Shown here: positions 1-64,000 of the stretch, piece after piece | Position numbering within the stretch: position 1 is the stretch's first letter | Layout of the letters: every line of letters starts with the position of its first letter | NCBI RefSeq assembly: GCF_003205515.1 | Contig: NZ_KZ826484.1 | Location: forward strand, 1 to 64,000 | Source: Litorivita pollutaquae | GTDB taxonomy: Bacteria > Pseudomonadota > Alphaproteobacteria > Rhodobacterales > Rhodobacteraceae | Direction: 5' to 3' | DNA length: 64,000 bases | The notes under the pieces: model-generated | Told to the model about the DNA's origin: nothing | Database searches by the model: none | What the model saw: the letters and a program-made list of their open reading frames with translations, nothing else | Translations under genes and position numbers: made by a program

Positions 1-98
1 ACCACCGTCCACACACAAGCCTCGCTGGCCTGACGCCAGCAGAATATGCTAACCGGTCAAAGGAAGACCAAAACCTGAACAGAGCTAACCTAAATTAG
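1..98 (+). CDS. IS3-family transposase (orfB, integrase core), C-terminal end only
   Basis: The frame starting at base 3 is open from the window edge to a TAG at 96-98. Its 31 visible residues begin HRPHTSLAGLTPAEYANR, the characteristic tail of IS3-family OrfB transposases (DDE integrase core), which catalyse strand transfer during transposition. The rest of the gene lies outside the window. It is followed within 23 bases by what looks like the right terminal inverted repeat of the element. Family assignment is strong from the tail motif; the IS3 subgroup cannot be decided from so short a piece. Confidence 0.8.
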   Translation, partial: HRPHTSLAGLTPAEYANRSKEDQNLNRANLN

Positions 99-121
99 CG
101 GACTCAATGGGGAGCAGGTCA
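1..121 (+). mobile_element. Right end of an IS3-family insertion sequence
   Basis: The transposase tail ends at 98, and bases 108-121 read TGGGGAGCAGGTCA, ending in CA. Read from the outside this is TGACCTGCTCCCCA, which resembles IS3-family terminal inverted repeats that begin with TG. The left end is outside the window, so neither the matching repeat nor the target-site duplication can be checked here. The boundary at 121 is inferred. Confidence 0.65.
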
Positions 122-137
122 ACAACTATATATTTGA

Positions 138-314
138 CCAACGAAAGGAATAAGGATCAGTGACGAGGAAACGCTGCTGCTCATACTGATCGTTGCAAAG
201 GAGCCGCCAGACCGGGTAAAAAGCGGCCTGTCAGAATTACGGCCAAAGCCCGGCCTCGACGCCCCAGCCCAACTTAAGAAGCCTAAGAAACTAAGCTTGG
301 AAGAAAATGGATGA
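138..314 (+). pseudogene. Possible 5'-truncated small gene remnant next to the IS end
   Basis: The frame is open from 138 (after a TGA at 135-137) to a TGA at 312-314 and encodes about 58 residues rich in Glu, Lys, Leu and Pro, including LLLILIVAKEPPDRVKSGL. No ATG, GTG or TTG with a ribosome site lies near the 5' end. The stop codon overlaps the next start as ATGA (311-314), the pattern of a real translationally coupled gene. The nearby IS end suggests that the start was removed or displaced by the insertion. Function is unknown, and it could also be a chance frame. Confidence 0.35.
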
Positions 315-439
315 GCATAGAAAAATCCCAACGAGACTGCTTCAAAGAGGCCGCCCACGAGATCGGGACGGACGACGACAAAGCGCAGTTCAACGAAAAT
401 CGGGTGAAGCCGACGCCAGAACCAAAGAGTGACGGCTGA
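311..439 (+). CDS. Small acidic hypothetical protein (42 aa)
   Basis: ATG at 311 is preceded by GGAAG (299-303), a good ribosome site. The 42-residue product starts MSIEKSQRDCFKEAAHEIGT and continues with a DDD cluster and a charged, Pro-rich tail. It resembles the small conserved proteins of the form RF(R/K)EAARE(I/L)GxDDDEAxF found in many alphaproteobacterial accessory regions; no function is known to me. Start and stop are both coupled to neighbours: ATGA with the upstream frame and TGATG with the downstream gene. That organisation is the main argument for its reality. Confidence 0.55.
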   Translation: MSIEKSQRDCFKEAAHEIGTDDDKAQFNENRVKPTPEPKSDG

Positions 440-642
440 TGGAAATCGTAATACCACTGCTATCTCTTCCCATTGGCATTTGGATTATGTGGACCTTGTT
501 TGTTATCGTTGGGGATATGGCTGAGATACGTGGCCAAGATCGCCTGTTGTGGCAAATTTCTGCACTTTTCATCAATCCTTTTGGGGCGATGCTACTTTTG
601 GCCTTGTTTTGCGGCATCAAGGATAGTTCACCCGATCCTTAG
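439..642 (+). CDS. Small two-TM membrane protein, hypothetical
   Basis: This 67-residue protein has two hydrophobic stretches, roughly residues 3-27 and 41-58, separated by a polar loop containing EIRGQDRLLW, so it is probably a small inner-membrane hairpin protein. The start ATG overlaps the stop of the preceding 42-aa gene (TGATG), implying coupled translation. No family is recognised. It belongs to the small accessory cluster beside the IS3 end and may be mobile-element cargo. Confidence 0.5.
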   Translation: MEIVIPLLSLPIGIWIMWTLFVIVGDMAEIRGQDRLLWQISALFINPFGAMLLLALFCGIKDSSPDP

Positions 643-762
643 GCTGGTCTCAGCCGTAACCGTGGGTTTATAAAGCAAATAATCGCCTCTAAATATCCCC
701 GCCGGTGGCATCCCGCCACGATCCAACCGCGTGGAAAAATCACGGCGCGCCTGCCTTAGCAG

Positions 763-1455
763 CTATCCCAGATACGCCCGCAGGGCCGGCGGTGGATCGG
801 CCAAGAGCACAGAGGTGTCTTGCGGCGCAAAGGCCCGCCCTTCGGCGACCAACACCGTCTGCGGACAAAGCCGCGCCGCATCATCGGGGTCGTGACTGAC
901 CATCAACAGTGTCGCGGCCTGCTGCGCCGCCATTTGCGCCACCAGATCAAGCATTTCGACCTTGAGCGCGGGACCCAGCGCCGCAAAGGGTTCATCCAGC
1001 AAGATCACCGGACGGTTTTGCAACAAGACCCGCGCAATGGCCACGCGACTTTGTTGCCCGCCCGACAGCTGCGAGGGCTTACGCGGGCCGAGCCCCTGCA
1101 ATCCGACCTGCTCGAGCGCACGGTCCACCGCGCCGCGCTGCGCCGTGCTCAACCGAAGATCAGGACGCAAGCCAAGCCCGATGTTTTGCGCCGCCGTGAG
1201 GTGCGGAAACAGGTTGTGGTCCTGAAACAGCATCGCAATCGGGCGCACCGCAGGGGCAGCATCGGTCAAATCTTGCCCCTTCCATGTGATCCGTCCCTTG
1301 GTCAATGGCACAAATCCCGCCATGGCCCCCAGAAACGTCGACTTGCCCGCACCAGAGGGGCCAACCACCGCCACGCGCGCGCCCGCCGCGATGCTTAGAT
1401 CGGCGGACAGGGTGAAATCGTCTTGCTGAATACATAGGCCCTCAAGCGTCAACAT
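763..1455 (-). CDS. thiQ: Thiamine ABC transporter, ATP-binding protein ThiQ
   Basis: ThiQ is the ATPase that powers thiamine/TPP import with ThiB and ThiP at the inner membrane. The 230-residue protein has all ABC motifs: Walker A GPSGAGKST (32-40), Q-loop Gln78, signature LSGGQ (130-134), Walker B VILLDEP (about 150) and the SHD switch His near 187. The start is taken at ATG 1453-1455 (MLTLEG), because the upstream extension lies inside thiP and has no ABC similarity. It overlaps the end of thiP by 14 nt. It is the last gene of the riboswitch-controlled thiBPQ operon. Confidence 0.93.
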   Translation of the reverse strand: MLTLEGLCIQQDDFTLSADLSIAAGARVAVVGPSGAGKSTFLGAMAGFVPLTKGRITWKGQDLTDAAPAVRPIAMLFQDHNLFPHLTAAQNIGLGLRPDLRLSTAQRGAVDRALEQVGLQGLGPRKPSQLSGGQQSRVAIARVLLQNRPVILLDEPFAALGPALKVEMLDLVAQMAAQQAATLLMVSHDPDDAARLCPQTVLVAEGRAFAPQDTSVLLADPPPALRAYLG

Positions 1456-3013
1456 CGCGCCGCCCCCTTTGATCGAAAATCCAGAACAACCCAAGGCTCA
1501 ACGCGAGCAACACCACCCCCGCACCGGAAGCCGCTTGCATTTGATACGCCCCCATCAGGCGATAAATTTGCAACGGCAAGGTCGCCCATTCGGGATCGGC
1601 AAACAACACCACCACACCCAGATCTCCCATCGCCAAGGCCGCGCTCAACCCGGCGGCAAAACCTAGGGCGCTGCGGCTGCGGGGCAGGATCAACAACCGC
1701 AGCCGCGCCACGCCCGTTAAACCCAGTTGATCCGCCAGAACGCCAAAATCCGTCTCGGCGCGGCGCACGGCCGGGGCAATGACCCGCACCGCAAAAGGCA
1801 ACGCCATCAAGGCATTCACGGCAACGGTCACCGGCAAGGCAAGACCCGCCGGCGCAAAAAACGGATTGATCATAATAAAAAGCCCGGTTCCGATCACCAA
1901 AGGCGACACAGCCACACCCAAGAGCCCAAGCCCCTCTGCCCAGCGCCAGCGTGCCATTGAAAGCCCCAAGGCCAACGTCAACGTCAACGCCGTTGCCAAG
2001 AGTGCGATAACCAAGGAATGACCGCTGGCGGCAAGGACCGACGCCCAGACATCGGCGCTCATCTGCGCGCTGCCCCATGCGCCGCGCCAGAGGATCATCG
2101 CCACCGGCCCGGCCACAAACAGCGTGGCCAGTGCAACCGTCAACGCGTCAGCAATCCGTTGCATCCAGCCGCCCGCATCAAACCGCTCGACCCGCCCGTC
2201 CATGCCCCGCCCGAATCCGTCCGCCCGCGCCACAGTTGCCGCGCCAAGCGCCGCAATGCCCACAAGACACAATTGCACAAGCCCCAGCCCAGCCGCCCGC
2301 GCCAGATCAAAATCCAAGGTGAAGGCTTGGTATATGGCCAACTCCAATGTGGTCGCGCGCGGTCCACCGCCAAGGGTCAGCGCCACAGCAAAGCTCGACA
2401 GGCAAATCGCAAACACAATCAATGCCGCGCCCGGAAGATAGGCGCGCAACATCGGTGCCTCGATCCGCCAAAACACATCGCGTGGGCGGAATCCGAGAGA
2501 GGCGGCAAGGCGGAAATGTTCCGCCGGTATCGCTTGCCAGCCCTGCAAGATAATACGTGTGGCCAACGGTAGATTGAAGAAAACATGTGCCAAAACCACG
2601 CCATGCAGCCCGTATATTTGAACGGCAGGTAGGCCCAATGCCGCCAATCCTGCGTTCAACAAGCCGCCGCGCCCGAAAATCGCCAAGAGACCAAGGATCG
2701 CCACGATCACCGGCAAAATGAACGGGGCGCCGAGAAGCGTGATCAAGGCACCGCGCCCCCAAAACCTGCGCCGTGCCAACGCCCGCGCGACCGGCACCGC
2801 CAAAGCGATTGAGAACAACGCTGACAACCCCGCTTGCACCACGGTGAAGCGCAAAGCGGCAAGATCGCCAGCCCCGAACCGCGCACCGGATTCGGCGCGC
2901 AGAGCGACAGCAACCAGAGGGGCGAGGATCATCACCACGACAAACCCTGCCGCCGCGATCCCCGCCCCTGCGTTCAAATCAATGCGCTTTATTGGGACAG
3001 CGCCGTGAGCCAT
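1442..3013 (-). CDS. thiP: Thiamine ABC transporter, permease ThiP
   Basis: ThiP is the membrane channel of the thiamine importer, 523 residues with about twelve hydrophobic segments arranged as two homologous permease halves. Each half carries an EAA-type loop that contacts ThiQ (around the LGFRPRDVFWRIEAP and LGLTGVARLRLLILP regions). This two-in-one architecture is typical of the ThiP/iron-permease family. ATG at 3011-3013 overlaps the 3' end of thiB by 25 nt, so translation is probably coupled. Substrate is assigned from the binding protein and the upstream TPP riboswitch. Confidence 0.92.
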   Translation of the reverse strand: MAHGAVPIKRIDLNAGAGIAAAGFVVVMILAPLVAVALRAESGARFGAGDLAALRFTVVQAGLSALFSIALAVPVARALARRRFWGRGALITLLGAPFILPVIVAILGLLAIFGRGGLLNAGLAALGLPAVQIYGLHGVVLAHVFFNLPLATRIILQGWQAIPAEHFRLAASLGFRPRDVFWRIEAPMLRAYLPGAALIVFAICLSSFAVALTLGGGPRATTLELAIYQAFTLDFDLARAAGLGLVQLCLVGIAALGAATVARADGFGRGMDGRVERFDAGGWMQRIADALTVALATLFVAGPVAMILWRGAWGSAQMSADVWASVLAASGHSLVIALLATALTLTLALGLSMARWRWAEGLGLLGVAVSPLVIGTGLFIMINPFFAPAGLALPVTVAVNALMALPFAVRVIAPAVRRAETDFGVLADQLGLTGVARLRLLILPRSRSALGFAAGLSAALAMGDLGVVVLFADPEWATLPLQIYRLMGAYQMQAASGAGVVLLALSLGLFWIFDQRGRRDVDA

Positions 3014-3966
3014 TCGGCCAAAGCCTCCTCACGCATTTGCGGCGCATCGGCCAGAGGTGTCATCAAGGCTTTGTCCGGTGTCACAAGCGTTTCGAACCCT
3101 TCAGGCAGTCCGCCGGTAGGCGTGATCGCCGGATACATCCAGTTGGTCGTTGGAATGATGGTTTGGAAGGCATCCGAAAGCATGAAGGCAAGGAACCTGT
3201 CGGCCAATTCCGGTTGATCCGTGCCGGCGATTTTTGCGGCCACTTCGACTTGAAGATAATGGCCTTCGGAGAAGGCCGCGACATTTTTGCTGTCATCCTC
3301 TTCCGCAATCAAATGGTAGGCGGGCGAGGTGGTATAGCTGAGCACCATGTCGGATTCGCCTTCGAGGAACAGGCCGTATGCCTCGGACCAACCTTTGGTC
3401 ACGGTGACGATATTATCCGACAGCGCCTCCCAAACGGCGGGCGCGTCGTCACCATAGGCCGCTTTGACCCACATCAACAAACCAAGACCCGGCGTTGACG
3501 AGCGCGGATCCTGAATGATGATCTTCAAATCCGACTCTGCCAGAGCCTTGAAATCGGTGGGCGCATCGAGGCCCGCATTTTTCACGAAAGCGAAATAACC
3601 CCAGTCAAACGGCACAAATGTGTCATCCTCCCATTTGATTGGCAGAGCATAATCGGCACTAATCCCGGAGGGGGCAAAAAGACCGCTGTCACGGGCGGCC
3701 GCGATCAGATTGTTGTCGAGGCCCAGAACAACGTCAGCCTTTGTCCGTGCGCCCTCCAATTTGATCCGCGCCAAAAGCGATGCGCCATCCCCTGCCGCGA
3801 CAAATTGAAGATCGCACGCGCAGACCTCCTCAAAGGCCGTCTCGACCGCAGGGCCGGGGCCCCATTCAGTGTCAAAGCTGTCGTAGGTGTAGATGGTCAA
3901 TACGGGCGTTTCGGCCAACGCGGTGCTGGCTGCGAAAAGCCCCGTAGCGAGTGCAAGATACTTCAC
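2989..3966 (-). CDS. thiB: Thiamine ABC transporter, periplasmic binding protein ThiB
   Basis: ThiB captures thiamine and its phosphates in the periplasm and delivers them to ThiP. It is 325 residues, with a Sec signal peptide ending near ALA-ET (residues 17-20). The mature part shows the ThiB-like opening PVLTIYTYDSFDTEWGPGP and a later TKGWSEAYGLFLEGESDMVLSY-type region of the family (residues about 190-215). It is the first gene after the TPP riboswitch, so it should be expressed when intracellular TPP is low. Length is normal for ThiB (about 330). Confidence 0.93.
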   Translation of the reverse strand: MKYLALATGLFAASTALAETPVLTIYTYDSFDTEWGPGPAVETAFEEVCACDLQFVAAGDGASLLARIKLEGARTKADVVLGLDNNLIAAARDSGLFAPSGISADYALPIKWEDDTFVPFDWGYFAFVKNAGLDAPTDFKALAESDLKIIIQDPRSSTPGLGLLMWVKAAYGDDAPAVWEALSDNIVTVTKGWSEAYGLFLEGESDMVLSYTTSPAYHLIAEEDDSKNVAAFSEGHYLQVEVAAKIAGTDQPELADRFLAFMLSDAFQTIIPTTNWMYPAITPTGGLPEGFETLVTPDKALMTPLADAPQMREEALAEWLTALSQ

Positions 3967-4017
3967 GGCATCCTCCTAATTTCTATTGGGCGGAATGGGT
4001 GCGTGGAGCATATCCAA

Positions 4018-4106
4018 ACCTTCCCTCCGCCGGTCTTAACCGGTTCAGGTTCAACGGGTTCGCAGAAGTGCATCTCAGCCGCATATGCGCGGCACCCCGA
4101 GGCAAG
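4018..4106 (-). promoter_or_regulatory. TPP riboswitch (THI element) upstream of thiBPQ
   Basis: On the minus strand this segment contains the conserved TPP-aptamer blocks in order: CGGGGTGCC, GGCTGAGAT, ACCCGTTGAACCTGA, then GGTTAAGACCGG and GGAGGGAA. A short GCGCATATGC hairpin lies between the first two. The order and identity match the THI-box consensus closely. It ends about 50 nt before the thiB start, leaving room for an expression platform that most likely blocks translation or elongation when TPP is bound. Confidence 0.95.
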
Positions 4107-4183
4107 GCGGAATCTAGGCGGCGCGGGGCGCGGTGGCAAGGGGATTTCCCGTGCCACCGCGCCCCGTTTGTTGATGTGCCGTG

Positions 4184-5551
4184 CTAGTGCGGCTTGGCGT
4201 ATTGCGCAAGCTCCGCCTCGGCAGCCTTGTCAATATCCAGATCGTCGCTGGTCAGGATGCCTGCATCGGGATCATTGAATATTGCCATATCAACCTTACC
4301 CTCGCTTTTGGCGACGATGGAGGTGACGACCGCATCGCCGGTGATGTTGACCGCCGTGCGGATCATATCCATCAACCGGTCCACCCCGAGGATAAGCGCA
4401 ATGCCCTCGATCGGAAGGCCCACCTGCCCCAATACCATGGTCAGCATCACCAGACCCACGCCCGGTACGCCCGCCGTCCCGATAGACGCCAGAACCGCCA
4501 TAGCAATCACCGTTACATAACCGCCAAGCCCCAGATCAATGCCATAGACATTGGCCAGGAACACCGTGGCGACGCCTTGCATAATGGCGGTGCCATCCAT
4601 GTTGATCGTCGCGCCAAAAGGCACGCAGAAGGAGCCGACCGAATTGTTGACGCCGACCCGTTCCGTCACGCAGCGCAAAGTCACGGGGATCGTGGCGTTG
4701 CTCGACGCGGTGGAAAAGGCAAAAATCTGCGCAGGGCGAATTTTGCGCATGAAGGTTAGGGGGCTAAGCCCCGAAAGCAATTTGAGCATGATCATCAGCG
4801 TCACGAAGAGATGCACAAACAGCGCCAAAACCAAGGTGACAACATAGGCCAACACCGGCAGGAACAATTCGATCCCCTGTTCGGTGAAGGTCTTGGCGAT
4901 CAAACAAAACACGCCAATGGGGGCAAAGGCCATGACGATGCCGACGACCTTCATCATCACTTCGTTCATATATTCGCTGGCTTCCACAAACCCTTTGGAT
5001 TTCCGGCCGAGCATCAAAACAGCCACCCCCAAAATCACCGTGTAAAAGATGATTTGTAGCATCTCGCCATTGGCGAAGGACGCGACCGGATTGGTGGGAA
5101 CGATCCCCGCAAAAACGTCCCAAACAGTGGGGGCCTCGCGGCCCGTCACACCGGAGGTGTCGATGCCATCCATGACAAACCCTTTGCCCGGCCCAATCAT
5201 CGAAGCAAGAATAATCGCCACGGCAATCGCAATCGCCGTCGTGGTCAAATAAAGCACAAAGCTTTTGCCGCCGACACGGCCCAGAATGCGGATATCACCG
5301 ATCCCTGTCACGCCGCAGATCAAAGAGAAGAACACCAGCGGCACCACCAACATTTTCAAGGCGTTGACGAACATCTTGCCGATCATGGCGAACAGTCCGC
5401 CGACAATATGGGTATTGATGAAATCGGACCCGATCTTGTTAAAGATCACACCAAGGATCAGCCCGCCAAGCATGGCCAACATGATTTGCGTCGTCAGGGA
5501 CATTTTTGACGGCTTGCCGCCACTTGCCCCGCTTTCCGTTTCGCGTGTCAT
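4184..5551 (-). CDS. Dicarboxylate/amino acid:cation symporter (DAACS family)
   Basis: This is a 455-residue integral membrane protein of the GltP/DctA type, which imports C4-dicarboxylates or acidic amino acids with Na+ or H+. Family hallmarks are the serine-rich hairpin FSTASSNATIPVT and the following PFGATINMDGTAI segment that forms the substrate and cation site; there are about eight transmembrane helices. The start is set at ATG 5549-5551 (MTRETES), preceded by GGAAGGAAAG; an upstream in-frame ATG has no ribosome site. A dyad/direct-repeat region lies just upstream. Substrate cannot be fixed from sequence. Confidence 0.88.
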   Translation of the reverse strand: MTRETESGASGGKPSKMSLTTQIMLAMLGGLILGVIFNKIGSDFINTHIVGGLFAMIGKMFVNALKMLVVPLVFFSLICGVTGIGDIRILGRVGGKSFVLYLTTTAIAIAVAIILASMIGPGKGFVMDGIDTSGVTGREAPTVWDVFAGIVPTNPVASFANGEMLQIIFYTVILGVAVLMLGRKSKGFVEASEYMNEVMMKVVGIVMAFAPIGVFCLIAKTFTEQGIELFLPVLAYVVTLVLALFVHLFVTLMIMLKLLSGLSPLTFMRKIRPAQIFAFSTASSNATIPVTLRCVTERVGVNNSVGSFCVPFGATINMDGTAIMQGVATVFLANVYGIDLGLGGYVTVIAMAVLASIGTAGVPGVGLVMLTMVLGQVGLPIEGIALILGVDRLMDMIRTAVNITGDAVVTSIVAKSEGKVDMAIFNDPDAGILTSDDLDIDKAAEAELAQYAKPH

Positions 5552-5585
5552 TGTCTTTCCTTCCTGTTGCTTATGTGAGGAGTTT

Positions 5586-5633
5586 TGCACGCTTTGCGTG
5601 AAACGCAAAATTTATGCACGCTTTGCGCGAAAC
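5586..5633. repeat. Tandem direct repeat with internal dyad, candidate operator
   Basis: Two 19-bp copies of TGCACGCTTTGCGYGAAAC lie at 5586-5604 and 5615-5633, 29 bp apart. The first copy continues into a dyad, TTTGCG-TGAAA-CGCAAA (5593-5609). The array sits 35-80 bp upstream of the symporter start and about 80-125 bp before aroC. It could be an operator bound by a dimeric regulator; no cognate regulator gene is adjacent. Confidence 0.5.
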
Positions 5634-5710
5634 AACGCGGAAGATTGCCTCTGACATGAGCAGTTGATAGAGCAGGTAAAAGAAAATGCGAGCCGCCACA
5701 GGAGCCGCCT

Positions 5711-6826
5711 ATGTCGCTAAATTCATTCGGACATCTTTTTCGCGTCACCACATGGGGCGAAAGCCACGGCCCTGCATTGGGCGCGACGGTTGACGGGTGC
5801 CCACCCGGCGTAGCCGTGGACGAAGCCATGATCCAACATTGGCTCGACAAACGTAAACCCGGCACCAGCAAATACACCACGCAGCGGCGCGAAGCCGATG
5901 AGGTCGAAATTCTGTCCGGCGTGTTCGAAGGGCAAACCACCGGAACGCCGGTACAATTGATGATCCGCAACACCGATCAGCGGTCAAAAGATTACGGCGA
6001 CATCGCCGAAAAATTCCGCCCCGGCCATGCGGATATCACCTATTGGCAAAAATACGGCATCCGCGATTATCGCGGCGGCGGGCGGTCCTCGGCGCGCGAA
6101 ACAGCCGCGCGGGTGGCCGCAGGCGGATTGGCGCGGGCGGCCTTGAAATCGCTTTTGCCCAACGTCGAGATCACCGGATATCTCACGCAAATCGGCCCGC
6201 ATAAAATCGACCGCGAACGGTTCGATTGGGCCGAGATCGGCAACAACGTCTTTTGGTCCCCCGATGCGATCGCCGCCGGTGAATGGGCCGATTACATGGA
6301 TGCCCTGCGCAAAAGCGGCAACTCGGTCGGGGCGGCGGTCGAGGTCGTGGCGCGCGGTGTGCCCGCCGGTCTTGGCGCGCCGGTTTACGGCAAGATAGAC
6401 ACTGATTTGGCTGCCGCGATGATGAGCATCAACGCCGTCAAAGGCGTCGAGATCGGCGAAGGCATGGCAGCCGCAGAGCTGACCGGCGAAGAGAATGCCG
6501 ACGAGATTTTCATGGGTAATGACGGCAACCCCGTCTATTCATCCAACCACGCGGGCGGGATTTTAGGCGGAATTTCCACGGGTCAGGATCTGGTTGTGCG
6601 CTTTGCGGTGAAACCCACGTCATCGATCCTGAAGCCGCGCCAGACGATCACCAAATCCGGTCAATCGGCCGAAATCATCACCAAGGGCCGTCATGATCCC
6701 TGTGTCGGCATTCGCGCCGTGCCGGTGGCCGAGGCGATGATGGCCTGCGTGATTTTGGATCATGTGTTGCTACATCGTGGCCAAATTGGCGGCGCCGCAG
6801 GCGAGACACGCGGCAAGATCGGATAA
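5711..6826 (+). CDS. aroC: Chorismate synthase
   Basis: AroC converts 5-enolpyruvylshikimate-3-phosphate to chorismate, the last step of the shikimate pathway, using reduced FMN. The 371-residue protein shows the signature GESHGPALG near the N-terminus, the [20 protein letters not shown] block around residues 118-137, [15 protein letters not shown] and the C-terminal [20 protein letters not shown] region. Length is normal. The start ATG follows AGGAG (5700-5704). It is transcribed alone, divergently from the symporter, and ends at a clear hairpin terminator. Confidence 0.97.
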
Positions 6827-6855
6827 TCCGGCGGGCGCCCCCTGTGCCCTCCTCA

Positions 6856-6892
6856 CCCCGCCGGTTTTAACGCTGATCGGGCGGGGGTTTTT
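6856..6892 (+). terminator. Rho-independent terminator after aroC
   Basis: A CCCCGCC / GGCGGGG stem (6856-6862 with 6880-6886) is followed by GTTTTT. It lies 30 nt after the aroC stop codon. Confidence 0.8.
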
Positions 6893-7005
6893 CAAGCCGT
6901 TTACCCCGCGCATAGATGCACTGCCTTGACGCGATGCGATGCACATCCGTTGGGCGGCGCGGTTGGTCTCTAGACGGCGTGCTTTGCCACCCTCTCGGCA
7001 CGGCT

Positions 7006-7893
7006 CTATGCCTTGGCCTGAAGCACGGGGGGCTGCTGCTTCGACAACTGCACCGCCAAAATTCCCGCCGCAATGATCCCCACGCCAATGACATCACGCA
7101 AGCCAATGCTTTCGTTGATGACCACCGCAGCAATCGCCACACCAAAAAACGGGTTGAGGAAATGGAAGGTTGCGGCTTTGGTTGCGCCGATCATGCCAAC
7201 CAAAGTGAACCACACCCATGTCGCCAAAAGCCCCGGCACCAAAGTGGTATAGATGAACGCGATGACCAACGGCGCGGACCATGTGACCTCTAGCGTTTCG
7301 GTAAATCCTGACACCACAGCGAGACAGGCAGACCCAACCAGCATTTGCAGCCCGACGATCATCATCACATTCCCGCCCGACACCGCGCCGCGTACCGACA
7401 ATGTCGCAACGGTCAACGCCGCCGCCGCAATCAGGCAAAGCAGCAAGCCATAGCTGTCTACTCCGCTTTGCAACCGCGCGCCCATGATCAACGCCACGCC
7501 TGCCACACCTGCAATCAATCCGATCACCGCCATGCGCGGCAAACGGTCACGAAAGATGACCCAACCGGCCAACGCCACCATCAAGGGCATGGACGAGGCG
7601 ATGATCGACGCAAGCGATGCCTCAATGGTTTGCATCGCGACAAAATTCAAACCGAGATAGAGCGCGTTTTGACAGATCCCGAAAATCACCGTCGCACGCC
7701 ATTGGCTGCGGGTCAGGTTAAACCGTTGACCCATCGCAAATGCAATCGCCACCCCAATCAAACCCGACAGCAGAAACCGCAACGACAAGGATGCCAATGG
7801 CGGCGCATAGGCCACGATCACCCGCGCCGACGTAAAAGCCGAAGACCACATCAGGGCAAAGGCCAGCCCCATCAACATCGCGCGCAGGTTCAT
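7006..7893 (-). CDS. EamA/DMT-family transporter
   Basis: This 295-residue protein has about ten transmembrane helices arranged as two EamA repeats (roughly residues 5-135 and 150-285). It belongs to the drug/metabolite transporter superfamily, whose members mostly export amino acids or metabolites. The sequence pattern MLMGLAFALMWSSAFTSARV at the start and the GLLATWVWF and FHFLNPFFGV segments in the second half are typical. It stands alone behind the HU terminator. The substrate is unknown. Confidence 0.85.
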   Translation of the reverse strand: MNLRAMLMGLAFALMWSSAFTSARVIVAYAPPLASLSLRFLLSGLIGVAIAFAMGQRFNLTRSQWRATVIFGICQNALYLGLNFVAMQTIEASLASIIASSMPLMVALAGWVIFRDRLPRMAVIGLIAGVAGVALIMGARLQSGVDSYGLLLCLIAAAALTVATLSVRGAVSGGNVMMIVGLQMLVGSACLAVVSGFTETLEVTWSAPLVIAFIYTTLVPGLLATWVWFTLVGMIGATKAATFHFLNPFFGVAIAAVVINESIGLRDVIGVGIIAAGILAVQLSKQQPPVLQAKA

Positions 7894-7931
7894 CGTGTCT
7901 CCAATCCGATCAAGAGAAAGCGCCCAAACGC

Positions 7932-7959
7932 AAAAAGGCCGCCTTACCGGCGACCCTTT
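7932..7959 (-). terminator. Rho-independent terminator after the HU gene
   Basis: Read on the minus strand, a stem of about 11 bp (AAAGGGTCGCC with GGCGGCCTTT, one or two G-U pairs) and a GGTAA loop run into TTTTT. It lies 25 nt after the HU stop codon and separates HU from the EamA gene. Confidence 0.75.
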
Positions 7960-7983
7960 CGAAAACTTGGCAAAGATGCAAGC

Positions 7984-8271
7984 TTAGCCGTTGACGCTGT
8001 CTTTGAGCGCTTTGGCGATGGTCATTTTCACGACCTTGTCAGCTTCTTTCTTGATCTGCTCGCCGGTGGCCGGGTTGCGCACCATGCGCTCGGGGCGCTC
8101 ACGGCAGTAAATTTTGCCAACGCCGGGCAGGGTCACAGCGCCGCCAGCGGACACTTCTTTGGTGATGATTGCAACGATCGCGTCGAGCGCGCCACTTGCG
8201 GATTTCTTATCGCTGCCCATTTCTTCGGCCAGAGCGGCAACAAGCTGGGTTTTAGTCATTGGTTTCGACAT
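7984..8271 (-). CDS. hup: HU-family DNA-binding protein
   Basis: HU is a small nucleoid protein that bends DNA as a dimer. The 95-residue protein shows the HU/IHF fold order: N-terminal helices (KTQLVAALAEEMG), VTLPGVGKI in the body, the DNA-binding arm with RNPATGEQI (residues 65-73), and the C-terminal VKMTIAKALKD helix. The arm contains the intercalating Pro (P67). The arm region ERPERMVRNPATG deviates slightly from classical HUbeta. Single gene with its own promoter and terminator. Confidence 0.93.
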   Translation of the reverse strand: MSKPMTKTQLVAALAEEMGSDKKSASGALDAIVAIITKEVSAGGAVTLPGVGKIYCRERPERMVRNPATGEQIKKEADKVVKMTIAKALKDSVNG

Positions 8272-8318
8272 TCTGTGGTCTCCTTCACTTGCCCGATCTA
8301 TGGGGCCTCATTGGCGTT

Positions 8319-8347
8319 ATATAACCTTATGTTGCGTAGCTACACAA
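8319..8347 (-). promoter_or_regulatory. Candidate HU promoter with overlapping palindrome
   Basis: On the minus strand TTGTGT (8347-8342) and TTATAT (8324-8319) are separated by exactly 17 nt, a good sigma70-type arrangement about 50 nt before the HU start. The -35 box lies in a 16-bp near-palindrome, TTGYGTAGCTACRCAA (8332-8347), which may be an operator. Confidence 0.5.
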
Positions 8348-8402
8348 CGAATTGTGGTGCGAAACAAGTGGAAATAACACATTTTGGGAAGTTTATCCCT
8401 GA

Positions 8403-9887
8403 TCACAGGAAGGCCGTCTCGTCAAATGAGCGCAATTTGCGGCTGTGGATACGCTCCAGTGGCATTTCGCGCAGGCTCTCCATCGCCCGAATCCCGATCA
8501 TCAAGTGCCGTGCCACTTGGGTTTTATAGAAATCCGAGGCCATGCCCGGCAACTTCAATTCGCCATGCAGGGGCTTGTCAGAGATGCACAGAAGCGTTCC
8601 ATAGGGCACCCGAAACCGAAACCCGTTGGCAGCGATCGTCGCGCTTTCCATATCAAGCGCCACGGCGCGCGATTGGCTCAGCCGCTGCACCGGACCGGTA
8701 TGGTCACGCAATTCCCAATTGCGATTGTCGAGGCTGGCCACCGTCCCGGTCCGCATCACACGCTTGAGATCATAGCCCGCGAACTCCGTCTCTTTCTCGA
8801 CAGCGGTCTCAAGCGCGATTTGGATTTCCGCCAAAGCGGGGATCGGCACCCAGACCGGCAGATCATCATCCAACACCTTGTCTTCGCGCAGATAGGCATG
8901 TGCGAGAACGAAATCCCCCAGACTTTGCGAATTACGCAAACCCGCGCAATGTCCGACCATGATCCATGCATGCGGGCGCAAAACCGCGATATGATCGGTG
9001 GCGGTTTTGGCGTTCGACGGGCCAACCCCGATGTTGACCAGAGTAATCCCGGACCCATCGGCGCGCTTGAGATGGTAGGCAGGCATCTGCGGCATTTTCA
9101 TCGTCGGCGGGATCGGCGCATCGGCATGGGTGATTTCGACATCTCCGGTGCTGACGAAACTGGTATATCCACTGTCCGGATCGGCCAGAACGCTGCGCGC
9201 AAAGGCTTCAAATTCCGAGACATAGAACTGGTAATTGGTGAACAACACATGGTTCTGGAAATGTCCCGGATCGGTGGCGGTATAATGCGCCAGCCGCGCC
9301 AGTGAATAATCCACCCGTTGCGCCGTGAAAGGGGCCAAGGCGCCCGGCCCGCCCTCGGTGGGAACATAGGTGCCGTTGACGATATCATCATTGGTCGTGG
9401 TCAGGTCCGGAACGTCGAACACATCGCGCAGGGTAAATTTCGCCGCGCCTTCCTGCGGGACGGTCATGCCCCCCGTTCCCGCCACAGCAAAATGCACCGG
9501 CATGGGCGTTGTCGAAGGGCCGATTTCGACCGGCACTTTGTGGTTTTCAAGCAAAAGCCCGATTTGCTGCTCAAGGTAGGATTTAAACAAATCCGGCCGC
9601 GTGATGGTTGCGGTAAATGTGCCGGGGCCGGCGACATATCCAAAACTCAGACGGCTATCGATTTGGGCAAAGCTGCGGGTGGTGACGGATATTTGCGGAT
9701 AAAAGGCGCGCATGCGGGCGTTGGGGTGGCCGTTTTTCATCGCAAGGCGGAAGTTGTCGCACAAGAAGGCCGTCGCCTCCTCATAGAGCACGATCAAATG
9801 TGCCACGGCCGCCTTGGCATCGTCGAAGCTTCGCGGGGCGGAGGGCGTGGGTGTCAGCACCGGCAAGCCTTGTTTGTCGTCGTTCAT
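8403..9887 (-). CDS. amn: AMP nucleosidase
   Basis: Amn hydrolyses AMP to adenine and ribose 5-phosphate. The 494-residue protein has the AMN-specific N-terminal domain (about 1-190) and a C-terminal nucleoside-phosphorylase-like domain with TLVNIGVGPSNAKTATDHIA (about 280-300), GHCAGLRNSQ, the DDDLPVW segment and an active-site-like ALDMESATIAANGFRF near the end. Length matches the family (about 485). Its start overlaps the stop of the adenine deaminase gene by 4 nt (ATGA), so adenine released here can be deaminated by the product of the preceding gene. Confidence 0.94.
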   Translation of the reverse strand: MNDDKQGLPVLTPTPSAPRSFDDAKAAVAHLIVLYEEATAFLCDNFRLAMKNGHPNARMRAFYPQISVTTRSFAQIDSRLSFGYVAGPGTFTATITRPDLFKSYLEQQIGLLLENHKVPVEIGPSTTPMPVHFAVAGTGGMTVPQEGAAKFTLRDVFDVPDLTTTNDDIVNGTYVPTEGGPGALAPFTAQRVDYSLARLAHYTATDPGHFQNHVLFTNYQFYVSEFEAFARSVLADPDSGYTSFVSTGDVEITHADAPIPPTMKMPQMPAYHLKRADGSGITLVNIGVGPSNAKTATDHIAVLRPHAWIMVGHCAGLRNSQSLGDFVLAHAYLREDKVLDDDLPVWVPIPALAEIQIALETAVEKETEFAGYDLKRVMRTGTVASLDNRNWELRDHTGPVQRLSQSRAVALDMESATIAANGFRFRVPYGTLLCISDKPLHGELKLPGMASDFYKTQVARHLMIGIRAMESLREMPLERIHSRKLRSFDETAFL

Positions 9888-11689
9888 GCGTTATCCACCA
9901 TCAGATCAGTCAATTCAAAACGGGTCACATCCACCAACCCCAAATCAGAAATACGCAGCTCCGGAATAACCACAAGCGCCAACAACGAATGTTGCATATA
10001 GGCGTTGTTCAATGTGCATCCGCAGGCCGCCATCGCCGCCATCATCGCGCCTGCATCGGCGGCCACCTCGGCCGCAGGCGCATCCGACATCAACCCCGCG
10101 ATCGGCAATTTGACAAGCGCTAGTTCGGCCCCGTCCTTCCAAATGGTGATGCCACCGCCGACCTCGGCCAAACGGTTCGCTGCTGCCGCCATCATCTCGC
10201 GGTCTGTGCCGACGACGATCATATGGTGGCTGTCGTGGGCGACGGTGCTGGCCATGGCCATGCGGCCGTTGTATCCGAAACCCGACACGAACCCGTTCAC
10301 AACACCGCCGGTGGCGCGGTGGCGTTCAACCAAGGCAATTTGGCATATATCCTGCGCGCCATCCATTTCAACGCGCGACTCGCTGACCTTTAGATCAGCG
10401 GTCAGGGCTTTGGTCGGCGCTTGATTTTCCACCACGCCAATGACGCGGGCGGTGACGTGATTGGCGCCCTCCGGCGCGGGGATATCGAAATCCGTCTCGG
10501 TCAGGGCATGACCCAAATGCACGGTTTGCCGCGCCGTATCGGGCCACGCGTAATGCGGACAATCGACGAGGCATTTACCGTCCTTGGCTACGGTTTTGCC
10601 GCGCGCGATCACCTGTTCAATCGGCAGGGTTTTGAGATCCGAGGTCAGGATCATATCCGCCCGCCGCCCCGGCGCGATCGAGCCGATCTCGCGCTCCAAC
10701 CCGAAATGCGTGGCGGTGTTGATCGTCGCCATTTGCAGCGCAATCAGCGGATCACAACCACAATCAATCGCATGACGCACCACGCGGTTCATATGGCCGT
10801 CCTCGACCAATGTGCCGGAATGGCAATCGTCGGTGCATAGGATAAATCCGCGCGGATCGAGCCCCTTTTCAGTGATCGCAGTGATCTGCGTTTCGACGTC
10901 ATACCACGCCGAGCCGAGCCGCATCATCGCGCGCATGCCTTGGCGGGTGCGGGCGATGGCATCGGCCTCGCAGGTGCCTTCATGGTCATCAGCAGGACCG
11001 CCCGCGACATAGGCGTGAAAGGCAGGGCCCAGATCGGGCGAGGCATAATGCCCGCCAACGGTTTTTCCCGCACGTTGGGTTGCGGCGATCTCGGCCAGCA
11101 TCTTAGGGTCGCCATTGATCACACCCGGGAAATTCATCATCTCGCCAAGGCCGATAATCCCCGGCCATGCCATAGCCTCGGCGACGTCGTCGGGACTGAT
11201 CTCTTGGCCCGTGGTTTCCAATCCCGGCGCAGATGGGGCGCAAGACGGCATCTGCGTGAAGATATTCACCGGCTGCATCAAGGCTTCGTCATGCATCATC
11301 CGCACCCCGTCGAGGCCAAGGACATTCGCGATCTCATGCGGGTCGGTGAACATCGACGTGGTGCCATGCGGGATCACCGCACGGGCAAATTCGGCAGGGA
11401 TCAACATGCCGCTTTCGATATGCATATGCGCGTCGCACAGACCGGGGATCATATAGCGGCCCTCGGCCTCGATGATTTGCGTGTCCGGCCCGGTGCAATG
11501 GCTGGCATCCGGCCCGCAATAGGCAAACCGTCCGCCCGCAATGGCGATGTCCATATTGTTCAGAACCTCGCGGGTGTGGACATTGACCCATCGCCCGCCG
11601 CGCACAACGGTATCGGCGGGGGCGCGCCCTGCGGCAACGGCGACGAGAGTGGGGGCCATATCGGCCCAGCTTGGAAAATCTATGCTCAT
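9884..11689 (-). CDS. ade: Adenine deaminase
   Basis: Ade deaminates adenine to hypoxanthine and ammonia. It is an amidohydrolase-fold metalloenzyme with DAHMHIESG (metal-binding HxH, about residue 90), the HGTTSMFTDPHEIANVLG block, HYASPD, the CTDDCHSGTLVEDGHMN segment and a C-terminal domain with MVVGTDREMM-like sequence typical of Ade. The start is placed at ATG 11687-11689 (MSIDFPSWAD, 601 aa); the upstream extension runs into the divergent promoter region and lacks similarity. First gene of a two-gene purine-salvage operon with amn. Confidence 0.93.
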   Translation of the reverse strand: MSIDFPSWADMAPTLVAVAAGRAPADTVVRGGRWVNVHTREVLNNMDIAIAGGRFAYCGPDASHCTGPDTQIIEAEGRYMIPGLCDAHMHIESGMLIPAEFARAVIPHGTTSMFTDPHEIANVLGLDGVRMMHDEALMQPVNIFTQMPSCAPSAPGLETTGQEISPDDVAEAMAWPGIIGLGEMMNFPGVINGDPKMLAEIAATQRAGKTVGGHYASPDLGPAFHAYVAGGPADDHEGTCEADAIARTRQGMRAMMRLGSAWYDVETQITAITEKGLDPRGFILCTDDCHSGTLVEDGHMNRVVRHAIDCGCDPLIALQMATINTATHFGLEREIGSIAPGRRADMILTSDLKTLPIEQVIARGKTVAKDGKCLVDCPHYAWPDTARQTVHLGHALTETDFDIPAPEGANHVTARVIGVVENQAPTKALTADLKVSESRVEMDGAQDICQIALVERHRATGGVVNGFVSGFGYNGRMAMASTVAHDSHHMIVVGTDREMMAAAANRLAEVGGGITIWKDGAELALVKLPIAGLMSDAPAAEVAADAGAMMAAMAACGCTLNNAYMQHSLLALVVIPELRISDLGLVDVTRFELTDLMVDNA

Positions 11690-11823
11690 AAGAACAGCTT
11701 TTCCCCATTCACGCCGAGGTGCAAGGGGGAACCTGTCATACAGATGGTTGCGGAGGCTTCTATGGAATGTGTTGACCCATCTGCGATGTAACACCGGGCG
11801 ATCAGGCCAAACCTGCCCTTGCC

Positions 11824-11844
11824 TTGGCCGAGCGGCTCGGCCAA
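11824..11844. promoter_or_regulatory. Perfect 9-bp inverted repeat in a divergent promoter region
   Basis: TTGGCCGAG-CGG-CTCGGCCAA lies between ade (start 11689) and the SDR gene (start 11855). There is no T-run, so it is not a typical terminator. It sits only 11 nt before the SDR start codon and could be an operator or a hairpin near its ribosome site. Confidence 0.45.
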
Positions 11845-11854
11845 ACCTGTCACC

Positions 11855-12736
11855 ATGACAGAGCAACACGGCAAAATTCTTTTTTCATACGGTCATGGCT
11901 ATAGCGCACAGGCTTTAGCCCGCCGCCTCGTGCCGCAGGGCTGGACGATCTATGGCACCACGCGCAGCACCGATAAAACGGATCGGCATTGGGCCGACGG
12001 CATCACGCCCTTGGTCATTGGCGCGGATGATTTGACCGCGCCGCTGTCGCGCGCCAGCCATCTGTTGATCAGCGCCGGACCTGACGCCGAGGGTGATCCG
12101 TTTTTGCGCAACCACCGCGCCGAGATCACCGCCCGTGCGCCGCATCTGACATGGGCAGGATACCTGTCGACCACGGGGGTTTATGGCGATCACGGCGGTG
12201 ATTGGGTCGATGAGACGACCCCCCTCTCCCCATCAACGCGGCGCGGCAAATGTCGCGTGGCGGCCGAAGCTGATTGGCAAACCATCCGCGATCTGCCGCT
12301 GCATATCTTCCGGCTGGCGGGGATCTATGGCCCCACTCGCGGACCATTTGCCAAAGTGCGCAATGGCACTGCGCGGCGGATCATCAAAGACGGGCAGGTG
12401 TTCAGCCGCATCCATGTCGAGGACATCGCGCAAGTGCTCGAGGCGTCCATCCAAGCACCGCGTGCGGGCGGTATTTACAACCTGTGCGATGACGACCCCG
12501 CCCCGCCGCAGGATGTGATCGGCCATGCGGCGGAGCTCTTGGGGCTGCCGCTTCCTCCTGCCGAAGCCTTTGAGACAGCAAAGATGACCCCAATGGCGCG
12601 CAGCTTCTACGCCGAATCCAAACGCGTGCGGAACGATTTGATCAAACGGGAGTTGGGGATACAGTTGCTTTATCCAACGTATCGTGACGGGCTGCGTGCC
12701 TTGCTGGATGCGGAAACCACCGCAGAAGAAAGTTGA
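11855..12736 (+). CDS. NAD(P)-dependent epimerase/SDR-family protein (YeeZ-like)
   Basis: This 293-residue extended SDR-type protein probably binds NAD(P). The N-terminal Rossmann motif is altered to SYGHGYSAQALARRL (about residues 9-23), as in the YeeZ-like atypical SDR subgroup. Then come LISAGPDAEGDP, YLSTTGVYGDHGG with the S/T and Y of the active site near residue 105, and RLAGIYGPTRGPF. The start is ATG 11855 (MTEQHGK). It overlaps or abuts exoD downstream. The physiological substrate is unknown. Confidence 0.8.
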   Translation: MTEQHGKILFSYGHGYSAQALARRLVPQGWTIYGTTRSTDKTDRHWADGITPLVIGADDLTAPLSRASHLLISAGPDAEGDPFLRNHRAEITARAPHLTWAGYLSTTGVYGDHGGDWVDETTPLSPSTRRGKCRVAAEADWQTIRDLPLHIFRLAGIYGPTRGPFAKVRNGTARRIIKDGQVFSRIHVEDIAQVLEASIQAPRAGGIYNLCDDDPAPPQDVIGHAAELLGLPLPPAEAFETAKMTPMARSFYAESKRVRNDLIKRELGIQLLYPTYRDGLRALLDAETTAEES

Positions 12737-12741
12737 ACCCC

Positions 12742-13374
12742 ATGCAGGAAACCGTCACGCCCCGCGTCGACACCCCCTCCCCGTCCCTGCGTAGCCTGAG
12801 CGACATTCTCGATGCTGTTGAGGCAGCCGCAGAGGGCGGCACGGCCTCGGTGGAGGATATTTTGACCGAGGTGGGCGAACGGTCGTTCTCTCCGATCATC
12901 CTGGTGCCGGCGCTGATCCTTGTCTCGCCGTTGTCGGGGATCTTCGGTTTGCCGACAGTTGGTGCCGTTCTGATCTTTCTGACCACGGTGCAAAAGCTGT
13001 TCGGGCGTCCGCATGTATGGTTGCCCAGCGTGATCAAAAAGCGCAGCGTGAAAGCCGAACGGCTGATCCGGGCCGTGGGGTGGCTCCGCCGCCCAAGCCG
13101 GTGGATCGACGCGCGCATGGAAAAACGGCTGACCTGGTTGGTGACGCGCGGGGCGAATATCGCGACATTGCTGACAATCATCGCCATCACCATGGTGATC
13201 CCGCTGCTCGAAGTCCTGCCATTTGTGACATCCTTTTTGGCCACGGCCATCGCGTTTTTTGCCATTGGCCTTTTGGCCCGCGATGGCGCGTTTATCGTGC
13301 TGGGCTATGTCTGGACCTGCGCCAGTTCCGCCATTGCCTATTGGTTGATGATCGAAACAGGTATAGCCGGTTAG
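12742..13374 (+). CDS. exoD: ExoD-family membrane protein (exopolysaccharide synthesis)
   Basis: This 210-residue ExoD-type protein is named after a Sinorhizobium gene affecting exopolysaccharide production and alkali tolerance; the biochemical role is unsettled. The soluble N-terminus carries [18 protein letters not shown] and [18 protein letters not shown]. Four hydrophobic segments follow, with the conserved [11 protein letters not shown] turn. ATG 12742 is preferred over the in-frame TTG at 12733 because AGAAGAAAG at 12724-12732 is well spaced for it. Its stop overlaps the convergent dxs stop by 4 nt. Confidence 0.85.
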
Positions 13375-15302
13375 GCGCGGTCTGCTTTCGCATCCAATCG
13401 CACCACGCCCAGAACCTCCAACACCTTTGCCTCGATATCCGCCGCCGATAGAGCCGCCGTGCGATACATGTCCTCGGGCGAGGATTGGTCGATAAACGTG
13501 TCGGGCAACACCATTGAGCGATATTTAAGGCCGCTGTCAAACACGCCTTCTTCGGCCAGCATTTGCGCCACATGGCTGCCAAACCCGCCCACGGCACCCT
13601 CTTCAATCGTAATCAGGGCTTCGTGGCGCGCGGCCAGATCAAGGATCAGATCCCGGTCCAAAGGTTTGGCAAAACGCGCATCTGCAATTGTCGGAGTAAA
13701 ACCGCGCGCGGATAGGGCTTCGGCGGCTTTTTCGACCTCTGCCAAACGGGTGCCAAAGGACAAAAGCGCCACGCGCCCGCCCTCTTGGATCATCCGGCCT
13801 TTGCCAATCTCCAATGCCGTGCCGCGGTCGGGCAAATCAACACCCACGCCTTCGCCACGCGGATAACGGAAGGCAATCGGGCCATCGTCATAGGCGGCAG
13901 CGGTGGCCACCATATGCATCAATTCCGCCTCGTCCGCCGCCGCCATCACCACCATTCCCGGCAGATTGGCAAGAAAGGCCGTGTCGAAACTGCCTGCGTG
14001 GGTGGCGCCATCGGCACCGACCAATCCGGCACGATCAATGGCAAACCGCACAGGCAAACGTTGGATTGCAACGTCATGCACCACTTGGTCATACCCCCGT
14101 TGCAAAAACGTCGAATACATCGCGCAAAACGGTTTCATTCCGCCCGCCGCAAGGGCCGCCGAGAACGTCACGCCATGTTGTTCGGCAATGCCGACATCGA
14201 AACAGCGCGACGGGTAGCGTTCGGCAAACAGTCCAAGCCCGGTGCCATCCGGCATCGCGGCGGTGACAGCACAGACCTTGGCATCGGCGGCAGCTTCGGC
14301 CAGCAACGCACGCGAGAATACAGACGTATAAGAGGGTGCATTGGATTTGGCTTTGACCTGTTTGCCGCTCACCACATCGAATTTTGCGGTGGCGTGGCCC
14401 TTGTCGTCGGCGTTTTCAGCGGGGGCATACCCTTTGCCTTTGACGGTGTTGATGTGAATAAGGATTGGGCCGGTGGCGCGCTCTTTGACCGTGCGTAAGA
14501 CCGGCAGCAATTGCCCCATATCATGCCCGTTCAATGGGCCGATGTAGGAAAATCCCAATGCCTCGAAAAGCGTGCCGCCCACGGTCATGCCCTTGAGCAT
14601 GTCCTTGGCGCGCTTTGCGCCCTCGCGGAAGGGCGGCGGCAAAAGCGAAACCGCGCCTTTGGCGGCGGCTTTCAATTCCTGAAACGGCTCGCCCGCATAG
14701 AGCCGCGACAGGTAGGACGACAGTGCCCCCACCGGCGGGGCAATCGACATCTCGTTGTCGTTGAGGATCACAATCAGACGTTTGCCCAAATGGCCGGCAT
14801 TGTTCATCGCTTCGAATGCCATGCCCGCCGACATCGCGCCATCGCCGATCACCGCAATCGCATCGCCAAGCCCACCGTCGCAGGCCCCACCCAGATCGCG
14901 CGCCACAGCAAAACCCAATGCCGCGCTGATCGAGGTCGAACTATGCGCCGCGCCAAAGGGGTCATAGGGGCTCTCGGAGCGTTTGGTAAACCCCGACAAG
15001 CCGTCCTTTTGGCGCAGGGTGCGGATACGGTCGCGCCGCCCGGTGAGGATTTTATGCGGATAACTCTGGTGCGAGACGTCCCAAATGATCTTGTCCTTGG
15101 GGGCATCGAAAATCGCATGCAGCGCCACGGTCAATTCTATAACGCCCAGCCCTGCGCCCAAATGCCCGCCGGTTTCCGATACCGCCGAAATGGTTTCGGC
15201 GCGCAGTTCACCCGCCAGCGTTTTCAATTGAACATCGGAAAACTGCTTTAGATCCGCCGGTGAGGCGACCGTATCGAGCAACGGTGTGTCAGGTCTGGAC
15301 AT
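13371..15302 (-). CDS. dxs: 1-deoxy-D-xylulose-5-phosphate synthase
   Basis: Dxs condenses pyruvate and glyceraldehyde 3-phosphate to DXP, the first step of the MEP isoprenoid pathway, with thiamine diphosphate. The 643-residue protein has [16 protein letters not shown] and the [15 protein letters not shown] block near the N-terminus, the TPP-binding [18 protein letters not shown]...NDN motif (about 150-180), LNGHD, and the transketolase pyrimidine domain with [15 protein letters not shown]. The start is ATG 15300-15302 with AAGGAG upstream. Last gene of the xseB-ispA-dxs group; it uses the cofactor imported by thiBPQ. Confidence 0.97.
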
Positions 15303-15358
15303 CGTAGGGCGCTCCTTGCGGGGGCGAATTGGCAACCACGCAGGTCAGGCGCAGCAGG

Positions 15359-16228
15359 CTAGCTTTGACGCGAGATAACGAAACGCGCGGCTTCTCGCAA
15401 GCCATCTGCGCCTTTGCCGTAAGGGGAAAGCGCATCACAGGCGGCGTCGGTCAACTCTGCGGCGCGGGCTTTTGCCCCGGCGAGCCCCAAAAGCGAAACG
15501 AATGTGGCTTTGCCCGCACCCGCGTCTTTTTGCAACCGCTTGCCGGCAGTTTTCTCGTCCCCTTCTACATCTAAGATGTCATCGGCGATCTGAAAGGCAA
15601 GGCCAAGAGCCTCGGCATAGAGTTGCAGCGCTTCGGTTTTGGCGCGCGCCATGCGCGGCCCCGCCGTGGCGGACCATGCGATCAACGCGCCGGTTTTGCC
15701 GTTTTGCAAGCGGGTTATCTCGTCCAAGGTCAAGGCCCGATCTGCCGTTTCCGCAGCAATATCAAGTGCCTGACCCAAGACCATGCCGCGTGCGCCGGCG
15801 GCTTGGGCCAATGTCAAACCCAGTTCTGTCCGTGCCTCCGCCGACTGTGCACCGCGTGGATCAAGCGCCAATTCAAAGGCCAAAGATTGCAAAGCATCTC
15901 CCGCCAAAATCGCGGTGGCATCATCCCATGTGACATGCACGGTCGGCTGGCCGCGCCGCAGATCGTCATCATCCATTGCCGGAAGGTCATCATGAATAAG
16001 GCTATAGGCATGCATCGCCTCAATCGCCGCAGCAGGCCAAATCGCGCGCGCCGGATCGACGTCATGCAATGCCGCCCCTTCGAGTACCAGATAGGCACGC
16101 AAACCTTTGCCGCCACGCAGACCATACCGCATCGCTTCGATCACGGGCTGATCGCCCATCGGGGCCAAAATGCGCGTCAGATGCGCCGCCGCCTCAGCCG
16201 CCCGCGCGCTCAGGTCGTTTTGAAACAC
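15359..16228 (-). CDS. ispA: Polyprenyl synthetase (farnesyl/geranyl diphosphate synthase)
   Basis: IspA elongates isopentenyl diphosphate units to geranyl or farnesyl diphosphate. The 289-residue protein shows the two Asp-rich motifs of all-trans prenyltransferases: DDLPAMDDDDLRRG (first, about residues 82-95) and DDILDVEGD (second, about 222). The start is GTG 16226-16228, which directly follows the xseB stop (TGA then GTG), so translation is likely coupled. Upstream of dxs in the same direction, giving a compact isoprenoid module. Confidence 0.94.
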   Translation of the reverse strand: MFQNDLSARAAEAAAHLTRILAPMGDQPVIEAMRYGLRGGKGLRAYLVLEGAALHDVDPARAIWPAAAIEAMHAYSLIHDDLPAMDDDDLRRGQPTVHVTWDDATAILAGDALQSLAFELALDPRGAQSAEARTELGLTLAQAAGARGMVLGQALDIAAETADRALTLDEITRLQNGKTGALIAWSATAGPRMARAKTEALQLYAEALGLAFQIADDILDVEGDEKTAGKRLQKDAGAGKATFVSLLGLAGAKARAAELTDAACDALSPYGKGADGLREAARFVISRQS

Positions 16229-16477
16229 TCACAAACCCTCGACCGGGGTCGTGCCTTGCGGATTACCGGCACCATCAAGCGTGATTGCCGCGACTTTTTC
16301 CTCGGCTTCTTTCAACTTGGCCTCGCAGCGTTTTTTCAACTCTGCACCGCGCTCATAAAGCTTGATCGAATCCTCGAGCGCCACATCGCCGCGCTCCAAC
16401 TGGCCGACGACCTGTTCCAATTCGGCCATGGCCTGTTCGAATGTCATTTCCGAAACGGAAGGGGCGGTGTCGCTCAT
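16229..16477 (-). CDS. xseB: Exodeoxyribonuclease VII small subunit
   Basis: XseB is the small subunit of ExoVII, which degrades single-stranded DNA. The 82-residue protein has the family core MTFEQAMAELEQVVGQLERG followed by LEDSIKLYERGAELKKRCE, a helical hairpin that binds the large subunit XseA (not in this window). ATG 16475-16477 is chosen because the residues match the family exactly from there and the upstream extension is unrelated. It opens the xseB-ispA-dxs operon. Confidence 0.95.
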   Translation of the reverse strand: MSDTAPSVSEMTFEQAMAELEQVVGQLERGDVALEDSIKLYERGAELKKRCEAKLKEAEEKVAAITLDGAGNPQGTTPVEGL

Positions 16478-16587
16478 GATGCGTCCTTTGCGGGTGGCGA
16501 TTTTGGCGCGATCATAGCGGCGGTCGCAGCGGGGTTCAATCACGCAGGCGACTTGCACCGCCGGCGCGAATACCGCAAGATTCGCCC

Positions 16588-17589
16588 ATGCAAAACACCA
16601 ACCCCGACCACGATGACGCCATTGAGGCCGAGAGCGCCCTACGCGACCCAAAGGCGGCGCTGCGCGCGACCGAACGGCTTGAAGCGGCAGCTGCGGAACA
16701 TGCGGCGCTTGCATCCATGGTTCTCGACGACATTTTACGAATTGTGCCGGAAAAGCGCGCGATTTTCACCGGCACCTTGCACGGACAAAACGCCGTGTTT
16801 CGATTGGCGCTGTGCGATGCCGAACGGCGACAAAGCGCCGAACAATGGGCCGAGCTTAGCCGGATTTATCCCTATATGAACGCCGGTGCCTATCGCGTGG
16901 CCGAGCCGTTGTTTTTCGACGAGGCGGACGGCATTACCGCAATCAGCCATGCGGCGGGGCGGCCTTTGATGATGCATCTGTGGTCCTTGCCGCGCGACGC
17001 GCGCCTGCCCCATATCGCCCAAAGCGCCGGTTGGCTGGCACAATATTGCGCGCCCAGCACCGCATGGCGTGGGGTGGATTGGCGCAATTGGGCGCGGCGA
17101 TGCGAGAAGGCCGCCGCGCAGCAACATTTCACACGGCTGCAAAACATCGAAAGCAAAATCTTGCAAAAGACCAAAAAACTGGGCCGGATGATCAAGGAGA
17201 TGGAGTGGCGGGTCGCCGTCTGCCACGGGGATTTCCACCCGCTGAACCTGATCATTGCGCCCGATGAGACGCGGTTGACGGGACTGGACCTTGGCTCATC
17301 GTTCTTGATGCCGATCTACCGCGATATTGCGCGATATCTGATCTATAATGCGCGGCGGCATATGTGGGCGGGCGATGGGCGCCGCTATGGCGTTGACGGC
17401 GCCGCGATTGATGCCTTTGCCGATGCATTTGCGATGAGCGCAGACGAAAAACGCTATTTCATCCCCTATATGATCGCGGTCGAAACCCTGACGCGCGTCG
17501 AATCCAAAACCGAGGTCACCACGCGGCTGAACAACAGCGTCGAGCTGGCGGAGGCATTGTTCGAAGATCTACGCGAATTGACGCTTTAA
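16588..17589 (+). CDS. Aminoglycoside phosphotransferase-like (APH/choline-kinase fold) protein
   Basis: This 333-residue protein belongs to the kinase-like phosphotransferase superfamily. The catalytic loop is VCHGDFHPLNLII (about residues 212-224), with the usual D and N. The Mg-binding position is LTGLDLGSSFL rather than the usual DFE/DFD, still with an Asp. The N-terminal half is long and partly helical. The gene stands between divergent xseB and convergent HDAC genes. The substrate is unknown, and antibiotic resistance is not implied. Confidence 0.72.
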   Translation: MQNTNPDHDDAIEAESALRDPKAALRATERLEAAAAEHAALASMVLDDILRIVPEKRAIFTGTLHGQNAVFRLALCDAERRQSAEQWAELSRIYPYMNAGAYRVAEPLFFDEADGITAISHAAGRPLMMHLWSLPRDARLPHIAQSAGWLAQYCAPSTAWRGVDWRNWARRCEKAAAQQHFTRLQNIESKILQKTKKLGRMIKEMEWRVAVCHGDFHPLNLIIAPDETRLTGLDLGSSFLMPIYRDIARYLIYNARRHMWAGDGRRYGVDGAAIDAFADAFAMSADEKRYFIPYMIAVETLTRVESKTEVTTRLNNSVELAEALFEDLRELTL

Positions 17590-18515
17590 GCGGCCATCAG
17601 CGCGCCGACATGGGCGGCGGTGGCATCGGCCAATGCCTCAAGGTTATACCCGCCTTCGAGGATGGAAACCAGTTTGCCCCCGCAGTGGCGCGCGGCGAGG
17701 GCGCATAGGTTTTCAGTCAACCAGACATAATCATCCGTTTGCCAATTCAGCTGCGCCAAAGGGTCATCCGCATGGGCATCAAATCCCGCCGAGACCAATA
17801 TCAGCTCGGGTGCAAACGCATCAAGCGCGGGAAAAACGCGGTTTTCATATGCGGCGCGCATCTCGGTCCCGGTGCTGTGCGGTGGCAATTCGATGTTCAT
17901 CACATTGCCATGCGCGCCGGTTTCTGTGGCACGGCCGCTGCCGGGCCAAAGCGGCGATTGATGCGAGCCGATAAACAAGGCACGGTCCTCGTTCCACAAA
18001 AGGTCTTGGGTGCCATTGCCATGATGCACATCGAAATCGACGATGGCGACACGGGCCAATCCGCGCCGTTCCATCGCGTGACGCGCGGCAATGGCGACAT
18101 TGCCAAACAGGCAAAACCCCATCGGTTTGGCTGTTTCGGCGTGATGACCCGGCGGGCGGGTGGCCACAAAAGCTTTGCCAACGGCCCCGTCCAACACCGC
18201 ATCCACGGCGGCAATCGCGCCGCCAACGGCACGGCGCGCAGCACTCATCGAGCCCGGCGACAGCCATGTGTCCTCGTCCAATCGCGCGAGGCCGGTCTGC
18301 GGCACGGCGTCTTTGATCCGGTCAACATAGGTCTGCGGGTGGCATAAGCCTATGTCTGCATCATCGCATTGCGGCATCGTCCGGCGTTCCAGTGCATCAA
18401 AGGCCGGAACCGATAAGGCCCGCGCAATATGACGCAACCGCGCGACCTGCTCGGGATGACCCTCGGGCGTGACGTGGTTCAGGCCGTCGTCATGCATATA
18501 AAGTGCAACGCTCAT
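17586..18515 (-). CDS. Histone deacetylase-family (acetylpolyamine amidohydrolase-like) protein
   Basis: This 309-residue zinc hydrolase of the HDAC/AcuC/AphA superfamily has RPPGHHAE (catalytic His pair), DFDVHHGNGTQ (zinc Asp and His), HQSPLWPGSG and LVSAGFDAHADDP. Such bacterial enzymes deacetylate small amides, sometimes polyamines. The start is ATG 18513-18515 (MSVALYMHDDG); the upstream extension has no similarity. It lies downstream of petR in the same direction, an arrangement common in this order. Its stop codon overlaps that of the convergent phosphotransferase. Confidence 0.88.
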   Translation of the reverse strand: MSVALYMHDDGLNHVTPEGHPEQVARLRHIARALSVPAFDALERRTMPQCDDADIGLCHPQTYVDRIKDAVPQTGLARLDEDTWLSPGSMSAARRAVGGAIAAVDAVLDGAVGKAFVATRPPGHHAETAKPMGFCLFGNVAIAARHAMERRGLARVAIVDFDVHHGNGTQDLLWNEDRALFIGSHQSPLWPGSGRATETGAHGNVMNIELPPHSTGTEMRAAYENRVFPALDAFAPELILVSAGFDAHADDPLAQLNWQTDDYVWLTENLCALAARHCGGKLVSILEGGYNLEALADATAAHVGALMAA

Positions 18516-18576
18516 GGCGGTCCCTCCGATCCGGTTTGGCATATCCTGACGCCAGATTTCGTGCCGTGCAAGGATG

Positions 18577-19278
18577 CTATTCGGGGCTGAGCATATAGCC
18601 TTCCCCGCGCACGGTTTGTAGGTAGCGCGGTTGTTTCGGATCGGCTTCGATCTTACGGCGCAGACGGGTGATTTGCACATCCACGGCGCGGTCTTGGGTG
18701 GTATCTGCGTCGCGGCCAAGATCCTCCGCCAAAGCACTGCGCGAGATTGCTTCGCCCGTGCGGGCGGCAAATATTTTCATCAACTGGCTTTCCGTCGCCG
18801 TCAGGCGCACCAATTCTTCCCCACGCCACAATTCTCCGCGCTCGATATCGTAGCGCACCGGGCCAAGCTGCAAGAGCTTGGGGGCCAGATCTTGCGGCGC
18901 TTGGTCCGGCATGCGCCGCAAAATGGCATTGATCCGCAGCAGCAATTCCTTTGGCTCGAAAGGTTTGGCAAGGTAATCATCGGCACCTGCCTCCAATCCT
19001 TCGATCCGCTCCGAGGTCTCACCTTTGGCGGTCAGCAACAGGATCGGAGAAGAGATCGTTCCGGCCAAAGCCCGCGTCAAAGACACCCCATCCTCGCCCG
19101 GCATCATCACGTCCAGCACGATCAAATCGAATTCGAGGCCGGCCAAAATCCGCCGCGCATGGGCGGCATCACGGGCGGCCGTGACCAAAAACCCGTGCCG
19201 TGTCAGAAACTTTTGCAGCAATCCACGAATGCGCTCATCATCATCAACAACCAACAGATGCGGGGCCAAATCGGTCAT
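18577..19278 (-). CDS. petR: OmpR-family response regulator, PetR-like
   Basis: A 233-residue transcription regulator with an N-terminal receiver domain (DDDE at 13-16, phospho-acceptor Asp in IVLDVMMPGEDG near residue 56, Lys in AKPF near 107) and a C-terminal winged-helix domain ending RTVRGEGYMLSPE. PetR of Rhodobacter is encoded with PetP next to cytochrome bc1 functions and is essential there. The start overlaps the petP stop as ATGA. No sensor kinase gene is adjacent. The name rests on the gene pair and the family. Confidence 0.85.
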   Translation of the reverse strand: MTDLAPHLLVVDDDERIRGLLQKFLTRHGFLVTAARDAAHARRILAGLEFDLIVLDVMMPGEDGVSLTRALAGTISSPILLLTAKGETSERIEGLEAGADDYLAKPFEPKELLLRINAILRRMPDQAPQDLAPKLLQLGPVRYDIERGELWRGEELVRLTATESQLMKIFAARTGEAISRSALAEDLGRDADTTQDRAVDVQITRLRRKIEADPKQPRYLQTVRGEGYMLSPE

Positions 19279-19772
19279 GATCTGCCGTCCCTAAGGCGCA
19301 GATAGCGGCGGCGCATTTCACCATCCATCATCGCTTCGAGCACGGTGCGAAATCCGGCGACCGCCTCGGGACCGGCGGCACGATATGCGGCGCGCATACG
19401 GCTGCGTTGCGCATCCGAAAGCTTGCGCTCCAAGGCTGTGCCTTGTTCAGTCAAATACAGGTTGCGTTCACGTTTGTCAGAGGTGCCCACACGGCTTTCG
19501 ACCAGCCCGTCCTCTACCAAGGTCCGCAGCACCCGGTTAAGTGATTGCTTGGTGACACCCAGAATAGCCAGGAGGTTGTTCACAGTGGTTCCGGGCGCGC
19601 GCGCAATGAAATGCACGGCGCGATGATGGGCCCGCCCATACGCCATCCCCTCGAGGATACGGTCGGGATCGGCAGTGAATCCACGATAGGCAAAAAACAT
19701 CGCCTCAATGCCTTGGCGCAATTGCTCATCAGTGAGAAACAGTAGACTTTCGCCCCCATGCGCATCTGACAT
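19275..19772 (-). CDS. petP: MarR-family transcriptional regulator, PetP-like
   Basis: A 165-residue winged-helix regulator of the MarR family. The HTH region is APGTTVNNLLAILGVTKQSLNRVLRTL, followed by the wing VESRVGTSDKRERNLYLTEQG with the conserved DxR. ATG at 19772 follows GGAGGG. Its stop overlaps petR. The 180-bp region shared with divergent ilvE holds a dyad that could be its operator. In Rhodobacter petP and petR form a conserved pair; the target genes here cannot be read from the sequence. Confidence 0.85.
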   Translation of the reverse strand: MSDAHGGESLLFLTDEQLRQGIEAMFFAYRGFTADPDRILEGMAYGRAHHRAVHFIARAPGTTVNNLLAILGVTKQSLNRVLRTLVEDGLVESRVGTSDKRERNLYLTEQGTALERKLSDAQRSRMRAAYRAAGPEAVAGFRTVLEAMMDGEMRRRYLRLRDGRS

Positions 19773-19812
19773 ATTTCCCTCCTTATGTTCACAATTCGCC
19801 CCGATTTCGAAC

Positions 19813-19836
19813 TAGCTTAAGTCAGCTATGTTGACA
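19813..19836. promoter_or_regulatory. Dyad and -35 box in the petP/ilvE divergent region
   Basis: TAGCT-TAAGTC-AGCTA (19813-19828) is an inverted repeat, followed at once by a perfect -35 hexamer TTGACA (19831-19836) reading towards ilvE. The matching -10 is weak (TAGCGA after 17 nt). This would suit autoregulation by PetP, but is only suggestive. Confidence 0.35.
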
Positions 19837-19954
19837 TTCCAAGTGCTAACTGGTAGCGAAAGTCGATTTTAAAGCAATATTATGTCCGCACCGGCCATAG
19901 GTGCGCAACAAATGCAAAACAGCGGCAAGGCCGCGCTAAGAAAGGAACGAAACC

Positions 19955-20824
19955 ATGACGGGCGCATATGATGATCGCGACGGCAAAATCTGGATGGATG
20001 GCACACTTGTCGAGTGGCGCGATGCAAAGGTCCATATTCTGACCCATGCGCTGCATTATGCTTCCTCGGTCTTTGAGGGCGAGCGCTGCTACAATGGCAA
20101 GATTTTCAAAGGTGTGGAGCATTCGGAACGCTTGAAACGCTCTGCCAACCTGCTTGATTTCGACATCCCCTATTCCGTCGATGAAATCGAAGCGGCAAAA
20201 TACGCGATGCTCGAAGCCAATGGTTGGACAGATGCCTATGTCCGCGCGGTCGCATGGCGCGGCGCGGGCGAAGACATGGGCGTTTCGGCCAAAAAGAACC
20301 CCGTGCGCCTTGCCGTCGCCGGATGGGAATGGGGCAATTATTATGGCGATGCCAAAATGAAGGGCGCCAAGCTCGACATCGCAAAATGGCGCCGCCCGGA
20401 CCCCGCGACGATCCCTTGCGAAGCCAAGGCCGCCGGTCTTTATATGATCTGCACCATGTCCAAACATGCCGCAGAGGAAAAAGGATGCTCAGACGCGTTA
20501 ATGTATGACTATCGCGGCTATGTGGCCGAGGCGACGGGCGCGAACATCTTTTTCGTCAAGGACGGCGAAGTGCATACGCCCAAGCCCGACTGCTTTCTCA
20601 ATGGCATCACCCGTCAAACGGTTTTGGGCATGTTGGCCGAACGCGGTGTGACCGTGCATGAACGCCACATCATGCCCGAGGAGCTGGACGGCTTCGAGCA
20701 GTGCTGGTTGACCGGCACCGCCGCCGAAGTCACCCCCGTCGGGCAGATCGGCGATTATACGTTTGAGGTCGGCGCATTGACCCGCGACATCGCGGAAAAC
20801 TATGAGAAGCTTGTACGCTTGTAA
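19955..20824 (+). CDS. ilvE: Branched-chain amino acid aminotransferase
   Basis: IlvE transfers amino groups between glutamate and the 2-oxo acids of leucine, isoleucine and valine. The 289-residue fold-type IV PLP enzyme shows the family pattern DGTLVEWRDAKVHILTHALH, then SSVFEGERCY, the EAKAAGLYMICTMSKHAAEEKG segment, a YVAEATGANIFFV block and GTAAEVTPV near the C-terminus. The PLP lysine is the Lys after AGLYMICTMS (about residue 168). The start follows AAAGGAACG. Single gene with a strong terminator. Confidence 0.94.
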   Translation: MTGAYDDRDGKIWMDGTLVEWRDAKVHILTHALHYASSVFEGERCYNGKIFKGVEHSERLKRSANLLDFDIPYSVDEIEAAKYAMLEANGWTDAYVRAVAWRGAGEDMGVSAKKNPVRLAVAGWEWGNYYGDAKMKGAKLDIAKWRRPDPATIPCEAKAAGLYMICTMSKHAAEEKGCSDALMYDYRGYVAEATGANIFFVKDGEVHTPKPDCFLNGITRQTVLGMLAERGVTVHERHIMPEELDGFEQCWLTGTAAEVTPVGQIGDYTFEVGALTRDIAENYEKLVRL

Positions 20825-20846
20825 GGCCTAGCATTGGTACAAAATG

Positions 20847-20881
20847 AAAACGCCGCTCGGGGTGACCTGCGCGGCGTTTTT
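20847..20881. terminator. Bidirectional rho-independent terminator between ilvE and potC
   Basis: AAAACGCCGC (20847-20856) pairs with GCGGCGTTTT (20871-20880), loop 14 nt. A-rich and T-rich flanks on the two sides allow termination of both the plus-strand ilvE and the minus-strand pot operon. Confidence 0.88.
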
Positions 20882-20906
20882 GTCTGGGTCATCGTCTTGG
20901 CCCCGC

Positions 20907-21794
20907 TTACCCCGGGCTCATGCCCCGCAACCGCTCAGAGCGACGGCGTAAGAGTTCCAGCGTGGTGAGCAGGAGCACCGAAATCACCACAAGAATCGTC
21001 GCCACCGCCAGAATGGTCGGGGAAATTTGCTCGCGCAGGCCGGTGAACATTTGCCATGGCAAGGTCTTTTGCGCGGCGGAGCCGACGAAAAGCACAACGA
21101 CGACTTCGTCAAACGAGGTGATAAAGGCGAAGAGCGCGCCGGAAATCACACCCGGCAAGATCAGCGGCATTTGCACACGAAAGAAGGTGGTCACCGGCCC
21201 CGCGCCCATATTCGCCGCCGCGCGGGTGAGCGAACGGTCAAACCCGACAAGCGTCGCCGTGACGGTGATGATCACGAAGGGAATACCAAGAACCGAGTGG
21301 GCCAAAACGACCTTCACATAACCGACGAAATTCTTGTTCATGCCAAGGCTGTTTTCCATCCAATTGCCAAGCGTGGAGTAGAAGAAAAACATGCCCGTGG
21401 CAGAGATGATCAGCGGCACAATCATCGGTGAGATCAAGATCGCCATGATCCCGCGACGGAACGGGACATGACTTTGGCTGAGGCCGATGGCAGCCAGCGT
21501 GCCAAGCGAGACAGACACAATCGTCGCAATCGGCGCGATGATCAGCGAGTTCTTGAAGCTATGCTGCCAATCCGAGCTGGAGAAGAAATCACGGTAGTGT
21601 TTGAGACTATAGCCATCCGGGTCGAGCTTGAGCATTTCCGGTGTGAAGGTGAAGAAATCCTGCGCATTGAACGAGAGCGGAATGATCGTCAGGATCGGCG
21701 CAATCAGGAAGAAGAAAATGCACCCGCAAATCACGCGAAAGGCATAGAACCAGATGCGTTGACCGGTGGTGGCATAGGGGGGAAGGCTGCTCAT
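20907..21794 (-). CDS. Pot-type ABC transporter permease (PotC-like)
   Basis: A 295-residue inner-membrane permease of the spermidine/putrescine importer family with about six transmembrane helices. The EAA loop is ERSLTRAAANMGAGPVTTFFRVQMPLI-type (residues about 185-211; shown in two parts: RAAANMGAGP and FFRVQMPLILPG). It pairs with the larger upstream permease, 4 nt away. Last gene of an operon of ATPase, binding protein and two permeases. The substrate may be a polyamine or another cationic/zwitterionic amino compound, judging from the linked aminotransferase and hydrolases. Confidence 0.88.
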   Translation of the reverse strand: MSSLPPYATTGQRIWFYAFRVICGCIFFFLIAPILTIIPLSFNAQDFFTFTPEMLKLDPDGYSLKHYRDFFSSSDWQHSFKNSLIIAPIATIVSVSLGTLAAIGLSQSHVPFRRGIMAILISPMIVPLIISATGMFFFYSTLGNWMENSLGMNKNFVGYVKVVLAHSVLGIPFVIITVTATLVGFDRSLTRAAANMGAGPVTTFFRVQMPLILPGVISGALFAFITSFDEVVVVLFVGSAAQKTLPWQMFTGLREQISPTILAVATILVVISVLLLTTLELLRRRSERLRGMSPG

Positions 21795-21798
21795 GATC

Positions 21799-23079
21799 TT
21801 ATCCCAACTTCACGTTATCGATGCCGACGATTTTGTCGTAGGCGTAATAGAGGATCAGCACCGCCGCCAAAAGGATCGCGCCCAGCGCCGCCGCCAGCCC
21901 CCAATTGAGCGAGGTCGAGATATGGAAAGCAATCCGGTTCGAGATGAACACGCCTTTGGTCCCACCAACCAATTCAGGGGTGATGTAATATCCAATGGCC
22001 AGAATGAAGACGAGGATCGAACCGGCGCCAATGCCCGGAATGCTCTGCGGGAAATAGACCCGCCAAAAGGCGGTCCAATTGGTCGCGCCAAGAGATTTTG
22101 CCGCGCGCAGGTAAGTTTCCGGAATGGTCTGCATCACCGAATAAAGCGGCAGGATCATAAAGGGCAACAGGATATGCGTCATGGCAATGATCGTGCCGGT
22201 GGCGTTGTTGATCATCACCAATCGGTTCGCATCATCGACAAGCCCGATCCAGACCAGCAAATCATTGATCACGCCCTGCTGTTGCAGCAAAACCTTCCAC
22301 GCGGATGTGCGCACCAAGAGCGAGGTCCAGAACGGCAAGAGCACAAGGATCATCAAAAGATTGGCTTGGCGCATGGGCAAATTCGCCAAAATCCACGCAA
22401 TCGGGTAGCCCAGCAAAATACACGATCCGGTAATCATCAAGCTCATCATCAAGGTGCGTTTGAACAAGGTGACATAGATTTGTTGGTTTTCGGGTCGGGC
22501 TTCGATGCCGTCGGGCGACACCTGCATATCCACCGCATTCAGAAAATATCCGGGGGTATATTTGGGGGAATTGGCCTTGATCGTGACCCAGACCTCGGGA
22601 TCAGCCCACTTCTTATCGAGGGCGATAAATTTGTCCTTAAACGGCCCATCGTTGGCCAGGTCCCATTTTTTCACACCGCGTCCCGATTTGCGGAACAACG
22701 ACGAAATCCCGTTCATTTCATAGTTGAGCCGTGTGCCGAGGCGCGTATGCGTCTTCTCTGCGACGGCGATTTTCATATCGGCGGCCAATGCGGCAAACAC
22801 TGGCTCTTCTGGCACGGTGCCCGCCTCGCTGTCCCACTCTTGCAGGGCGACAACCGTCTTCGGCAGGGTCTCTTGTACGATCTGGTTCTCGACGGACCGG
22901 AACAACATATCCCCGATCGGCACGATGAATGTGATCAGAACAAACAACAAAAGCGGCGCAATCAGCAAAAGCGCGCGGATTTTCTGGCGGCGCAGAGCAC
23001 GGGCGAGACTGACCTTAAGCGGCTTGCCGTCGGCGGCCAATACCGGGCCGGAGTTGTCGTGGGCAGTGGTGTCAGTCAT
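21799..23079 (-). CDS. Pot-type ABC transporter permease (PotB-like, long form)
   Basis: A 426-residue permease, longer than PotB (about 285) because of a periplasmic insert of roughly 130 residues after the first helix (about 70-200), a form known in alphaproteobacterial members. The C-terminal part carries the usual five further helices and the EAA loop around LRAAKSLGATNWTAFWRVYFP (residues about 330-350; key EAA glycine in SLGA). The soluble N-terminus is basic (RALRRQKIRA). Probably forms the translocation channel with the downstream PotC-like protein. Confidence 0.88.
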   Translation of the reverse strand: MTDTTAHDNSGPVLAADGKPLKVSLARALRRQKIRALLLIAPLLLFVLITFIVPIGDMLFRSVENQIVQETLPKTVVALQEWDSEAGTVPEEPVFAALAADMKIAVAEKTHTRLGTRLNYEMNGISSLFRKSGRGVKKWDLANDGPFKDKFIALDKKWADPEVWVTIKANSPKYTPGYFLNAVDMQVSPDGIEARPENQQIYVTLFKRTLMMSLMITGSCILLGYPIAWILANLPMRQANLLMILVLLPFWTSLLVRTSAWKVLLQQQGVINDLLVWIGLVDDANRLVMINNATGTIIAMTHILLPFMILPLYSVMQTIPETYLRAAKSLGATNWTAFWRVYFPQSIPGIGAGSILVFILAIGYYITPELVGGTKGVFISNRIAFHISTSLNWGLAAALGAILLAAVLILYYAYDKIVGIDNVKLG

Positions 23080-23203
23080 GGATCGTGTCCCCGTTTATCG
23101 CGCGTTTGCCGCGTCTCGTATCTGGGTCCGGCGGGCGCGGGCGCCCTGCCGGAATTTGCGAGCGGGCCGGTGATCCGGCCCACTGCCTATGCTTAAAAAT
23201 GGC

Positions 23204-24316
23204 TTACTTGGCCAACCACGCCTGGAATTTTGCATCCAGATCGTCGCGGTAGTCCGCCCACCACATGTAGTTGTTTACAAAGGTGTTTTCGGCATTCGAC
23301 GGCTCTGTCGGCATATGCGGTGCCATTTCGATTCCCAAATCGGCGTGGGTCGAAACCAGCGGCGCAGAGGAAGCGCGCGCAGGACCGTAAGAGATGTATT
23401 TCGCCTGATCGGCCAAACGCTGGGTGTCGGTTGCATACATCACGTAATCTTTGACGCGCGCCAGACGATCGTCGGCCAAACCGGCGGGGATCACCCAACC
23501 GTCAAGGTCAAACATCTGCCAGTTCCATGCCATGCCGATGGGCTGATCTTTTTCGACAATCGCCGAAAAAAGGCGGCCGTTATAGGCCGATGCCATGAAG
23601 ACTTCACCGTCAGCCAACCATTGAATCGGCTCGGCGGACGCAGACCACCACAGGGTGTCGGCCTTGATGGTGTCGAGTTTGGCAAAGGCTTGCGCTTGGC
23701 CCTCCTCGGTTTCCAGCGTGGTGTAAACTTCCTCATATGCAACACCGTCGCAGAGCAACGCCCATTCCATGTTGGCAATCGGGTTTTTGTTCAGCGCGCG
23801 TTTGCCCGGATATGTCTCGAGGTCAAAGACATCGCAAGCACCGCTCGGCGCATCGACGCCTTCGGGAACCTGATCGGTGCGGTAACCGAAGGTGGTCGAG
23901 AAAACGATCTGCGGGATGAAGCAGTCGGACACCAGCATATCACCAAAGTCATCCGCAGCAGATGTGCCATCAGGCGCCGGCGCCAGATCGGTCGCCGGAT
24001 CGATTTCCAACGCAAGGCCTTCGTCGCACAGACGGATCGCATCAGCGGCTTCGACGTCCACCAGATCCCATGTGACATTGCCCGCTTCGCTCATCGCGCG
24101 CAGTTTCGCCACAGCTTCGGACGAGCTTTCATCATTGATGATCTTGATGCCCGTTTTTTCCATGTAGGGCTCATGGTAGGCTTTGATTTGCGAAGCCGAA
24201 TAGGCGCCGCCCCACGACACGATGGTCATTTCGTCGGCCATATGGCCGTCCGCACCGGCCACACCTGCTGTCATCGCAAGCGCGGTGGTGGCCAGAAGAG
24301 TTTTTGTCAATTTCAT
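23204..24316 (-). CDS. Pot-type ABC transporter periplasmic binding protein (PotD/PotF-like)
   Basis: A 370-residue secreted binding protein. Signal peptide MKLTKTLLATTALAMTAGVA ends before GADGH. The mature start MTIVSWGGAYSASQIKAY and later FWSTF-type region (TFGYRTDQVP) fit the spermidine/putrescine-binding group of family 1 extracellular proteins. The start is ATG 24314-24316 with GGGAGAAAG upstream; the longer upstream frame is non-coding. Ligand is not certain; acidic pocket residues typical for polyamines could not be assigned by eye. Confidence 0.87.
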   Translation of the reverse strand: MKLTKTLLATTALAMTAGVAGADGHMADEMTIVSWGGAYSASQIKAYHEPYMEKTGIKIINDESSSEAVAKLRAMSEAGNVTWDLVDVEAADAIRLCDEGLALEIDPATDLAPAPDGTSAADDFGDMLVSDCFIPQIVFSTTFGYRTDQVPEGVDAPSGACDVFDLETYPGKRALNKNPIANMEWALLCDGVAYEEVYTTLETEEGQAQAFAKLDTIKADTLWWSASAEPIQWLADGEVFMASAYNGRLFSAIVEKDQPIGMAWNWQMFDLDGWVIPAGLADDRLARVKDYVMYATDTQRLADQAKYISYGPARASSAPLVSTHADLGIEMAPHMPTEPSNAENTFVNNYMWWADYRDDLDAKFQAWLAK

Positions 24317-24432
24317 AGCTTTCTCCCAATTGGTTCCCGTTGTTCTCTGCACACCATAGGTAACGGGCCTAACCGTCATGGCTGCGGGGTGTATCGCGCG
24401 GGCGATGTGGCAGCGCGCGCGAATCTCATGCG

Positions 24433-25533
24433 TCACGCGTCGAGCGCGTGACAATCCTCTGGCATCCAACCGATTTCGATCTGCTCACCCGGCTTCAACC
24501 GGGTTTGGTCGGGGGCGTTGCGGGTCTTGATGATGAATTCATCATTGCCCGCCACACGCAGGCGGGTGCGGAAAATATCGCCCATATAGATGAACTCCAA
24601 CACCTCGGCCTTGAGGGTATGAGCATCAGCATGCAGGCGTTCTTTGTTGTATTCGACGCGCTCGGGGCGGATCGACACACGGGTGCGTTCACCGACCTTG
24701 GTGACGTTCACCGGCTTACAATCAATCAACTCGCCACCATCCAATTGCACCAAGGCTTTGCCGTCGCTGATCTGCGTGACAACGCCTTCCATGGTGTTGT
24801 TCTCGCCAATGAACTGCGCAACAAAACTGTTTTCCGGCGATTCATAAAGTTGATCCGGCGGGGCCAATTGTTGAATGCGGCCATCTTGGAACACCGCAAC
24901 CCGGTCCGACATGGTCAAGGCCTCGGTTTGGTCGTGGGTCACATAAACCACGGTGATGCCCAGATTGTCAGCGATCGCCTTGATCTCGAATTGCATCTTT
25001 TCGCGCAGCTGTTTGTCCAGCGCGCCGAGCGGCTCGTCCATCAACACCAGTTCGGGTTCAAACACCAAAGCCCGCGCCAAGGCGACACGCTGCTGTTGCC
25101 CGCCCGAAAGCTGCGCCGGACGGCGGCCGCCAAAGGTGCCCATTTCTACCATGTCGAGGGCGCGCTTGACCTTGGCCTCACGTTCGGATTTGCCAATCTT
25201 GCGCACTTCCAACGGGAAGGACAGGTTTTCGGCAATCGTCATATGCGGAAAAAGAGCGTAGTTTTGAAACACCATGCCGATGCCGCGTTTGTGCGGCGGG
25301 ATGTTGTTGATCGAGGTGCCGCCAAGGCGAATATCGCCGTGGGTGGCGGTCTCGAACCCCGCAAGCATCATCAGACAGGTGGTTTTTCCCGATCCCGACG
25401 GCCCAAGCATCGTGAGAAACTCGCCCTTTGGCATCGAGAGGTTCAAATCTTTGACGACGAGTGTTTCGCCGTCATAGCTTTTTTGCACGCGTTCAAATTC
25501 GACAAAGGCGTCGTTGTTCGCAGTATCGGCCAA
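24433..25533 (-). CDS. Pot-type ABC transporter ATP-binding protein (PotA-like)
   Basis: A 366-residue ATPase with Walker A GPSGSGKTT (about 44-52), Q-loop MVFQNYALFPH, signature LSGGQQQR, Walker B LVLMDEPLGALD and the switch His in VTHDQTEA, followed by a C-terminal TOBE domain, as in PotA/FbpC types. The start is TTG 25531-25533 with GGGAG six bases upstream; the next ATG would delete the first beta strand. First gene of the transporter operon, separated by 208 bp from the aminotransferase gene upstream. Confidence 0.9.
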   Translation of the reverse strand: MADTANNDAFVEFERVQKSYDGETLVVKDLNLSMPKGEFLTMLGPSGSGKTTCLMMLAGFETATHGDIRLGGTSINNIPPHKRGIGMVFQNYALFPHMTIAENLSFPLEVRKIGKSEREAKVKRALDMVEMGTFGGRRPAQLSGGQQQRVALARALVFEPELVLMDEPLGALDKQLREKMQFEIKAIADNLGITVVYVTHDQTEALTMSDRVAVFQDGRIQQLAPPDQLYESPENSFVAQFIGENNTMEGVVTQISDGKALVQLDGGELIDCKPVNVTKVGERTRVSIRPERVEYNKERLHADAHTLKAEVLEFIYMGDIFRTRLRVAGNDEFIIKTRNAPDQTRLKPGEQIEIGWMPEDCHALDA

Positions 25534-25741
25534 AAGAGGCTCCCTGTTTTCGTCCAGCGGGTTTTCCCGCTCGTTATGGTCAAACTAAAGCGCCTCAGGC
25601 GCTGTCTTGCAACCGGATCGCGCCCTTTTTGGGCAAAAACCGGCAGTTGCGGGAAAAACGGGCAGCAAATCAGCGTTTTAAAGTCGATCTGACTGCCTCA
25701 TTCCCATGCATCAAGCAGCTTCCGCAGAGGAAGCGCTGCGC

Positions 25742-27118
25742 TTATGCGGTCCCCAGAACGCTTTCGACAGCGCGTTTTGTCTTGGTTGCGATTTCATCCG
25801 CCTCGGCCCGACTCAGGCAGAACGGCGGCGCGAATCCGAGAATGTCGCCCTGCGGCATGGCGCGACCAATCACTCCATCTGCGGCCAGCGCCGTGGTGAT
25901 TTGCACCCCGATTTTTTGGTCCGGATCGAAGGGCCTGCGGGTTTCGGCATCGGCATCAAACTCGATCGCCGCGAGCATTCCCTCGCCCCTGATCTCGCTG
26001 ACATTCTTATGCCCGCCCAGCGCATCGCGCAGTGCAGCATTCAAATAGGCACCCACTTCGCCGGCGTTCTGCACAAGCTCTAGCTCATCGAGCAGCTTGA
26101 GGTTCGCCACCCCTGCCGCCGCGCCAATCGGATGCGCCGAATAGGTCCAGCCGTGTCCAATGGGACCGTTTTCATCGGTGCCCTGCTCCAGAACCTTCCA
26201 CATCTTGTCGCCCACGATCGAGCCAGACAGCGGCGCGTAGGCCGAAGTCAGACCCTTGGCGATGGTGATCAAATCAGGCTTGATCCCATAGTGATCCGAA
26301 CCGAACATCGTGCCGAGGCGGCCAAAGCCGGTGACCACTTCGTCAGCGATGAGCAGGATGTCATGTTTATCCAAAACCTCTTGCACGGCGGGCCAATAAC
26401 CTTCGGGTGGCGGCACAATGCCCCCGGTGCCAAGCACCGGCTCGCCAATGAAGGCCGCGATCGTATCGGCACCCTCGCGCTCAATCAGCGCCTCCAATTC
26501 CGCCACGAGATGCGCGGTAAATTGCGCCTCTGTCATGTCCGTTTCGGGGCGGCGGTGATAATAGGGCGCTTCGGTGTGGATGACTTGGCTCAGTGGCAAA
26601 TCGAATTTTTTGTGAAAGCCCTCAAGCCCGGTCAGCGACCCGGTTACCAAACCCGATCCGTGATACCCGCGCCACCGAGAAATGATCCGTTTCTTTTCGG
26701 GGCGGCCTAGAATGTTATTGTAATACCACACCAATTTCACGTTGGTCTCGTTGGCATCGCTGCCCGATTGACCGAAGTAAACTTTGGACATGCCCGCAGG
26801 CGCACGGTCGAGAATCATTTTCGACAGGGTAATTGATGCTTCGGTGCCGTGACCGACATAGGCATGATAATAGGCCAATTCGCGCGCCTGATCGGCGATG
26901 GCCTCGGCAATCTCTTGGCGACCATACCCGACATTGACACAATAAAGCCCCGCGAAAGCATCCAGCAATTTGTTCCCGTCACGGTCTTCAATATGACACC
27001 CTTTGGCGGTGCGGATCACACGCGTCGCCGTTTCGCCGCGCGCGTGTTGCGCCAGATGCGTGGAGGGGTGAAAGAAATTCTCGCGGTCCCATTGGGCGAG
27101 TTGGTCATTGGTCAGCAT
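25742..27118 (-). CDS. Class III aminotransferase (omega-amino acid/diaminobutyrate type)
   Basis: A 458-residue PLP enzyme of fold type I. Visible hallmarks are GLYCVNVGYGR near residue 54, the FGQSGSDANETNVKL phosphate-binding block, a LIADEVVTGFGRLG segment with the PLP-ring Asp, and the Schiff-base Lys in TIAKGLTSAYAPL (about residue 283). Such enzymes act on omega-amino groups of putrescine, beta-alanine, GABA or diaminobutyrate. Start ATG 27116-27118 has GAGGA upstream. Divergent from the DoeA-like gene and upstream of the Pot genes, it probably removes the amino group of the imported compound. Confidence 0.88.
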   Translation of the reverse strand: MLTNDQLAQWDRENFFHPSTHLAQHARGETATRVIRTAKGCHIEDRDGNKLLDAFAGLYCVNVGYGRQEIAEAIADQARELAYYHAYVGHGTEASITLSKMILDRAPAGMSKVYFGQSGSDANETNVKLVWYYNNILGRPEKKRIISRWRGYHGSGLVTGSLTGLEGFHKKFDLPLSQVIHTEAPYYHRRPETDMTEAQFTAHLVAELEALIEREGADTIAAFIGEPVLGTGGIVPPPEGYWPAVQEVLDKHDILLIADEVVTGFGRLGTMFGSDHYGIKPDLITIAKGLTSAYAPLSGSIVGDKMWKVLEQGTDENGPIGHGWTYSAHPIGAAAGVANLKLLDELELVQNAGEVGAYLNAALRDALGGHKNVSEIRGEGMLAAIEFDADAETRRPFDPDQKIGVQITTALAADGVIGRAMPQGDILGFAPPFCLSRAEADEIATKTKRAVESVLGTA

Positions 27119-27223
27119 TGCAGCATCCTCGGGTTGGTCTTTGACGTGTGGGTATTGGGTAGTGTTGGCGGTGGGCGTCACGGCGGTAAACCGTCAGTAG
27201 CCCGTCAGGGCCCACACCACCAC

Positions 27224-27237
27224 AGTTGTGCACAACT
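27224..27237. promoter_or_regulatory. Palindromic operator copy 1 (core TTGTGCACAA)
   Basis: AGTTGTGCACAACT is a perfect 14-bp palindrome 106 bp upstream of the aminotransferase start. The TTGTNNACAA-like core is the kind of site bound by GntR/FadR-type dimers. A second copy lies 106 bp away. Confidence 0.65.
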
Positions 27238-27329
27238 TTGCAGCATGGGCAATCCAGACCACGATAGGCTGCCTAAATTTTAACTGATTTTCTAAAAGCG
27301 ACATGGCGGCGTCGCTTTCGGAGCGGACG

Positions 27330-27343
27330 AGTTGTGCACAAAT
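27330..27343. promoter_or_regulatory. Palindromic operator copy 2 (core TTGTGCACAA)
   Basis: AGTTGTGCACAAAT repeats the same 10-bp core, with 12 of 14 outer-palindrome positions matching copy 1, about 38 bp before the DoeA-like start codon. Centre-to-centre distance to copy 1 is 106 bp, close to ten helical turns, which would allow looping by a regulator tetramer. Confidence 0.65.
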
Positions 27344-27380
27344 CGGCTTGATCATCTTATTCCCGCTCAAAGAGGCCGCC

Positions 27381-28562
27381 ATGCCCCCTATCTCCCTTGC
27401 CTTCACTGCCTCCGAATATGACCGCCGCCTCGGCCTGACCCGCGCCGCCATGGATGCGCGCGGCATCGATGTGCTTTTTGTCGAGGATCCCTCGAATATG
27501 GCCTGGCTGACGGGGTATGACGGTTGGTCCTTCTATGTGCATCAAGGCGTAATTTTGACACTGGAGGACGAGCCGGTTTGGTGGGGTCGCAATATTGACG
27601 CCAACGGCGCGCGGCGCACCTCATGGCTGGGCTCCGACAACCTGCGCCCCTACCCCGACCACTTTGTGCAATCGACCGAATTCCATCCGATGCAGCATTT
27701 GGCGGGGGTGATCAAAGACATGGGGTTTGAACGTGCCCGCCTCGGCGTCGAGATGGAGAATTACTACTTCTCGGCCAAGGCCTACACCACGCTATGCGCC
27801 GAACTGCCGGACGCCGAGATTGTGGATGCGACCACATTGGTCAACTGGCAACGCGCGGTGAAATCCGCCGAAGAAATCGCCTTCATGCGTCGGGCCGCAC
27901 GGATTTCGGAAAAAATGGTCTATGGCGCCATTGAGCGGGCCGAAGTTGGCCTGCGCAAAAACGAGATGGTTGCCGAGATTTACCGCGATGCGCTATTGGG
28001 GGTCGAGGAAGATTGGGGGGACTACCCCGCATTGGTGCCGATGGTGCCCTCCGGAGCCGATTCATCCGCGCCGCATCTGACATGGGATGGCTCGCCTTTG
28101 ACCCCCGAACAATGTACATTTTTCGAATTGTCCGGCGTTTACCGCCGCTATCACGCGCCGCTTTGCCGGTCGGTCTACCTTGGTTCACCGCCCGATGATG
28201 TGCTGCGGGCCGAGGGCGCTTTGATCAAAGGTCTGGAGGCGGGGTTGGACGCAGGCCGCGCCGGCAATCGCGCTTGCGATATTTTCAACGCGCTCGCCGT
28301 ACCTTTGGAGGCTGCGGGCATCGAACGCAGCGCGCGCTGCGGCTACCCCATTGGGCTCAGCTATCCCCCCGATTGGGGCGAGCGAACGATCTCTTTGCGT
28401 GACACCGACCACACGATCCTGGAGGCGGGGATGACCTTTCACTTCATGCCGGGGCTTTGGACCGATGAATGGGGGTTGGAAATCACCGAGAGCATCTTGA
28501 TCACAGAAGACGGCCCCGCCGAAACCTTTTGCCACGTGCCACGTAAGCTTTTCATCAAATGA
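27381..28562 (+). CDS. doeA: M24-family hydrolase, DoeA/EutD-like (ectoine hydrolase family)
   Basis: A 393-residue pita-bread-fold protein. It contains stretches diagnostic of ectoine hydrolases: SNMAWLTGYDGWSFYVHQG, DANGARRTS, ENYYFSAKAY, the YPIGLSYPPDWGERT block, and GMTFHFMPGLW followed by LEITESILITE at the end. DoeA/EutD opens the tetrahydropyrimidine ring of ectoine to N-acetyl-diaminobutyrate. ATG 27381 is used, matching the family start. The usual partners doeB, eutABC and ueh are absent here, so the real substrate may be ectoine or a related cyclic amidine. Coupled to the next gene by ATGA. Confidence 0.78.
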   Translation: MPPISLAFTASEYDRRLGLTRAAMDARGIDVLFVEDPSNMAWLTGYDGWSFYVHQGVILTLEDEPVWWGRNIDANGARRTSWLGSDNLRPYPDHFVQSTEFHPMQHLAGVIKDMGFERARLGVEMENYYFSAKAYTTLCAELPDAEIVDATTLVNWQRAVKSAEEIAFMRRAARISEKMVYGAIERAEVGLRKNEMVAEIYRDALLGVEEDWGDYPALVPMVPSGADSSAPHLTWDGSPLTPEQCTFFELSGVYRRYHAPLCRSVYLGSPPDDVLRAEGALIKGLEAGLDAGRAGNRACDIFNALAVPLEAAGIERSARCGYPIGLSYPPDWGERTISLRDTDHTILEAGMTFHFMPGLWTDEWGLEITESILITEDGPAETFCHVPRKLFIK

Positions 28563-29716
28563 GCGCGCATTTGGCCCAAACAGAGACGATTTTGGGGGAT
28601 TTGATTGCCTATCCTACCGTGTCGTCCGACAGCAACTTGGCAATGATTGATCACCTCGCCGGACGGCTTGAGGATGCCGGCGCACGGACCGATGTTTACC
28701 GCAGCCCCTGCGGGACAAAGGCCAATTTATTTGCCACGCTCGGGCCGGATCGAGACGGCGGCATCGTCTTGTCGGGACATAGTGATGTCGTACCGGTAGA
28801 AGATCAAAGCTGGACCAGCGATCCGTTTCAGATGCGCCGCGATGGCGACCTGCTTTACGGGCGCGGCACATGTGACATGAAGGGGTTTATCGCCGCCTGC
28901 GTCGCCATGGCGCCGGACTTTGCGGCGCGGGACTTGAAGCGCCCGATCCATTTCGCATTCACCCATGATGAAGAGGTCGGATGCCTTGGCGCGCGGGCCT
29001 TGGTTCCGCAGCTTGAGGCGCGTGGCATCCGCCCTGCGATGGCGTTGATCGGCGAACCGACAATGATGCGGATCATCGAAGGCCATAAGGGGTGCTGCGA
29101 ATATCGCACGCAATTTCAAGGGGCCGAAGGGCATGGTTCGACCCCCGATTTGGGGGTGAATGCTGCGGAATACGCGGTGCGCTACGTCAACCGTCTGTTG
29201 GAATTGGGCGAAATGTTGAAAACCCGCGCACCGCAGGGTTCGCGGTTTGATCCACCATGGAGCACAATCAACATCGGGCGCATTGCAGGGGGTGTTGCAA
29301 CCAATGTCATCGCCCCGCGCGCCGAGGTGGAATGGGAAATGCGCCCCGTGACGCAGGCCGATCAAATCTTTGTAAAAGCCGAGATCGACGCCTATGTGGC
29401 GGATTTGGGTGCGCGGATGCGGGCCATCGATCCGGCAGCGGGCATCACCACTGAAATCATCGGCGAGGTTTGCGGATTGGAACCGATGGCACAGAATCTG
29501 GCGCGTGACTTGCTCGCCGCGCTGACCGGCGCGAATGGGGCCGATGTGGTGCCGTTCGGCACCGAGGCGGGGTTGTTCCAAACGCTCGGCTGCGATGTCG
29601 TGGTGTGCGGACCCGGCAGCATTGACCAAGCCCACAAGGCGGATGAATTCATATCGCTGAGCCAGCTGGCAAGCTGTCTCTCCCTGCTTTCCGGCATCGG
29701 TGATCGCATGGTATGA
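28559..29716 (+). CDS. argE: ArgE/DapE-family (M20) deacetylase, acetylornithine deacetylase-like
   Basis: A 385-residue M20 metallohydrolase. Metal ligands are visible in VLSGHSDVVPV (His) and GRGTCDMKGF (bridging Asp), with the catalytic acid in THDEEVGCLGA and later IGEPT, as in ArgE. ArgE removes the acetyl group of N-acetylornithine; here the gene overlaps the DoeA-like gene (ATGA) and is followed by a regulator, which suggests a catabolic role on the N-acetyl product of the hydrolase rather than arginine biosynthesis. That role is inferred from context. Confidence 0.85.
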   Translation: MSAHLAQTETILGDLIAYPTVSSDSNLAMIDHLAGRLEDAGARTDVYRSPCGTKANLFATLGPDRDGGIVLSGHSDVVPVEDQSWTSDPFQMRRDGDLLYGRGTCDMKGFIAACVAMAPDFAARDLKRPIHFAFTHDEEVGCLGARALVPQLEARGIRPAMALIGEPTMMRIIEGHKGCCEYRTQFQGAEGHGSTPDLGVNAAEYAVRYVNRLLELGEMLKTRAPQGSRFDPPWSTINIGRIAGGVATNVIAPRAEVEWEMRPVTQADQIFVKAEIDAYVADLGARMRAIDPAAGITTEIIGEVCGLEPMAQNLARDLLAALTGANGADVVPFGTEAGLFQTLGCDVVVCGPGSIDQAHKADEFISLSQLASCLSLLSGIGDRMV

Positions 29717-29744
29717 CCCAAGCATAACCCGAAAGGCCCGCAAG

Positions 29745-30422
29745 ATGGACGCAGACAATCCGACACTTTCCGGCGATGCGAAAGAGCGTTTCGAGCAGCT
29801 CTCGGATTGTCTTCTGCGGCGCATCTGCCTATTGGATTATCCGCCCGGCACGCGCCTGTCCGAAGCCGATCTGGCGGCGGAATTCGGCACCTCGCGCACG
29901 CCGATCCGGCGGGCTCTGGCGCGCCTCGAAGACGCCGGATTGCTGCAAAGCCAACATGGCGTCGGCACATTAGTCACGGATGTCTCTTTGACCGAGATGG
30001 CCCGCACCTATGAATTACGCTGTGAGTTGGCGGGGCTTGTCGGGCGGTTGTCGCCGGTCACCATCACCACCGCACATCAAAAGCAAATCACAGAGTTCAG
30101 CCAGCGCGCTGCGGCGCTGCTCGCGTCGCCGGATGCCCGCCGCTTTGCTGCGTTGAACATGGATTTCTTTATTTTCGGCACCGAGCTGACAGAAAACCAA
30201 GCCCTGCGCGACATGTCGTTGCGCTTATATTATCATACTGCGCGCATCTGGCTTCAATCCATCCCCCAACTGGATCTGGCACGGGAAACCGCCATTTTTT
30301 CCGGTGAAATCACACAGATCGGTGAGGCGATTGCCGCATCGGACCCATTGGCCGCCGCGATGATCCGGCAGGCGCATATATCGCTATGTGTGGTGCGCCT
30401 AAAGAAGTTTGCCCAAGGTTAG
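29745..30422 (+). CDS. GntR-family transcriptional regulator (FadR/FCD type)
   Basis: A 225-residue regulator. The N-terminal winged helix contains RLSEADLAAEFGTSRTPIRR (residues about 37-56), the textbook GntR recognition helix TSRTPIRRAL. The C-terminal part is all-helical, with RTYELRCELAGLV typical of FCD ligand domains. The start is ATG 29745, 28 nt after argE. It ends the plus-strand catabolic operon and is the obvious candidate to bind the twin TTGTGCACAA palindromes; the ligand is presumably a pathway intermediate. Confidence 0.88.
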   Translation: MDADNPTLSGDAKERFEQLSDCLLRRICLLDYPPGTRLSEADLAAEFGTSRTPIRRALARLEDAGLLQSQHGVGTLVTDVSLTEMARTYELRCELAGLVGRLSPVTITTAHQKQITEFSQRAAALLASPDARRFAALNMDFFIFGTELTENQALRDMSLRLYYHTARIWLQSIPQLDLARETAIFSGEITQIGEAIAASDPLAAAMIRQAHISLCVVRLKKFAQG

Positions 30423-30481
30423 AGCCTGTTTTTGGCATTCCTCAGGGTCGGGGTCCCACGCGCTTCCGATGAAAAACCTTA

Positions 30482-30516
30482 CGGCGCTTTTTGGTTTTAG
30501 CTATTTTGAAGCGCCG
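30482..30516 (+). terminator. Possible terminator hairpin after gntR
   Basis: CGGCGCTT (30482-30489) pairs perfectly with AAGCGCCG (30509-30516) around a 19-nt loop. The following bases are GTTTCT, only a weak T-run, so termination is plausible but not certain. Confidence 0.4.
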
Positions 30517-30617
30517 GTTTCTATCCTAACCTCTGCCCCTGCTACCCCGATCTTGGGGGGCCGTTCGCAACGCATGACGGCGCGGTGAACGGATGGAATT
30601 TCTGAGGAGACGAGAAC

Positions 30618-31607
30618 ATGGCCCTGCCTGCAATTTTTGACAGCCTGCGTTTGCCGCTGATTGGTTCACCGTTGTTTATCATTTCCAATCCCGATCTGGT
30701 GATCGCGCAATGTAAGGCGGGCGTTGTCGGGTCGTTCCCGGCGCTGAACGCGCGCGAAAAAGCCGGTGAGGACATTCAACTGGAGCTTTGGCTCAAGAAG
30801 ATCACCGAAGAGCTTGACCGCTATAACCAAGCCAACCCCGACACCCCCGCCGCACCCTATGCGGTGAACCAGATTGTGCATCGCTCGAACGCGCGTCTGG
30901 AGCGGGATCTGGAGATTTGCCACCGCTACAAGGTGCCGATCTGGATCACATCTCTTGGCGCGCGCGAAGAGGTGAACCAAGCCGCACATGATTGCGGCGG
31001 CCTTGCCTTGCATGACATCATCAACAACCGGTTTGCCCATAAGGCGATTGCAAAAGGGGCCGATGGTTTGATCGCCGTTGCCGCCGGTGCAGGTGGCCAT
31101 GCCGGCGCGCAATCGCCGCTCGCCTTGATTCAGGAAATCCGTGAGTGGTTTAACGGGCCGCTGTTCCTGTCCGGTGCGATTGCTACTGGCGACAGCATTC
31201 TGGCCGCACAGGCGATGGGGGCCGACGGCGGCTATGCCGGATCGGCCTTTATCGCCACGACCGAAGCAAACGCCGACGCGGCCTATAAAGATATGATCGC
31301 CGAATGTGGCGCCGAAGATATCGTCTATTCAAACCTCTTCACCGGCGTTTGGGGCAACTATCTCAAACCGTCGATTGCCAAAACCGGCATGGACCCCGAC
31401 CGTTTGGAAATCTCCGACGCCTCGAAAATGGATTTTGGCGAGAACCGCGAAAAGCCCAAAAGCTGGAAAGAGATTTGGGGGTCGGGTCAAGGCATCGGGG
31501 CGATCAACGAAATCGTCCCCACCGCCGATTTGATCGCACGTTTGCAACGCGAGTATGTCGCGGCACAAGAGCGGCTTGCGGCACAACTCGGGTGGAAACG
31601 CGCCTGA
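30618..31607 (+). CDS. Nitronate monooxygenase (2-nitropropane dioxygenase family)
   Basis: A 329-residue FMN-dependent TIM-barrel enzyme that oxidises alkyl nitronates. The family pattern is clear: LRLPLIGSPLFIISNPDLVIAQ at the start, AGVVGSFPALNARE, the GADGLIAVAAGAGGHAG flavin-phosphate loop (about 153-170), FLSGAIATGDSILAAQAMGADGGYAGSAFIATTEA (split: LSGAIATGDS and GADGGYAGSAF) and catalytic His in GGHAG. It stands alone, with a pseudogene downstream. It may protect against 3-nitropropionate-like toxins. Confidence 0.9.
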   Translation: MALPAIFDSLRLPLIGSPLFIISNPDLVIAQCKAGVVGSFPALNAREKAGEDIQLELWLKKITEELDRYNQANPDTPAAPYAVNQIVHRSNARLERDLEICHRYKVPIWITSLGAREEVNQAAHDCGGLALHDIINNRFAHKAIAKGADGLIAVAAGAGGHAGAQSPLALIQEIREWFNGPLFLSGAIATGDSILAAQAMGADGGYAGSAFIATTEANADAAYKDMIAECGAEDIVYSNLFTGVWGNYLKPSIAKTGMDPDRLEISDASKMDFGENREKPKSWKEIWGSGQGIGAINEIVPTADLIARLQREYVAAQERLAAQLGWKRA

Positions 31608-31679
31608 TCAGAGACGACCTTGCGATTGTTGGGGCGCTGCATGAACTATGTGGCGCCCTTGGCATATGGTGCGGTTGGG

Positions 31680-32522
31680 CCTTGCCCGGAGATCTGCGCC
31701 GCACACAATCCAGCCCTTGTTTACGGGCGTATGACCGGATGAGAGTAAAGCGGACCGCTGGCCCATGCCGCAGGGCATGACATCAATGACATCGCCCTTT
31801 CGGGTGCGCTTTGGGCCACGGGGCCAAAGGATGGCATGCCGGTCCCTCCTTTGACTCTATTGGGCGAGTTCGGAGCCGGTGGGATGCTCTTGACCTTTGG
31901 CATGGTCGCGGCCCTGCTGCGCGCCGCTAGGACCGACAAAGGCGATGTGGTCGATGCGGCCATTGTCGACGGGGCCGCATCGGTGATGGGATTCATCTAC
32001 GGATTTCTCGCCAATGGCGGATGGGAAAACGCCCGTGCGGCCAACCGGCTTGACTGCGGCGCACCCTTTTACGGCGTTTATGAATGTAGCGACGGCAAAA
32101 GGATATCTCTGGCCCCTCTGGAGCCACAGTTTTTCGCCCTACTGGTGTAGATGCTTGATCTGTCCGGTACGGCGGTAGAGGGGCGTAACAATCCCGCCCA
32201 TTGGCCTGCACTTCGGGCCGAATTAGAAACTGTTTTCCGTCAGAAAAGCCGCGACGAATGGACGGCTGTCTTCGAGGGAACGGATGTGTGTTTCGCTCCG
32301 GTTCTGGATCTTACGGAGGCCCCGCATCACCCGCATAATACCGCAAGCGCCGGATATCCGCAGCCTGTGCCTGCGCCGCGCTTTTTACCCAAGCCAAGCC
32401 GCAGATGCCCGCCCCCGGCGCCCGAAATCGGCGCGGACAATGCCACCGCATTGCAAGGATGGGGATTTGATCAGGGCGAGGTTGACGGGTTGCTCGCGAA
32501 GGGCACTTTATCGGCGCGCTGA
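31680..32522 (+). pseudogene. Decayed CaiB/BaiF CoA-transferase gene (alpha-methylacyl-CoA racemase-like)
   Basis: One frame reads as a class III CoA-transferase/racemase from about 31683: HNPALVYGRMTG, then SGPLAHAAGHDIND, ALSGALWATGPKDG, the LLTFGMVAALLRA block, GGWENARAANRLDCGAPFYG and DEWTAVFEGTDVCFAPVL. It is broken by three in-frame stops (TGA 31740, TAA 31746, TAG 32148), and roughly the first 100 codons are missing, since the NMO gene ends at 31607. The last part, after HPHNTA, also looks shortened. Clearly a dead gene, though the decay is recent enough for most codons to survive. Confidence 0.85.
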
Positions 32523-32527
32523 CGCAC

Positions 32528-33925
32528 CTATGCGCCGATGAAGAACAAATAAAGCGACAAGAGCGCCCCCGCCACCAGCGAGAACCGCAGGTTCCATCTC
32601 AGCCCGATTTCGGCGGCTTCGCGGCCGATCACCCGCGCGGACATGCGCACCGAGGTGGAGAAGGGTGATAGTCCGATGATGACGGCCCATGACATCATCA
32701 CCATATGCGCAATCCCCAGTTCACTCAGTGCCAATCCGGGCAGGTTCGGCAATATTTCGATCGCAATCGTCGCAGAGATGATTGGGTTGATACCGACCAT
32801 CAACGCAAGAGCGATGCCCCAGAAGGACAACACCAAAACGCCCCCCGCCGACAAACCCAGCTGCGCCACGGTGCTGCCGATAACGTCCAAATTTAGAAGA
32901 GGCGGGATCAAGATCCCAATAAAGGCCGATCCGGCAAAAATCCCAACCTCGGAGCGCAGGGATGGCAGGGACGGCAATACATCCCGCATGATCCATGTGC
33001 CCGAGGCGCGCATCGGATGTGAATCGCCCGCGCCACGCATCTGGATAAAAATCCACCCAAACGAAATGAACGGCACGGTCACCAACAACGCCGCAATCAT
33101 CGACAGGCCGAGTACTTCCGCCACCACATAGGCCACGCCGGGGATCAAAATGACCAAACCGACCAATGGTAAAAGCGTGGTAAGAGGCGCGCCTTCGGTG
33201 CGGTTTGCGCCACTGGGCCTAGGGTAGGTGAGACGGTCCGTGATCCAACCTAAGACCAAAAACGCCACCGTCGCCGCAAGGCCAAGCGGCAGAATATCAA
33301 TCCAGCGTAGCGACGGCAGGCCTGACAAGATAATCGCCAACGTCATGGTCGTGGGTGACCACATCGGAATTGTAGAAAACCCGCGTAGCATCGCCAAAGT
33401 CATCCGTTGCATACGAATTTCGCTGATCCTTGGTTCGGTCGACCCGCGCCGCCCTTCCACACCGCTGACGATGATAGAACCCAACAGCGACAGCGTGCCG
33501 AGGCTCAACAAAACGCCGAACAGCGCCCCGCCGATGGTGAGCACGGTGTAGCGCCGGCCGGGGGGCTGTTCGACCAATGCCTCACCACAGTTGCGGATCA
33601 TCGGCGAGCGCCCGCCCGCGCTTTGCAGCAAACTCAATGCCGTGACGAAAAATGCCAAAAATGCCGCTCTGTCGATCGCGCGGCCAAGAACGGCAAGGTC
33701 GATCTTTTCAGCCAACAATAACATCCCGGAACCGAGCAGGCTGATCATCACCAAGATCCGCGCCATCCGTGCCAGATGCCGCCATTCGCGCAAAAAGAAC
33801 AGCAACAGCGCCGGTCCCGCAATCGCCGCCGTGAAGGGCGGCGCGGCGATTTGCGCGGCGGCAGCGCTCAGACATATGAGGATCAGCAGAAAAGCAGAGA
33901 CTTCGGGGCGGCGCGGCTGCGGCAT
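32528..33925 (-). CDS. Multi-pass membrane protein, ion-transporter-like, function unknown
   Basis: A 465-residue protein with about twelve hydrophobic segments. Two regions look like re-entrant hairpins, RGFSTIPMWSPTTMT (about 205-219) and IGLSPFSTSVRM (about 425-436), both with Pro-Thr/Ser turns, which recalls transporters of the ion transporter (IT) superfamily such as CitM/DASS types. I cannot assign a family. ATG 33923-33925 is preferred to the overlapping TTG. It follows the dead CoA-transferase gene convergently and may transport an organic anion. Confidence 0.65.
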   Translation of the reverse strand: MPQPRRPEVSAFLLILICLSAAAAQIAAPPFTAAIAGPALLLFFLREWRHLARMARILVMISLLGSGMLLLAEKIDLAVLGRAIDRAAFLAFFVTALSLLQSAGGRSPMIRNCGEALVEQPPGRRYTVLTIGGALFGVLLSLGTLSLLGSIIVSGVEGRRGSTEPRISEIRMQRMTLAMLRGFSTIPMWSPTTMTLAIILSGLPSLRWIDILPLGLAATVAFLVLGWITDRLTYPRPSGANRTEGAPLTTLLPLVGLVILIPGVAYVVAEVLGLSMIAALLVTVPFISFGWIFIQMRGAGDSHPMRASGTWIMRDVLPSLPSLRSEVGIFAGSAFIGILIPPLLNLDVIGSTVAQLGLSAGGVLVLSFWGIALALMVGINPIISATIAIEILPNLPGLALSELGIAHMVMMSWAVIIGLSPFSTSVRMSARVIGREAAEIGLRWNLRFSLVAGALLSLYLFFIGA

Positions 33926-34673
33926 CAACGCTGCCTTTCTGAAGGATCAAGTGAGAAAAATCAAAGGCGGCGCGATGATCCGCGCCGCGCCTATGTGGTA
34001 TTATCCAATAGGCTGCGGTGCAAGGATTTGCCGCAAGGCCCCGTCCAAGGCTATTTTGCCACGCCCTAGGTTGATCTCATCCGTAGCCGATGTTCATGCC
34101 GATATCGCGGGCGATCAAATGATCCACCGATGTGCCCAATGCCGCCGGAACCCGCAGGTCGTCTTGATCAGGCCATCGGTGGATTTGGACACATCGAGGG
34201 AGACGCTTTGACCTCTGGCAGGCGGCAGCTGGCAAGGGATGCTGCCCAACAGACCGCGCGCAGAACGGCCGCGTGGCGCGAGGGGATCATCGCCTTCCGT
34301 CGCTGGGATGACAAATGTGAGCTATGGCCCAGTTGTAGTCCTTAACCCATTCAAAACGCATCGTTGTGCGCCATACCGTTCTGCAATCCGCGCAAATACT
34401 GATGTTGCTTTGAGGAACTTCCGCCAACGCCCAAGCGTTTGCAGCACGCAAGATCCTTTCAAAACACAATAAAAACAATATGTTGTACCGGCGATCAAGG
34501 TTGGTACGCTGCGGGTGCCTGTGCCAAAAATTCGGCCTCCTTGCTTGCATGTCGTGCGTGCGGCGTTAAGAAGAATATCAAATGAATACGTGTGATGCGT
34601 GCCATCAACTTGAACAACAAGGCACGGGTACGGGCGGCAAAATGACAAGCGCCGCTGATGACCGGGGAATACA
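33926..34673. other. Gene-poor stretch between membrane protein and glycan cluster
   Basis: About 750 bp with no convincing gene. A GC-rich part (34050-34320) has short open frames on both strands but none with a ribosome site or recognisable domain; it may be a decayed gene. The part from 34390 to 34640 is more AT-rich and probably carries the promoter of the first glycosyltransferase. I see no tRNA or terminator in it. Confidence 0.5.
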
Positions 34674-36146
34674 ATGAAGATTCTATACTACAACTGGGTT
34701 GATTATCTGGATTTTGAAAAGCGCGGCGGCGGTGTCACCGTCTATCAACGCAATGTCATTGAAGCTTTGGACAAAGAACCGAACGTAGATGCCTGGTTCA
34801 TTTCATCGGGGATTTCCTATGATGTGGTGACGCAAAAACCGCGCTGGGAACGGTTAAAGTATAACGCCTCTGCCCATAAAGGTCGCCGGTTCGAGATCGT
34901 AAACTCAGGGGTGTTGGCCCCCGCGCACCATTCCTTTGGCAGTGTGGAACAGCTAAGCCATCCGGCGACAGAAGAGACATTTTTCGATTTTATCGATAAG
35001 AACGGTCCCTTTGACGTCGTCCATTTCAATAACCTCGAAGGGCTTCCAGTAGATGTCCTGCGGCTGAAAGAGCGGTGGCCCGAAACCAAGGTGATTGTGT
35101 CGCTACACAACTATTATCCGATCTGCCCACAGGTGAACCTGTGGTATGATGAACGCGAGAATTGCACCAACTTCGAGAACGGCAGCAAATGCGCCTCTTG
35201 CCTACAGCACCGTCCCGATACGCGGATTGTGAAATTGGCCAATGGCGTCGCCTATAACTTCAAACGCAAAGGCATCAAACCGGGCACCAAGCTGTTTGAC
35301 AAAGGATTCCGCCCCGCGATGCGCCTCGCAGGGCGCTCCACAAATGAGATGATCAAGCTCAAACACAAGATAAAGGGCAATCCGGCCAAGCCCGAAGACG
35401 GCAATACGCAACCCGCACATCACGCTTTCGTTGATCGCCGGGCGCATTTCGTCGATACGATCAACCGCTATGCTGACAGGGTGCTTTGCGTGTCTGAACG
35501 TGTGGGGGTGGTTGCAGCCTATTTCGGGATCAAACCTGCATTGATCGATACCAGCTATATCGGCACCAAACAGTCGCAAAAATACGCCGAGACCAAGCCC
35601 AATAAAACCATCCTGCGCGAAGATGGTACGATCACTTTGGGTTACATGGGCTACATGCGCCGCGACAAGGGCTTCTTTTTTCTGCTCGATGCCCTCGAAG
35701 CTTTGGACGCCAAAACGGCGAAGAAAATTCGTTTGGTGATCTGCGCCCGTCGCGGCGATCATGCGACGATGGAACGTGTGGCCGCGCTCAAGGAAAAATT
35801 CCTCGATCTGAGCTATGCGGATGGTTACACCCATGAGCAGCTCGACAAAATTCTAAAGAATGTCGACGTCGGCGTGGTTCCTGTCTTATGGGAAGACAAC
35901 CTGCCGCAAGTTGCGATCGAAATGCACGCACGCCACATTCCTTTGCTGACCTCGGACCTTGGCGGCGCAAAGGAATTGTCATCTTGCGCCGATATGGTCT
36001 TCCGCGCGGGTGACACCGCCGGGTTGCACGGAAAGCTGCGCGACTTGCTGGCCGGGACGATCACCCAAGAAGCCTATTGGAAAGACGCGATGGCGCCGTT
36101 GTCGATGAAGCAGCATATTGACGAATTGATGGCCTTTTACGCCTGA
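34674..36146 (+). CDS. Glycosyltransferase, family 4-like
   Basis: A 490-residue GT-B-type retaining glycosyltransferase. The N-terminal domain starts MKILYYNWVDYLDFEKRGGG and has PFDVVHFNNLEGLP and IVSLHNYYPICPQVNLWY. The C-terminal domain shows LGYMGYMRRDKGFFFLLDAL, YTHEQLDKILKNVDVGVVPV and the donor-binding segment LPQVAIEMHARHIPLLTSDLGGAKEL, where E-x7-type Glu follows (short elements only). Four Cys in CTNFENGSKCASC may bind metal. First gene of the glycan cluster, with a terminator after it. Confidence 0.82.
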   Translation: MKILYYNWVDYLDFEKRGGGVTVYQRNVIEALDKEPNVDAWFISSGISYDVVTQKPRWERLKYNASAHKGRRFEIVNSGVLAPAHHSFGSVEQLSHPATEETFFDFIDKNGPFDVVHFNNLEGLPVDVLRLKERWPETKVIVSLHNYYPICPQVNLWYDERENCTNFENGSKCASCLQHRPDTRIVKLANGVAYNFKRKGIKPGTKLFDKGFRPAMRLAGRSTNEMIKLKHKIKGNPAKPEDGNTQPAHHAFVDRRAHFVDTINRYADRVLCVSERVGVVAAYFGIKPALIDTSYIGTKQSQKYAETKPNKTILREDGTITLGYMGYMRRDKGFFFLLDALEALDAKTAKKIRLVICARRGDHATMERVAALKEKFLDLSYADGYTHEQLDKILKNVDVGVVPVLWEDNLPQVAIEMHARHIPLLTSDLGGAKELSSCADMVFRAGDTAGLHGKLRDLLAGTITQEAYWKDAMAPLSMKQHIDELMAFYA

Positions 36147-36170
36147 TGTTCCGCGCCAACCACATTAGAT

Positions 36171-36197
36171 AACGGTGCCCTCTGCGGCGCCGTTTCT
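36171..36197 (+). terminator. Terminator hairpin between convergent glycosyltransferase genes
   Basis: AACGGTGCC (36171-36179) pairs with GGCGCCGTT (36186-36194), one G-U pair, hexaloop, followed by TCT. The left flank is not A-rich, so it mainly serves the plus-strand gene. Confidence 0.55.
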
Positions 36198-36212
36198 ATG
36201 TAAAGAATGGCT

Positions 36213-38495
36213 CTAATGGTTGGTTTCTGTCGCTTCGACCGTGAAGAAAAATTCGTCCTGCGGATCGCGCGCCACGACCTCGGGCGGAACGCAATCGGGG
36301 CCGGTCAGGAACACCGCAGATCCGAAATGCACATGTAGACGGCTGAGTTTTTCCAAACGCGGGCTGGTGAGTTCGGCGTAAAAGGCTGAATATTTTTCGG
36401 TCGCCTTCAGGTCGTTGATCTTGGCGCGATGCATTGCAACCGCATGCTCATGCGCGGCGCGTATTTCCGGATCGCTGAGCAATTTTTTCAACTCTGCCCG
36501 CATCATCGGCAAACGTTTCTGGATCGACAGATCTTCTTCGAAATTGTTGTTCATGCGAAACCAGTAGGCGAGCCCCTGATCGCGGTCGACGTGGTTCACC
36601 CGCCCGCGATCGCGTTTGACCAAAAAGCTTTCGGCGCTGCGCACCGCATAATGGTTGAGCTGCACCAGATCATAGCCATAGGTATCCACCGTCGAGCGCC
36701 AACCATTGCGGAACATTTCCTTTGGCATTGGCGCGCCGGACCCATTGACCCAATTGATCTCTTCCCACAGCTGCGGGTTCAACCCTTTGGGTCGGTGAAC
36801 GCCGAGTTTCTTGAACAGGCCGATGTTTTTGAACAGGGTCTTGAAGCCCCATGCCTGATGCGGCTTTCGGGCCAATTCCGGCGCGGCACGGCGGAAAATC
36901 TCGGTGATCGGCCGATCTTCGAATTCATGCACATCCGCATTGCCAAACAACCGCCACGTCATCGCGATCATATTGGCATCGGGCACGACCTCAAACAGGG
37001 CGTCCAATGTTCCGTTGCCGACCTTGATGTTCACAAATTCATCAACATCAATGCAGGTCACCCAACGGGCATTTCGAATGACGTCTTCGTTGTCACCATC
37101 TTGCAAGGCAGCGTGTTGTGGCTTGAGGCCGGATTCCTTGAACGGATTGTCCTTGTGTTGCACCACGCCCTTGGAGGCGAGAAGATCCAACATCGTGTCC
37201 GTGCCATCGGTGCAATCATTGGTGTAGATCAGAAAATCATCGAACCCAACGGCGCGGTGATAGGCCAACCATTCAAGGATAAACGGCCCTTCGTTTTTCA
37301 TCGTGGTGATGATCGCAGCGCGGCCGCGCGTGTTGTCCTCTTCTTCGGCAGCGATCTCGGGCATCCGCACCGGGTTATGTTTGAAGCGTTTTTTTGACAG
37401 CTCCAATAGCGGCTCATACTCGATCAAACTGGTCTTCGGCACAATTTTCGACACCGACTCCGCCGGATGACGCAATGCCATATGCCGGTAGAACAACCCC
37501 GCACGATCCGTCGCCGTAGGAGCGCGGCCCACGCGAACCAACCGCCAAACCGCATCATCGGGCGCTTTGGCCGGCGCAATACACCACCGTTGCTTCAATC
37601 CTTGGGCGTCGAATTGAACACAGATGTGATCGGCGAACTGCGTGGCGTCGCCTTTGCGCACCCGCCACGGATAGCAATGCCGTCCGAGCACAGAGATCAA
37701 GCCCTCTGGCGCATCCACAGCCGCATCAAACACATTGCCCTGCGGCCCCGGCACCAAAAGGTCATACACGTCGATGTTCACCACGGCCCGCGCCGCGCCA
37801 AGAAACCGCGCGCGGCAGATTTCATAGGTCAAGATCGCCACCAAGGGCGCCGACCATGGATCGGACTCGGGGTGCTCCATCCGGTCCTTGCCCGGCGCTT
37901 CGGGCACACAGATTGGATGCGCTTCGGGCGCACCGTCGTCGTCACCCAAGGGCGCATCCGCATCGAGGACCAGAACGGTCATATCATGGTCGAGCTTTGC
38001 CGCCATACGGGCGAGTTTTTTGGCAAATCCGTCGCGCGATTTCGGGTTGGCGCGGTTGATGATCACCGCTCCGCTCATACCGTGTTCGGCGGCGTGATAC
38101 GCCAACCAGTCGCGGACAATTTCGGGGCTTTCGCCGTTGCGGGTGGCCAGCGCACAATTGCGCGCCTCAAAAAGTTTCAATTCCGCAGCAACCGGCACCA
38201 CTTCGAAACTCTGCCCTGCGATTTTGAACTGAACCGGGCCGACGACACTTTGCACATCACAGGACACCCATGGCGCGCCGCCGACGGAACGGACCTCGGT
38301 CACCGTGGTGCCGCCGCCGCCCTCAATTAGCGCCGCATCGGCACCTTGGCGAAAAAACAGCATTACTTTGCGCGCGCCATCCTCGAAGCGTTCGACCGCA
38401 CAGAGCAGCGTCACCCCCGCGTGGGTGATGGTTTCTAACCGACGGTTCAGAAATACGATATTGCCCGGCGTCTTTGCGGATTTGGCCTTGCTCAT
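36213..38495 (-). CDS. Large glycosyltransferase (GT2/GT92-like) with degenerate N-terminal repeat
   Basis: A 760-residue protein. The C-terminal half (about 390-700) is a GT-A glycosyltransferase: TTMKNEGPFILEWLAYHRAVG, a YTNDCTDGTD loop and the metal-binding WVTCIDVDEFVN (DxD at 484-486). The N-terminal half (about 112-290) appears to be a decayed copy with WLAYHAAEHGM at 130-140 and VVNIDVYDLL at 239-247, in which DxD has become DVY. ATG 38493-38495 is used. Overlaps the upstream glycosyltransferase gene by ATGA. Acceptor and sugar are unknown. Confidence 0.8.
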   Translation of the reverse strand: MSKAKSAKTPGNIVFLNRRLETITHAGVTLLCAVERFEDGARKVMLFFRQGADAALIEGGGGTTVTEVRSVGGAPWVSCDVQSVVGPVQFKIAGQSFEVVPVAAELKLFEARNCALATRNGESPEIVRDWLAYHAAEHGMSGAVIINRANPKSRDGFAKKLARMAAKLDHDMTVLVLDADAPLGDDDGAPEAHPICVPEAPGKDRMEHPESDPWSAPLVAILTYEICRARFLGAARAVVNIDVYDLLVPGPQGNVFDAAVDAPEGLISVLGRHCYPWRVRKGDATQFADHICVQFDAQGLKQRWCIAPAKAPDDAVWRLVRVGRAPTATDRAGLFYRHMALRHPAESVSKIVPKTSLIEYEPLLELSKKRFKHNPVRMPEIAAEEEDNTRGRAAIITTMKNEGPFILEWLAYHRAVGFDDFLIYTNDCTDGTDTMLDLLASKGVVQHKDNPFKESGLKPQHAALQDGDNEDVIRNARWVTCIDVDEFVNIKVGNGTLDALFEVVPDANMIAMTWRLFGNADVHEFEDRPITEIFRRAAPELARKPHQAWGFKTLFKNIGLFKKLGVHRPKGLNPQLWEEINWVNGSGAPMPKEMFRNGWRSTVDTYGYDLVQLNHYAVRSAESFLVKRDRGRVNHVDRDQGLAYWFRMNNNFEEDLSIQKRLPMMRAELKKLLSDPEIRAAHEHAVAMHRAKINDLKATEKYSAFYAELTSPRLEKLSRLHVHFGSAVFLTGPDCVPPEVVARDPQDEFFFTVEATETNH

Positions 38496-39535
38496 GCGCT
38501 GCCCTTTGCTTGCATTTGCGCCGCGATAAATTTGCGCATCGTGGCTTCGTCCGGCGGGGTTGATCCGGTCAACAGGCCCAACCGCCATAGGGTTTTGACA
38601 TGCGCGATATCCGCCTGCAATGCCGCCCGCCGCGCGGCATGTTCCGCGCAGGTGTCGGCATGGGCTTTGGCAACCACAGAATTCGACAAAAGCGTCTCTA
38701 TCATCGCTTTTGTCGCAGGGATCATGGGCAGAATACCACGGTCCTCAACAGAGTTGAAATTGCGCTCCGCCCAGTAATTAAGGTCGATTTTGCGATCCAT
38801 ATGATTGGGCAATCCACGCATGGATTTGAGAATGAATTCCTCCGCCGAGCGCAGAGAATAATGATTGAGCCGTGCCAGATCGGGGAACCGCTCTGCATCA
38901 CGGTGACGCCCGTAAAGCGAAATCAATGCTTCGTTCTGGGCAAAGTCAGGCGATAAGGCTTGTCCCGTTGACGCCGCCCAGCGCGGAAGAGTGCCCTTTT
39001 TATTGCGAGGCCGGTGGACGCCAAGTTTTTGAAACTCACCCGGTCGGATCAGCGATTTGTAAAGATGTCCCATCGGATAATGCAGATCCTCAGGCGCCGC
39101 CCGTGTAAACCGTTCGGGAGTCAGTCCTTCGCCAGCCTCGATCCTACCGCCCGATCCGAACAACCGCCAAGGTATAGCGATCGCATCCGGTGTGCCGCAG
39201 GCCCGGACGAGACCCGAAACAGTCTCTATTTCACCTGAAAAGCACAAAAATTCATCGCAATCGAAGAACATTGCCCAATCGGCGGCGCGGGTGCGCGGGT
39301 GGTCCCCGATCCGTTTGAGCGCCTGCCATTGTACCGATTTGCTGCCCTCGGGGATGAAGGGCACGTGGGTTACATATCCGGTGCCTGCCAATGCATCGAG
39401 CAGCGCCACCGAACCGTCATCGCAATCATGGCTCAACATCAGCATATGCGTGAATCCCGCCGCCAGATGATGGGCGACCCATTCAAGCACATAAGGCCCT
39501 TCGTTTCGCAATGTGGTGAGGCCGAGAATATCCAA
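38492..39535 (-). CDS. Glycosyltransferase family 2-like protein
   Basis: A 347-residue GT-A enzyme with LTTLRNEGPYVLEWVAHHLAAG at the N-terminus, SHDCDDGS, and the metal site MFFDCDEFLCF. It shares several motifs with the next gene product: FQKLGVHRPRNKKG, LARLNHYSLRSAEEF and GLPNHMDRK. The two are adjacent paralogues sharing a 4-nt ATGA overlap, so they probably act on the same glycan. About 280 bp of possible divergent promoter DNA separates it from the next plus-strand gene. Confidence 0.82.
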   Translation of the reverse strand: MDILGLTTLRNEGPYVLEWVAHHLAAGFTHMLMLSHDCDDGSVALLDALAGTGYVTHVPFIPEGSKSVQWQALKRIGDHPRTRAADWAMFFDCDEFLCFSGEIETVSGLVRACGTPDAIAIPWRLFGSGGRIEAGEGLTPERFTRAAPEDLHYPMGHLYKSLIRPGEFQKLGVHRPRNKKGTLPRWAASTGQALSPDFAQNEALISLYGRHRDAERFPDLARLNHYSLRSAEEFILKSMRGLPNHMDRKIDLNYWAERNFNSVEDRGILPMIPATKAMIETLLSNSVVAKAHADTCAEHAARRAALQADIAHVKTLWRLGLLTGSTPPDEATMRKFIAAQMQAKGSA

Positions 39536-39817
39536 ACGCCTGCCTTATCTTGCTGTACTCGCACGGCTTTAACCGGCTTTTGATCCACGTTACCCCAGCG
39601 CGCCGCACAGACATAGAGCCCGCACCGGTTGCTTTAGGGTATCCTCAAGCTGATGGTGCAGCCATGCAACGCCCGCGCCCGCAATGCCGGGCAAAGCTCG
39701 GGCTTTGGCAATATTTATGGCGTTAGGATCAAAACGAGATTAATTTCAGCCGCAGGCCTGCATCAGACTGGCAATATATAGAGGCCATGCGCGGCAAAGC
39801 GCTGCGAGGAGATTACC

Positions 39818-40690
39818 ATGAGTAAAGACTATCAAATCGCCGCACTCTGGATGCAGGGGCCTCTCAGCTTTCTTGAGCAGCTGTGCCTGAAATCCTTTGT
39901 CGATGCCGGGCATCATGTGAAGCTGTATCATTATGGCGCGTTGCAAAATGTGCCCGATGGTATCGAATTGGCCGACGCGAATGAGGTTTTGCCCGACTAC
40001 AATGTTTTGACCCATGCGCGCACCGGTAGCCCGGCGCTGCATTCTGATATCTTCCGTTATAAGATGTTGGAACAAAACACCGACACAATATGGGCCGACA
40101 CCGATGCCTATTGCGTCAAGCGGTTCGAAACGCCGAACGGACATTTTTACGGATGGGAATCGGACAAGCACATCAATGGCGGTGTGCTGGGTTTGCCCAA
40201 GGACAGTGACACATTGCGCGCGTTGTTGGACTTCACCTCGGATGAATACGCCATTCCCGAATATTACGGCGAAGACTACGTCAAGGAATTGGAAGACGCG
40301 CGCGATGCGGGCCATCCGATCCATGCATCAGAGCAGCCCTGGGGCGTTTGGGGCCCGCATGCGGTGACGCATTTTCTGCATAAAACCGGCGAAGCAAAAT
40401 ACGCATTGCCGCAAGAGGGGCTATATCCGTTTACCTTCCGCGATCGCAGGATGATGTTGAAACGGAACTTCGACACCTCGCCCTATGTGACCGAGAACAC
40501 CTATTCGATCCACCTTTATGGCCGCCGGATGCGGGCACGATTGGTCGAAAAGGAAGGCGGCGCGCCGCATCGTAAATCACTTTTGGGTCAGCTTTTGATC
40601 AAGCACGGAATCAACCCCGCCGATGCGCCTTTGCCCCCTTCAAAGGCCCAAATGGCCGCCGCAGCTGCGGAAGCCGCAGAAACACAATAA
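39818..40690 (+). CDS. Glycosyltransferase with DxD motif (GT32/capsule-synthesis-like)
   Basis: A 290-residue protein with the pattern of alpha-glycosyltransferases of the GT32/Gly_transf_sug type: IAALWMQGPLSFLEQLCLKSF, HHVKLYHYG, HSDIFRYKMLEQNTDTIWADTDAYCVKRF (core WADTDAYC carries DxD, residues about 90-97), followed by GGVLGLPKDSDT. The C-terminus is Ala/Glu-rich. Transcribed alone with an ATG after GAGGAG. Acceptor unknown. Confidence 0.75.
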   Translation: MSKDYQIAALWMQGPLSFLEQLCLKSFVDAGHHVKLYHYGALQNVPDGIELADANEVLPDYNVLTHARTGSPALHSDIFRYKMLEQNTDTIWADTDAYCVKRFETPNGHFYGWESDKHINGGVLGLPKDSDTLRALLDFTSDEYAIPEYYGEDYVKELEDARDAGHPIHASEQPWGVWGPHAVTHFLHKTGEAKYALPQEGLYPFTFRDRRMMLKRNFDTSPYVTENTYSIHLYGRRMRARLVEKEGGAPHRKSLLGQLLIKHGINPADAPLPPSKAQMAAAAAEAAETQ

Positions 40691-40747
40691 TCCGGCATAA
40701 ATAGGGACTGTTCCACGGGAAATCGGGGCCAATCATAGCCCGGTTTT

Positions 40748-41626
40748 CTATCCGCGCCGCGCGTCTGCGGGGACCATTTCAAAATATTGCTCTATCGCCG
40801 TCGGATTGGTCAAACCGCGCGATTGCAATTGTTCCAACGCATAGAGCGTCAGGTCGAAATTGCCCATGATGCTGTCCGCGATCACCGCCAGCTTGCGGAT
40901 CTGGTCATCAGAATAACTGTTCACCGCGCGCATGTTGCGTAAGAAAAACGCATCGCCATCGACGGCTTGGGCAAATTGGCTGCGCTTGAGGCGGCGCTTG
41001 AATCCTGTAGCGAGGCAGGCATGTTTCAACGAGGCAAAGCGTAGAAATTCGAACCCCTGATCGACCAATGCGGCCTCAAGTTCGCCATAGCGCGGCTCGC
41101 CTTCATAAAGCGGGAACATGCGGACCTCGGTTTGCACCGCCATAGCCTCGGCCAGCTTTTTGATGCCGTTGCTGATGATCGCGGTCTCGCTGCCCTGCAC
41201 GTCGATTTTCAAGAAATCAACTTTCCCCACGGGTTTGAGGCTGTCCAAACGGCGGGTCGGCATGGGAATGACCTGTTTTTCGGTCATGCCCTTTTCGAAA
41301 TTCAGGTAGGCGGCGCTGGCCGCATCGGCGGGAAAAATCGAGGTAAAGCCGGAGGATTGGTAGATGTGCAGATTCTTTTTCTTCCCATCACCCAAGGCAT
41401 GCGGCAGGTAAGTTTCGGCATCGGATTTCCGTGCATCCAACGCCGCCAATGCCTCTTCTTGCGGCTCAAAACCGGTGACATTGGCATATCCGCTATCGAG
41501 TAGGGCTTGATAGGACACCTCGCCCTCAATCGGATTGGCGCCGATATCCAGAACCTCGATTTTCCCGTCAAGCGCCGTGATGTCAACAAGCAGGTCAAGA
41601 CGGTTACGGCTGATATCTTTGGGCAT
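40748..41626 (-). CDS. FkbM-family methyltransferase
   Basis: A 292-residue SAM-dependent methyltransferase of the FkbM type, often found in glycan clusters where it O-methylates sugars. Visible elements are VLDIGANPIEGE (SAM motif I, about residues 21-32), VTGFEPQEEAL, and the FkbM signature KPVGKVDFLKIDVQGSE (about 134-150). ATG 41626 overlaps the stop of the upstream gene (TGATG); a GTG one codon upstream is also possible. Target sugar unknown. Confidence 0.83.
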   Translation of the reverse strand: MPKDISRNRLDLLVDITALDGKIEVLDIGANPIEGEVSYQALLDSGYANVTGFEPQEEALAALDARKSDAETYLPHALGDGKKKNLHIYQSSGFTSIFPADAASAAYLNFEKGMTEKQVIPMPTRRLDSLKPVGKVDFLKIDVQGSETAIISNGIKKLAEAMAVQTEVRMFPLYEGEPRYGELEAALVDQGFEFLRFASLKHACLATGFKRRLKRSQFAQAVDGDAFFLRNMRAVNSYSDDQIRKLAVIADSIMGNFDLTLYALEQLQSRGLTNPTAIEQYFEMVPADARRG

Positions 41627-42477
41627 CACGACGCGCCTTTCTCCTCTAACGCGGCCTTGAGCGTACGGCGCATGTCGCGCGGTGCTTCGGCCAAAACACG
41701 GCGCAAACGATGACGGTTATAGTTCTTTTCGCCGCTCGCAATGCGCGCCTTTACCGTGGCATAGGTCACTGTAGGATGAAAGGCTTTTGCCGGATCGGGC
41801 GCGGCAATCTGTGCATCAAACAAATGTGGCGGGTTGGTATCAAAGCTGCTGCGCGCGAACATGTCCGGCAGCAGCGCCTCAAGCGAAATATGGCTCAAAC
41901 CATATTCGAATGCGGCTGCGGCGAGAATGGCTTCGTCGTTGATTTTATCGCTGGGGCGCTCTTTGATTGCGCGCAGGCGTAGGGTCTTCATATGGTCCAC
42001 GGCACGGGCAGACGCCCGCGATACCGGAAAGATGCAACCCCAATGCGGATCAAGTCCCATCGACTCCAACCCGCGCGAATAGCGTTTTGGCGCAGCATGT
42101 CGATCGAGCTGCGCGGCAATGACTTCGGCCCCATCGGCTTCCATCGTGGCGACAAAAGTTTGGGCCGCCTGCGGCCCGATAAAAACATCAGATTCGAGCA
42201 ACATGTAGCGATCATAATCAGGATAGGCTGCCGCCGCCGCATAATAACACATATCACCGCATAGCCATCCCCATTTGGCGGGCAAAGGCGCAAGACCCAA
42301 TGCGCCAAGCCGCGCCTCGGTTAGGGAAATCTTTTCATAGGGCGCGGTCACCACCGCGCCTCGGGTTTCGTCGCAAACAAATATGACTTCGGCGCCCGCA
42401 GCGCGCAGGTTCTGCGCAAGGCTGCGCGCAACGTCATCAACCTCAAGGGCGCGGATCAAAGTCAAGGTGCGGGGCAT
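41626..42477 (-). CDS. Putative glycosyltransferase-like protein, unassigned
   Basis: A 283-residue protein that I do not recognise confidently. It begins RTLTLIRALEVDDVARSLAQ and has YPDYDRYMLLESDVFIGPQ (residues about 88-106), where LESDV resembles the acidic motif of GT-A glycosyltransferases. No signal peptide or membrane helix is evident. ATG 42477 is chosen because GAAGG precedes it; a TTG at 42504 has no ribosome site. It lies between an unknown gene and the FkbM gene, with coupled stops, so a role in the same glycan is likely. Confidence 0.55.
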   Translation of the reverse strand: MPRTLTLIRALEVDDVARSLAQNLRAAGAEVIFVCDETRGAVVTAPYEKISLTEARLGALGLAPLPAKWGWLCGDMCYYAAAAAYPDYDRYMLLESDVFIGPQAAQTFVATMEADGAEVIAAQLDRHAAPKRYSRGLESMGLDPHWGCIFPVSRASARAVDHMKTLRLRAIKERPSDKINDEAILAAAAFEYGLSHISLEALLPDMFARSSFDTNPPHLFDAQIAAPDPAKAFHPTVTYATVKARIASGEKNYNRHRLRRVLAEAPRDMRRTLKAALEEKGAS

Positions 42478-42500
42478 TCGGGCCTTCAAGTGCGGGGAAT

Positions 42501-43385
42501 TCAAGCAGAGATGAGCGTCACGCCCTCCATTGCCGCAATCACTTCCAAATCGGTTTCATAAGTTTCGGTCATCGCTTCATAGGTGCCATTTTTCCACCCA
42601 GGCAAATCAATATCCACCGCAATTTGATCGGGGCGGGCAAATTTTTCCATGAAAATTTCGAGCACCCGTATACGCGCATCCTCGTTTAATCCCGGGTGAT
42701 CGGCCAAATAGGTTTCGAGCCGTGTGTGACCCTCTGGCGTCAGAATCGCGCCAAGAGGGTCGAGCGCGCCCTCAAGCTCCGTGGCATCGCCATCTCCCAA
42801 AACCGCCCGCATAATGCGCGGCCAGACAAAGGGAATTTCCTCTTTGGTCCAAAGGATCAACGGAACATCGGGGTTTTTTGCGCGGATGCGCGCGATCACA
42901 TCGGACCATTTCAAAGAGGTCAGTGCCGCGCCATCGGTGATTTCTTCATAGGTGCCGTAAGCGCCGCTGTGCACCAATTCGGCAATCATCATCGCCGGAT
43001 TGCTCAGGCCCATGAAAAAGCTAAACGCCGCTTGTGGGAACAACGCACGGGTCCAGCTTGGCATATCCCCGGCAGCGCCAAAAAATACACCGTCGTCAAA
43101 TGCGGTGTCGGCGCTGCCGATCTGTTCGGTGCTGGCAAAAAAGATCCGCCCCGCGTTGCTCTCCAGGCCCGCATAAAGCAGGGTGTCTTGCGCCTCGACC
43201 GGGGCGGGATTGCCCCGCAGCGTTTCGGCCAAACGGGTCAACGGGCGGCGGTAAAACTTCGGGCGCGGCACCACGCAATCACGTGCGTCAAGCAACGGTG
43301 CATTCTTGCGCAAGGACCAAATCAGACCATCACTGCCATCCATCGGAGACCCGATTTGCAGCGCCACATGCACGTCATTGGTCAT
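42501..43385 (-). CDS. Hypothetical protein in the glycan cluster
   Basis: A 294-residue soluble protein, unrecognised. It starts MTNDVHVALQIGSPMDGSDG and has the segments LSNPAMMIAELVHSG and DVPLILWTKEEIPFVWP. The overall pattern (an early beta-strand, a basic RPKFYRRPLTR stretch and a helical C-terminal half) faintly recalls sulfotransferase-like proteins of roseobacters, but no P-loop is visible. The start at ATG 43385 follows GAGGGAG. First gene of a three-gene minus-strand operon with the GT-like and FkbM genes. Confidence 0.55.
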   Translation of the reverse strand: MTNDVHVALQIGSPMDGSDGLIWSLRKNAPLLDARDCVVPRPKFYRRPLTRLAETLRGNPAPVEAQDTLLYAGLESNAGRIFFASTEQIGSADTAFDDGVFFGAAGDMPSWTRALFPQAAFSFFMGLSNPAMMIAELVHSGAYGTYEEITDGAALTSLKWSDVIARIRAKNPDVPLILWTKEEIPFVWPRIMRAVLGDGDATELEGALDPLGAILTPEGHTRLETYLADHPGLNEDARIRVLEIFMEKFARPDQIAVDIDLPGWKNGTYEAMTETYETDLEVIAAMEGVTLISA

Positions 43386-43493
43386 TTGACCCGCTCCCTC
43401 AATCATCCGCAAAACCTCATGGTTTTCGCATGTTAAGAACCTAGCATGCCGAATGAACCCAGCGCAACGCGCCGCGCCTTGCGGGCGATGCGG

Positions 43494-43688
43494 CTATTTG
43501 GTCAGGATCAATTTGCCCGCACGGGTGATGCGCAATGTATAGGTTTGCTCGCCAAGCTGGATATAGGCGAGGTTTCCGCCTCCGGTTAACGTTTTGGCGG
43601 CATGCACGGGATGGTGGTCGGGAAAAGCGGCGGCGCGCGTAGATTGCGCGCCATCAGGGGCGGTGTCGGTCCAATTGGTATGCAACAT
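43494..43688 (-). CDS. hemP: Hemin uptake protein HemP
   Basis: A 64-residue protein whose C-terminus, IQLGEQTYTLRITRAGKLIL (ending LTK), is the diagnostic HemP pattern. HemP is a small protein linked to haem utilisation loci and needed for full haem-receptor gene expression in some bacteria. The N-terminal half is variable. Preceded by a low-GC region with a candidate iron-regulatory site (TGA-N9-TCA). No haem transporter genes are adjacent, so it is a detached member of the system. Confidence 0.85.
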   Translation of the reverse strand: MLHTNWTDTAPDGAQSTRAAAFPDHHPVHAAKTLTGGGNLAYIQLGEQTYTLRITRAGKLILTK

Positions 43689-43784
43689 GTAAGGCGTCCT
43701 TATACAGGGAGGGGTTACGGGCGTCTGGCTACGCTGGAGCGCGGCTGGTTTTAATTCTTAGTAATTTAATCGGATATGTCAAGT

Positions 43785-43799
43785 TGAGTATTAAACTCA
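43785..43799. promoter_or_regulatory. Candidate RirA/iron box upstream of hemP
   Basis: TGAGTATTAAACTCA fits TGA-N9-TCA, the published form of the RirA iron-responsive box in alphaproteobacteria, and is itself an inverted repeat (TGAGT/ACTCA). It lies 97 bp before the hemP start in an AT-rich patch. It could equally serve the putative RNA gene on the plus strand. Confidence 0.45.
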
Positions 43800-43970
43800 G
43801 GTTTATTGTGCCGTGCCTCAGGACCCACCGGCACGGCCGTAGTCACAGGCGGATCAACCTTGGCATGCGAAACGCATGTGCGCCTCGATTTCAGGTAAGT
43901 TGCGCCGACATGGCAAGGCCTGCCCATCGCCGATGGCGCGGGTTTGCAAAGCTTTGCCCGCCTATTTTTT
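43800..43970 (+). ncRNA. Candidate small RNA between hemP and pqqA
   Basis: This gene-free stretch has three hairpins in a row on the plus strand: GCCGTGCC/GGCACGGC (43810-43837), CATGCG-AAA-CGCATG (43864-43878) and GCGGG/CCCGC (43938-43961). The last is followed by CTATTTTTT, a good intrinsic terminator. No open frame with a ribosome site spans it. The terminator has no other upstream plus-strand gene to serve. The promoter is not obvious. Could be an sRNA, possibly iron-linked through the adjacent TGA-N9-TCA site. Confidence 0.4.
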
Positions 43971-44326
43971 CCACATTTTCAAAAAGAAACGATATCAAGG
44001 CCCTTATGATAAAAAGCACCGGCGCGCACGCGATGTAACGAAGGGACCGCCGCTGTTATCGATGATCGCGATTCTCTTGATCTGACCGCATAAACGTCGG
44101 GTATAGAGTCGGGCTTTGCCGTGGCTGCATTCATTAGGTCGCCGATCAATCCGCATCCGCCGAGCCGCCCGTGCGCTACGGAGCCTTAATCACGGCGTCG
44201 GATGACAATAAACCAAGCGGGTCTTGCTCAAACATGATGATACCGGATTTGCGCCCCGATACGATGGCCGCAGCAGCACAGAAGACCAGCGGCCATCCCA
44301 TCGCAGCATCCGCGCATTACACCCTT

Positions 44327-44367
44327 AGTCGTATTTGCGCATCCCGTCGCAGCGCATAGGCTACACT
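44327..44367 (+). promoter_or_regulatory. Candidate pqqA promoter with RGTCGTA element
   Basis: AGTCGTA (44327-44333) lies 23 nt before TAGGCT (44357-44362), which overlaps TACACT (44362-44367), a possible -10. The AGTCGTA element is shared, as an 11-bp identity TAGTCGTATTT, with the alcohol dehydrogenase promoter at 53786-53796. Confidence 0.5.
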
Positions 44368-44393
44368 TAGAAATCTTCAGGGAGGATACTAAG

Positions 44394-44498
44394 ATGGCTT
44401 GGACGAAACCAAAAGCAGTCGAAATCAACTGCGGTATGGAAATCAACATGTACGGCCCTTCGGACGATGATCGCGGCGCAGAACGCGACCTGTTTTAA
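44394..44498 (+). CDS. pqqA: PQQ precursor peptide PqqA
   Basis: A 34-codon gene with GGGAGGA upstream (44380-44386). The peptide starts MAWTKPKAVEINCGMEINMY and contains the E-x3-Y pair (Glu16, Tyr20) that PqqE cross-links to build the PQQ skeleton; it ends DRGAERDLF. Its length is slightly above the usual 22-30 residues owing to the acidic tail. It is followed after 22 nt by pqqB. High certainty from the EINMY motif and context. Confidence 0.95.
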   Translation: MAWTKPKAVEINCGMEINMYGPSDDDRGAERDLF

Positions 44499-44520
44499 TC
44501 CGTAAGGATCTATAGCCTCC

Positions 44521-45411
44521 GTGTTCATTACCATACTTGGCGCGGGCGCGGGCGGCGGCCTTCCGCAATGGAACTGTGGCTGCCGCAATTGCACAGACGC
44601 CCGCACGGGTCGCTTGCCACCGATGACGCAATCGTCGGTGGCCGTTTCCGTGAATGGGGTAGACTGGGCGATTTTAAATGCCTCGCCCGACATTCGCGCG
44701 CAATTTGCTGCCAATCCGTCGATGCATCCGCCCTCTTTGCGCGGGAGCCCGATGCGTGCCGTGGTTTTAACCAACGGTGACATCGACCATGTGGCCGGTT
44801 TGCTAACCCTACGCGAGAAGACGCCCTTTACGGTCTATGCTACATCCGAAACGCTTGGCGTTTTGGATCATGACAGCGTGTTTTGCGCGCTTGATCCGGC
44901 CTTGGTCACCAAGCAACGCATCACGCTGGATGCCGCGTTTCACCCGCTTGCAGGGATGGAGATCACCCCCTTCGCCGTTCCGGGAAAAGTCCCGCTCTAT
45001 ATGGAAGGCGAAACCGTCGATACTGAAGCCATGGGCGAAAACACCGTTGGTTTGCGGATCGCGGGCGGGGCCAAGGTGCTCTACTATATCCCCGGCTGCG
45101 CGACCTTACCCGATTGGCTTTTGGATCGTTTGGGCGAAGCGGATATGCTCTTGTTTGATGGCACGGTTTGGGAAAACGACGAGATGGAGCAAACCGGCAC
45201 CGGCGCGAAAACCGGCGCGCGGATGGGGCATATTTCCATGCGCGGCGATGCGGGCAGTTTGGCCCGCCTGAGCGCCCTGACCGACACGCGAAAAATCTAT
45301 ATCCACATCAACAACACCAATCCGATCCTGCAACCGGACGGACCGGAACGGGCCGAAGCCCTCGCCCAAGGATGGCAGATCGCGGCAGATGGTATGGAGC
45401 TTGAACTATGA
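44521..45411 (+). CDS. pqqB: PQQ biosynthesis protein PqqB
   Basis: PqqB is a metallo-beta-lactamase-fold oxygenase that hydroxylates the cross-linked Tyr intermediate. The 296-residue protein has ILGAGAGGGLPQWNCGCRNC (residues 5-24), including the zinc-site Cys pattern, then TNGDIDHVAGLLTLRE (metal-binding D-x-D-H) and GARMGHISM. The start is GTG at 44521; no ATG is available nearby. The stop overlaps pqqC (ATGA). Confidence 0.95.
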   Translation: MFITILGAGAGGGLPQWNCGCRNCTDARTGRLPPMTQSSVAVSVNGVDWAILNASPDIRAQFAANPSMHPPSLRGSPMRAVVLTNGDIDHVAGLLTLREKTPFTVYATSETLGVLDHDSVFCALDPALVTKQRITLDAAFHPLAGMEITPFAVPGKVPLYMEGETVDTEAMGENTVGLRIAGGAKVLYYIPGCATLPDWLLDRLGEADMLLFDGTVWENDEMEQTGTGAKTGARMGHISMRGDAGSLARLSALTDTRKIYIHINNTNPILQPDGPERAEALAQGWQIAADGMELEL

Positions 45412-46163
45412 CCCACGCCGCCCTCACAGCCCCCGACAGCGCCGCCGATTTCGAGGCACGCCTGCGCCAGATCGGCGCCGAACGCTATCATGACAAACAC
45501 CCGTTTCACCAATTGCTGCATTCGGGCGGCTGCAGCATCGACCAAGTGCGCGCATGGGTGATCAACCGGTATTATTACCAAACCCGCATCCCGATGAAGG
45601 ACGCGGCGTTCATGTCGCGTGTTTCTGATCCGGACTTGCGCCGTGTCTGGCGCTCGCGCATCGAGGATCACGATGGCGGCGTGAACGAAGGCGGCGGCAT
45701 TCGCCGTTGGCTCAAACTGGCCGAAGGCGTGGGGCTGGACCCTGATTATGTCGCCTCTGAGGTTGGTATTTTGCCCGCGACCCGATTCGCCGTCGATGCC
45801 TATGTGCGCTTTGTACGCGACGCGCCTTTGCTGCCCGCGATGGCCTCATCCCTGACCGAGCTATTCGCGCCGACCATCCACAAAACGCGGATCGCGGGGC
45901 TTTTGGCGCATTACGATTTCGCCAATCCCAATACGATTTCCTATTTCCAACACCGGCTGACCGAAGCGCCGAAAGACGTGGCCTTTGGGCTCAAATGGGT
46001 GATGGACCGCGCGATATCCCGCGCCGATCAGGACGCGGCCGCAGCGGCGCTGATTTTCAAAACCGAGGTTCTTTGGGCGCAACTTGATGCGCTGCATTCG
46101 GCCTATGTCGCGCCCGCGCGCATCCCACCGGGCGGTTGGCAACCCCACGAAGGGCTGCTGTGA
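45408..46163 (+). CDS. pqqC: Pyrroloquinoline-quinone synthase PqqC
   Basis: PqqC is the cofactor-free oxidase of the last step, converting AHQQ to PQQ by an eight-electron oxidation. The 251-residue all-helical protein shows YHDKHPFHQLLHSG, RAWVINRYYYQTRIPMKDAA, SRIEDHDG and the catalytic-region AHYDFANPNTISYFQHRL (two-part) that contain the active-site His and Tyr residues. Length is normal. Overlaps pqqB and pqqD by 4 nt each, in a tightly coupled operon. Confidence 0.96.
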   Translation: MTHAALTAPDSAADFEARLRQIGAERYHDKHPFHQLLHSGGCSIDQVRAWVINRYYYQTRIPMKDAAFMSRVSDPDLRRVWRSRIEDHDGGVNEGGGIRRWLKLAEGVGLDPDYVASEVGILPATRFAVDAYVRFVRDAPLLPAMASSLTELFAPTIHKTRIAGLLAHYDFANPNTISYFQHRLTEAPKDVAFGLKWVMDRAISRADQDAAAAALIFKTEVLWAQLDALHSAYVAPARIPPGGWQPHEGLL

Positions 46164-46435
46164 GCAACGCGATCCCATACCTGCCGCGCGGTGTGCGGAC
46201 ACATTATGATCGCATACGCGGCCGCAATGTATTGTTGGGCCCCGAGCGTGCTTTGATGCTCGATGAAATTGGCCATGCCATTATCGCGGAATTGGACGGC
46301 AAACGGACCGAAACGCAGATCGCCGCAGACCTCGCCACCCGTTACGGCGCGCCCGTTGAGGCCGTTAGCGTCGATGTGGCCGAGTTTCTCACCGACCTTG
46401 CAGACAAACGCCTAGTTGAGAGAAGAGATCCGTGA
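46160..46435 (+). CDS. pqqD: PQQ biosynthesis peptide chaperone PqqD
   Basis: PqqD binds PqqA and presents it to the radical SAM enzyme PqqE. The 91-residue protein has IPYLPRGVRTHYDRIRGRNVLLGPE, with the peptide-clamp wing, and LDEIGHAIIAELDG followed by TEAQIA-like TETQIAADLATRYG. The start is GTG 46160, overlapping the pqqC stop (GTGA); a TTG further upstream would add eight residues not found in the family. Confidence 0.93.
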   Translation: MSNAIPYLPRGVRTHYDRIRGRNVLLGPERALMLDEIGHAIIAELDGKRTETQIAADLATRYGAPVEAVSVDVAEFLTDLADKRLVERRDP

Positions 46436-47544
46436 ACGCCGCCGCCACACCTCGCCCAAATCCACCGATTGCAATGTTGGCCGAACTGACGCATCGCTGC
46501 CCGTTGTCGTGCCCCTATTGCTCCAATCCGCAGGAACTCACCACGATTTCCGCCGAATTAGAGACTGATCAATGGGCGGACATCTTCCGGCAAGCGGCCG
46601 AATTGGGCGTCTTGCAATTGCACCTTTCGGGCGGCGAGCCGGCCTCGCGGCGCGATCTGGTCGATCTTGTCATCGCTGCGCGCGAGGCGGGGCTTTATAC
46701 GAATTTGATCACCTCCGGCATTGGTTTGACGCCGAAACGGCTTGAGGCGCTCAATGATGCGGGCCTTGATCATATCCAATTGTCCGTCCAAGGCGTTGCA
46801 CCGCAACTGGCGGATTGGGTTGGCGGATACAAAGGCGGGTTCGAGCGGAAAATGCACGTTGCCGAGCATATCGCGCGGCTTGGATTTCCCCTGACACTGA
46901 ACGCGGTGATGCACCGCCATAACCTTGATGATCTGCCCGCCACGATTGAACTTGCGCTAAAGCTTGGCGCGCGGCGAATGGAGGTGGCTTGTGTGCAGTT
47001 TCAAGGCTGGGCCTTGGAAAATCGCTCGATGCTTCAACCCACCCGCGAACAGGTAGATGCCGCCAAGGCCTTGGTCGCACACGCGCGCAAAGAGCATCGC
47101 GGTACTTTGGTGATCGATTTTGTGCCGCCCGATTACTACGCTGATTTTCCCAAAGCCTGCATGGGCGGTTGGGGCTCGACGGGGTTGAATATTGCGCCGG
47201 ACGGCAAGGTTTTACCCTGCCACGCTGCCGAAACCATCCCGCATCTGACATTCCAACACGCACAAGACGTGCCCTTGGCGGAAATTTGGTATGACGATCC
47301 GGCATTCCAAGCCTATCGCGGTACAGATTGGATGCCGGACCTATGCCAATCCTGCGACCGGCGCGACGTGGATTTCGGTGGCTGCCGGTGCCAAGCCATG
47401 GCCATCGCCGCCGATGCGGGCGCCACCGATCCGGTGTGCCGTAAATCGCCACATCGTGGATTGGTCGATGCGCTGCTCGAAGCCGAATTGGGCGCACAGG
47501 CGCAGCAAGACTTCATTTATCGCAAACCTCCCGCATCTGTATAA
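46432..47544 (+). CDS. pqqE: PqqA cross-linking radical SAM enzyme PqqE
   Basis: PqqE forms the carbon-carbon bond between Glu and Tyr of PqqA. The 370-residue protein has the radical-SAM cluster motif CPLSCPYC (residues about 24-31) and the HLSGGEPASRRDL loop. A C-terminal SPASM domain carries CMGGWGSTGLNIAPDGKVLPC and CQSCDRRDVDFGGCRC, the ligands of the auxiliary clusters. Start GTG overlaps pqqD (GTGA). No pqqF protease follows; processing of PqqA must use a gene elsewhere. Confidence 0.96.
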   Translation: MNAAATPRPNPPIAMLAELTHRCPLSCPYCSNPQELTTISAELETDQWADIFRQAAELGVLQLHLSGGEPASRRDLVDLVIAAREAGLYTNLITSGIGLTPKRLEALNDAGLDHIQLSVQGVAPQLADWVGGYKGGFERKMHVAEHIARLGFPLTLNAVMHRHNLDDLPATIELALKLGARRMEVACVQFQGWALENRSMLQPTREQVDAAKALVAHARKEHRGTLVIDFVPPDYYADFPKACMGGWGSTGLNIAPDGKVLPCHAAETIPHLTFQHAQDVPLAEIWYDDPAFQAYRGTDWMPDLCQSCDRRDVDFGGCRCQAMAIAADAGATDPVCRKSPHRGLVDALLEAELGAQAQQDFIYRKPPASV

Positions 47545-47564
47545 TTACAAAACCAGAGCCTGTT

Positions 47565-49811
47565 TCACCCTAAATCCACGGGTACCGTGGTCGCGAGAAA
47601 CGCTTCAAGGTGGCGCGCATCAAGCGGTTTGGCCATCAACTCCACCTTCATCTCGGCGCAACTTTGACGCAACTCCGACGATCGGTTGGCGGAAATGATC
47701 CGTGCGGGGATATCCCCATACGTTTGCCGCAACCGGGCCACCACATTCAGACCGTTTTCACCATTGTCGAGCTGATAATCAATCAACATCGCATCTGGCT
47801 TGATCTGGATTTCATCCAGAAGTTCCATCGCCTCGTCGCCGGAATGCACATCCAAAACAGCGGCATTCCATTTGCCAAGCAGCAGGCTGATCGCACGGCG
47901 CACTTCGGCATCGTTTTCGACCAATAGGACAATCAATCCGCTTTCGGTCAGTTTACGTTCGCGGCGCGGCGTCGGCGCCGCAACCGGCAGAGCATTGTCG
48001 CCCTCGAAGCGTTGCATGTTCACAAAAAAGCCAGTCCCCTGCCCTGGCACCGACCACAGGCTAAGCTGGTGCCCCAGGCGCGTACAGGCACGTTCGACAA
48101 TGGCAAGACCAAGGCCAAGCCCTTCGGGGGCGCTGGCCGACGTATCAAGACGGTGGAACTCTTGAAAGATCGCGCTTTGATGTTCCTCTGCAATGCCCGG
48201 TCCGGTGTCCCACACCTCAAGCCGAACCGAACCGCCATTACGCCGCACCCCGACCAACACCCGACCGCTTTGAGTATAGCGGATCGCGTTGGCGATGAGA
48301 TTTTGCAAAATCCGGCTGATGAACAGCGGATTGGAGTAGACCATTGCCGATGTCCCGACGACGCGGAAATCAAGCCCCTTCATCTGTGCATGTGGCGCGA
48401 ATTCGTCACGCAGGCGGGCAAGGACGCGGCCCAAGGGGACGGCCGTTTGTTCCAACCCCGCAGTGCCCGCGTCGAGTTTGGAGATATCCAACAGCGCCTC
48501 GATGATGTTTTCGACACTTTCAAGCGCACCAAAGGCCTTGCGCACCGTATCCTGTTCAATCGGATCGCGGTCGGTTTCCGCCAGAGACGCAACATAAAGT
48601 TTCGCCGCTGACAAAGGTTGTAACAGGTCGTGACTGGCGGCGGCGACAAACCGCGATTTCGACGCATTGGCGCGTTCGGCCGCACTCAACGCATGTTCCA
48701 ATTCCAGCGTGCGTGCGGCCACGCGCTCTTCGAGCAAAGCGTTGGCCTCGAACAGGCGCTTTGCCGCCTCCCGCTCGGCGGTGATGTCCGTGAGCGACAC
48801 CACAAACCCGCGATCAGGCATTTCTTGCGCAAAGAAATCCAAAATGGCGCCGCTTTTGTGTTTCAGCTCGAACGACAGCGCGCGGCGTTTTTTGGGCGCG
48901 TTGACCCAATCGAGAACCGCCTCGCGCGGCATGGTTTTGGGAAAGATCAGCCGGTCCTGCATCCGGTCAAACAAAGTGTCAAAATGCGCGCCGAAGCGGA
49001 ATTGTGATGCAGGCAGCGCCAGCAATTGCCCGATCCGGTGGTTCCAACCCACCAGATGGGTGTCCTTGTCAAAAATCCCGACGCCTTGGTTCAAATGATC
49101 CAATGTGGCGCGAATCATGATCGCCTGTTGGTCCATCAACTTATCACGGGCTTGACGTTCCAACCGCATGATATCGGTCACATCGGTTTGCAAGATCACC
49201 GTGCCGCCATCGGGTGTGCGATGCGCAGACACCTGCACCCACCGATTTCCAACCAATTTGACGTTGAAAATCGCGTGTTCATCCTTGTGCCGTTCAAGGC
49301 GCATTTTGCGCCATGCGATGCGTTCCTCTGCGCTGCGCAAATCTATGCTGGTGCTGGAACTGACCGCATCGACATATTCCGCGAAACTCATACCCGGGAA
49401 GAGCTGCTCTTTGAGGTCGCCCAAATGCATCGAAAAACGCAGGTTATAGAGCACCAGAAGATTGTCGGGGCTGAAAAGAGCAAAGCCTTCTTCGACAGCT
49501 TCAATCGCGGCGGTCAAATCCGAACGCGCCGCTTCTGTGGCCCGGTTGGCCTCGGCGAGGCGGGCGTTGGATTCATTGAGCAGATCCAGCACCCGTTCAA
49601 GATCCTGAGTCCGCTGGCGCACCTGACCTTCAAGCAATGCCGCGCGTTCAAACTGTGCATAGGCCGCGCCGGAATCATTGGTCACCTGCTCCACCCGCCG
49701 CATCAATGCATCCGTGATTTGCAGCAATTTTTCATGCTGGCGTTCCAGCGAATCAGCAGGGTCGAGCAGAGTATGAACCATCACAGAGCCTTCAGAGGTT
49801 TCTTCGATCAC
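47565..49811 (-). CDS. Hybrid sensor histidine kinase, NahK/ErcS-like
   Basis: A soluble 748-residue kinase with no transmembrane helix. It has a coiled coil (about 20-100), two PAS-type domains (about 100-215 and 230-345), a second coiled coil, a dimerisation domain with FVAAASHDLLQPLSAAKLY (His394), and an ATPase domain with N-box NLIANAIRYT, DTGPGI and EGLGLGLAI. A C-terminal receiver follows (Asp678 in LIDYQLDNGE, Lys728). NahK/ErcS kinases share this layout and pair with FIST/NosP proteins. GTG 49811 overlaps the FIST gene stop; ATG 49781 is an alternative start. Confidence 0.88.
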   Translation of the reverse strand: MIEETSEGSVMVHTLLDPADSLERQHEKLLQITDALMRRVEQVTNDSGAAYAQFERAALLEGQVRQRTQDLERVLDLLNESNARLAEANRATEAARSDLTAAIEAVEEGFALFSPDNLLVLYNLRFSMHLGDLKEQLFPGMSFAEYVDAVSSSTSIDLRSAEERIAWRKMRLERHKDEHAIFNVKLVGNRWVQVSAHRTPDGGTVILQTDVTDIMRLERQARDKLMDQQAIMIRATLDHLNQGVGIFDKDTHLVGWNHRIGQLLALPASQFRFGAHFDTLFDRMQDRLIFPKTMPREAVLDWVNAPKKRRALSFELKHKSGAILDFFAQEMPDRGFVVSLTDITAEREAAKRLFEANALLEERVAARTLELEHALSAAERANASKSRFVAAASHDLLQPLSAAKLYVASLAETDRDPIEQDTVRKAFGALESVENIIEALLDISKLDAGTAGLEQTAVPLGRVLARLRDEFAPHAQMKGLDFRVVGTSAMVYSNPLFISRILQNLIANAIRYTQSGRVLVGVRRNGGSVRLEVWDTGPGIAEEHQSAIFQEFHRLDTSASAPEGLGLGLAIVERACTRLGHQLSLWSVPGQGTGFFVNMQRFEGDNALPVAAPTPRRERKLTESGLIVLLVENDAEVRRAISLLLGKWNAAVLDVHSGDEAMELLDEIQIKPDAMLIDYQLDNGENGLNVVARLRQTYGDIPARIISANRSSELRQSCAEMKVELMAKPLDARHLEAFLATTVPVDLG

Positions 49812-50965
49812 GATTCGGGAAGGTAAATCGCCACACCGGTCATTGTGTGGTTCACGTGTTTGGCGTCAATCTGTTCGCCGTAAGTCGCAAAACCAACAAC
49901 ACGGTTTTCTTTGAAAATCTGCGAAATCTGGTTGGTTTGCTGTTTTTGTGCCGCCTCCATGCGGCGCAGCAAACAATCGCAGACAAAAATCGTGTCGAGC
50001 GATCCCGCCTCGGCCAGCCCCCGCAATTCGCGCTCCAGATGCACGGCAATATCGTCGGGTTCGGCAAGTGTCAGAACCAAACCTTCGTCGATGGCAGAGA
50101 AGAACACCAAATCGTCGCTGTCTTCAATACGTTGAATGGCGCGCACATGATGGGCACCACCAATGCGCACCACAACCGGATGGGCGGCAAAGGTAAAGGT
50201 ATCGAGCTGCTCGGGCGACTTCCCCAAAATGCGGGCGTATTCGCGCGCGGCGGGTTCGGCATTGATCTCATGCACGATCCGGCGCGACGGATCGGCACGG
50301 GTCACCACCATGCGGGTCTCGGTCGGTGTCAAATGCGCGAGACTAAAGACCTTAACCGGGCAGTGGGTGCGCACCATGGTTAGCACACCGGCGTTTTGAT
50401 AAACTACGCCGCCGTAAGACAGATAGGTATTGGCAAAATCCTCACCGTCGGCGGCAGAACCACCAAACAATTGCATTGGCCCGAGACCGGGCGCGAGGGC
50501 GCTCATCAATTCGTCTTCTTTGCGCGACAACCCATCGACAGTCAGAAAGGCAAATTCATATGCCATATCGCGGGCGTCATGGGTCAATTTGGCACGCGCG
50601 CGGATTACATCGCCGATCAATGTCTGTGGATCGATTTCGTCAAGTTCCTCGATCAACAAGGTTTCGATTTGGAACAATCGGGCACGGAGCGCCACGGCGA
50701 CGATCTCTCGTTCGGTATAGCCCTCGGTCGATATTTCGCCCGCCGTGCTGCAACAGACCACCGGCGTCTCCCCGAAACATTCTGCGGCCCGCTGCACGAT
50801 ACTGGCGAAATCCGCCACGTTAGAGACGAACAGATACACAATCGACATATCTTCGTCGCCCAGCGCATCACGCAAATCGCGCACCGGATCCGCCGCATCA
50901 CACGGAGCATGGGCCGTCAACAATGACGAACCGGCTGCAAAAGCAGGTGGTTTGAGTTGGCCCAT
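49808..50965 (-). CDS. FIST-domain sensor protein, NosP-like
   Basis: A 385-residue soluble protein with an N-terminal FIST domain (about 35-225) and a C-terminal FIST_C domain (about 235-375). Markers are TPVVCCSTAGEISTEGY, LFGGSAADGEDF, IFVCDCLLRRMEA and VVGFATYGEQ. FIST proteins are ligand sensors; NosP proteins of this type bind haem and nitric oxide and inhibit a co-encoded NahK-type kinase in Pseudomonas and relatives. Here the downstream kinase overlaps by 4 nt. Whether this one binds haem is not visible in the sequence. Confidence 0.85.
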   Translation of the reverse strand: MGQLKPPAFAAGSSLLTAHAPCDAADPVRDLRDALGDEDMSIVYLFVSNVADFASIVQRAAECFGETPVVCCSTAGEISTEGYTEREIVAVALRARLFQIETLLIEELDEIDPQTLIGDVIRARAKLTHDARDMAYEFAFLTVDGLSRKEDELMSALAPGLGPMQLFGGSAADGEDFANTYLSYGGVVYQNAGVLTMVRTHCPVKVFSLAHLTPTETRMVVTRADPSRRIVHEINAEPAAREYARILGKSPEQLDTFTFAAHPVVVRIGGAHHVRAIQRIEDSDDLVFFSAIDEGLVLTLAEPDDIAVHLERELRGLAEAGSLDTIFVCDCLLRRMEAAQKQQTNQISQIFKENRVVGFATYGEQIDAKHVNHTMTGVAIYLPES

Positions 50966-51004
50966 TCTCCTCCCCGATCATAGGCGCGATCTTTTTATGG
51001 CAGT

Positions 51005-51736
51005 TTAGAAGCTGCTCCCTTCTCCCTGTGCAATGCTGGAAAACCGCGCTTCTTGCGCGATGAGCACGGCCTGTGTGCGGCTTTGCACCCCCAGCTTTCG
51101 CATAATAGCGGTAACATGCGCCTTAACTGTCGTCTCTGCAATCGAAAGATCATAGGCGATTTGTTTGTTCAGCTTACCCTCGCAAATCAGATTGAGAATC
51201 CGCGCCTGTTGATTTGTCAGGCTGGAGAGCCGCGTCAGCGCAGCCTCTTGTTCGCCTTCGGGGGCCACGTCCTCGTTCGGCATATAAAGACCTTCGGGCA
51301 CGAACACCTCGCCTGCGCTGATCGCGTCAAAAGCGTCGCGGAATACACTGCGCTGGCTATGTTTGGGGATAAACCCGCGCGCACCGGCGCGGATCGCCGA
51401 AGCAATAATGCGCGGTTCGGACATGGATGACACAACAATCACCGGCACCGAGGGAGCCGCGTTGATCAGGCGCAAAAGCCCGTCGAGCCCGTTGACATCC
51501 GGCAAGTTCAAGTCGAGGAAAATAATATCCGGTGACAGGCCCTCACCAAGCCGTTCCAGCGCGCCTTTGAGGCATTCGGCGGTTTTTACGGTCTGCACTT
51601 CAAGCACCGCGCGCAATGTCATCGAGAGCGCATCGCAAAACAGCGGATGGTCGTCGATCACCATCGCCGTGTTCAACGCCTTGTCAGACGTCCCCCGATC
51701 ATCGGGGCCCCTTTCGGTCGAGCGGGCGTGAGCCAT
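51005..51736 (-). CDS. LuxR/NarL-family response regulator, ExaE/ErbR-like
   Basis: A 243-residue regulator with a receiver domain (VIDDHPLF at 27-34, phospho-acceptor Asp75 in IIFLDLNLPD, Lys125) and a C-terminal LuxR-type HTH (about 172-235: LTNQQARILNLICEGKLNKQ, TTVKAHVTAIMRKLGV). Regulators of this type activate PQQ-dependent alcohol dehydrogenase genes in pseudomonads and methylotrophs. Of two ATGs, 51736 is better spaced from AGGAG. Followed after 39 nt by the FIST gene, so it is probably one operon with the sensor and kinase. Confidence 0.88.
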   Translation of the reverse strand: MAHARSTERGPDDRGTSDKALNTAMVIDDHPLFCDALSMTLRAVLEVQTVKTAECLKGALERLGEGLSPDIIFLDLNLPDVNGLDGLLRLINAAPSVPVIVVSSMSEPRIIASAIRAGARGFIPKHSQRSVFRDAFDAISAGEVFVPEGLYMPNEDVAPEGEQEAALTRLSSLTNQQARILNLICEGKLNKQIAYDLSIAETTVKAHVTAIMRKLGVQSRTQAVLIAQEARFSSIAQGEGSSF

Positions 51737-51765
51737 ACACATATCTCCTGAACAGTGGTGTTCTC

Positions 51766-51810
51766 AGGCTAGCAAATTGCGCGCTCTGTCACACTAGCCA
51801 ATAAGTCGGG
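51766..51810 (-). promoter_or_regulatory. Candidate response-regulator promoter with degenerate TACGACY element
   Basis: On the minus strand CCCGACT (51810-51804) is followed after exactly 32 nt by TAGCCT (51771-51766). The adjoining bases CGACTTATTGGCTA closely match CGACTATTGGCTTA in the alcohol dehydrogenase promoter. Suggests autoregulation of the regulator operon. Confidence 0.45.
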
Positions 51811-51847
51811 GGTCATTTTCAAACCACCTGCGCCTCTCTACCCACGG

Positions 51848-51882
51848 AAAAACGCGCGCCTCGGGGGGGACCGAGACGCGCG
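51848..51882 (-). terminator. Strong terminator after the alcohol dehydrogenase gene
   Basis: On the minus strand a 12-bp stem CGCGCGTCTCGG/CCGAGGCGCGCG (one G-U pair, loop of six) is followed by TTTTT. It lies 25 nt after the stop codon. Confidence 0.9.
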
Positions 51883-51906
51883 CTGCCGGATAGTTAAAGA
51901 AAAGGC

Positions 51907-53673
51907 TTATTTCACTTCGGCCAATTGCTTGGGCAATTTGAACGTCCACAACATGCCACCTTGGTTCAGGAAGCTGACCTTTTTGGCCACTTCACCACCC
52001 CAAAGAGGAACCGCGCCACCCCAACCGGAGATCACCGAAACATATTGCTCGCCGTCCATTTCCCATGTGACGGGCTGACCCACGATGCCGGAGCCGGTTT
52101 GGAAAGACCAAAGCTGTTCGCCGGTTTCATCATCAAAGGCGATGAAGTCACCCTGCGGTGTGCCGGTAAAGACAAGTCCGCCAGCCGTGGTCATTACGCC
52201 ACCCCAGAGAGGGGATTCGTTTTTGAATTCCCACTTCCATTCGCCGGTTGCCGGGTCGATGGCTTTGAGGCTGCCGATGTGATCTTCATACATCGGCTTG
52301 ATGGTGAAGCCGGAACCAAGATAGGCCGCGCCTTTTTTGTAGGTTACAGGCTCATTCCAGATATCCATGCCCCATTCGTTGGAGGGCACGTAGAACAGGC
52401 CGGTTTTCTGACTGTAGGCCATCGGCATCCAGTTTTTGCCGCCAAGGAAACCGGGGGCCGAAAAGACAACATCGCCTTTCTTGCCATCCGCCGCATCCGC
52501 CGGATTGCCCGGACGGTTGTCTTCGTTAAAGATCGGGCGGCCGTTTTCATCGATGCCCGACGCCCATGTGATGTCCTTCACAAACGGCGTGCCGGAGATG
52601 AAGCCGCCGGTTTCACGATCCAGAACATAGAAGAACCCGTTCCGGTCCGCCGTGGCGTACCGCTTGTTGCCGTCTTTGTCGGTAAAGGCGACGACTTCGT
52701 TCACACCGTCATAATCCCAACCTTCGCGCGGCGTGGATTGGAAATGCCATTTGATCTCGCCCGTGGCAGGGTCGATGCCGATACGCGAGGCCGCATAAAG
52801 GTTATCGCCCGCGTTGCCTTCGGTTGGCACCCCCGCGTTACGCAGATGGCTGTTCCATGGGGCGGGGTTACCGGCGCCAAACACGATCGTGTCTGTTTCG
52901 ATATCATACGATCCGCCAAGCCAGGTCGCACCACCGCCGGTTTTCCACATGTCGCCCGGCCATGTCGCATTCAGCGTGCCGGTCATAGAGGATTCTTCGC
53001 CGTTCAGCGTGCCCATATGGCCTTCGATCACCGGACGGGTCCAAACCATTTCGCCGGTTTCGGCGTTGCGGGCCTGAACTTCGCCCACGATACCAAATTC
53101 ACCACCGGAGTTGCCGGTAATCACAAGGCCATTCACGATCAACGGCGCCGCGGTATAGGAATAGCCCGCTCTGTAATCCGCGATTTTCTTGTTCCACACG
53201 ACATCGCCAGTCTTGAGGTTCAACGCCACCAAGCGCGCATCAAGCGTGCCGAAAATCACATTATCGCCGTAGATCGCGGCACCGCGATTGACGACGTCAC
53301 AGCAAGGTAAAATGCCTTCAGGCAGACGCGCGTCATATTGCCAAAGCTCTTTACCGGTGCGCACGTCAATCGCATAGATGCGCGAATAGGAGCCGGTGAT
53401 ATACATCACGCCATCATAGACCAACGGCTGTGTCTCCTGGCCGCGCTGCTTTTCACCGCCAAGTGAAAATGCCCATGCCGGCATCAGGTTTTTAACGTTG
53501 TCTTTGTTCAGTGTCTCAAGCGGGCTGTAGCGCTGCAAATCGCGCCCCATGCCGTTGGTAACAATCTGGCTCGTATTGGTCCGGTCGTTGGCCAGATCTT
53601 CTTCGGTCACTCCGGCGACAGCGGCCCCTGCCGCCATCATGCCGATCGCGACGGATGCGATAAAGCGATTCAT
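51907..53673 (-). CDS. PQQ-dependent alcohol dehydrogenase, lanthanide type (ExaF/PedH/XoxF-like)
   Basis: A periplasmic eight-bladed-propeller quinoprotein of 588 residues that oxidises alcohols and passes electrons to cytochrome c. Signal peptide about 1-20. Key residues are the adjacent Cys pair (124-125, PCC), metal ligands Glu192 and Asn269 ([10 protein letters not shown]), catalytic Asp320 and Asp322 in [10 protein letters not shown]. The extra Asp two residues after the catalytic one marks lanthanide-dependent enzymes. DNLYAASR and KWHFQSTP resemble ethanol-type ExaF/PedH more than methanol-type XoxF. ATG 53671-53673 follows GGGAGG. Confidence 0.92.
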
Positions 53674-53748
53674 TTCGGTAATCCTCCCTGGGTTCTCCCC
53701 GCCGCGCAGGCAGGTCCACCACGCGTTTCGCACGCATGGGTTGACATG

Positions 53749-53793
53749 AGGCTAGGGGAAGCGCGGCGCCCAAGGTATAAGCCAATAGTCGTA
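53749..53793 (-). promoter_or_regulatory. Candidate alcohol dehydrogenase promoter with TACGACT element
   Basis: On the minus strand TACGACT (53793-53787) is followed after 32 nt by the -10-like TAGCCT (53754-53749), 76 bp before the start codon. The same element and spacing occur before the Sel1 gene. Confidence 0.55.
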
Positions 53794-53924
53794 TTTCAAA
53801 TTCCGTCTGGCTGCGGGCCAAGTATCAATCTGGCGGGTTCTCGAACATCGAACGTGCGGGCGTCCAACGCCACAGCGCCCGCGATCCAACGCGACATCAT
53901 GACAATCCCGCGCGGGCGCAGGGA

Positions 53925-54368
53925 TTAGTCTTTGGTCAATTTCTCAGAGACAGCCGCGCCATCACGCGTGGTGATCGACCGCAGATAGGCCAGAATGAAA
54001 TCCTGCACAGTGCGATCCTCGATTCCCACATGGCGCATCTTGGTGCCCGGCATAAAACCAGTATTATCCTCCATCCACGCCCGCAACGCGGCTTCGGTCC
54101 ACACAATGCCAGAGGCCGCCAATGCGATAGAATAGTCATAGTTTTCGACCGTCCCTGCGCCCCGCCCGATAATATTTTCTAACGGCGGGCCGTAAGAGAC
54201 ATCTTCCGATTCATTCGCGTGGCACCGGTGACATTCACCATCATACAAGGCCTTCCCCGCATCGATTTTCACTTGGTTGTAAAGCGCGGCGCTTTCGGCA
54301 GAAACCGGGCCACTCATCGCACAAGCAACAAGCGCGGCAAAGGTTGCAGCACAAATAATGCGGGTCAT
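53925..54368 (-). CDS. c-type cytochrome, c550/XoxG-ExaB-like electron acceptor
   Basis: A 147-residue secreted class I cytochrome c. Signal peptide about 1-24 (ending VSA-ES). Haem-binding CHRCH (residues 47-51), and axial Met in the FMPGTKM region (about 109). Placed directly upstream of the quinoprotein dehydrogenase gene and in the same direction, it is the likely electron acceptor. Its own promoter carries a perfect FNR-type box. Family is certain; the pairing with the dehydrogenase is inferred. Confidence 0.88.
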   Translation of the reverse strand: MTRIICAATFAALVACAMSGPVSAESAALYNQVKIDAGKALYDGECHRCHANESEDVSYGPPLENIIGRGAGTVENYDYSIALAASGIVWTEAALRAWMEDNTGFMPGTKMRHVGIEDRTVQDFILAYLRSITTRDGAAVSEKLTKD

Positions 54369-54395
54369 ATCATGATCTCCTGATTGGTTGACCCG

Positions 54396-54437
54396 ATGCT
54401 ACGCCGCGCCGCATGAGCCGGAATTGATCGACATCAA
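54396..54437 (-). promoter_or_regulatory. FNR/Dnr-type box at -41.5 upstream of the cytochrome gene
   Basis: TTGATCGACATCAA (54424-54437) is a perfect TTGAT-N4-ATCAA dyad. On the minus strand TAGCAT (54401-54396) is a fitting -10, predicting a start near 54389 and placing the box centre about 41 nt upstream, the classical position for activation by FNR/FnrL or a NO-responsive Dnr/NnrR protein. The gene starts at 54368. Confidence 0.7.
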
Positions 54438-54454
54438 CAGGTCGCTCCTCCTTT

Positions 54455-54463
54455 GGTCGTAGG
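54455..54463 (-). promoter_or_regulatory. CCTACGACC element upstream of the cytochrome gene
   Basis: The minus strand reads CCTACGACC, identical over 11 bp (TGGTCGTAGGA on the plus strand) to the copy before the Sel1 gene at 55123-55133. It lies 53 nt before the TAGCAT -10 box, upstream of the FNR-type dyad. Confidence 0.45.
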
Positions 54464-54518
54464 AAACGCGGGCAAGATGCAGCAGATATCCGGCGCCGGC
54501 GCACGGCTTCCCCGCCGA

Positions 54519-55064
54519 TCAAAACATCGGACGGTATTTCCAATTGTCCGCGTCTGGCGTCACCTCGTCCAAATCATAATCGGCACGCTGCATCCGCTTC
54601 GCAATGGCCAACCCCTGCGCCGCCGCATCGTCAACCATGGCGCGGCCGGCTTCTATATCTTGCGAAACACCGCGCCCCCGCATCAACGACAGACCGTAAT
54701 TAAATTTGCCTACAGGATCGCCCGCTTCGGCCGCGCGGCGGCTCCATTCGGTTGCTGCGTCCGGGTTTTCCTCGCCCCCCAAACCGTTGTCATCCATCTG
54801 GCTGAGCCATGTCATCGCGCCAGTATATCCAGCCTCGGCGCATCGTTGGAAAAGCTCGCGCGCCGCCGTGTGGTCGCCCTTTTTCACCATCAGGTATCCG
54901 GTGGCACAGGTGACCATATCGGTTTGGCCGCGCCGGACATTCTTCATCACGCGGTTCAATGTCATCTCTTCGGGGTTCACACTCCCGCCGCCGCCGTCAT
55001 CCTCGCTTTGGCACAAGGCGGGTGTGGCCAATAGGGCCGCAGCGAGGGTCAATCGTATCAACAT
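54519..55064 (-). CDS. Sel1-repeat (TPR-like) periplasmic protein
   Basis: A 181-residue secreted protein. Signal peptide about 1-19 (ending ALC-QS). Followed by about three Sel1-type helical repeats: GDHTAARELFQRCAEAGYTGAM, ENPDAATEWSRRAAEAGDPVGK and DIEAGRAMVDDAAAQGLAIA (each with the A-x-x-G/A-x-x pattern). Such proteins act as scaffolds or assembly factors. Its place between the ABC permease and cytochrome genes suggests help in assembling the dehydrogenase system; no direct evidence. It has its own TACGACC promoter element. Confidence 0.78.
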   Translation of the reverse strand: MLIRLTLAAALLATPALCQSEDDGGGGSVNPEEMTLNRVMKNVRRGQTDMVTCATGYLMVKKGDHTAARELFQRCAEAGYTGAMTWLSQMDDNGLGGEENPDAATEWSRRAAEAGDPVGKFNYGLSLMRGRGVSQDIEAGRAMVDDAAAQGLAIAKRMQRADYDLDEVTPDADNWKYRPMF

Positions 55065-55085
55065 TGGGGCTTCCTCCTGCGGCCA

Positions 55086-55130
55086 AGCCTACCAAAATAG
55101 GGTGCCTGCGTCATTGCGCGCATGGTCGTA
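55086..55130 (-). promoter_or_regulatory. Candidate Sel1-gene promoter with TACGACC element
   Basis: TACGACC (55130-55124) is followed after exactly 32 nt by TAGGCT (55091-55086) on the minus strand, 22 bp before the start codon. Same spacing as in the alcohol dehydrogenase promoter. It lies right at the 3' end of the permease gene. Confidence 0.55.
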
Positions 55131-55137
55131 GGATAGG

Positions 55138-55929
55138 TCACCCCTTGCGCCGTATCATCCCGCGGGCCGGATCATATCCCCAAAGCGCCAGCGCCAAAAA
55201 CACCATCCCAGCCGCACAGGTGACCGCCATGGCCCCGAAATTCACCTGTGCATAAAGCGCGAAACGGATCATTTCGACCGCATGGGTGAAGGGGTTAAAA
55301 GCGCAAATATCATGCAAGATCTCTGAGCTTTCCGCCATTCTCCACAGGGGATAGAGCGCAGAAGACAGGAAAAACATGGGAAAGATCACGAAATTCATCA
55401 CGCCGGCAAAATTCTCCAATTGCTGGATGAAACTCGACAACGCCAACCCGAGCCCGCCCAACATCAATCCGGCCAGAAACAGCGCGGGCAAGACAGCGAC
55501 ATATCCCGCCAGAGGCATGGTGATGCCGAACAAGGCCGCAATCACAAGAAATGTGTAGACCTGCAAAATCGAAATCAACGTCGATCCAATCAGCTTGCAC
55601 ACCAACAACCACCACCGCGGCATTGGCGAGGTCAGGAGCAAGCGCATCGACCCCATTTCACGATCATAGACAAGGCTGAGCGAGCTTTGCATGCCGTTGA
55701 ACAAAAGGATCATCCCGCACAAACCGGGGATAATATAGGTCTCGTAGGTGACATAGGTTTGGTAAGGCGGGATAATCGACATGCCCAAAGCGGCCCGAAA
55801 CCCTGCGGCAAACACCAAGAGCCAAACCAAAGGCCGCACCAAGGCGGCGACAAATCGCTCGCGTTGCCGGACAAATCGCAATGCCTCACGCGCCGCGATC
55901 GCCCGCAACACCAAAACCGCGCCCCTCAT
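55138..55929 (-). CDS. ABC-2-type permease of the PQQ-alcohol system (PedC-like)
   Basis: A 263-residue membrane protein with six hydrophobic segments, ABC-2 type. Markers are RQRERFVAALVRPLVWLLVFAAGF, VTYETYIIPGLCGMILLFNGMQ, DREMGSMRLLLTSPMPRWW (cytoplasmic loop) and the FIFPMFFLSSALYP-type NFVIFPMFFLSSALYPLW segment. It pairs with the ATPase gene upstream (4-nt overlap). In PQQ-alcohol clusters this exporter is conserved but its substrate is not established. Confidence 0.85.
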   Translation of the reverse strand: MRGAVLVLRAIAAREALRFVRQRERFVAALVRPLVWLLVFAAGFRAALGMSIIPPYQTYVTYETYIIPGLCGMILLFNGMQSSLSLVYDREMGSMRLLLTSPMPRWWLLVCKLIGSTLISILQVYTFLVIAALFGITMPLAGYVAVLPALFLAGLMLGGLGLALSSFIQQLENFAGVMNFVIFPMFFLSSALYPLWRMAESSEILHDICAFNPFTHAVEMIRFALYAQVNFGAMAVTCAAGMVFLALALWGYDPARGMIRRKG

Positions 55930-56660
55930 AACGCCACCCCCGCATCTTGCGCCGCGCCGGTCAGCTCCAAGAACACCTGCGTTAATGGCCGCCCCGCCGC
56001 AATATCGCCGGCCATGCCATTTTTCAAAATGCGACCCTGATCCAGCATAATCAACCGGTCTTCAGCGCGAACTTCATCGGTCAAATGCGTCGCCCAGAGG
56101 ACACAAAGCCCCGCCTCGGCCAGAGCATGCACATGCGCCACAAGCCCCTGCCGCGCCGCCACATCAAGTCCAACAGTCGGTTCGTCCAAGAGAAGCACTT
56201 TAGGGTCATGGATCAAAGCGCGGGCAATCTCGGCACGGCGGCGATGCCCGCCGTTGAGGTTGCGGGCCTTTTCATCGGCCCGTTCCCGCATGTTAAGCTG
56301 ATCCAAAGCCGCATCAATCCGGCGCGCGGCATCTTTGCCGCCAATGCCTTGCAGCGCAGCAAAATACGACAGGTTGCGCCGCACTGACAAATCAAGATCA
56401 AGCGTGGTTTGTTGGAACACAACCCCCATTTGCGCCAAGGCCGCACGGGGGCGGGTGGCCAAATCCGCACCAGCGATTTTGATGCTGCCCTGCGGTGCCG
56501 TGAACAGCCGCGTGAGCAATGAAAACAGCGTTGATTTTCCGGCCCCATTGGGACCAAGCAGAGCGCAGAACTCTCCGGCGGCGACGTCAAAAGACACGGC
56601 GCTCAACGCTTGTTTCGTGCCGTAGGAAAAACTCAGATCCCGCGCCTCAATCCCGCTCAT
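55926..56660 (-). CDS. ABC transporter ATPase of the PQQ-alcohol system
   Basis: A 244-residue ATPase: Walker A GPNGAGKST (about 36-44), Q-loop VVFQQTTLDLDLS, the family-typical LNGGHRRRAEIARAL in place of the classical LSGGQ (signature LNGGH), Walker B VLLLDEPTVGLD and THLTDEV with the switch His. The VFQQTTLDLDLSVRRNL and NGGHRRR features mark ATPases co-encoded with PQQ dehydrogenases. Overlaps the permease start by 4 nt. Confidence 0.88.
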   Translation of the reverse strand: MSGIEARDLSFSYGTKQALSAVSFDVAAGEFCALLGPNGAGKSTLFSLLTRLFTAPQGSIKIAGADLATRPRAALAQMGVVFQQTTLDLDLSVRRNLSYFAALQGIGGKDAARRIDAALDQLNMRERADEKARNLNGGHRRRAEIARALIHDPKVLLLDEPTVGLDVAARQGLVAHVHALAEAGLCVLWATHLTDEVRAEDRLIMLDQGRILKNGMAGDIAAGRPLTQVFLELTGAAQDAGVAL

Positions 56661-56693
56661 CAGGGCACAGGCCGGGCTTGCGGGGCTGTGGCT

Positions 56694-57152
56694 TTATTCA
56701 ATCGTGATCTCCAAACGCTGCGTGTCTCCGGTCGTGCCCGGCACATGCAGGTTATACGTTCCCGGCTTGAGCGCAATAAATCCGATCTCCATGGTGCCTG
56801 CCTCGTCAAATTCGACACTATCAAGGCCCAAAGGTCGAATTTCCAGCCCCTCAATCACGATCTCGTCGATCCAGATCGCGCGAAAAAACTCCGGCCCGGC
56901 CAATGCCAATTCCTGACTGCCGTCGGCGGTGATTTCCACCTCATAATAGCCACCGGATTTCAACACCCAAGGCGCATCGGCCAAAGGCATGCCCGACGAG
57001 AGGATCACTTCGGGCAAGTCGTGCTTGTTTTTATTCGACAATAATCCTGCAAGTCCGAATGTTGGCGCATCGTCGTCATCCGCCAATGCGGGCAATGCGC
57101 CGCCGCCAAGTGTCAGTACGGCGAGGGTTGTCAGGGTGAGAATCGATTTCAT
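56694..57152 (-). CDS. Secreted cupredoxin-like protein of the PQQ cluster, function unknown
   Basis: A 152-residue exported protein with signal peptide about 1-24 (ending ALA-DD). The mature part starts with acidic DDDDAP and has ADAPWVLKSGGYYEVEITADG, FFRAIWIDEIVIEG and a final TMEIGFIALKPGTYNLHVPG stretch, the beta-pattern of cupredoxin-like domains. However, it has no Cys and only two His (one in the NKNKHD segment), so a classical copper site is unlikely. It is co-transcribed between the ATPase and the beta-propeller gene. Possibly a lanthanide/PQQ or partner-binding accessory; unproven. Confidence 0.7.
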   Translation of the reverse strand: MKSILTLTTLAVLTLGGGALPALADDDDAPTFGLAGLLSNKNKHDLPEVILSSGMPLADAPWVLKSGGYYEVEITADGSQELALAGPEFFRAIWIDEIVIEGLEIRPLGLDSVEFDEAGTMEIGFIALKPGTYNLHVPGTTGDTQRLEITIE

Positions 57153-57170
57153 GTCAGTCCTCCAATAGAT

Positions 57171-58139
57171 TTACGGGCGCAAAGCCGCGCCCCAAGGGAA
57201 GCGTCCGACTTTGATGGTTTTGATGGCTTTGCGTTTGGCAACGTCAACGACCGTAACATCCCCCGAAACGCCGTTGGTGGTGAACAGCAGGCTTTTGTCG
57301 GTGTTGAATGCCATATGCCAAACCCGCCGCCCAACAAGAATATAGTCCTCGACCTCATAGGTTTCGGCGTTGACCACGGCAAGATGGTTGGCCGGCCCGA
57401 GCGCGACAAACGCGGTCTTTTCATCATCCGTAAATTCAAAGCCCACGGGCTGTATACGGTCCTCATGAACGCCGTTGACGGCAAAGTTGATTTTAGCAAT
57501 TTCGGCCTGATCAGAGACGGAAAATACCGAAACTGTGCCGCCAATTTCGGCGCTGACCCAAAGTTCGCGACCATCCTTGGCAAATTCTGCATGACGGGGA
57601 CGAGAATCAACCAGCGTATTGGCGAACAGTTTTTGTGTTTCGGTATCAATCCAATGGGCCATATTGGTGGTCTCGGAGGTGGTGATCGCGATCTTGCCAT
57701 CTGGCGACACGGCCATCCCTTCGGGTTCGATCCCGACGTCGATCTGCGCCACAACGCGGCGGTCCACAACATCCACCACGGTGGTGATCGCATCATCCTC
57801 ATTGGCGATATACAGATGGCGATCATCAGGATGCAAAACAAACTGTTCGGGGTCTTCACCGGACGGAAGATCATAGAGAATTTCGCCTGTATCCGGATCC
57901 ATCACCTGCACCGTGTCGCTGTCCGAGGCACAAATATAGACCCGCGAAAAATCATGGCTAAAGGTGATCCCCCGCGGCCGCTCTCCGGTCGGAATCGTGC
58001 GGACCACCTCCATGGTGGTCGTGTCGATCACACTAACGGTGTCATCCTTTTCATTAGTGACCCAAATCTCTTCGGCCTGAGCAAGGGTCGGCACGGACAG
58101 GGCCGCAAATAATGCGGGCAGGATAAAGCGGGGCGTCAT
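57171..58139 (-). CDS. YVTN-type beta-propeller protein of the PQQ-alcohol system
   Basis: A 322-residue periplasmic protein; signal peptide about 1-22 (ending AQA-EE). It then has seven or so YVTN/YncE repeats, the first WVTNEKDDTVSVIDTTTMEV, later LYIANEDDAITTVVDVVDRR and LWVSAEIGGTVSVFSVSDQA. Such propellers recur beside PQQ dehydrogenases (PQQ-dependent catabolism-associated propeller family). It may bind PQQ, the substrate or partner proteins; the function is not established. Two nt after the binding-protein gene. Confidence 0.88.
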   Translation of the reverse strand: MTPRFILPALFAALSVPTLAQAEEIWVTNEKDDTVSVIDTTTMEVVRTIPTGERPRGITFSHDFSRVYICASDSDTVQVMDPDTGEILYDLPSGEDPEQFVLHPDDRHLYIANEDDAITTVVDVVDRRVVAQIDVGIEPEGMAVSPDGKIAITTSETTNMAHWIDTETQKLFANTLVDSRPRHAEFAKDGRELWVSAEIGGTVSVFSVSDQAEIAKINFAVNGVHEDRIQPVGFEFTDDEKTAFVALGPANHLAVVNAETYEVEDYILVGRRVWHMAFNTDKSLLFTTNGVSGDVTVVDVAKRKAIKTIKVGRFPWGAALRP

Positions 58140-58141
58140 AG

Positions 58142-59344
58142 TTAGTTTCCTCCAAATGCGCGGCAGGTGCTTTCGGGCTCGTCAACCCCGAGGCTGTCGA
58201 GTTCGTTACTCTGGTGCAAGAACCCTTCGAGCGGCGCAGTGACAACCACAGCATCGTCGTGAAGCAAGGGGATGGGTTGGCGCAATTGGCCGTTCCAACC
58301 GCGATAGGACAACGGGCGACCTTTGAAGCCTGCCAATTCGAAATTATCCGATAGGATATAGGATTGAACTGTCTCTATTTCTGCGGAATTCATGCGGGTC
58401 ATTGCTTCGCCCAAGCTGCGCAGCGCAGCCCATGCCGCGTAATCGCGCGGCTGCATATCGCGTCCCGCACGCTCCGAAAACCGCGATTGCAATTGCGCCG
58501 CACCCCATTGTTCCACCACGCGACCCCAGGCGGCGGGACGCAAACCGACCGAACCGGCCACCGGTCGCGGGAGCCATGTGTTATATACGATATAGCGGGC
58601 AAAATCATTGGCCTCATCTGCAACAAGCAGCACGTCATGTTCACCCAGCTTTTGCGTAAACAAAGGCACCTCTTGGGCGGCAGTACGGCGCATGTCCGCC
58701 TCAATCCCCCATTCCGCCCGCGCGCCGGGTTTAAGCCCGAACTTCGTCAAACTCGTCTCTAACGCCGCAGCAAAAGCCTGATCCTCTGGTGCCGGACCTG
58801 CAATCAATGCAGTCTTGCTCCAACGTTTGAACAACAAAAACTGCGTCACCGCATCGGCCCGCATCGCGTATGACGGGGCAGTATGCAGCAAGTTGGCGCG
58901 GCACTCGGCGCTGCGCAGCGCCGAATGGGCGGCCCCGACATTGAAGATCAAAGCGTCCTGCGCTTGCGGCAAATCCGCAATTCCGAGCAAAACCTCCGGC
59001 GCGGCATCTACGATCAGATAAGGCGAGACAGCCAACGCCTCCCGCGCTGCATCAAGCGCCTCTTCAGGTGAAACAGTGACGGTTTCAAGGTGGTAGTGAT
59101 GCCCCAAAAATCGGCCGGTGGTGGCGTTATCCTCTAGACCAAGCGCAGCCCCCGCCGCGCCCAAATCATCAGGCACCGGATCGAGGTTCGATAAGGTGGG
59201 GGAAGCTGGCGGGCGCGCAGACAGATAGGTCATCGCCATATGCAGCCCATCCTCAGAGGCCGCATCAGACAGCGCCACGCTCGCACCGCCAAACAGGCCT
59301 GCCTGGACTGCCAACACCATTACCATACGAAAAACCCGGTTCAT
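58142..59344 (-). CDS. ABC-type substrate-binding protein of the PQQ-alcohol system
   Basis: A 400-residue exported protein with the Leu/Ile/Val-binding-like fold. Signal peptide about 1-27. Landmarks are AAGAALGLEDNATTGRFLG, EALAVSPYLIVDAAPEVL, ALIFNVGAAHSALRSAECR, and DVLLVADEANDFARYIVYNTWLPRPV (two parts: VLLVADEAND and YNTWLPRP) with the C-terminal DDAVVVTAPLEGF. It is the first gene of the operon of binding protein, propeller, unknown protein, ATPase and permease. The ligand is unknown. An upstream GGTCGTA/TAGGCT promoter is visible. Confidence 0.85.
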   Translation of the reverse strand: MNRVFRMVMVLAVQAGLFGGASVALSDAASEDGLHMAMTYLSARPPASPTLSNLDPVPDDLGAAGAALGLEDNATTGRFLGHHYHLETVTVSPEEALDAAREALAVSPYLIVDAAPEVLLGIADLPQAQDALIFNVGAAHSALRSAECRANLLHTAPSYAMRADAVTQFLLFKRWSKTALIAGPAPEDQAFAAALETSLTKFGLKPGARAEWGIEADMRRTAAQEVPLFTQKLGEHDVLLVADEANDFARYIVYNTWLPRPVAGSVGLRPAAWGRVVEQWGAAQLQSRFSERAGRDMQPRDYAAWAALRSLGEAMTRMNSAEIETVQSYILSDNFELAGFKGRPLSYRGWNGQLRQPIPLLHDDAVVVTAPLEGFLHQSNELDSLGVDEPESTCRAFGGN

Positions 59345-59363
59345 CGCCTTCTCCCTTGCGCCG

Positions 59364-59449
59364 AGCCTAGAGCAGCGGTTTTCCTATCGCTACTACGACC
59401 AACGTCGCGCCCGATAAGTGTGTAAACCAAAGTCCAATAGCGATAGCCT
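59364..59449. promoter_or_regulatory. Divergent promoter region with RGTCGTA element and 9-bp inverted repeat
   Basis: Minus strand: GGTCGTA (59400-59394), 24 nt, TAGGCT (59369-59364) toward the binding-protein operon. Plus strand: TACGACC (59394-59400), 43 nt, TAGCCT (59444-59449) toward the cytochrome gene. A perfect inverted repeat CTATCGCTA (59384-59392) / TAGCGATAG (59438-59446) flanks the region. Confidence 0.5.
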
Positions 59450-59500
59450 CACAAGACATCCTATGACACATGTCGAACAGGTATTTGGGAGGAAAACCAC

Positions 59501-60187
59501 ATGTCATCTTCGCGCAAACTGTCGGCGCGCGCCGCTCTGATTGCACTTTGCACACTGGCTGGAGCCGGCGGTGTTTATGCTCATGGCGATGTTGCACCGC
59601 AGCCGATGAACACCGATGCGCTGCCCGATGTGGGTGATGAATGGTTGATTGAAAACCCCTACCGCGATCAGGGCGAAGAGGTGTGGACCACTGCCATCGA
59701 AATCGGAGCATCGGGGTATAACCAGAACTGCGCGCGCTGCCACGGGCTTGAGGTAATATCGGGCGGTTTGGCCCCCGATCTACGCTATCTTGAGGCCGAG
59801 GAATATGGTGACGAATGGTTCGCCGAACGGTTTCGAACCGGCTACACCCAGAATGGCACCACGAAAATGCCTGCCTTCGAAGAGGTTCTCGGGCAAAAGG
59901 CCAGCTGGGCCATTCGCACCTATATCGAAACGCGGCCGGATCAGGACATGCTCGATGAATATGCCGATGAATTGCACAAGATGCGCGATGCGCTGGCCGA
60001 TGGCAGCGCCGATGTGGCGACGGTCAAACCCCGCCTTGAGGACATCGCCGGCAAGATCGAAACACTTTCCGGCGCACCCGTGGCTGATTCCATCGCCTTT
60101 CGCGCCGCTAAACAGCTCGATGGGTCAGAGGACAGTATGAAACAGGCCGCTGAAACGCTGACCATCGGGCTATCGGTCGCGCATTAA
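59501..60187 (+). CDS. pedF: Cytochrome c-550 PedF-like
   Basis: A 228-residue secreted cytochrome c. Signal peptide about 1-27 (ending VYA-HG). Haem site NCARCHG (about residues 87-92), WFAERFRTGYTQNGTTKMPAF carries the axial Met, and an extended helical C-terminus (about 150-228) is typical of the PedF group found with PQQ alcohol dehydrogenases. Divergent from the ABC operon and one nt before the next gene. Likely second electron carrier of the alcohol-oxidation chain. Confidence 0.85.
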   Translation: MSSSRKLSARAALIALCTLAGAGGVYAHGDVAPQPMNTDALPDVGDEWLIENPYRDQGEEVWTTAIEIGASGYNQNCARCHGLEVISGGLAPDLRYLEAEEYGDEWFAERFRTGYTQNGTTKMPAFEEVLGQKASWAIRTYIETRPDQDMLDEYADELHKMRDALADGSADVATVKPRLEDIAGKIETLSGAPVADSIAFRAAKQLDGSEDSMKQAAETLTIGLSVAH

Positions 60188-60188
60188 C

Positions 60189-61091
60189 ATGTGGGACGCG
60201 ATACGCAAAACGGCTCTCGGACTGATTGCCTTGGCCTGCCTTGCGGGGCAGGCTGCGGCGCGCTGCGAAGATTATGTGCCGCAACCCAAACCGCAGAACG
60301 CCAGCCGTGACATCATCGGGCAGGATCTTGACCAGATCGTCGCGCGGGGCTGGGTCGACATCGCATTGTTTGAAGAGTTTCCACCCTACTCCTACGCAGA
60401 GAACGGCAAGCCCACCGGCATCGACGTAGAGATCGGCGCATTGATCGCGCAGGCGCTTGGCGTAGAGCCGAAATTCCGGTTGGTCGGCGCAGGTGAAAAC
60501 CTCGATGCGGATCTGCGCAACTGGATCTGGAAAGGTCCGGTGACCGGCGGGCGCGTGGCGAATATCATGATGCATATTCCCTACGACAGCACGTTTGCCT
60601 GCCGCGCCGAACAAGTCGTTTTCACCGGCCAATACGCCACAGAGAGCATCGCGATTGCCTATGCGCAATCTGCCTATCCCGATGGCGAGGCGCCGGTGCC
60701 TGCGTATTTCCGGTTTGATCCGGTCGGAGTGGAGAATGATTCCATTTCGGATTTCTACCTGACAGCATTTCCGGGCGGGCAATTGTCCAAAAAAATGGCC
60801 CGCTACCCCACAACCGCAGATGCGATGGCCGGCTTGGCCGCAGGTGAGGTGAAGGCGGTGATGGGGCCACGCACGCAGCTTGAGGCCGGTTTGACCGATG
60901 GGCTCAAAGTGCACCAACCTCCCCTGCCCGGATTTGCCGTGGGTCAATGGACGCTCGGGACCGCTGTGAATTTCCGCTACCGTGCGTTGGGATATGCCGT
61001 GGATGATGCGATATTCGCGGCCATCGAAGACGGGCGCATCGCCGATATTTATGCCAAATATGGCGCCACATGGCAGGCGCCAGAGCGCTAA
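60189..61091 (+). CDS. MoxJ/XoxJ-like periplasmic binding protein
   Basis: A 300-residue secreted protein of the family 3 solute-binding fold. Signal peptide about 1-24. Markers are RGWVDIALFEEFPPYSYAENG, PTGIDVEIGALIAQALG, NIMMHIPYDSTFACRAEQVVF and a C-terminal FRYRALGYAVDDAIFAAI. MoxJ/XoxJ-type proteins accompany methanol and other PQQ dehydrogenases and may deliver or activate the enzyme. Starts one nt after pedF, so co-transcribed with it. Confidence 0.85.
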   Translation: MWDAIRKTALGLIALACLAGQAAARCEDYVPQPKPQNASRDIIGQDLDQIVARGWVDIALFEEFPPYSYAENGKPTGIDVEIGALIAQALGVEPKFRLVGAGENLDADLRNWIWKGPVTGGRVANIMMHIPYDSTFACRAEQVVFTGQYATESIAIAYAQSAYPDGEAPVPAYFRFDPVGVENDSISDFYLTAFPGGQLSKKMARYPTTADAMAGLAAGEVKAVMGPRTQLEAGLTDGLKVHQPPLPGFAVGQWTLGTAVNFRYRALGYAVDDAIFAAIEDGRIADIYAKYGATWQAPER

Positions 61092-61094
61092 AAC

Positions 61095-61991
61095 CTAAGC
61101 CTGCCTTTGCGCAACTTCGCCGGCGTGGCTGACAAGAATGGCGCGCGCGACATCTGGGCGGCGCGCCAAGGTGGCGTCGATTTCATCCACTGTCATATGA
61201 CACATCGCGGTTGAAAGCGCATCCGCCACGGCGGCGGTCGCGGCCTCGACCGTGACAGAAGACCAACGCGCAGGCGACAGACCAAACGGATCCAAAATGT
61301 GGCTCTGTTCTGGCCCAATGTTCATTACAGCGGGGCTAGACGTGGCCAAAGCCGCGCCGTTCAGGCTGCGCCAACCATGCAGACCCAAGACCGGATCGGA
61401 CAGACCCAAACGGAACGGGCCGCCGAGGCTGCGAAACTCGCCTATGTTGATCAGAACCTGCGCCGCGCCCGCAGCCCGCAGATGTTCGGTGACCCGATCC
61501 GTGGCGTATCCCTGCGCAATACCGTTAAGGGTCAATGCTTGATCGTCGCCAATCGAAACGGAGGCCGCGCGACGGTGCACCCTGTGCATGCCTATCGCGG
61601 CGCGGGCGGCATGCGTATCGGTACCCGCCGCCAAAGCCAACCAAAGCGGTTGCACCGTGGGATCAAAATGTCCCGATGTGACGCCATGCATCTCGTGGCA
61701 TAGGCTGATCAAATCGGTGAAGTCCTCTGGGGCATGATGCACGGTTTTGGCAGTATTGAGCCGAGCGAGTGTCGATGTATCATCGTGGAGACTGAACAAC
61801 TTCTCGATGTCTGCCAAAAGGTTCGGAATGTCGCGCAACGCCCCGCCCTCCATGCCATAGAGCGTCACTTCGGCCTCGGCACCCAAGGCACGCCCACGCC
61901 AGGATGCGGGCGCGCCCCGCGTGTGGCCAACCGTGCCCAGCGCCGTCGCAGCCGCAGTGATCGACAAAAATCTGCGCCGGTTCAGCCTCAT
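61095..61991 (-). CDS. apbE: FAD:protein FMN transferase ApbE-like
   Basis: ApbE covalently attaches FMN to threonine of target proteins. The 298-residue protein has a twin-arginine signal (NRRRFLS at residues 4-10) and a family core: GHFDPTVQPLW, LNGIAQGYATDRV (usually GIAKGYAVD), IGEFRSLG and a late AATAAVADALSTAM block with the metal-site T/D. Its gene overlaps the preceding NosR-like gene by ATGA; that protein carries a candidate flavinylation motif, so this is probably its dedicated modifier. Confidence 0.87.
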   Translation of the reverse strand: MRLNRRRFLSITAAATALGTVGHTRGAPASWRGRALGAEAEVTLYGMEGGALRDIPNLLADIEKLFSLHDDTSTLARLNTAKTVHHAPEDFTDLISLCHEMHGVTSGHFDPTVQPLWLALAAGTDTHAARAAIGMHRVHRRAASVSIGDDQALTLNGIAQGYATDRVTEHLRAAGAAQVLINIGEFRSLGGPFRLGLSDPVLGLHGWRSLNGAALATSSPAVMNIGPEQSHILDPFGLSPARWSSVTVEAATAAVADALSTAMCHMTVDEIDATLARRPDVARAILVSHAGEVAQRQA

Positions 61992-64000
61992 GCGGCGATC
62001 TCCCGTTTGTCTTTGCGTGCCTTAAGGATCAATGGCACGCATTGCGCCGGATCATCATGGATGGTCACGCAATCAAGGCATTGAAAACACTCCGAGTAAT
62101 CAATCGCGCCGCTTTGTTTGATTGCGCCGTATTGGCATTTAACCTTACACAATTGGCAGGGTGATCCGCATTCGGCGCGGCGCTCGATCCATTTGCGTCC
62201 GCGCAAAAGCCCGCCGATGGCCATCACCGCCCCAAGCGGACAAACATACCGGCAGAACCCTTTGAACGTCACCATGCCGAGCAACAACCAGAACGCCGCA
62301 TAGGCGACATAGTACCATTCGCGGACGAAATAGACGGTGATCGCGGTTTTAAACGGCTCGACCTCGGCGACTTTATCGACGCTGGCGGGATTGTAGAACA
62401 CGGTTCCGATCATCGCGGCAAGTACGACATATTTGACGGATTTAAGCCGTGCATCCCATTTCACCGAGGGTTCGAATTTAGGCAGGCGCAGCACACGACC
62501 AAGCCGGTCGGCGAACTCCTGCAGCGCGCCAAACGGGCACAGCCAACCGCAGAAAAACCCACGGCCCCACAGCACAAAGCTGACGATCACCACGGCCCAG
62601 ATCATCAAGGAAAACGGATCATAGAGCAGATAGGCAAAACTGCCGCCCTCCCATAATGTGCGCATCGTCGCCAGCACCGTAACGATGCTGAGCTGTCCCT
62701 GCCCGTGCCAGCCGACGAAACCAAGCATCACAGCCAGAACGCCCAAGCGGATGGCGCCATATCTGGGGTGGGCGGCGAGACGCTTCATGCCGAATGCCAT
62801 CCCAATGCCCAGCACCATCAAACCCACCGCCAGCAGGATCAAATCAGTGCTGCGCCCGCGCAAGGCCTCTACCCATGGCGGCACAGCGCGCGGCACGATG
62901 TCCTTTTTGTAAAACCGCGCATCCGTTTGCAGTTCGAGCGGAAGATTCTGACTGCCGATCTGCGGTTGAAACATCCCATGCGCCCGCGCCGCCTGAAGGG
63001 TAAGCGTCCAGGGACGCGATGGATCAAACCCGAGCCGCCGATCCGATCGCAAGATGATCATCGCCGCGTCTTGTAAATCCTCGGGCATATCCGCGTGCAG
63101 GGTGATATATAGATCGGCATCCCGTAGTGCGATCGGCAACCCATCTTGCGTCGCGGATATCCGGTCGGGCGCGGTATTGCGCACGAAATCGTCCGACACC
63201 AACCCGTGACGCCCCGCATCAATCAACAAGAGCGGTGCGGCATTGGGGGTCACGGCTTGAAACCCTGCAAGTTCGGCCAAGGTCTCCTCGGAAAGAACGG
63301 CATTGGCAATGGAGTGCGGTCCCAGATCAACCACATATAGGTCGAGATATTGCCCGCCCGGATCGCTTAACGCCTCGGGATCATCCCCCTCCCAAAGCGT
63401 GCCTGCAAAGAGTGTTTCAACATCGGCGTTCGAAACTGTGAGACGACCAACAAGGCCTTGATCAAGCAAATCTGCCCATGTGAGATCCTCTTTTATGTCG
63501 GGATCGGGATATGCGGGCGGGCCGATGTTCACGCCTTGCATTTTTTCACGGGCGACGGCGAGGGTCGCGGCAAGAATGCTTTCATGGGCAATGCGCACGC
63601 TCGCCGTGGCTTTGGTCACACCGTCAAGATACACCAAAGCCCCGCCCGCATCCCCACCGCCATAGGGGGTGCCGACAACCAAAGGCGTGCTGATCGCATG
63701 GCCGCGATATTGTTCGACAAATTTATGAAACGGCGCTTGGCCCAATCCGGAGACGAAGATTGGCTCGTTATGATCCAAAAGCTGCACGTCGATAAATTTG
63801 CCTTCAGCGTCGAGAATTACCAACAGGTTGATCGGAGCGCCGGAAAACCCCGGAAGCGGTGCAAGCGGTTCGGTTTGAAAGACAAATCCCGCCTCGGCCC
63901 CGCCGGAGTTGAGCAATTGATAAACGCCGTTGTCATTGACCAATTCACCCAAGGAGTAGGGCGGCAGCACGTAGGGTTCAATCGCCGCGCGATCCAGAAC
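61988..64000 (-). CDS. NosR/NirI-like FMN-binding, 4Fe-4S membrane protein (5' end outside window)
   Basis: At least 671 residues are visible; the frame stays open to base 64000, and the first internal start-like codon (63970) is not the true start. The periplasmic FMN-binding domain has LVYLDGVTKATASVRIA, whose Thr in TKATA suits ApbE flavinylation. About six membrane helices follow, with CGWLCPFGALQE and FCRYVCPLGAV, and a ferredoxin-like tail with CGSPCQLCKVKC and CFQCLDC. NosR relays electrons to nitrous oxide reductase; here the partner may instead be the PQQ system or its maturation. Confidence 0.88.
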   Translation of the reverse strand, partial: VLDRAAIEPYVLPPYSLGELVNDNGVYQLLNSGGAEAGFVFQTEPLAPLPGFSGAPINLLVILDAEGKFIDVQLLDHNEPIFVSGLGQAPFHKFVEQYRGHAISTPLVVGTPYGGGDAGGALVYLDGVTKATASVRIAHESILAATLAVAREKMQGVNIGPPAYPDPDIKEDLTWADLLDQGLVGRLTVSNADVETLFAGTLWEGDDPEALSDPGGQYLDLYVVDLGPHSIANAVLSEETLAELAGFQAVTPNAAPLLLIDAGRHGLVSDDFVRNTAPDRISATQDGLPIALRDADLYITLHADMPEDLQDAAMIILRSDRRLGFDPSRPWTLTLQAARAHGMFQPQIGSQNLPLELQTDARFYKKDIVPRAVPPWVEALRGRSTDLILLAVGLMVLGIGMAFGMKRLAAHPRYGAIRLGVLAVMLGFVGWHGQGQLSIVTVLATMRTLWEGGSFAYLLYDPFSLMIWAVVIVSFVLWGRGFFCGWLCPFGALQEFADRLGRVLRLPKFEPSVKWDARLKSVKYVVLAAMIGTVFYNPASVDKVAEVEPFKTAITVYFVREWYYVAYAAFWLLLGMVTFKGFCRYVCPLGAVMAIGGLLRGRKWIERRAECGSPCQLCKVKCQYGAIKQSGAIDYSECFQCLDCVTIHDDPAQCVPLILKARKDKREIAA

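Follow-up and report, generated by a model that had tools for sequence, protein, structure and literature searches.

In the stretch of Litorivita pollutaquae DNA analysed here (64,000 nucleotides, hereafter the window), the gene of a small cytochrome c within a PQQ-linked alcohol-oxidation cluster is preceded by an exact FNR-type box. The box, its spacing, its conservation, its restriction to the cytochrome gene and the presence of FnrL are features of the sequences themselves, and the reading that we consider quite probable is a class II promoter that would be activated by FnrL at low oxygen and co-activated by the response regulator of the cluster.

Geometry of the box and the predicted promoter

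The box is an exact TTGATN4ATCAA palindrome at 54424-54437, reading TTGATCGACATCAA on the plus strand and TTGATGTCGATCAA on the coding minus strand, and it sits in a 150-nt gap (54369-54518) flanked by two minus-strand genes. The promoter and the gene downstream comprise the following features:

54446..54461, minus strand: TACGACCAAAGGAGGA, cluster-wide element and putative response-regulator site; top matrix match of the window, 21.5 bits
54424..54437, minus strand: FNR-type box TTGATGTCGATCAA, exact TTGAT-N4-ATCAA match, kept in orthologous promoters
54401-54396, minus strand: predicted -10 hexamer TAGCAT, with predicted +1 at about 54389; TAnnnT at the matching offset in relatives
53925..54368, minus strand: small class I cytochrome c of 147 aa, c550/CycA-like, gene downstream of the box; PF00034 30.3 bits, cut-off 21.3

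On the minus strand the order is TACGACC (54461-54455), 17 nt, TTGATGTCGATCAA, 22 nt and TAGCAT (54401-54396), followed by an AGGAG-containing leader about 21 nt long and by the cytochrome ATG at 54368. The +1 was predicted with the usual spacing after TAGCAT, and relative to this predicted start the centre of the box (54430.5) falls at -41.5, which confirms the claim of an earlier note on this DNA that a perfect FNR-type box lies about 41 nt before the start given by TAGCAT. Since both genes flanking the box are on the minus strand, the cytochrome gene is the only one that the box can serve; a divergent or shared promoter is ruled out by the same orientation, the Sel1-repeat gene ending at 54519. 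A sigma-70 consensus scan at the box promoter gave no promoter-like pair and no recognisable -35, which is consistent with an activator-dependent promoter, yet gives no support by itself. A terminator scan found nothing.

No other exact TTGATN4ATCAA occurs within the 64,000-nt window, and dinucleotide shuffles of the window held an exact match in 9 of 100 cases (mean 0.09), so that a single match proves little and the box is only mildly unusual in the window alone; the site is significant because of its conservation. The whole genome (3.42 Mb) contains 20 exact sites, against 0 for the reversed pattern, and by eye nine of them are inside reading frames (presumably pdxA- and trpC-like frames among them), one (L003) is unclear and ten, including that of the window, stand before genes. 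These genes we take to be ccoN-like, ccoG-like, cytochrome oxidase subunit II, cydA-like, Rrf2-type and two Crp/FNR genes, and further exact sites lie in what are presumably the gap between a 5-aminolevulinate synthase and a peptidase gene and the region before a small unknown gene. Exact sites before such genes make FNR-type regulation plausible in this genome and leave the single case to be judged by conservation.

The cytochrome and its cluster

The best NCBIfam match of the cytochrome is the CycA model NF043008, whose score of 68.5 bits is under the cut-off of 240, so that the protein falls outside CycA as the model defines it; it carries CxxCH at residues 46-50, and its nearest PDB chains are cytochrome c chains. 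The cluster genes on which the argument draws are listed here:

51907..53673, minus strand: PQQ alcohol dehydrogenase (ADH) with WDYDG; TIGR03075 775.9 bits, cut-off 480
59501..60187, plus strand: PedF cytochrome c550, alternative ADH partner; TIGR04494 194 bits, cut-off 122 (equivalog)
51005..51742, minus strand: ErdR-like NarL/LuxR response regulator, candidate TACGACC binder; PF00072 and PF00196, NF041830 167.7 bits
49808..50965, minus strand: NosP-like FIST protein, candidate NO sensor; NF041558 368.2 bits, under the cut-off of 450
47565..49811, minus strand: NahK/ErcS-like hybrid histidine kinase; NF041832 360.8 bits, under the cut-off of 400

The closest solved chains of the ADH are 6zcv and 6zcw (WDFDG), which we take to be PedH, followed in third place by 1flg (WDFSG), which we take to be ExaA. 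Lanthanide PQQ-ADH is marked by an extra aspartate at position +2 relative to the catalytic one, and the WDYDG of the window's ADH has this aspartate, which points to the lanthanide type. The pedF gene is 5 kb from the boxed cytochrome gene, in the same cluster, and the electrons of the ADH may go to either PedF or the boxed cytochrome; for the latter, a role as general carrier is just as possible. In P. aeruginosa, a regulatory system reportedly governs the ADH and not cytochrome c550 (work attributed to Schobert and Gorisch, 2001).

Behind the ADH, the genes of the ErdR-like, NosP-like and NahK-like proteins follow one another in a single run (47565-51742, minus strand), and the same three-gene set lies beyond the ADH in 9 of 20 neighbourhoods of relatives. 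The cluster also holds a NosR-like protein (61988-63970, minus strand; NF046105 456 bits, cut-off 1000) and, beside it, an ApbE protein (61095-61991, minus strand), both apart from the nosRZ-like genes found elsewhere in the genome; this pair recurs in the stretches of at least 3 of 20 relatives, of which the others may end before it. A PedC-type permease and a PQQ-linked ABC ATPase (55138-56660, minus strand) both score above their cut-offs, and a review names PedA1A2BC a lanthanide transporter (PMC12997753).

Conservation of the box and its restriction to the cytochrome gene

Orthologous promoters were examined in two sets of relatives. The first set comprised 29 relatives from 29 genera (30 loci minus that of the window); 33 of 296 genomes, window included, reached E <1e-38, three of which yielded no locus. 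TTGA-N6-TCAA was found in strict form in 18 of the 29 and in 24 when one mismatch was allowed, against means of 0.08 and 1.5 (largest values 1 and 6) in first-order random resamples; in the remaining five, the 200 nt searched held no such box. The second, named set consisted of the best 80 of 153 relatives and partly overlaps the 29. Here the place 52-82 nt before the start codon held a strict box in 41 of 80 promoters and a box with at most one mismatch in 59, and none in 21, whereas four equally wide control windows gave 0, 1, 1 and 1 strict boxes, and 0, 2, 3 and 4 when one mismatch was allowed. One relative (L128) is counted in this set by a one-mismatch site, its strict site being 165 nt before the assumed start.

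Downstream of the box, TAnnnT follows after 21-23 nt in 44 of the 59 box-bearing relatives and in a single case at a different offset within 8-35 nt; this count was made without a tie-break and is the figure relied on, a tie-break toward 22 nt giving 54 of 60. The distance from box to TAnnnT is the geometry of a class II FNR site, and the site is likely a class II FNR-type promoter element through which the cytochrome gene would be regulated.

Among the cluster genes tested, the box is confined to this one. Twenty larger neighbourhoods were drawn from the 29 relatives, with per-gene promoter counts covering the genes found in each stretch and starts set by homology, and of the cytochrome promoters 13 of 20 had the box, whereas the 179 promoter stretches examined for 15 further genes of the cluster had none (ADH 0/18, pedF 0/17, sel1 0/16, erdR-like 0/9). 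The ADH promoters of the named set likewise lacked it (0/59). In 21 named relatives no ADH was found in the examined stretch, which was short in some cases, and 17 of these keep a strict box and 19 a box with at most one mismatch; the box thus goes with the cytochrome. Of the six Roseibium/Labrenzia relatives, five carry a strict box where it is usually found; the stretch searched contained TACGACY in none of the six. In the three of these that were inspected (L128, L165 and L171), the cytochrome gene is divergent from genes that by eye resemble the NosR-like and ApbE genes of the window.

Regulators that could read the box

In alpha-proteobacteria, the targets of FNR, FixK and DNR have one sequence in common (PMC2908626), so that which of them reads the box cannot be told from its sequence alone. 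Two candidates are encoded in the genome. FnrL scores 464 bits with NF045989 (cut-off 300), its Fe-S cysteines lie in CDDCPIRHRAVCARC, and it is found in all 29 relatives of the first set with 58-86% identity. The second is a Crp/FNR gene that lacks FnrL's N-terminal cysteine cluster and adjoins norCB-like genes and nirS; the label "Dnr-type" used for it is our own, its best NCBIfam model being FtrB, below the cut-off, with no family above it. A COX1-family protein adjoining this gene was read as NorB, NirS was recognised by PF02239 (494.8 bits), and NosZ is also present. The norCB-like genes, nirS, nosZ, a nosR-like gene and the Dnr-type regulator form a denitrification island (L088, L089). 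Copper nitrite reductase gave sub-cut-off matches only; NirS was found instead.

The Dnr-type regulator is the basis of the strongest alternative, in which this protein and NO would mainly read the box and the cytochrome would supply electrons for denitrification. The shared target sequence and the presence of nirS, norB-like and nosZ genes along with a Dnr-type regulator in the window's genome speak for it, and the Bradyrhizobium cycA c550 provides a parallel, as it depends on both FixK2 and NnrR and acts for NirK and NosZ (PMC6710368). The distribution among relatives argues otherwise. NorB occurs in 16 of 29 relatives and the Dnr-type orthologue (E <1e-70) in 13, or in 22 at E 1e-10 when weaker paralogues are admitted; among the 18 strict-box genomes, 9 are without NorB and 11 without that orthologue (6 with no match at E 1e-10 and 5 with weak ones only; other NO-sensing paralogues may be present), and among the five box-less genomes, four carry NorB and four the Dnr-type regulator. 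We therefore consider an NO-read box unlikely. With FnrL in 29 of 29 relatives and the Dnr-type regulator and NorB patchy, oxygen through FnrL is the common denominator, and FnrL is likely the reader of the box, although NO may add to the oxygen signal in the window's genome. The earlier expectation that the cytochrome rises under low oxygen or with NO is accordingly favoured in its first half and weakly supported in its second.

Binding of FnrL could also lower expression, as at the aa3 oxidase genes: in R. sphaeroides, FnrL lowers transcription of coxI and coxII by way of a box of this kind (PMC2908626), and R. capsulatus cycA2, a possible counterpart of the boxed gene that its authors label an exaB orthologue, is 3.5-fold higher aerobically (PMC5643017). 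The place of the box near -41.5, its fixed distance to the -10 and the lack of a recognisable -35 are, in contrast, the arrangement of an activator, and repression appears still less probable than reading by the Dnr-type protein.

The TACGACY element and its spacing from the box

The element upstream of the box recurs at other promoters of the cluster, where it was located with a scoring matrix built from relatives:

53778..53793, minus strand: TACGACTATTGGCTTA, element in the ADH promoter; matrix match
44318..44333, minus strand: TACGACTAAGGGTGTA, element before pqqA (44394-44498, plus strand), reverse to the gene; matrix match
55115..55130, minus strand: TACGACCATGCGCGCA, element before the Sel1-repeat gene (54519-55064, minus strand); matrix match
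59394..59409, plus strand: TACGACCAACGTCGCG, element between the binding-protein gene (58142-59344, minus strand) and pedF; matrix match

Nine matrix matches in the window score at least 10.0, five of them at cluster promoters, and random resamples give 2.65 matches above 10 per window. In the neighbourhoods, TACGACY was present on either strand in 17 of 18 ADH promoters (58 of 59 in the named set) and was found in 19 of 20 cytochrome, 12 of 16 sel1, 8 of 17 pedF and 4 of 9 erdR-like promoters, and in none of 17 promoters of the beta-propeller gene. In the element counts for the 29 relatives and in the spacing list of the named set, the first two positions of TACGACY were allowed to be T/G and A/G, respectively. 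The consensus in cytochrome promoters is TACGACCAAAGgA, with a strong and much better conserved left half and a weak right half when set beside the TACGACYAAAGTCGTA-like inverted repeat of ErdR/CrbR (ACTU) sites. Genome-wide, a one-mismatch TACGAC pattern is not enriched (51 matches versus 99 for the reversed control). A third exact genomic match of TACGACYAWWGG (C3:276294) lies by eye within the frame of a GMC-type oxidoreductase and was taken as chance.

The element looks like the site of the cluster's own regulator. The best family of the response regulator is NF041830 (ErdR), whose score is under the cut-off of 390, so that the protein is named ErdR-like only and its role as the binder is a guess.

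Element and box keep a phased distance. In the named set, the spacing is 27-29 nt in 41 promoters and 17-18 nt in 5 (46 of 48), the two remaining having 12 (L120) and 22 nt (L112); the smallest spacing is listed per promoter, and L120 also has one of 29 nt. The L112 promoter combines a strict box with a TACGACY-type element out of phase with the others. The composite pattern TACGACYAAWG-N{12,26}-TTGAYNNNNRTCAA, allowing spacings of 16-30 nt, was searched in 394 genomes and gave 14 matches (that of the window, 8 in genomes among the 29 and 5 new ones) compared with 1 for the reversed control. All 14 precede an orthologue of the cytochrome, 34-60 nt separate the box from the homology-set start, and the spacings are 17, 18, 27 and 28 only. 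On one weakly resolved tree, with states given only to spacings 16-18 and 26-29, the fewest changes between short and long spacing number 7. Since the ten-base step is about one helical turn, the most likely arrangement has both proteins acting on the same helix face. Of the earlier suggestion that a TACGACC element upstream allows two signals to be integrated, the element therefore stands as conserved and phased with the box, and the integration itself is likely.

An accidental, functionless palindrome, for which the 9 of 100 shuffled windows with an exact match and the 9 of 20 genomic sites inside frames (by eye) could be cited, is contradicted by the conservation, the positional constraint and the composite matches, all 14 before the cytochrome, and is highly improbable.

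Proposed mechanism

We infer binding, activation, the identity of the second regulator and the path of the electrons from this evidence. FnrL would be the main reader of the box and would activate the cytochrome gene when oxygen is low, and the ErdR-like NarL-family regulator encoded behind the ADH would most likely bind TACGACC on the same helix face. The cytochrome would receive the signal of the alcohol cluster and, alone among the cluster genes tested, also a low-oxygen signal, and the extra cytochrome could provide periplasmic electron-carrying capacity for high-affinity oxidases or denitrification.

A more elaborate form of this FnrL-based reading is tentative, and we hold it with somewhat less than even confidence. 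The promoter may act as a phased two-sensor gate, in which FnrL (for oxygen) and a NosP/NahK-driven regulator (for alcohol and possibly NO) both touch RNA polymerase from one face, the second site having moved almost only by whole turns, and which, by marking a single electron carrier, would let cells decouple the amount of cytochrome from that of dehydrogenase as oxygen falls. If such a gate is real, lanthanide-dependent alcohol oxidation can run into high-affinity or denitrifying respiration. It may be speculated that, if the NosP/NahK-like pair feeds the ErdR-like protein, NO acts via TACGACC and thereby reaches more than one cluster promoter. The P. aeruginosa NosP hands NO on to NahK, which in turn feeds HptB and RsmA (PMC12997753).

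Such a conserved low-oxygen switch would affect a single cytochrome of the cluster, both in Roseibium and in numerous marine Rhodobacteraceae. PQQ alcohol oxidation commonly counts as an aerobic trait, and the switch predicts that its electron outlet is reshaped at low oxygen. Moreover, TACGACC offers a testable second regulator site for the PQQ clusters of Rhodobacteraceae.

Comparison with known systems

At the FNR promoter of E. coli nir, a NarL site lies near -69.5. The E. coli nrf and Neisseria aniA genes also combine an FNR promoter with a second signal that arrives via NarL/NarP (PMC1802743, PMC5434802), and the promoter described here would resemble them in joining FNR dependence to the signal of a NarL-family regulator. 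The site of those promoters answers to nitrate or nitrite, whereas the promoter described here carries TACGACC, which belongs to an alcohol-oxidation cluster, and has a small cytochrome c gene as its target. Another small soluble c550 under CRP/FNR-family control, as probably applies here, is the Bradyrhizobium cycA product (PMC6710368); in contrast to it, the window's protein is far under the CycA cut-off, and PQQ does not appear in the text of that article.

The TACGACYAAAG core is shared with the ACTU motif of CrbR/ErdR, for example TACGACTAAAGTCTAAA, which is bound by a LuxR-family regulator (PMC5715377). That motif belongs to acetate genes of gamma-proteobacteria and is an imperfect inverted repeat, whereas the left half dominates here. 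The same regulator and the same boxes, for example TTGACctgcATCAA, are known from the predicted FNR/FixK/DNR regulons of alpha-proteobacteria (PMC2908626). No PQQ-linked cytochrome appears in the rows covered from the R. sphaeroides FnrL table and the core FNR list of that work; a possible relative is the set with ID 2551 ('cytochrome c class I'), which has no R. sphaeroides gene and is placed just ahead of the FNR block. No report of the site was found in the literature on FnrL with PQQ alcohol dehydrogenase or cytochrome, as represented by titles and abstract beginnings, mostly outside subscription papers.

The cluster itself is most readily compared with the Pseudomonas ped/exa cluster, which comprises PedE/PedH, PedF, AgmR and NosP-NahK (PMC12997753) and with which it shares the ADH type, the pedC and ABC ATPase genes, PedF, the NosP/NahK-like pair and a LuxR-type regulator. 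Unlike that cluster, whose review does not contain the word FNR in its text, the one described here has a separate c550-like gene with an FNR box, which would make this gene a new target of a known promoter type.
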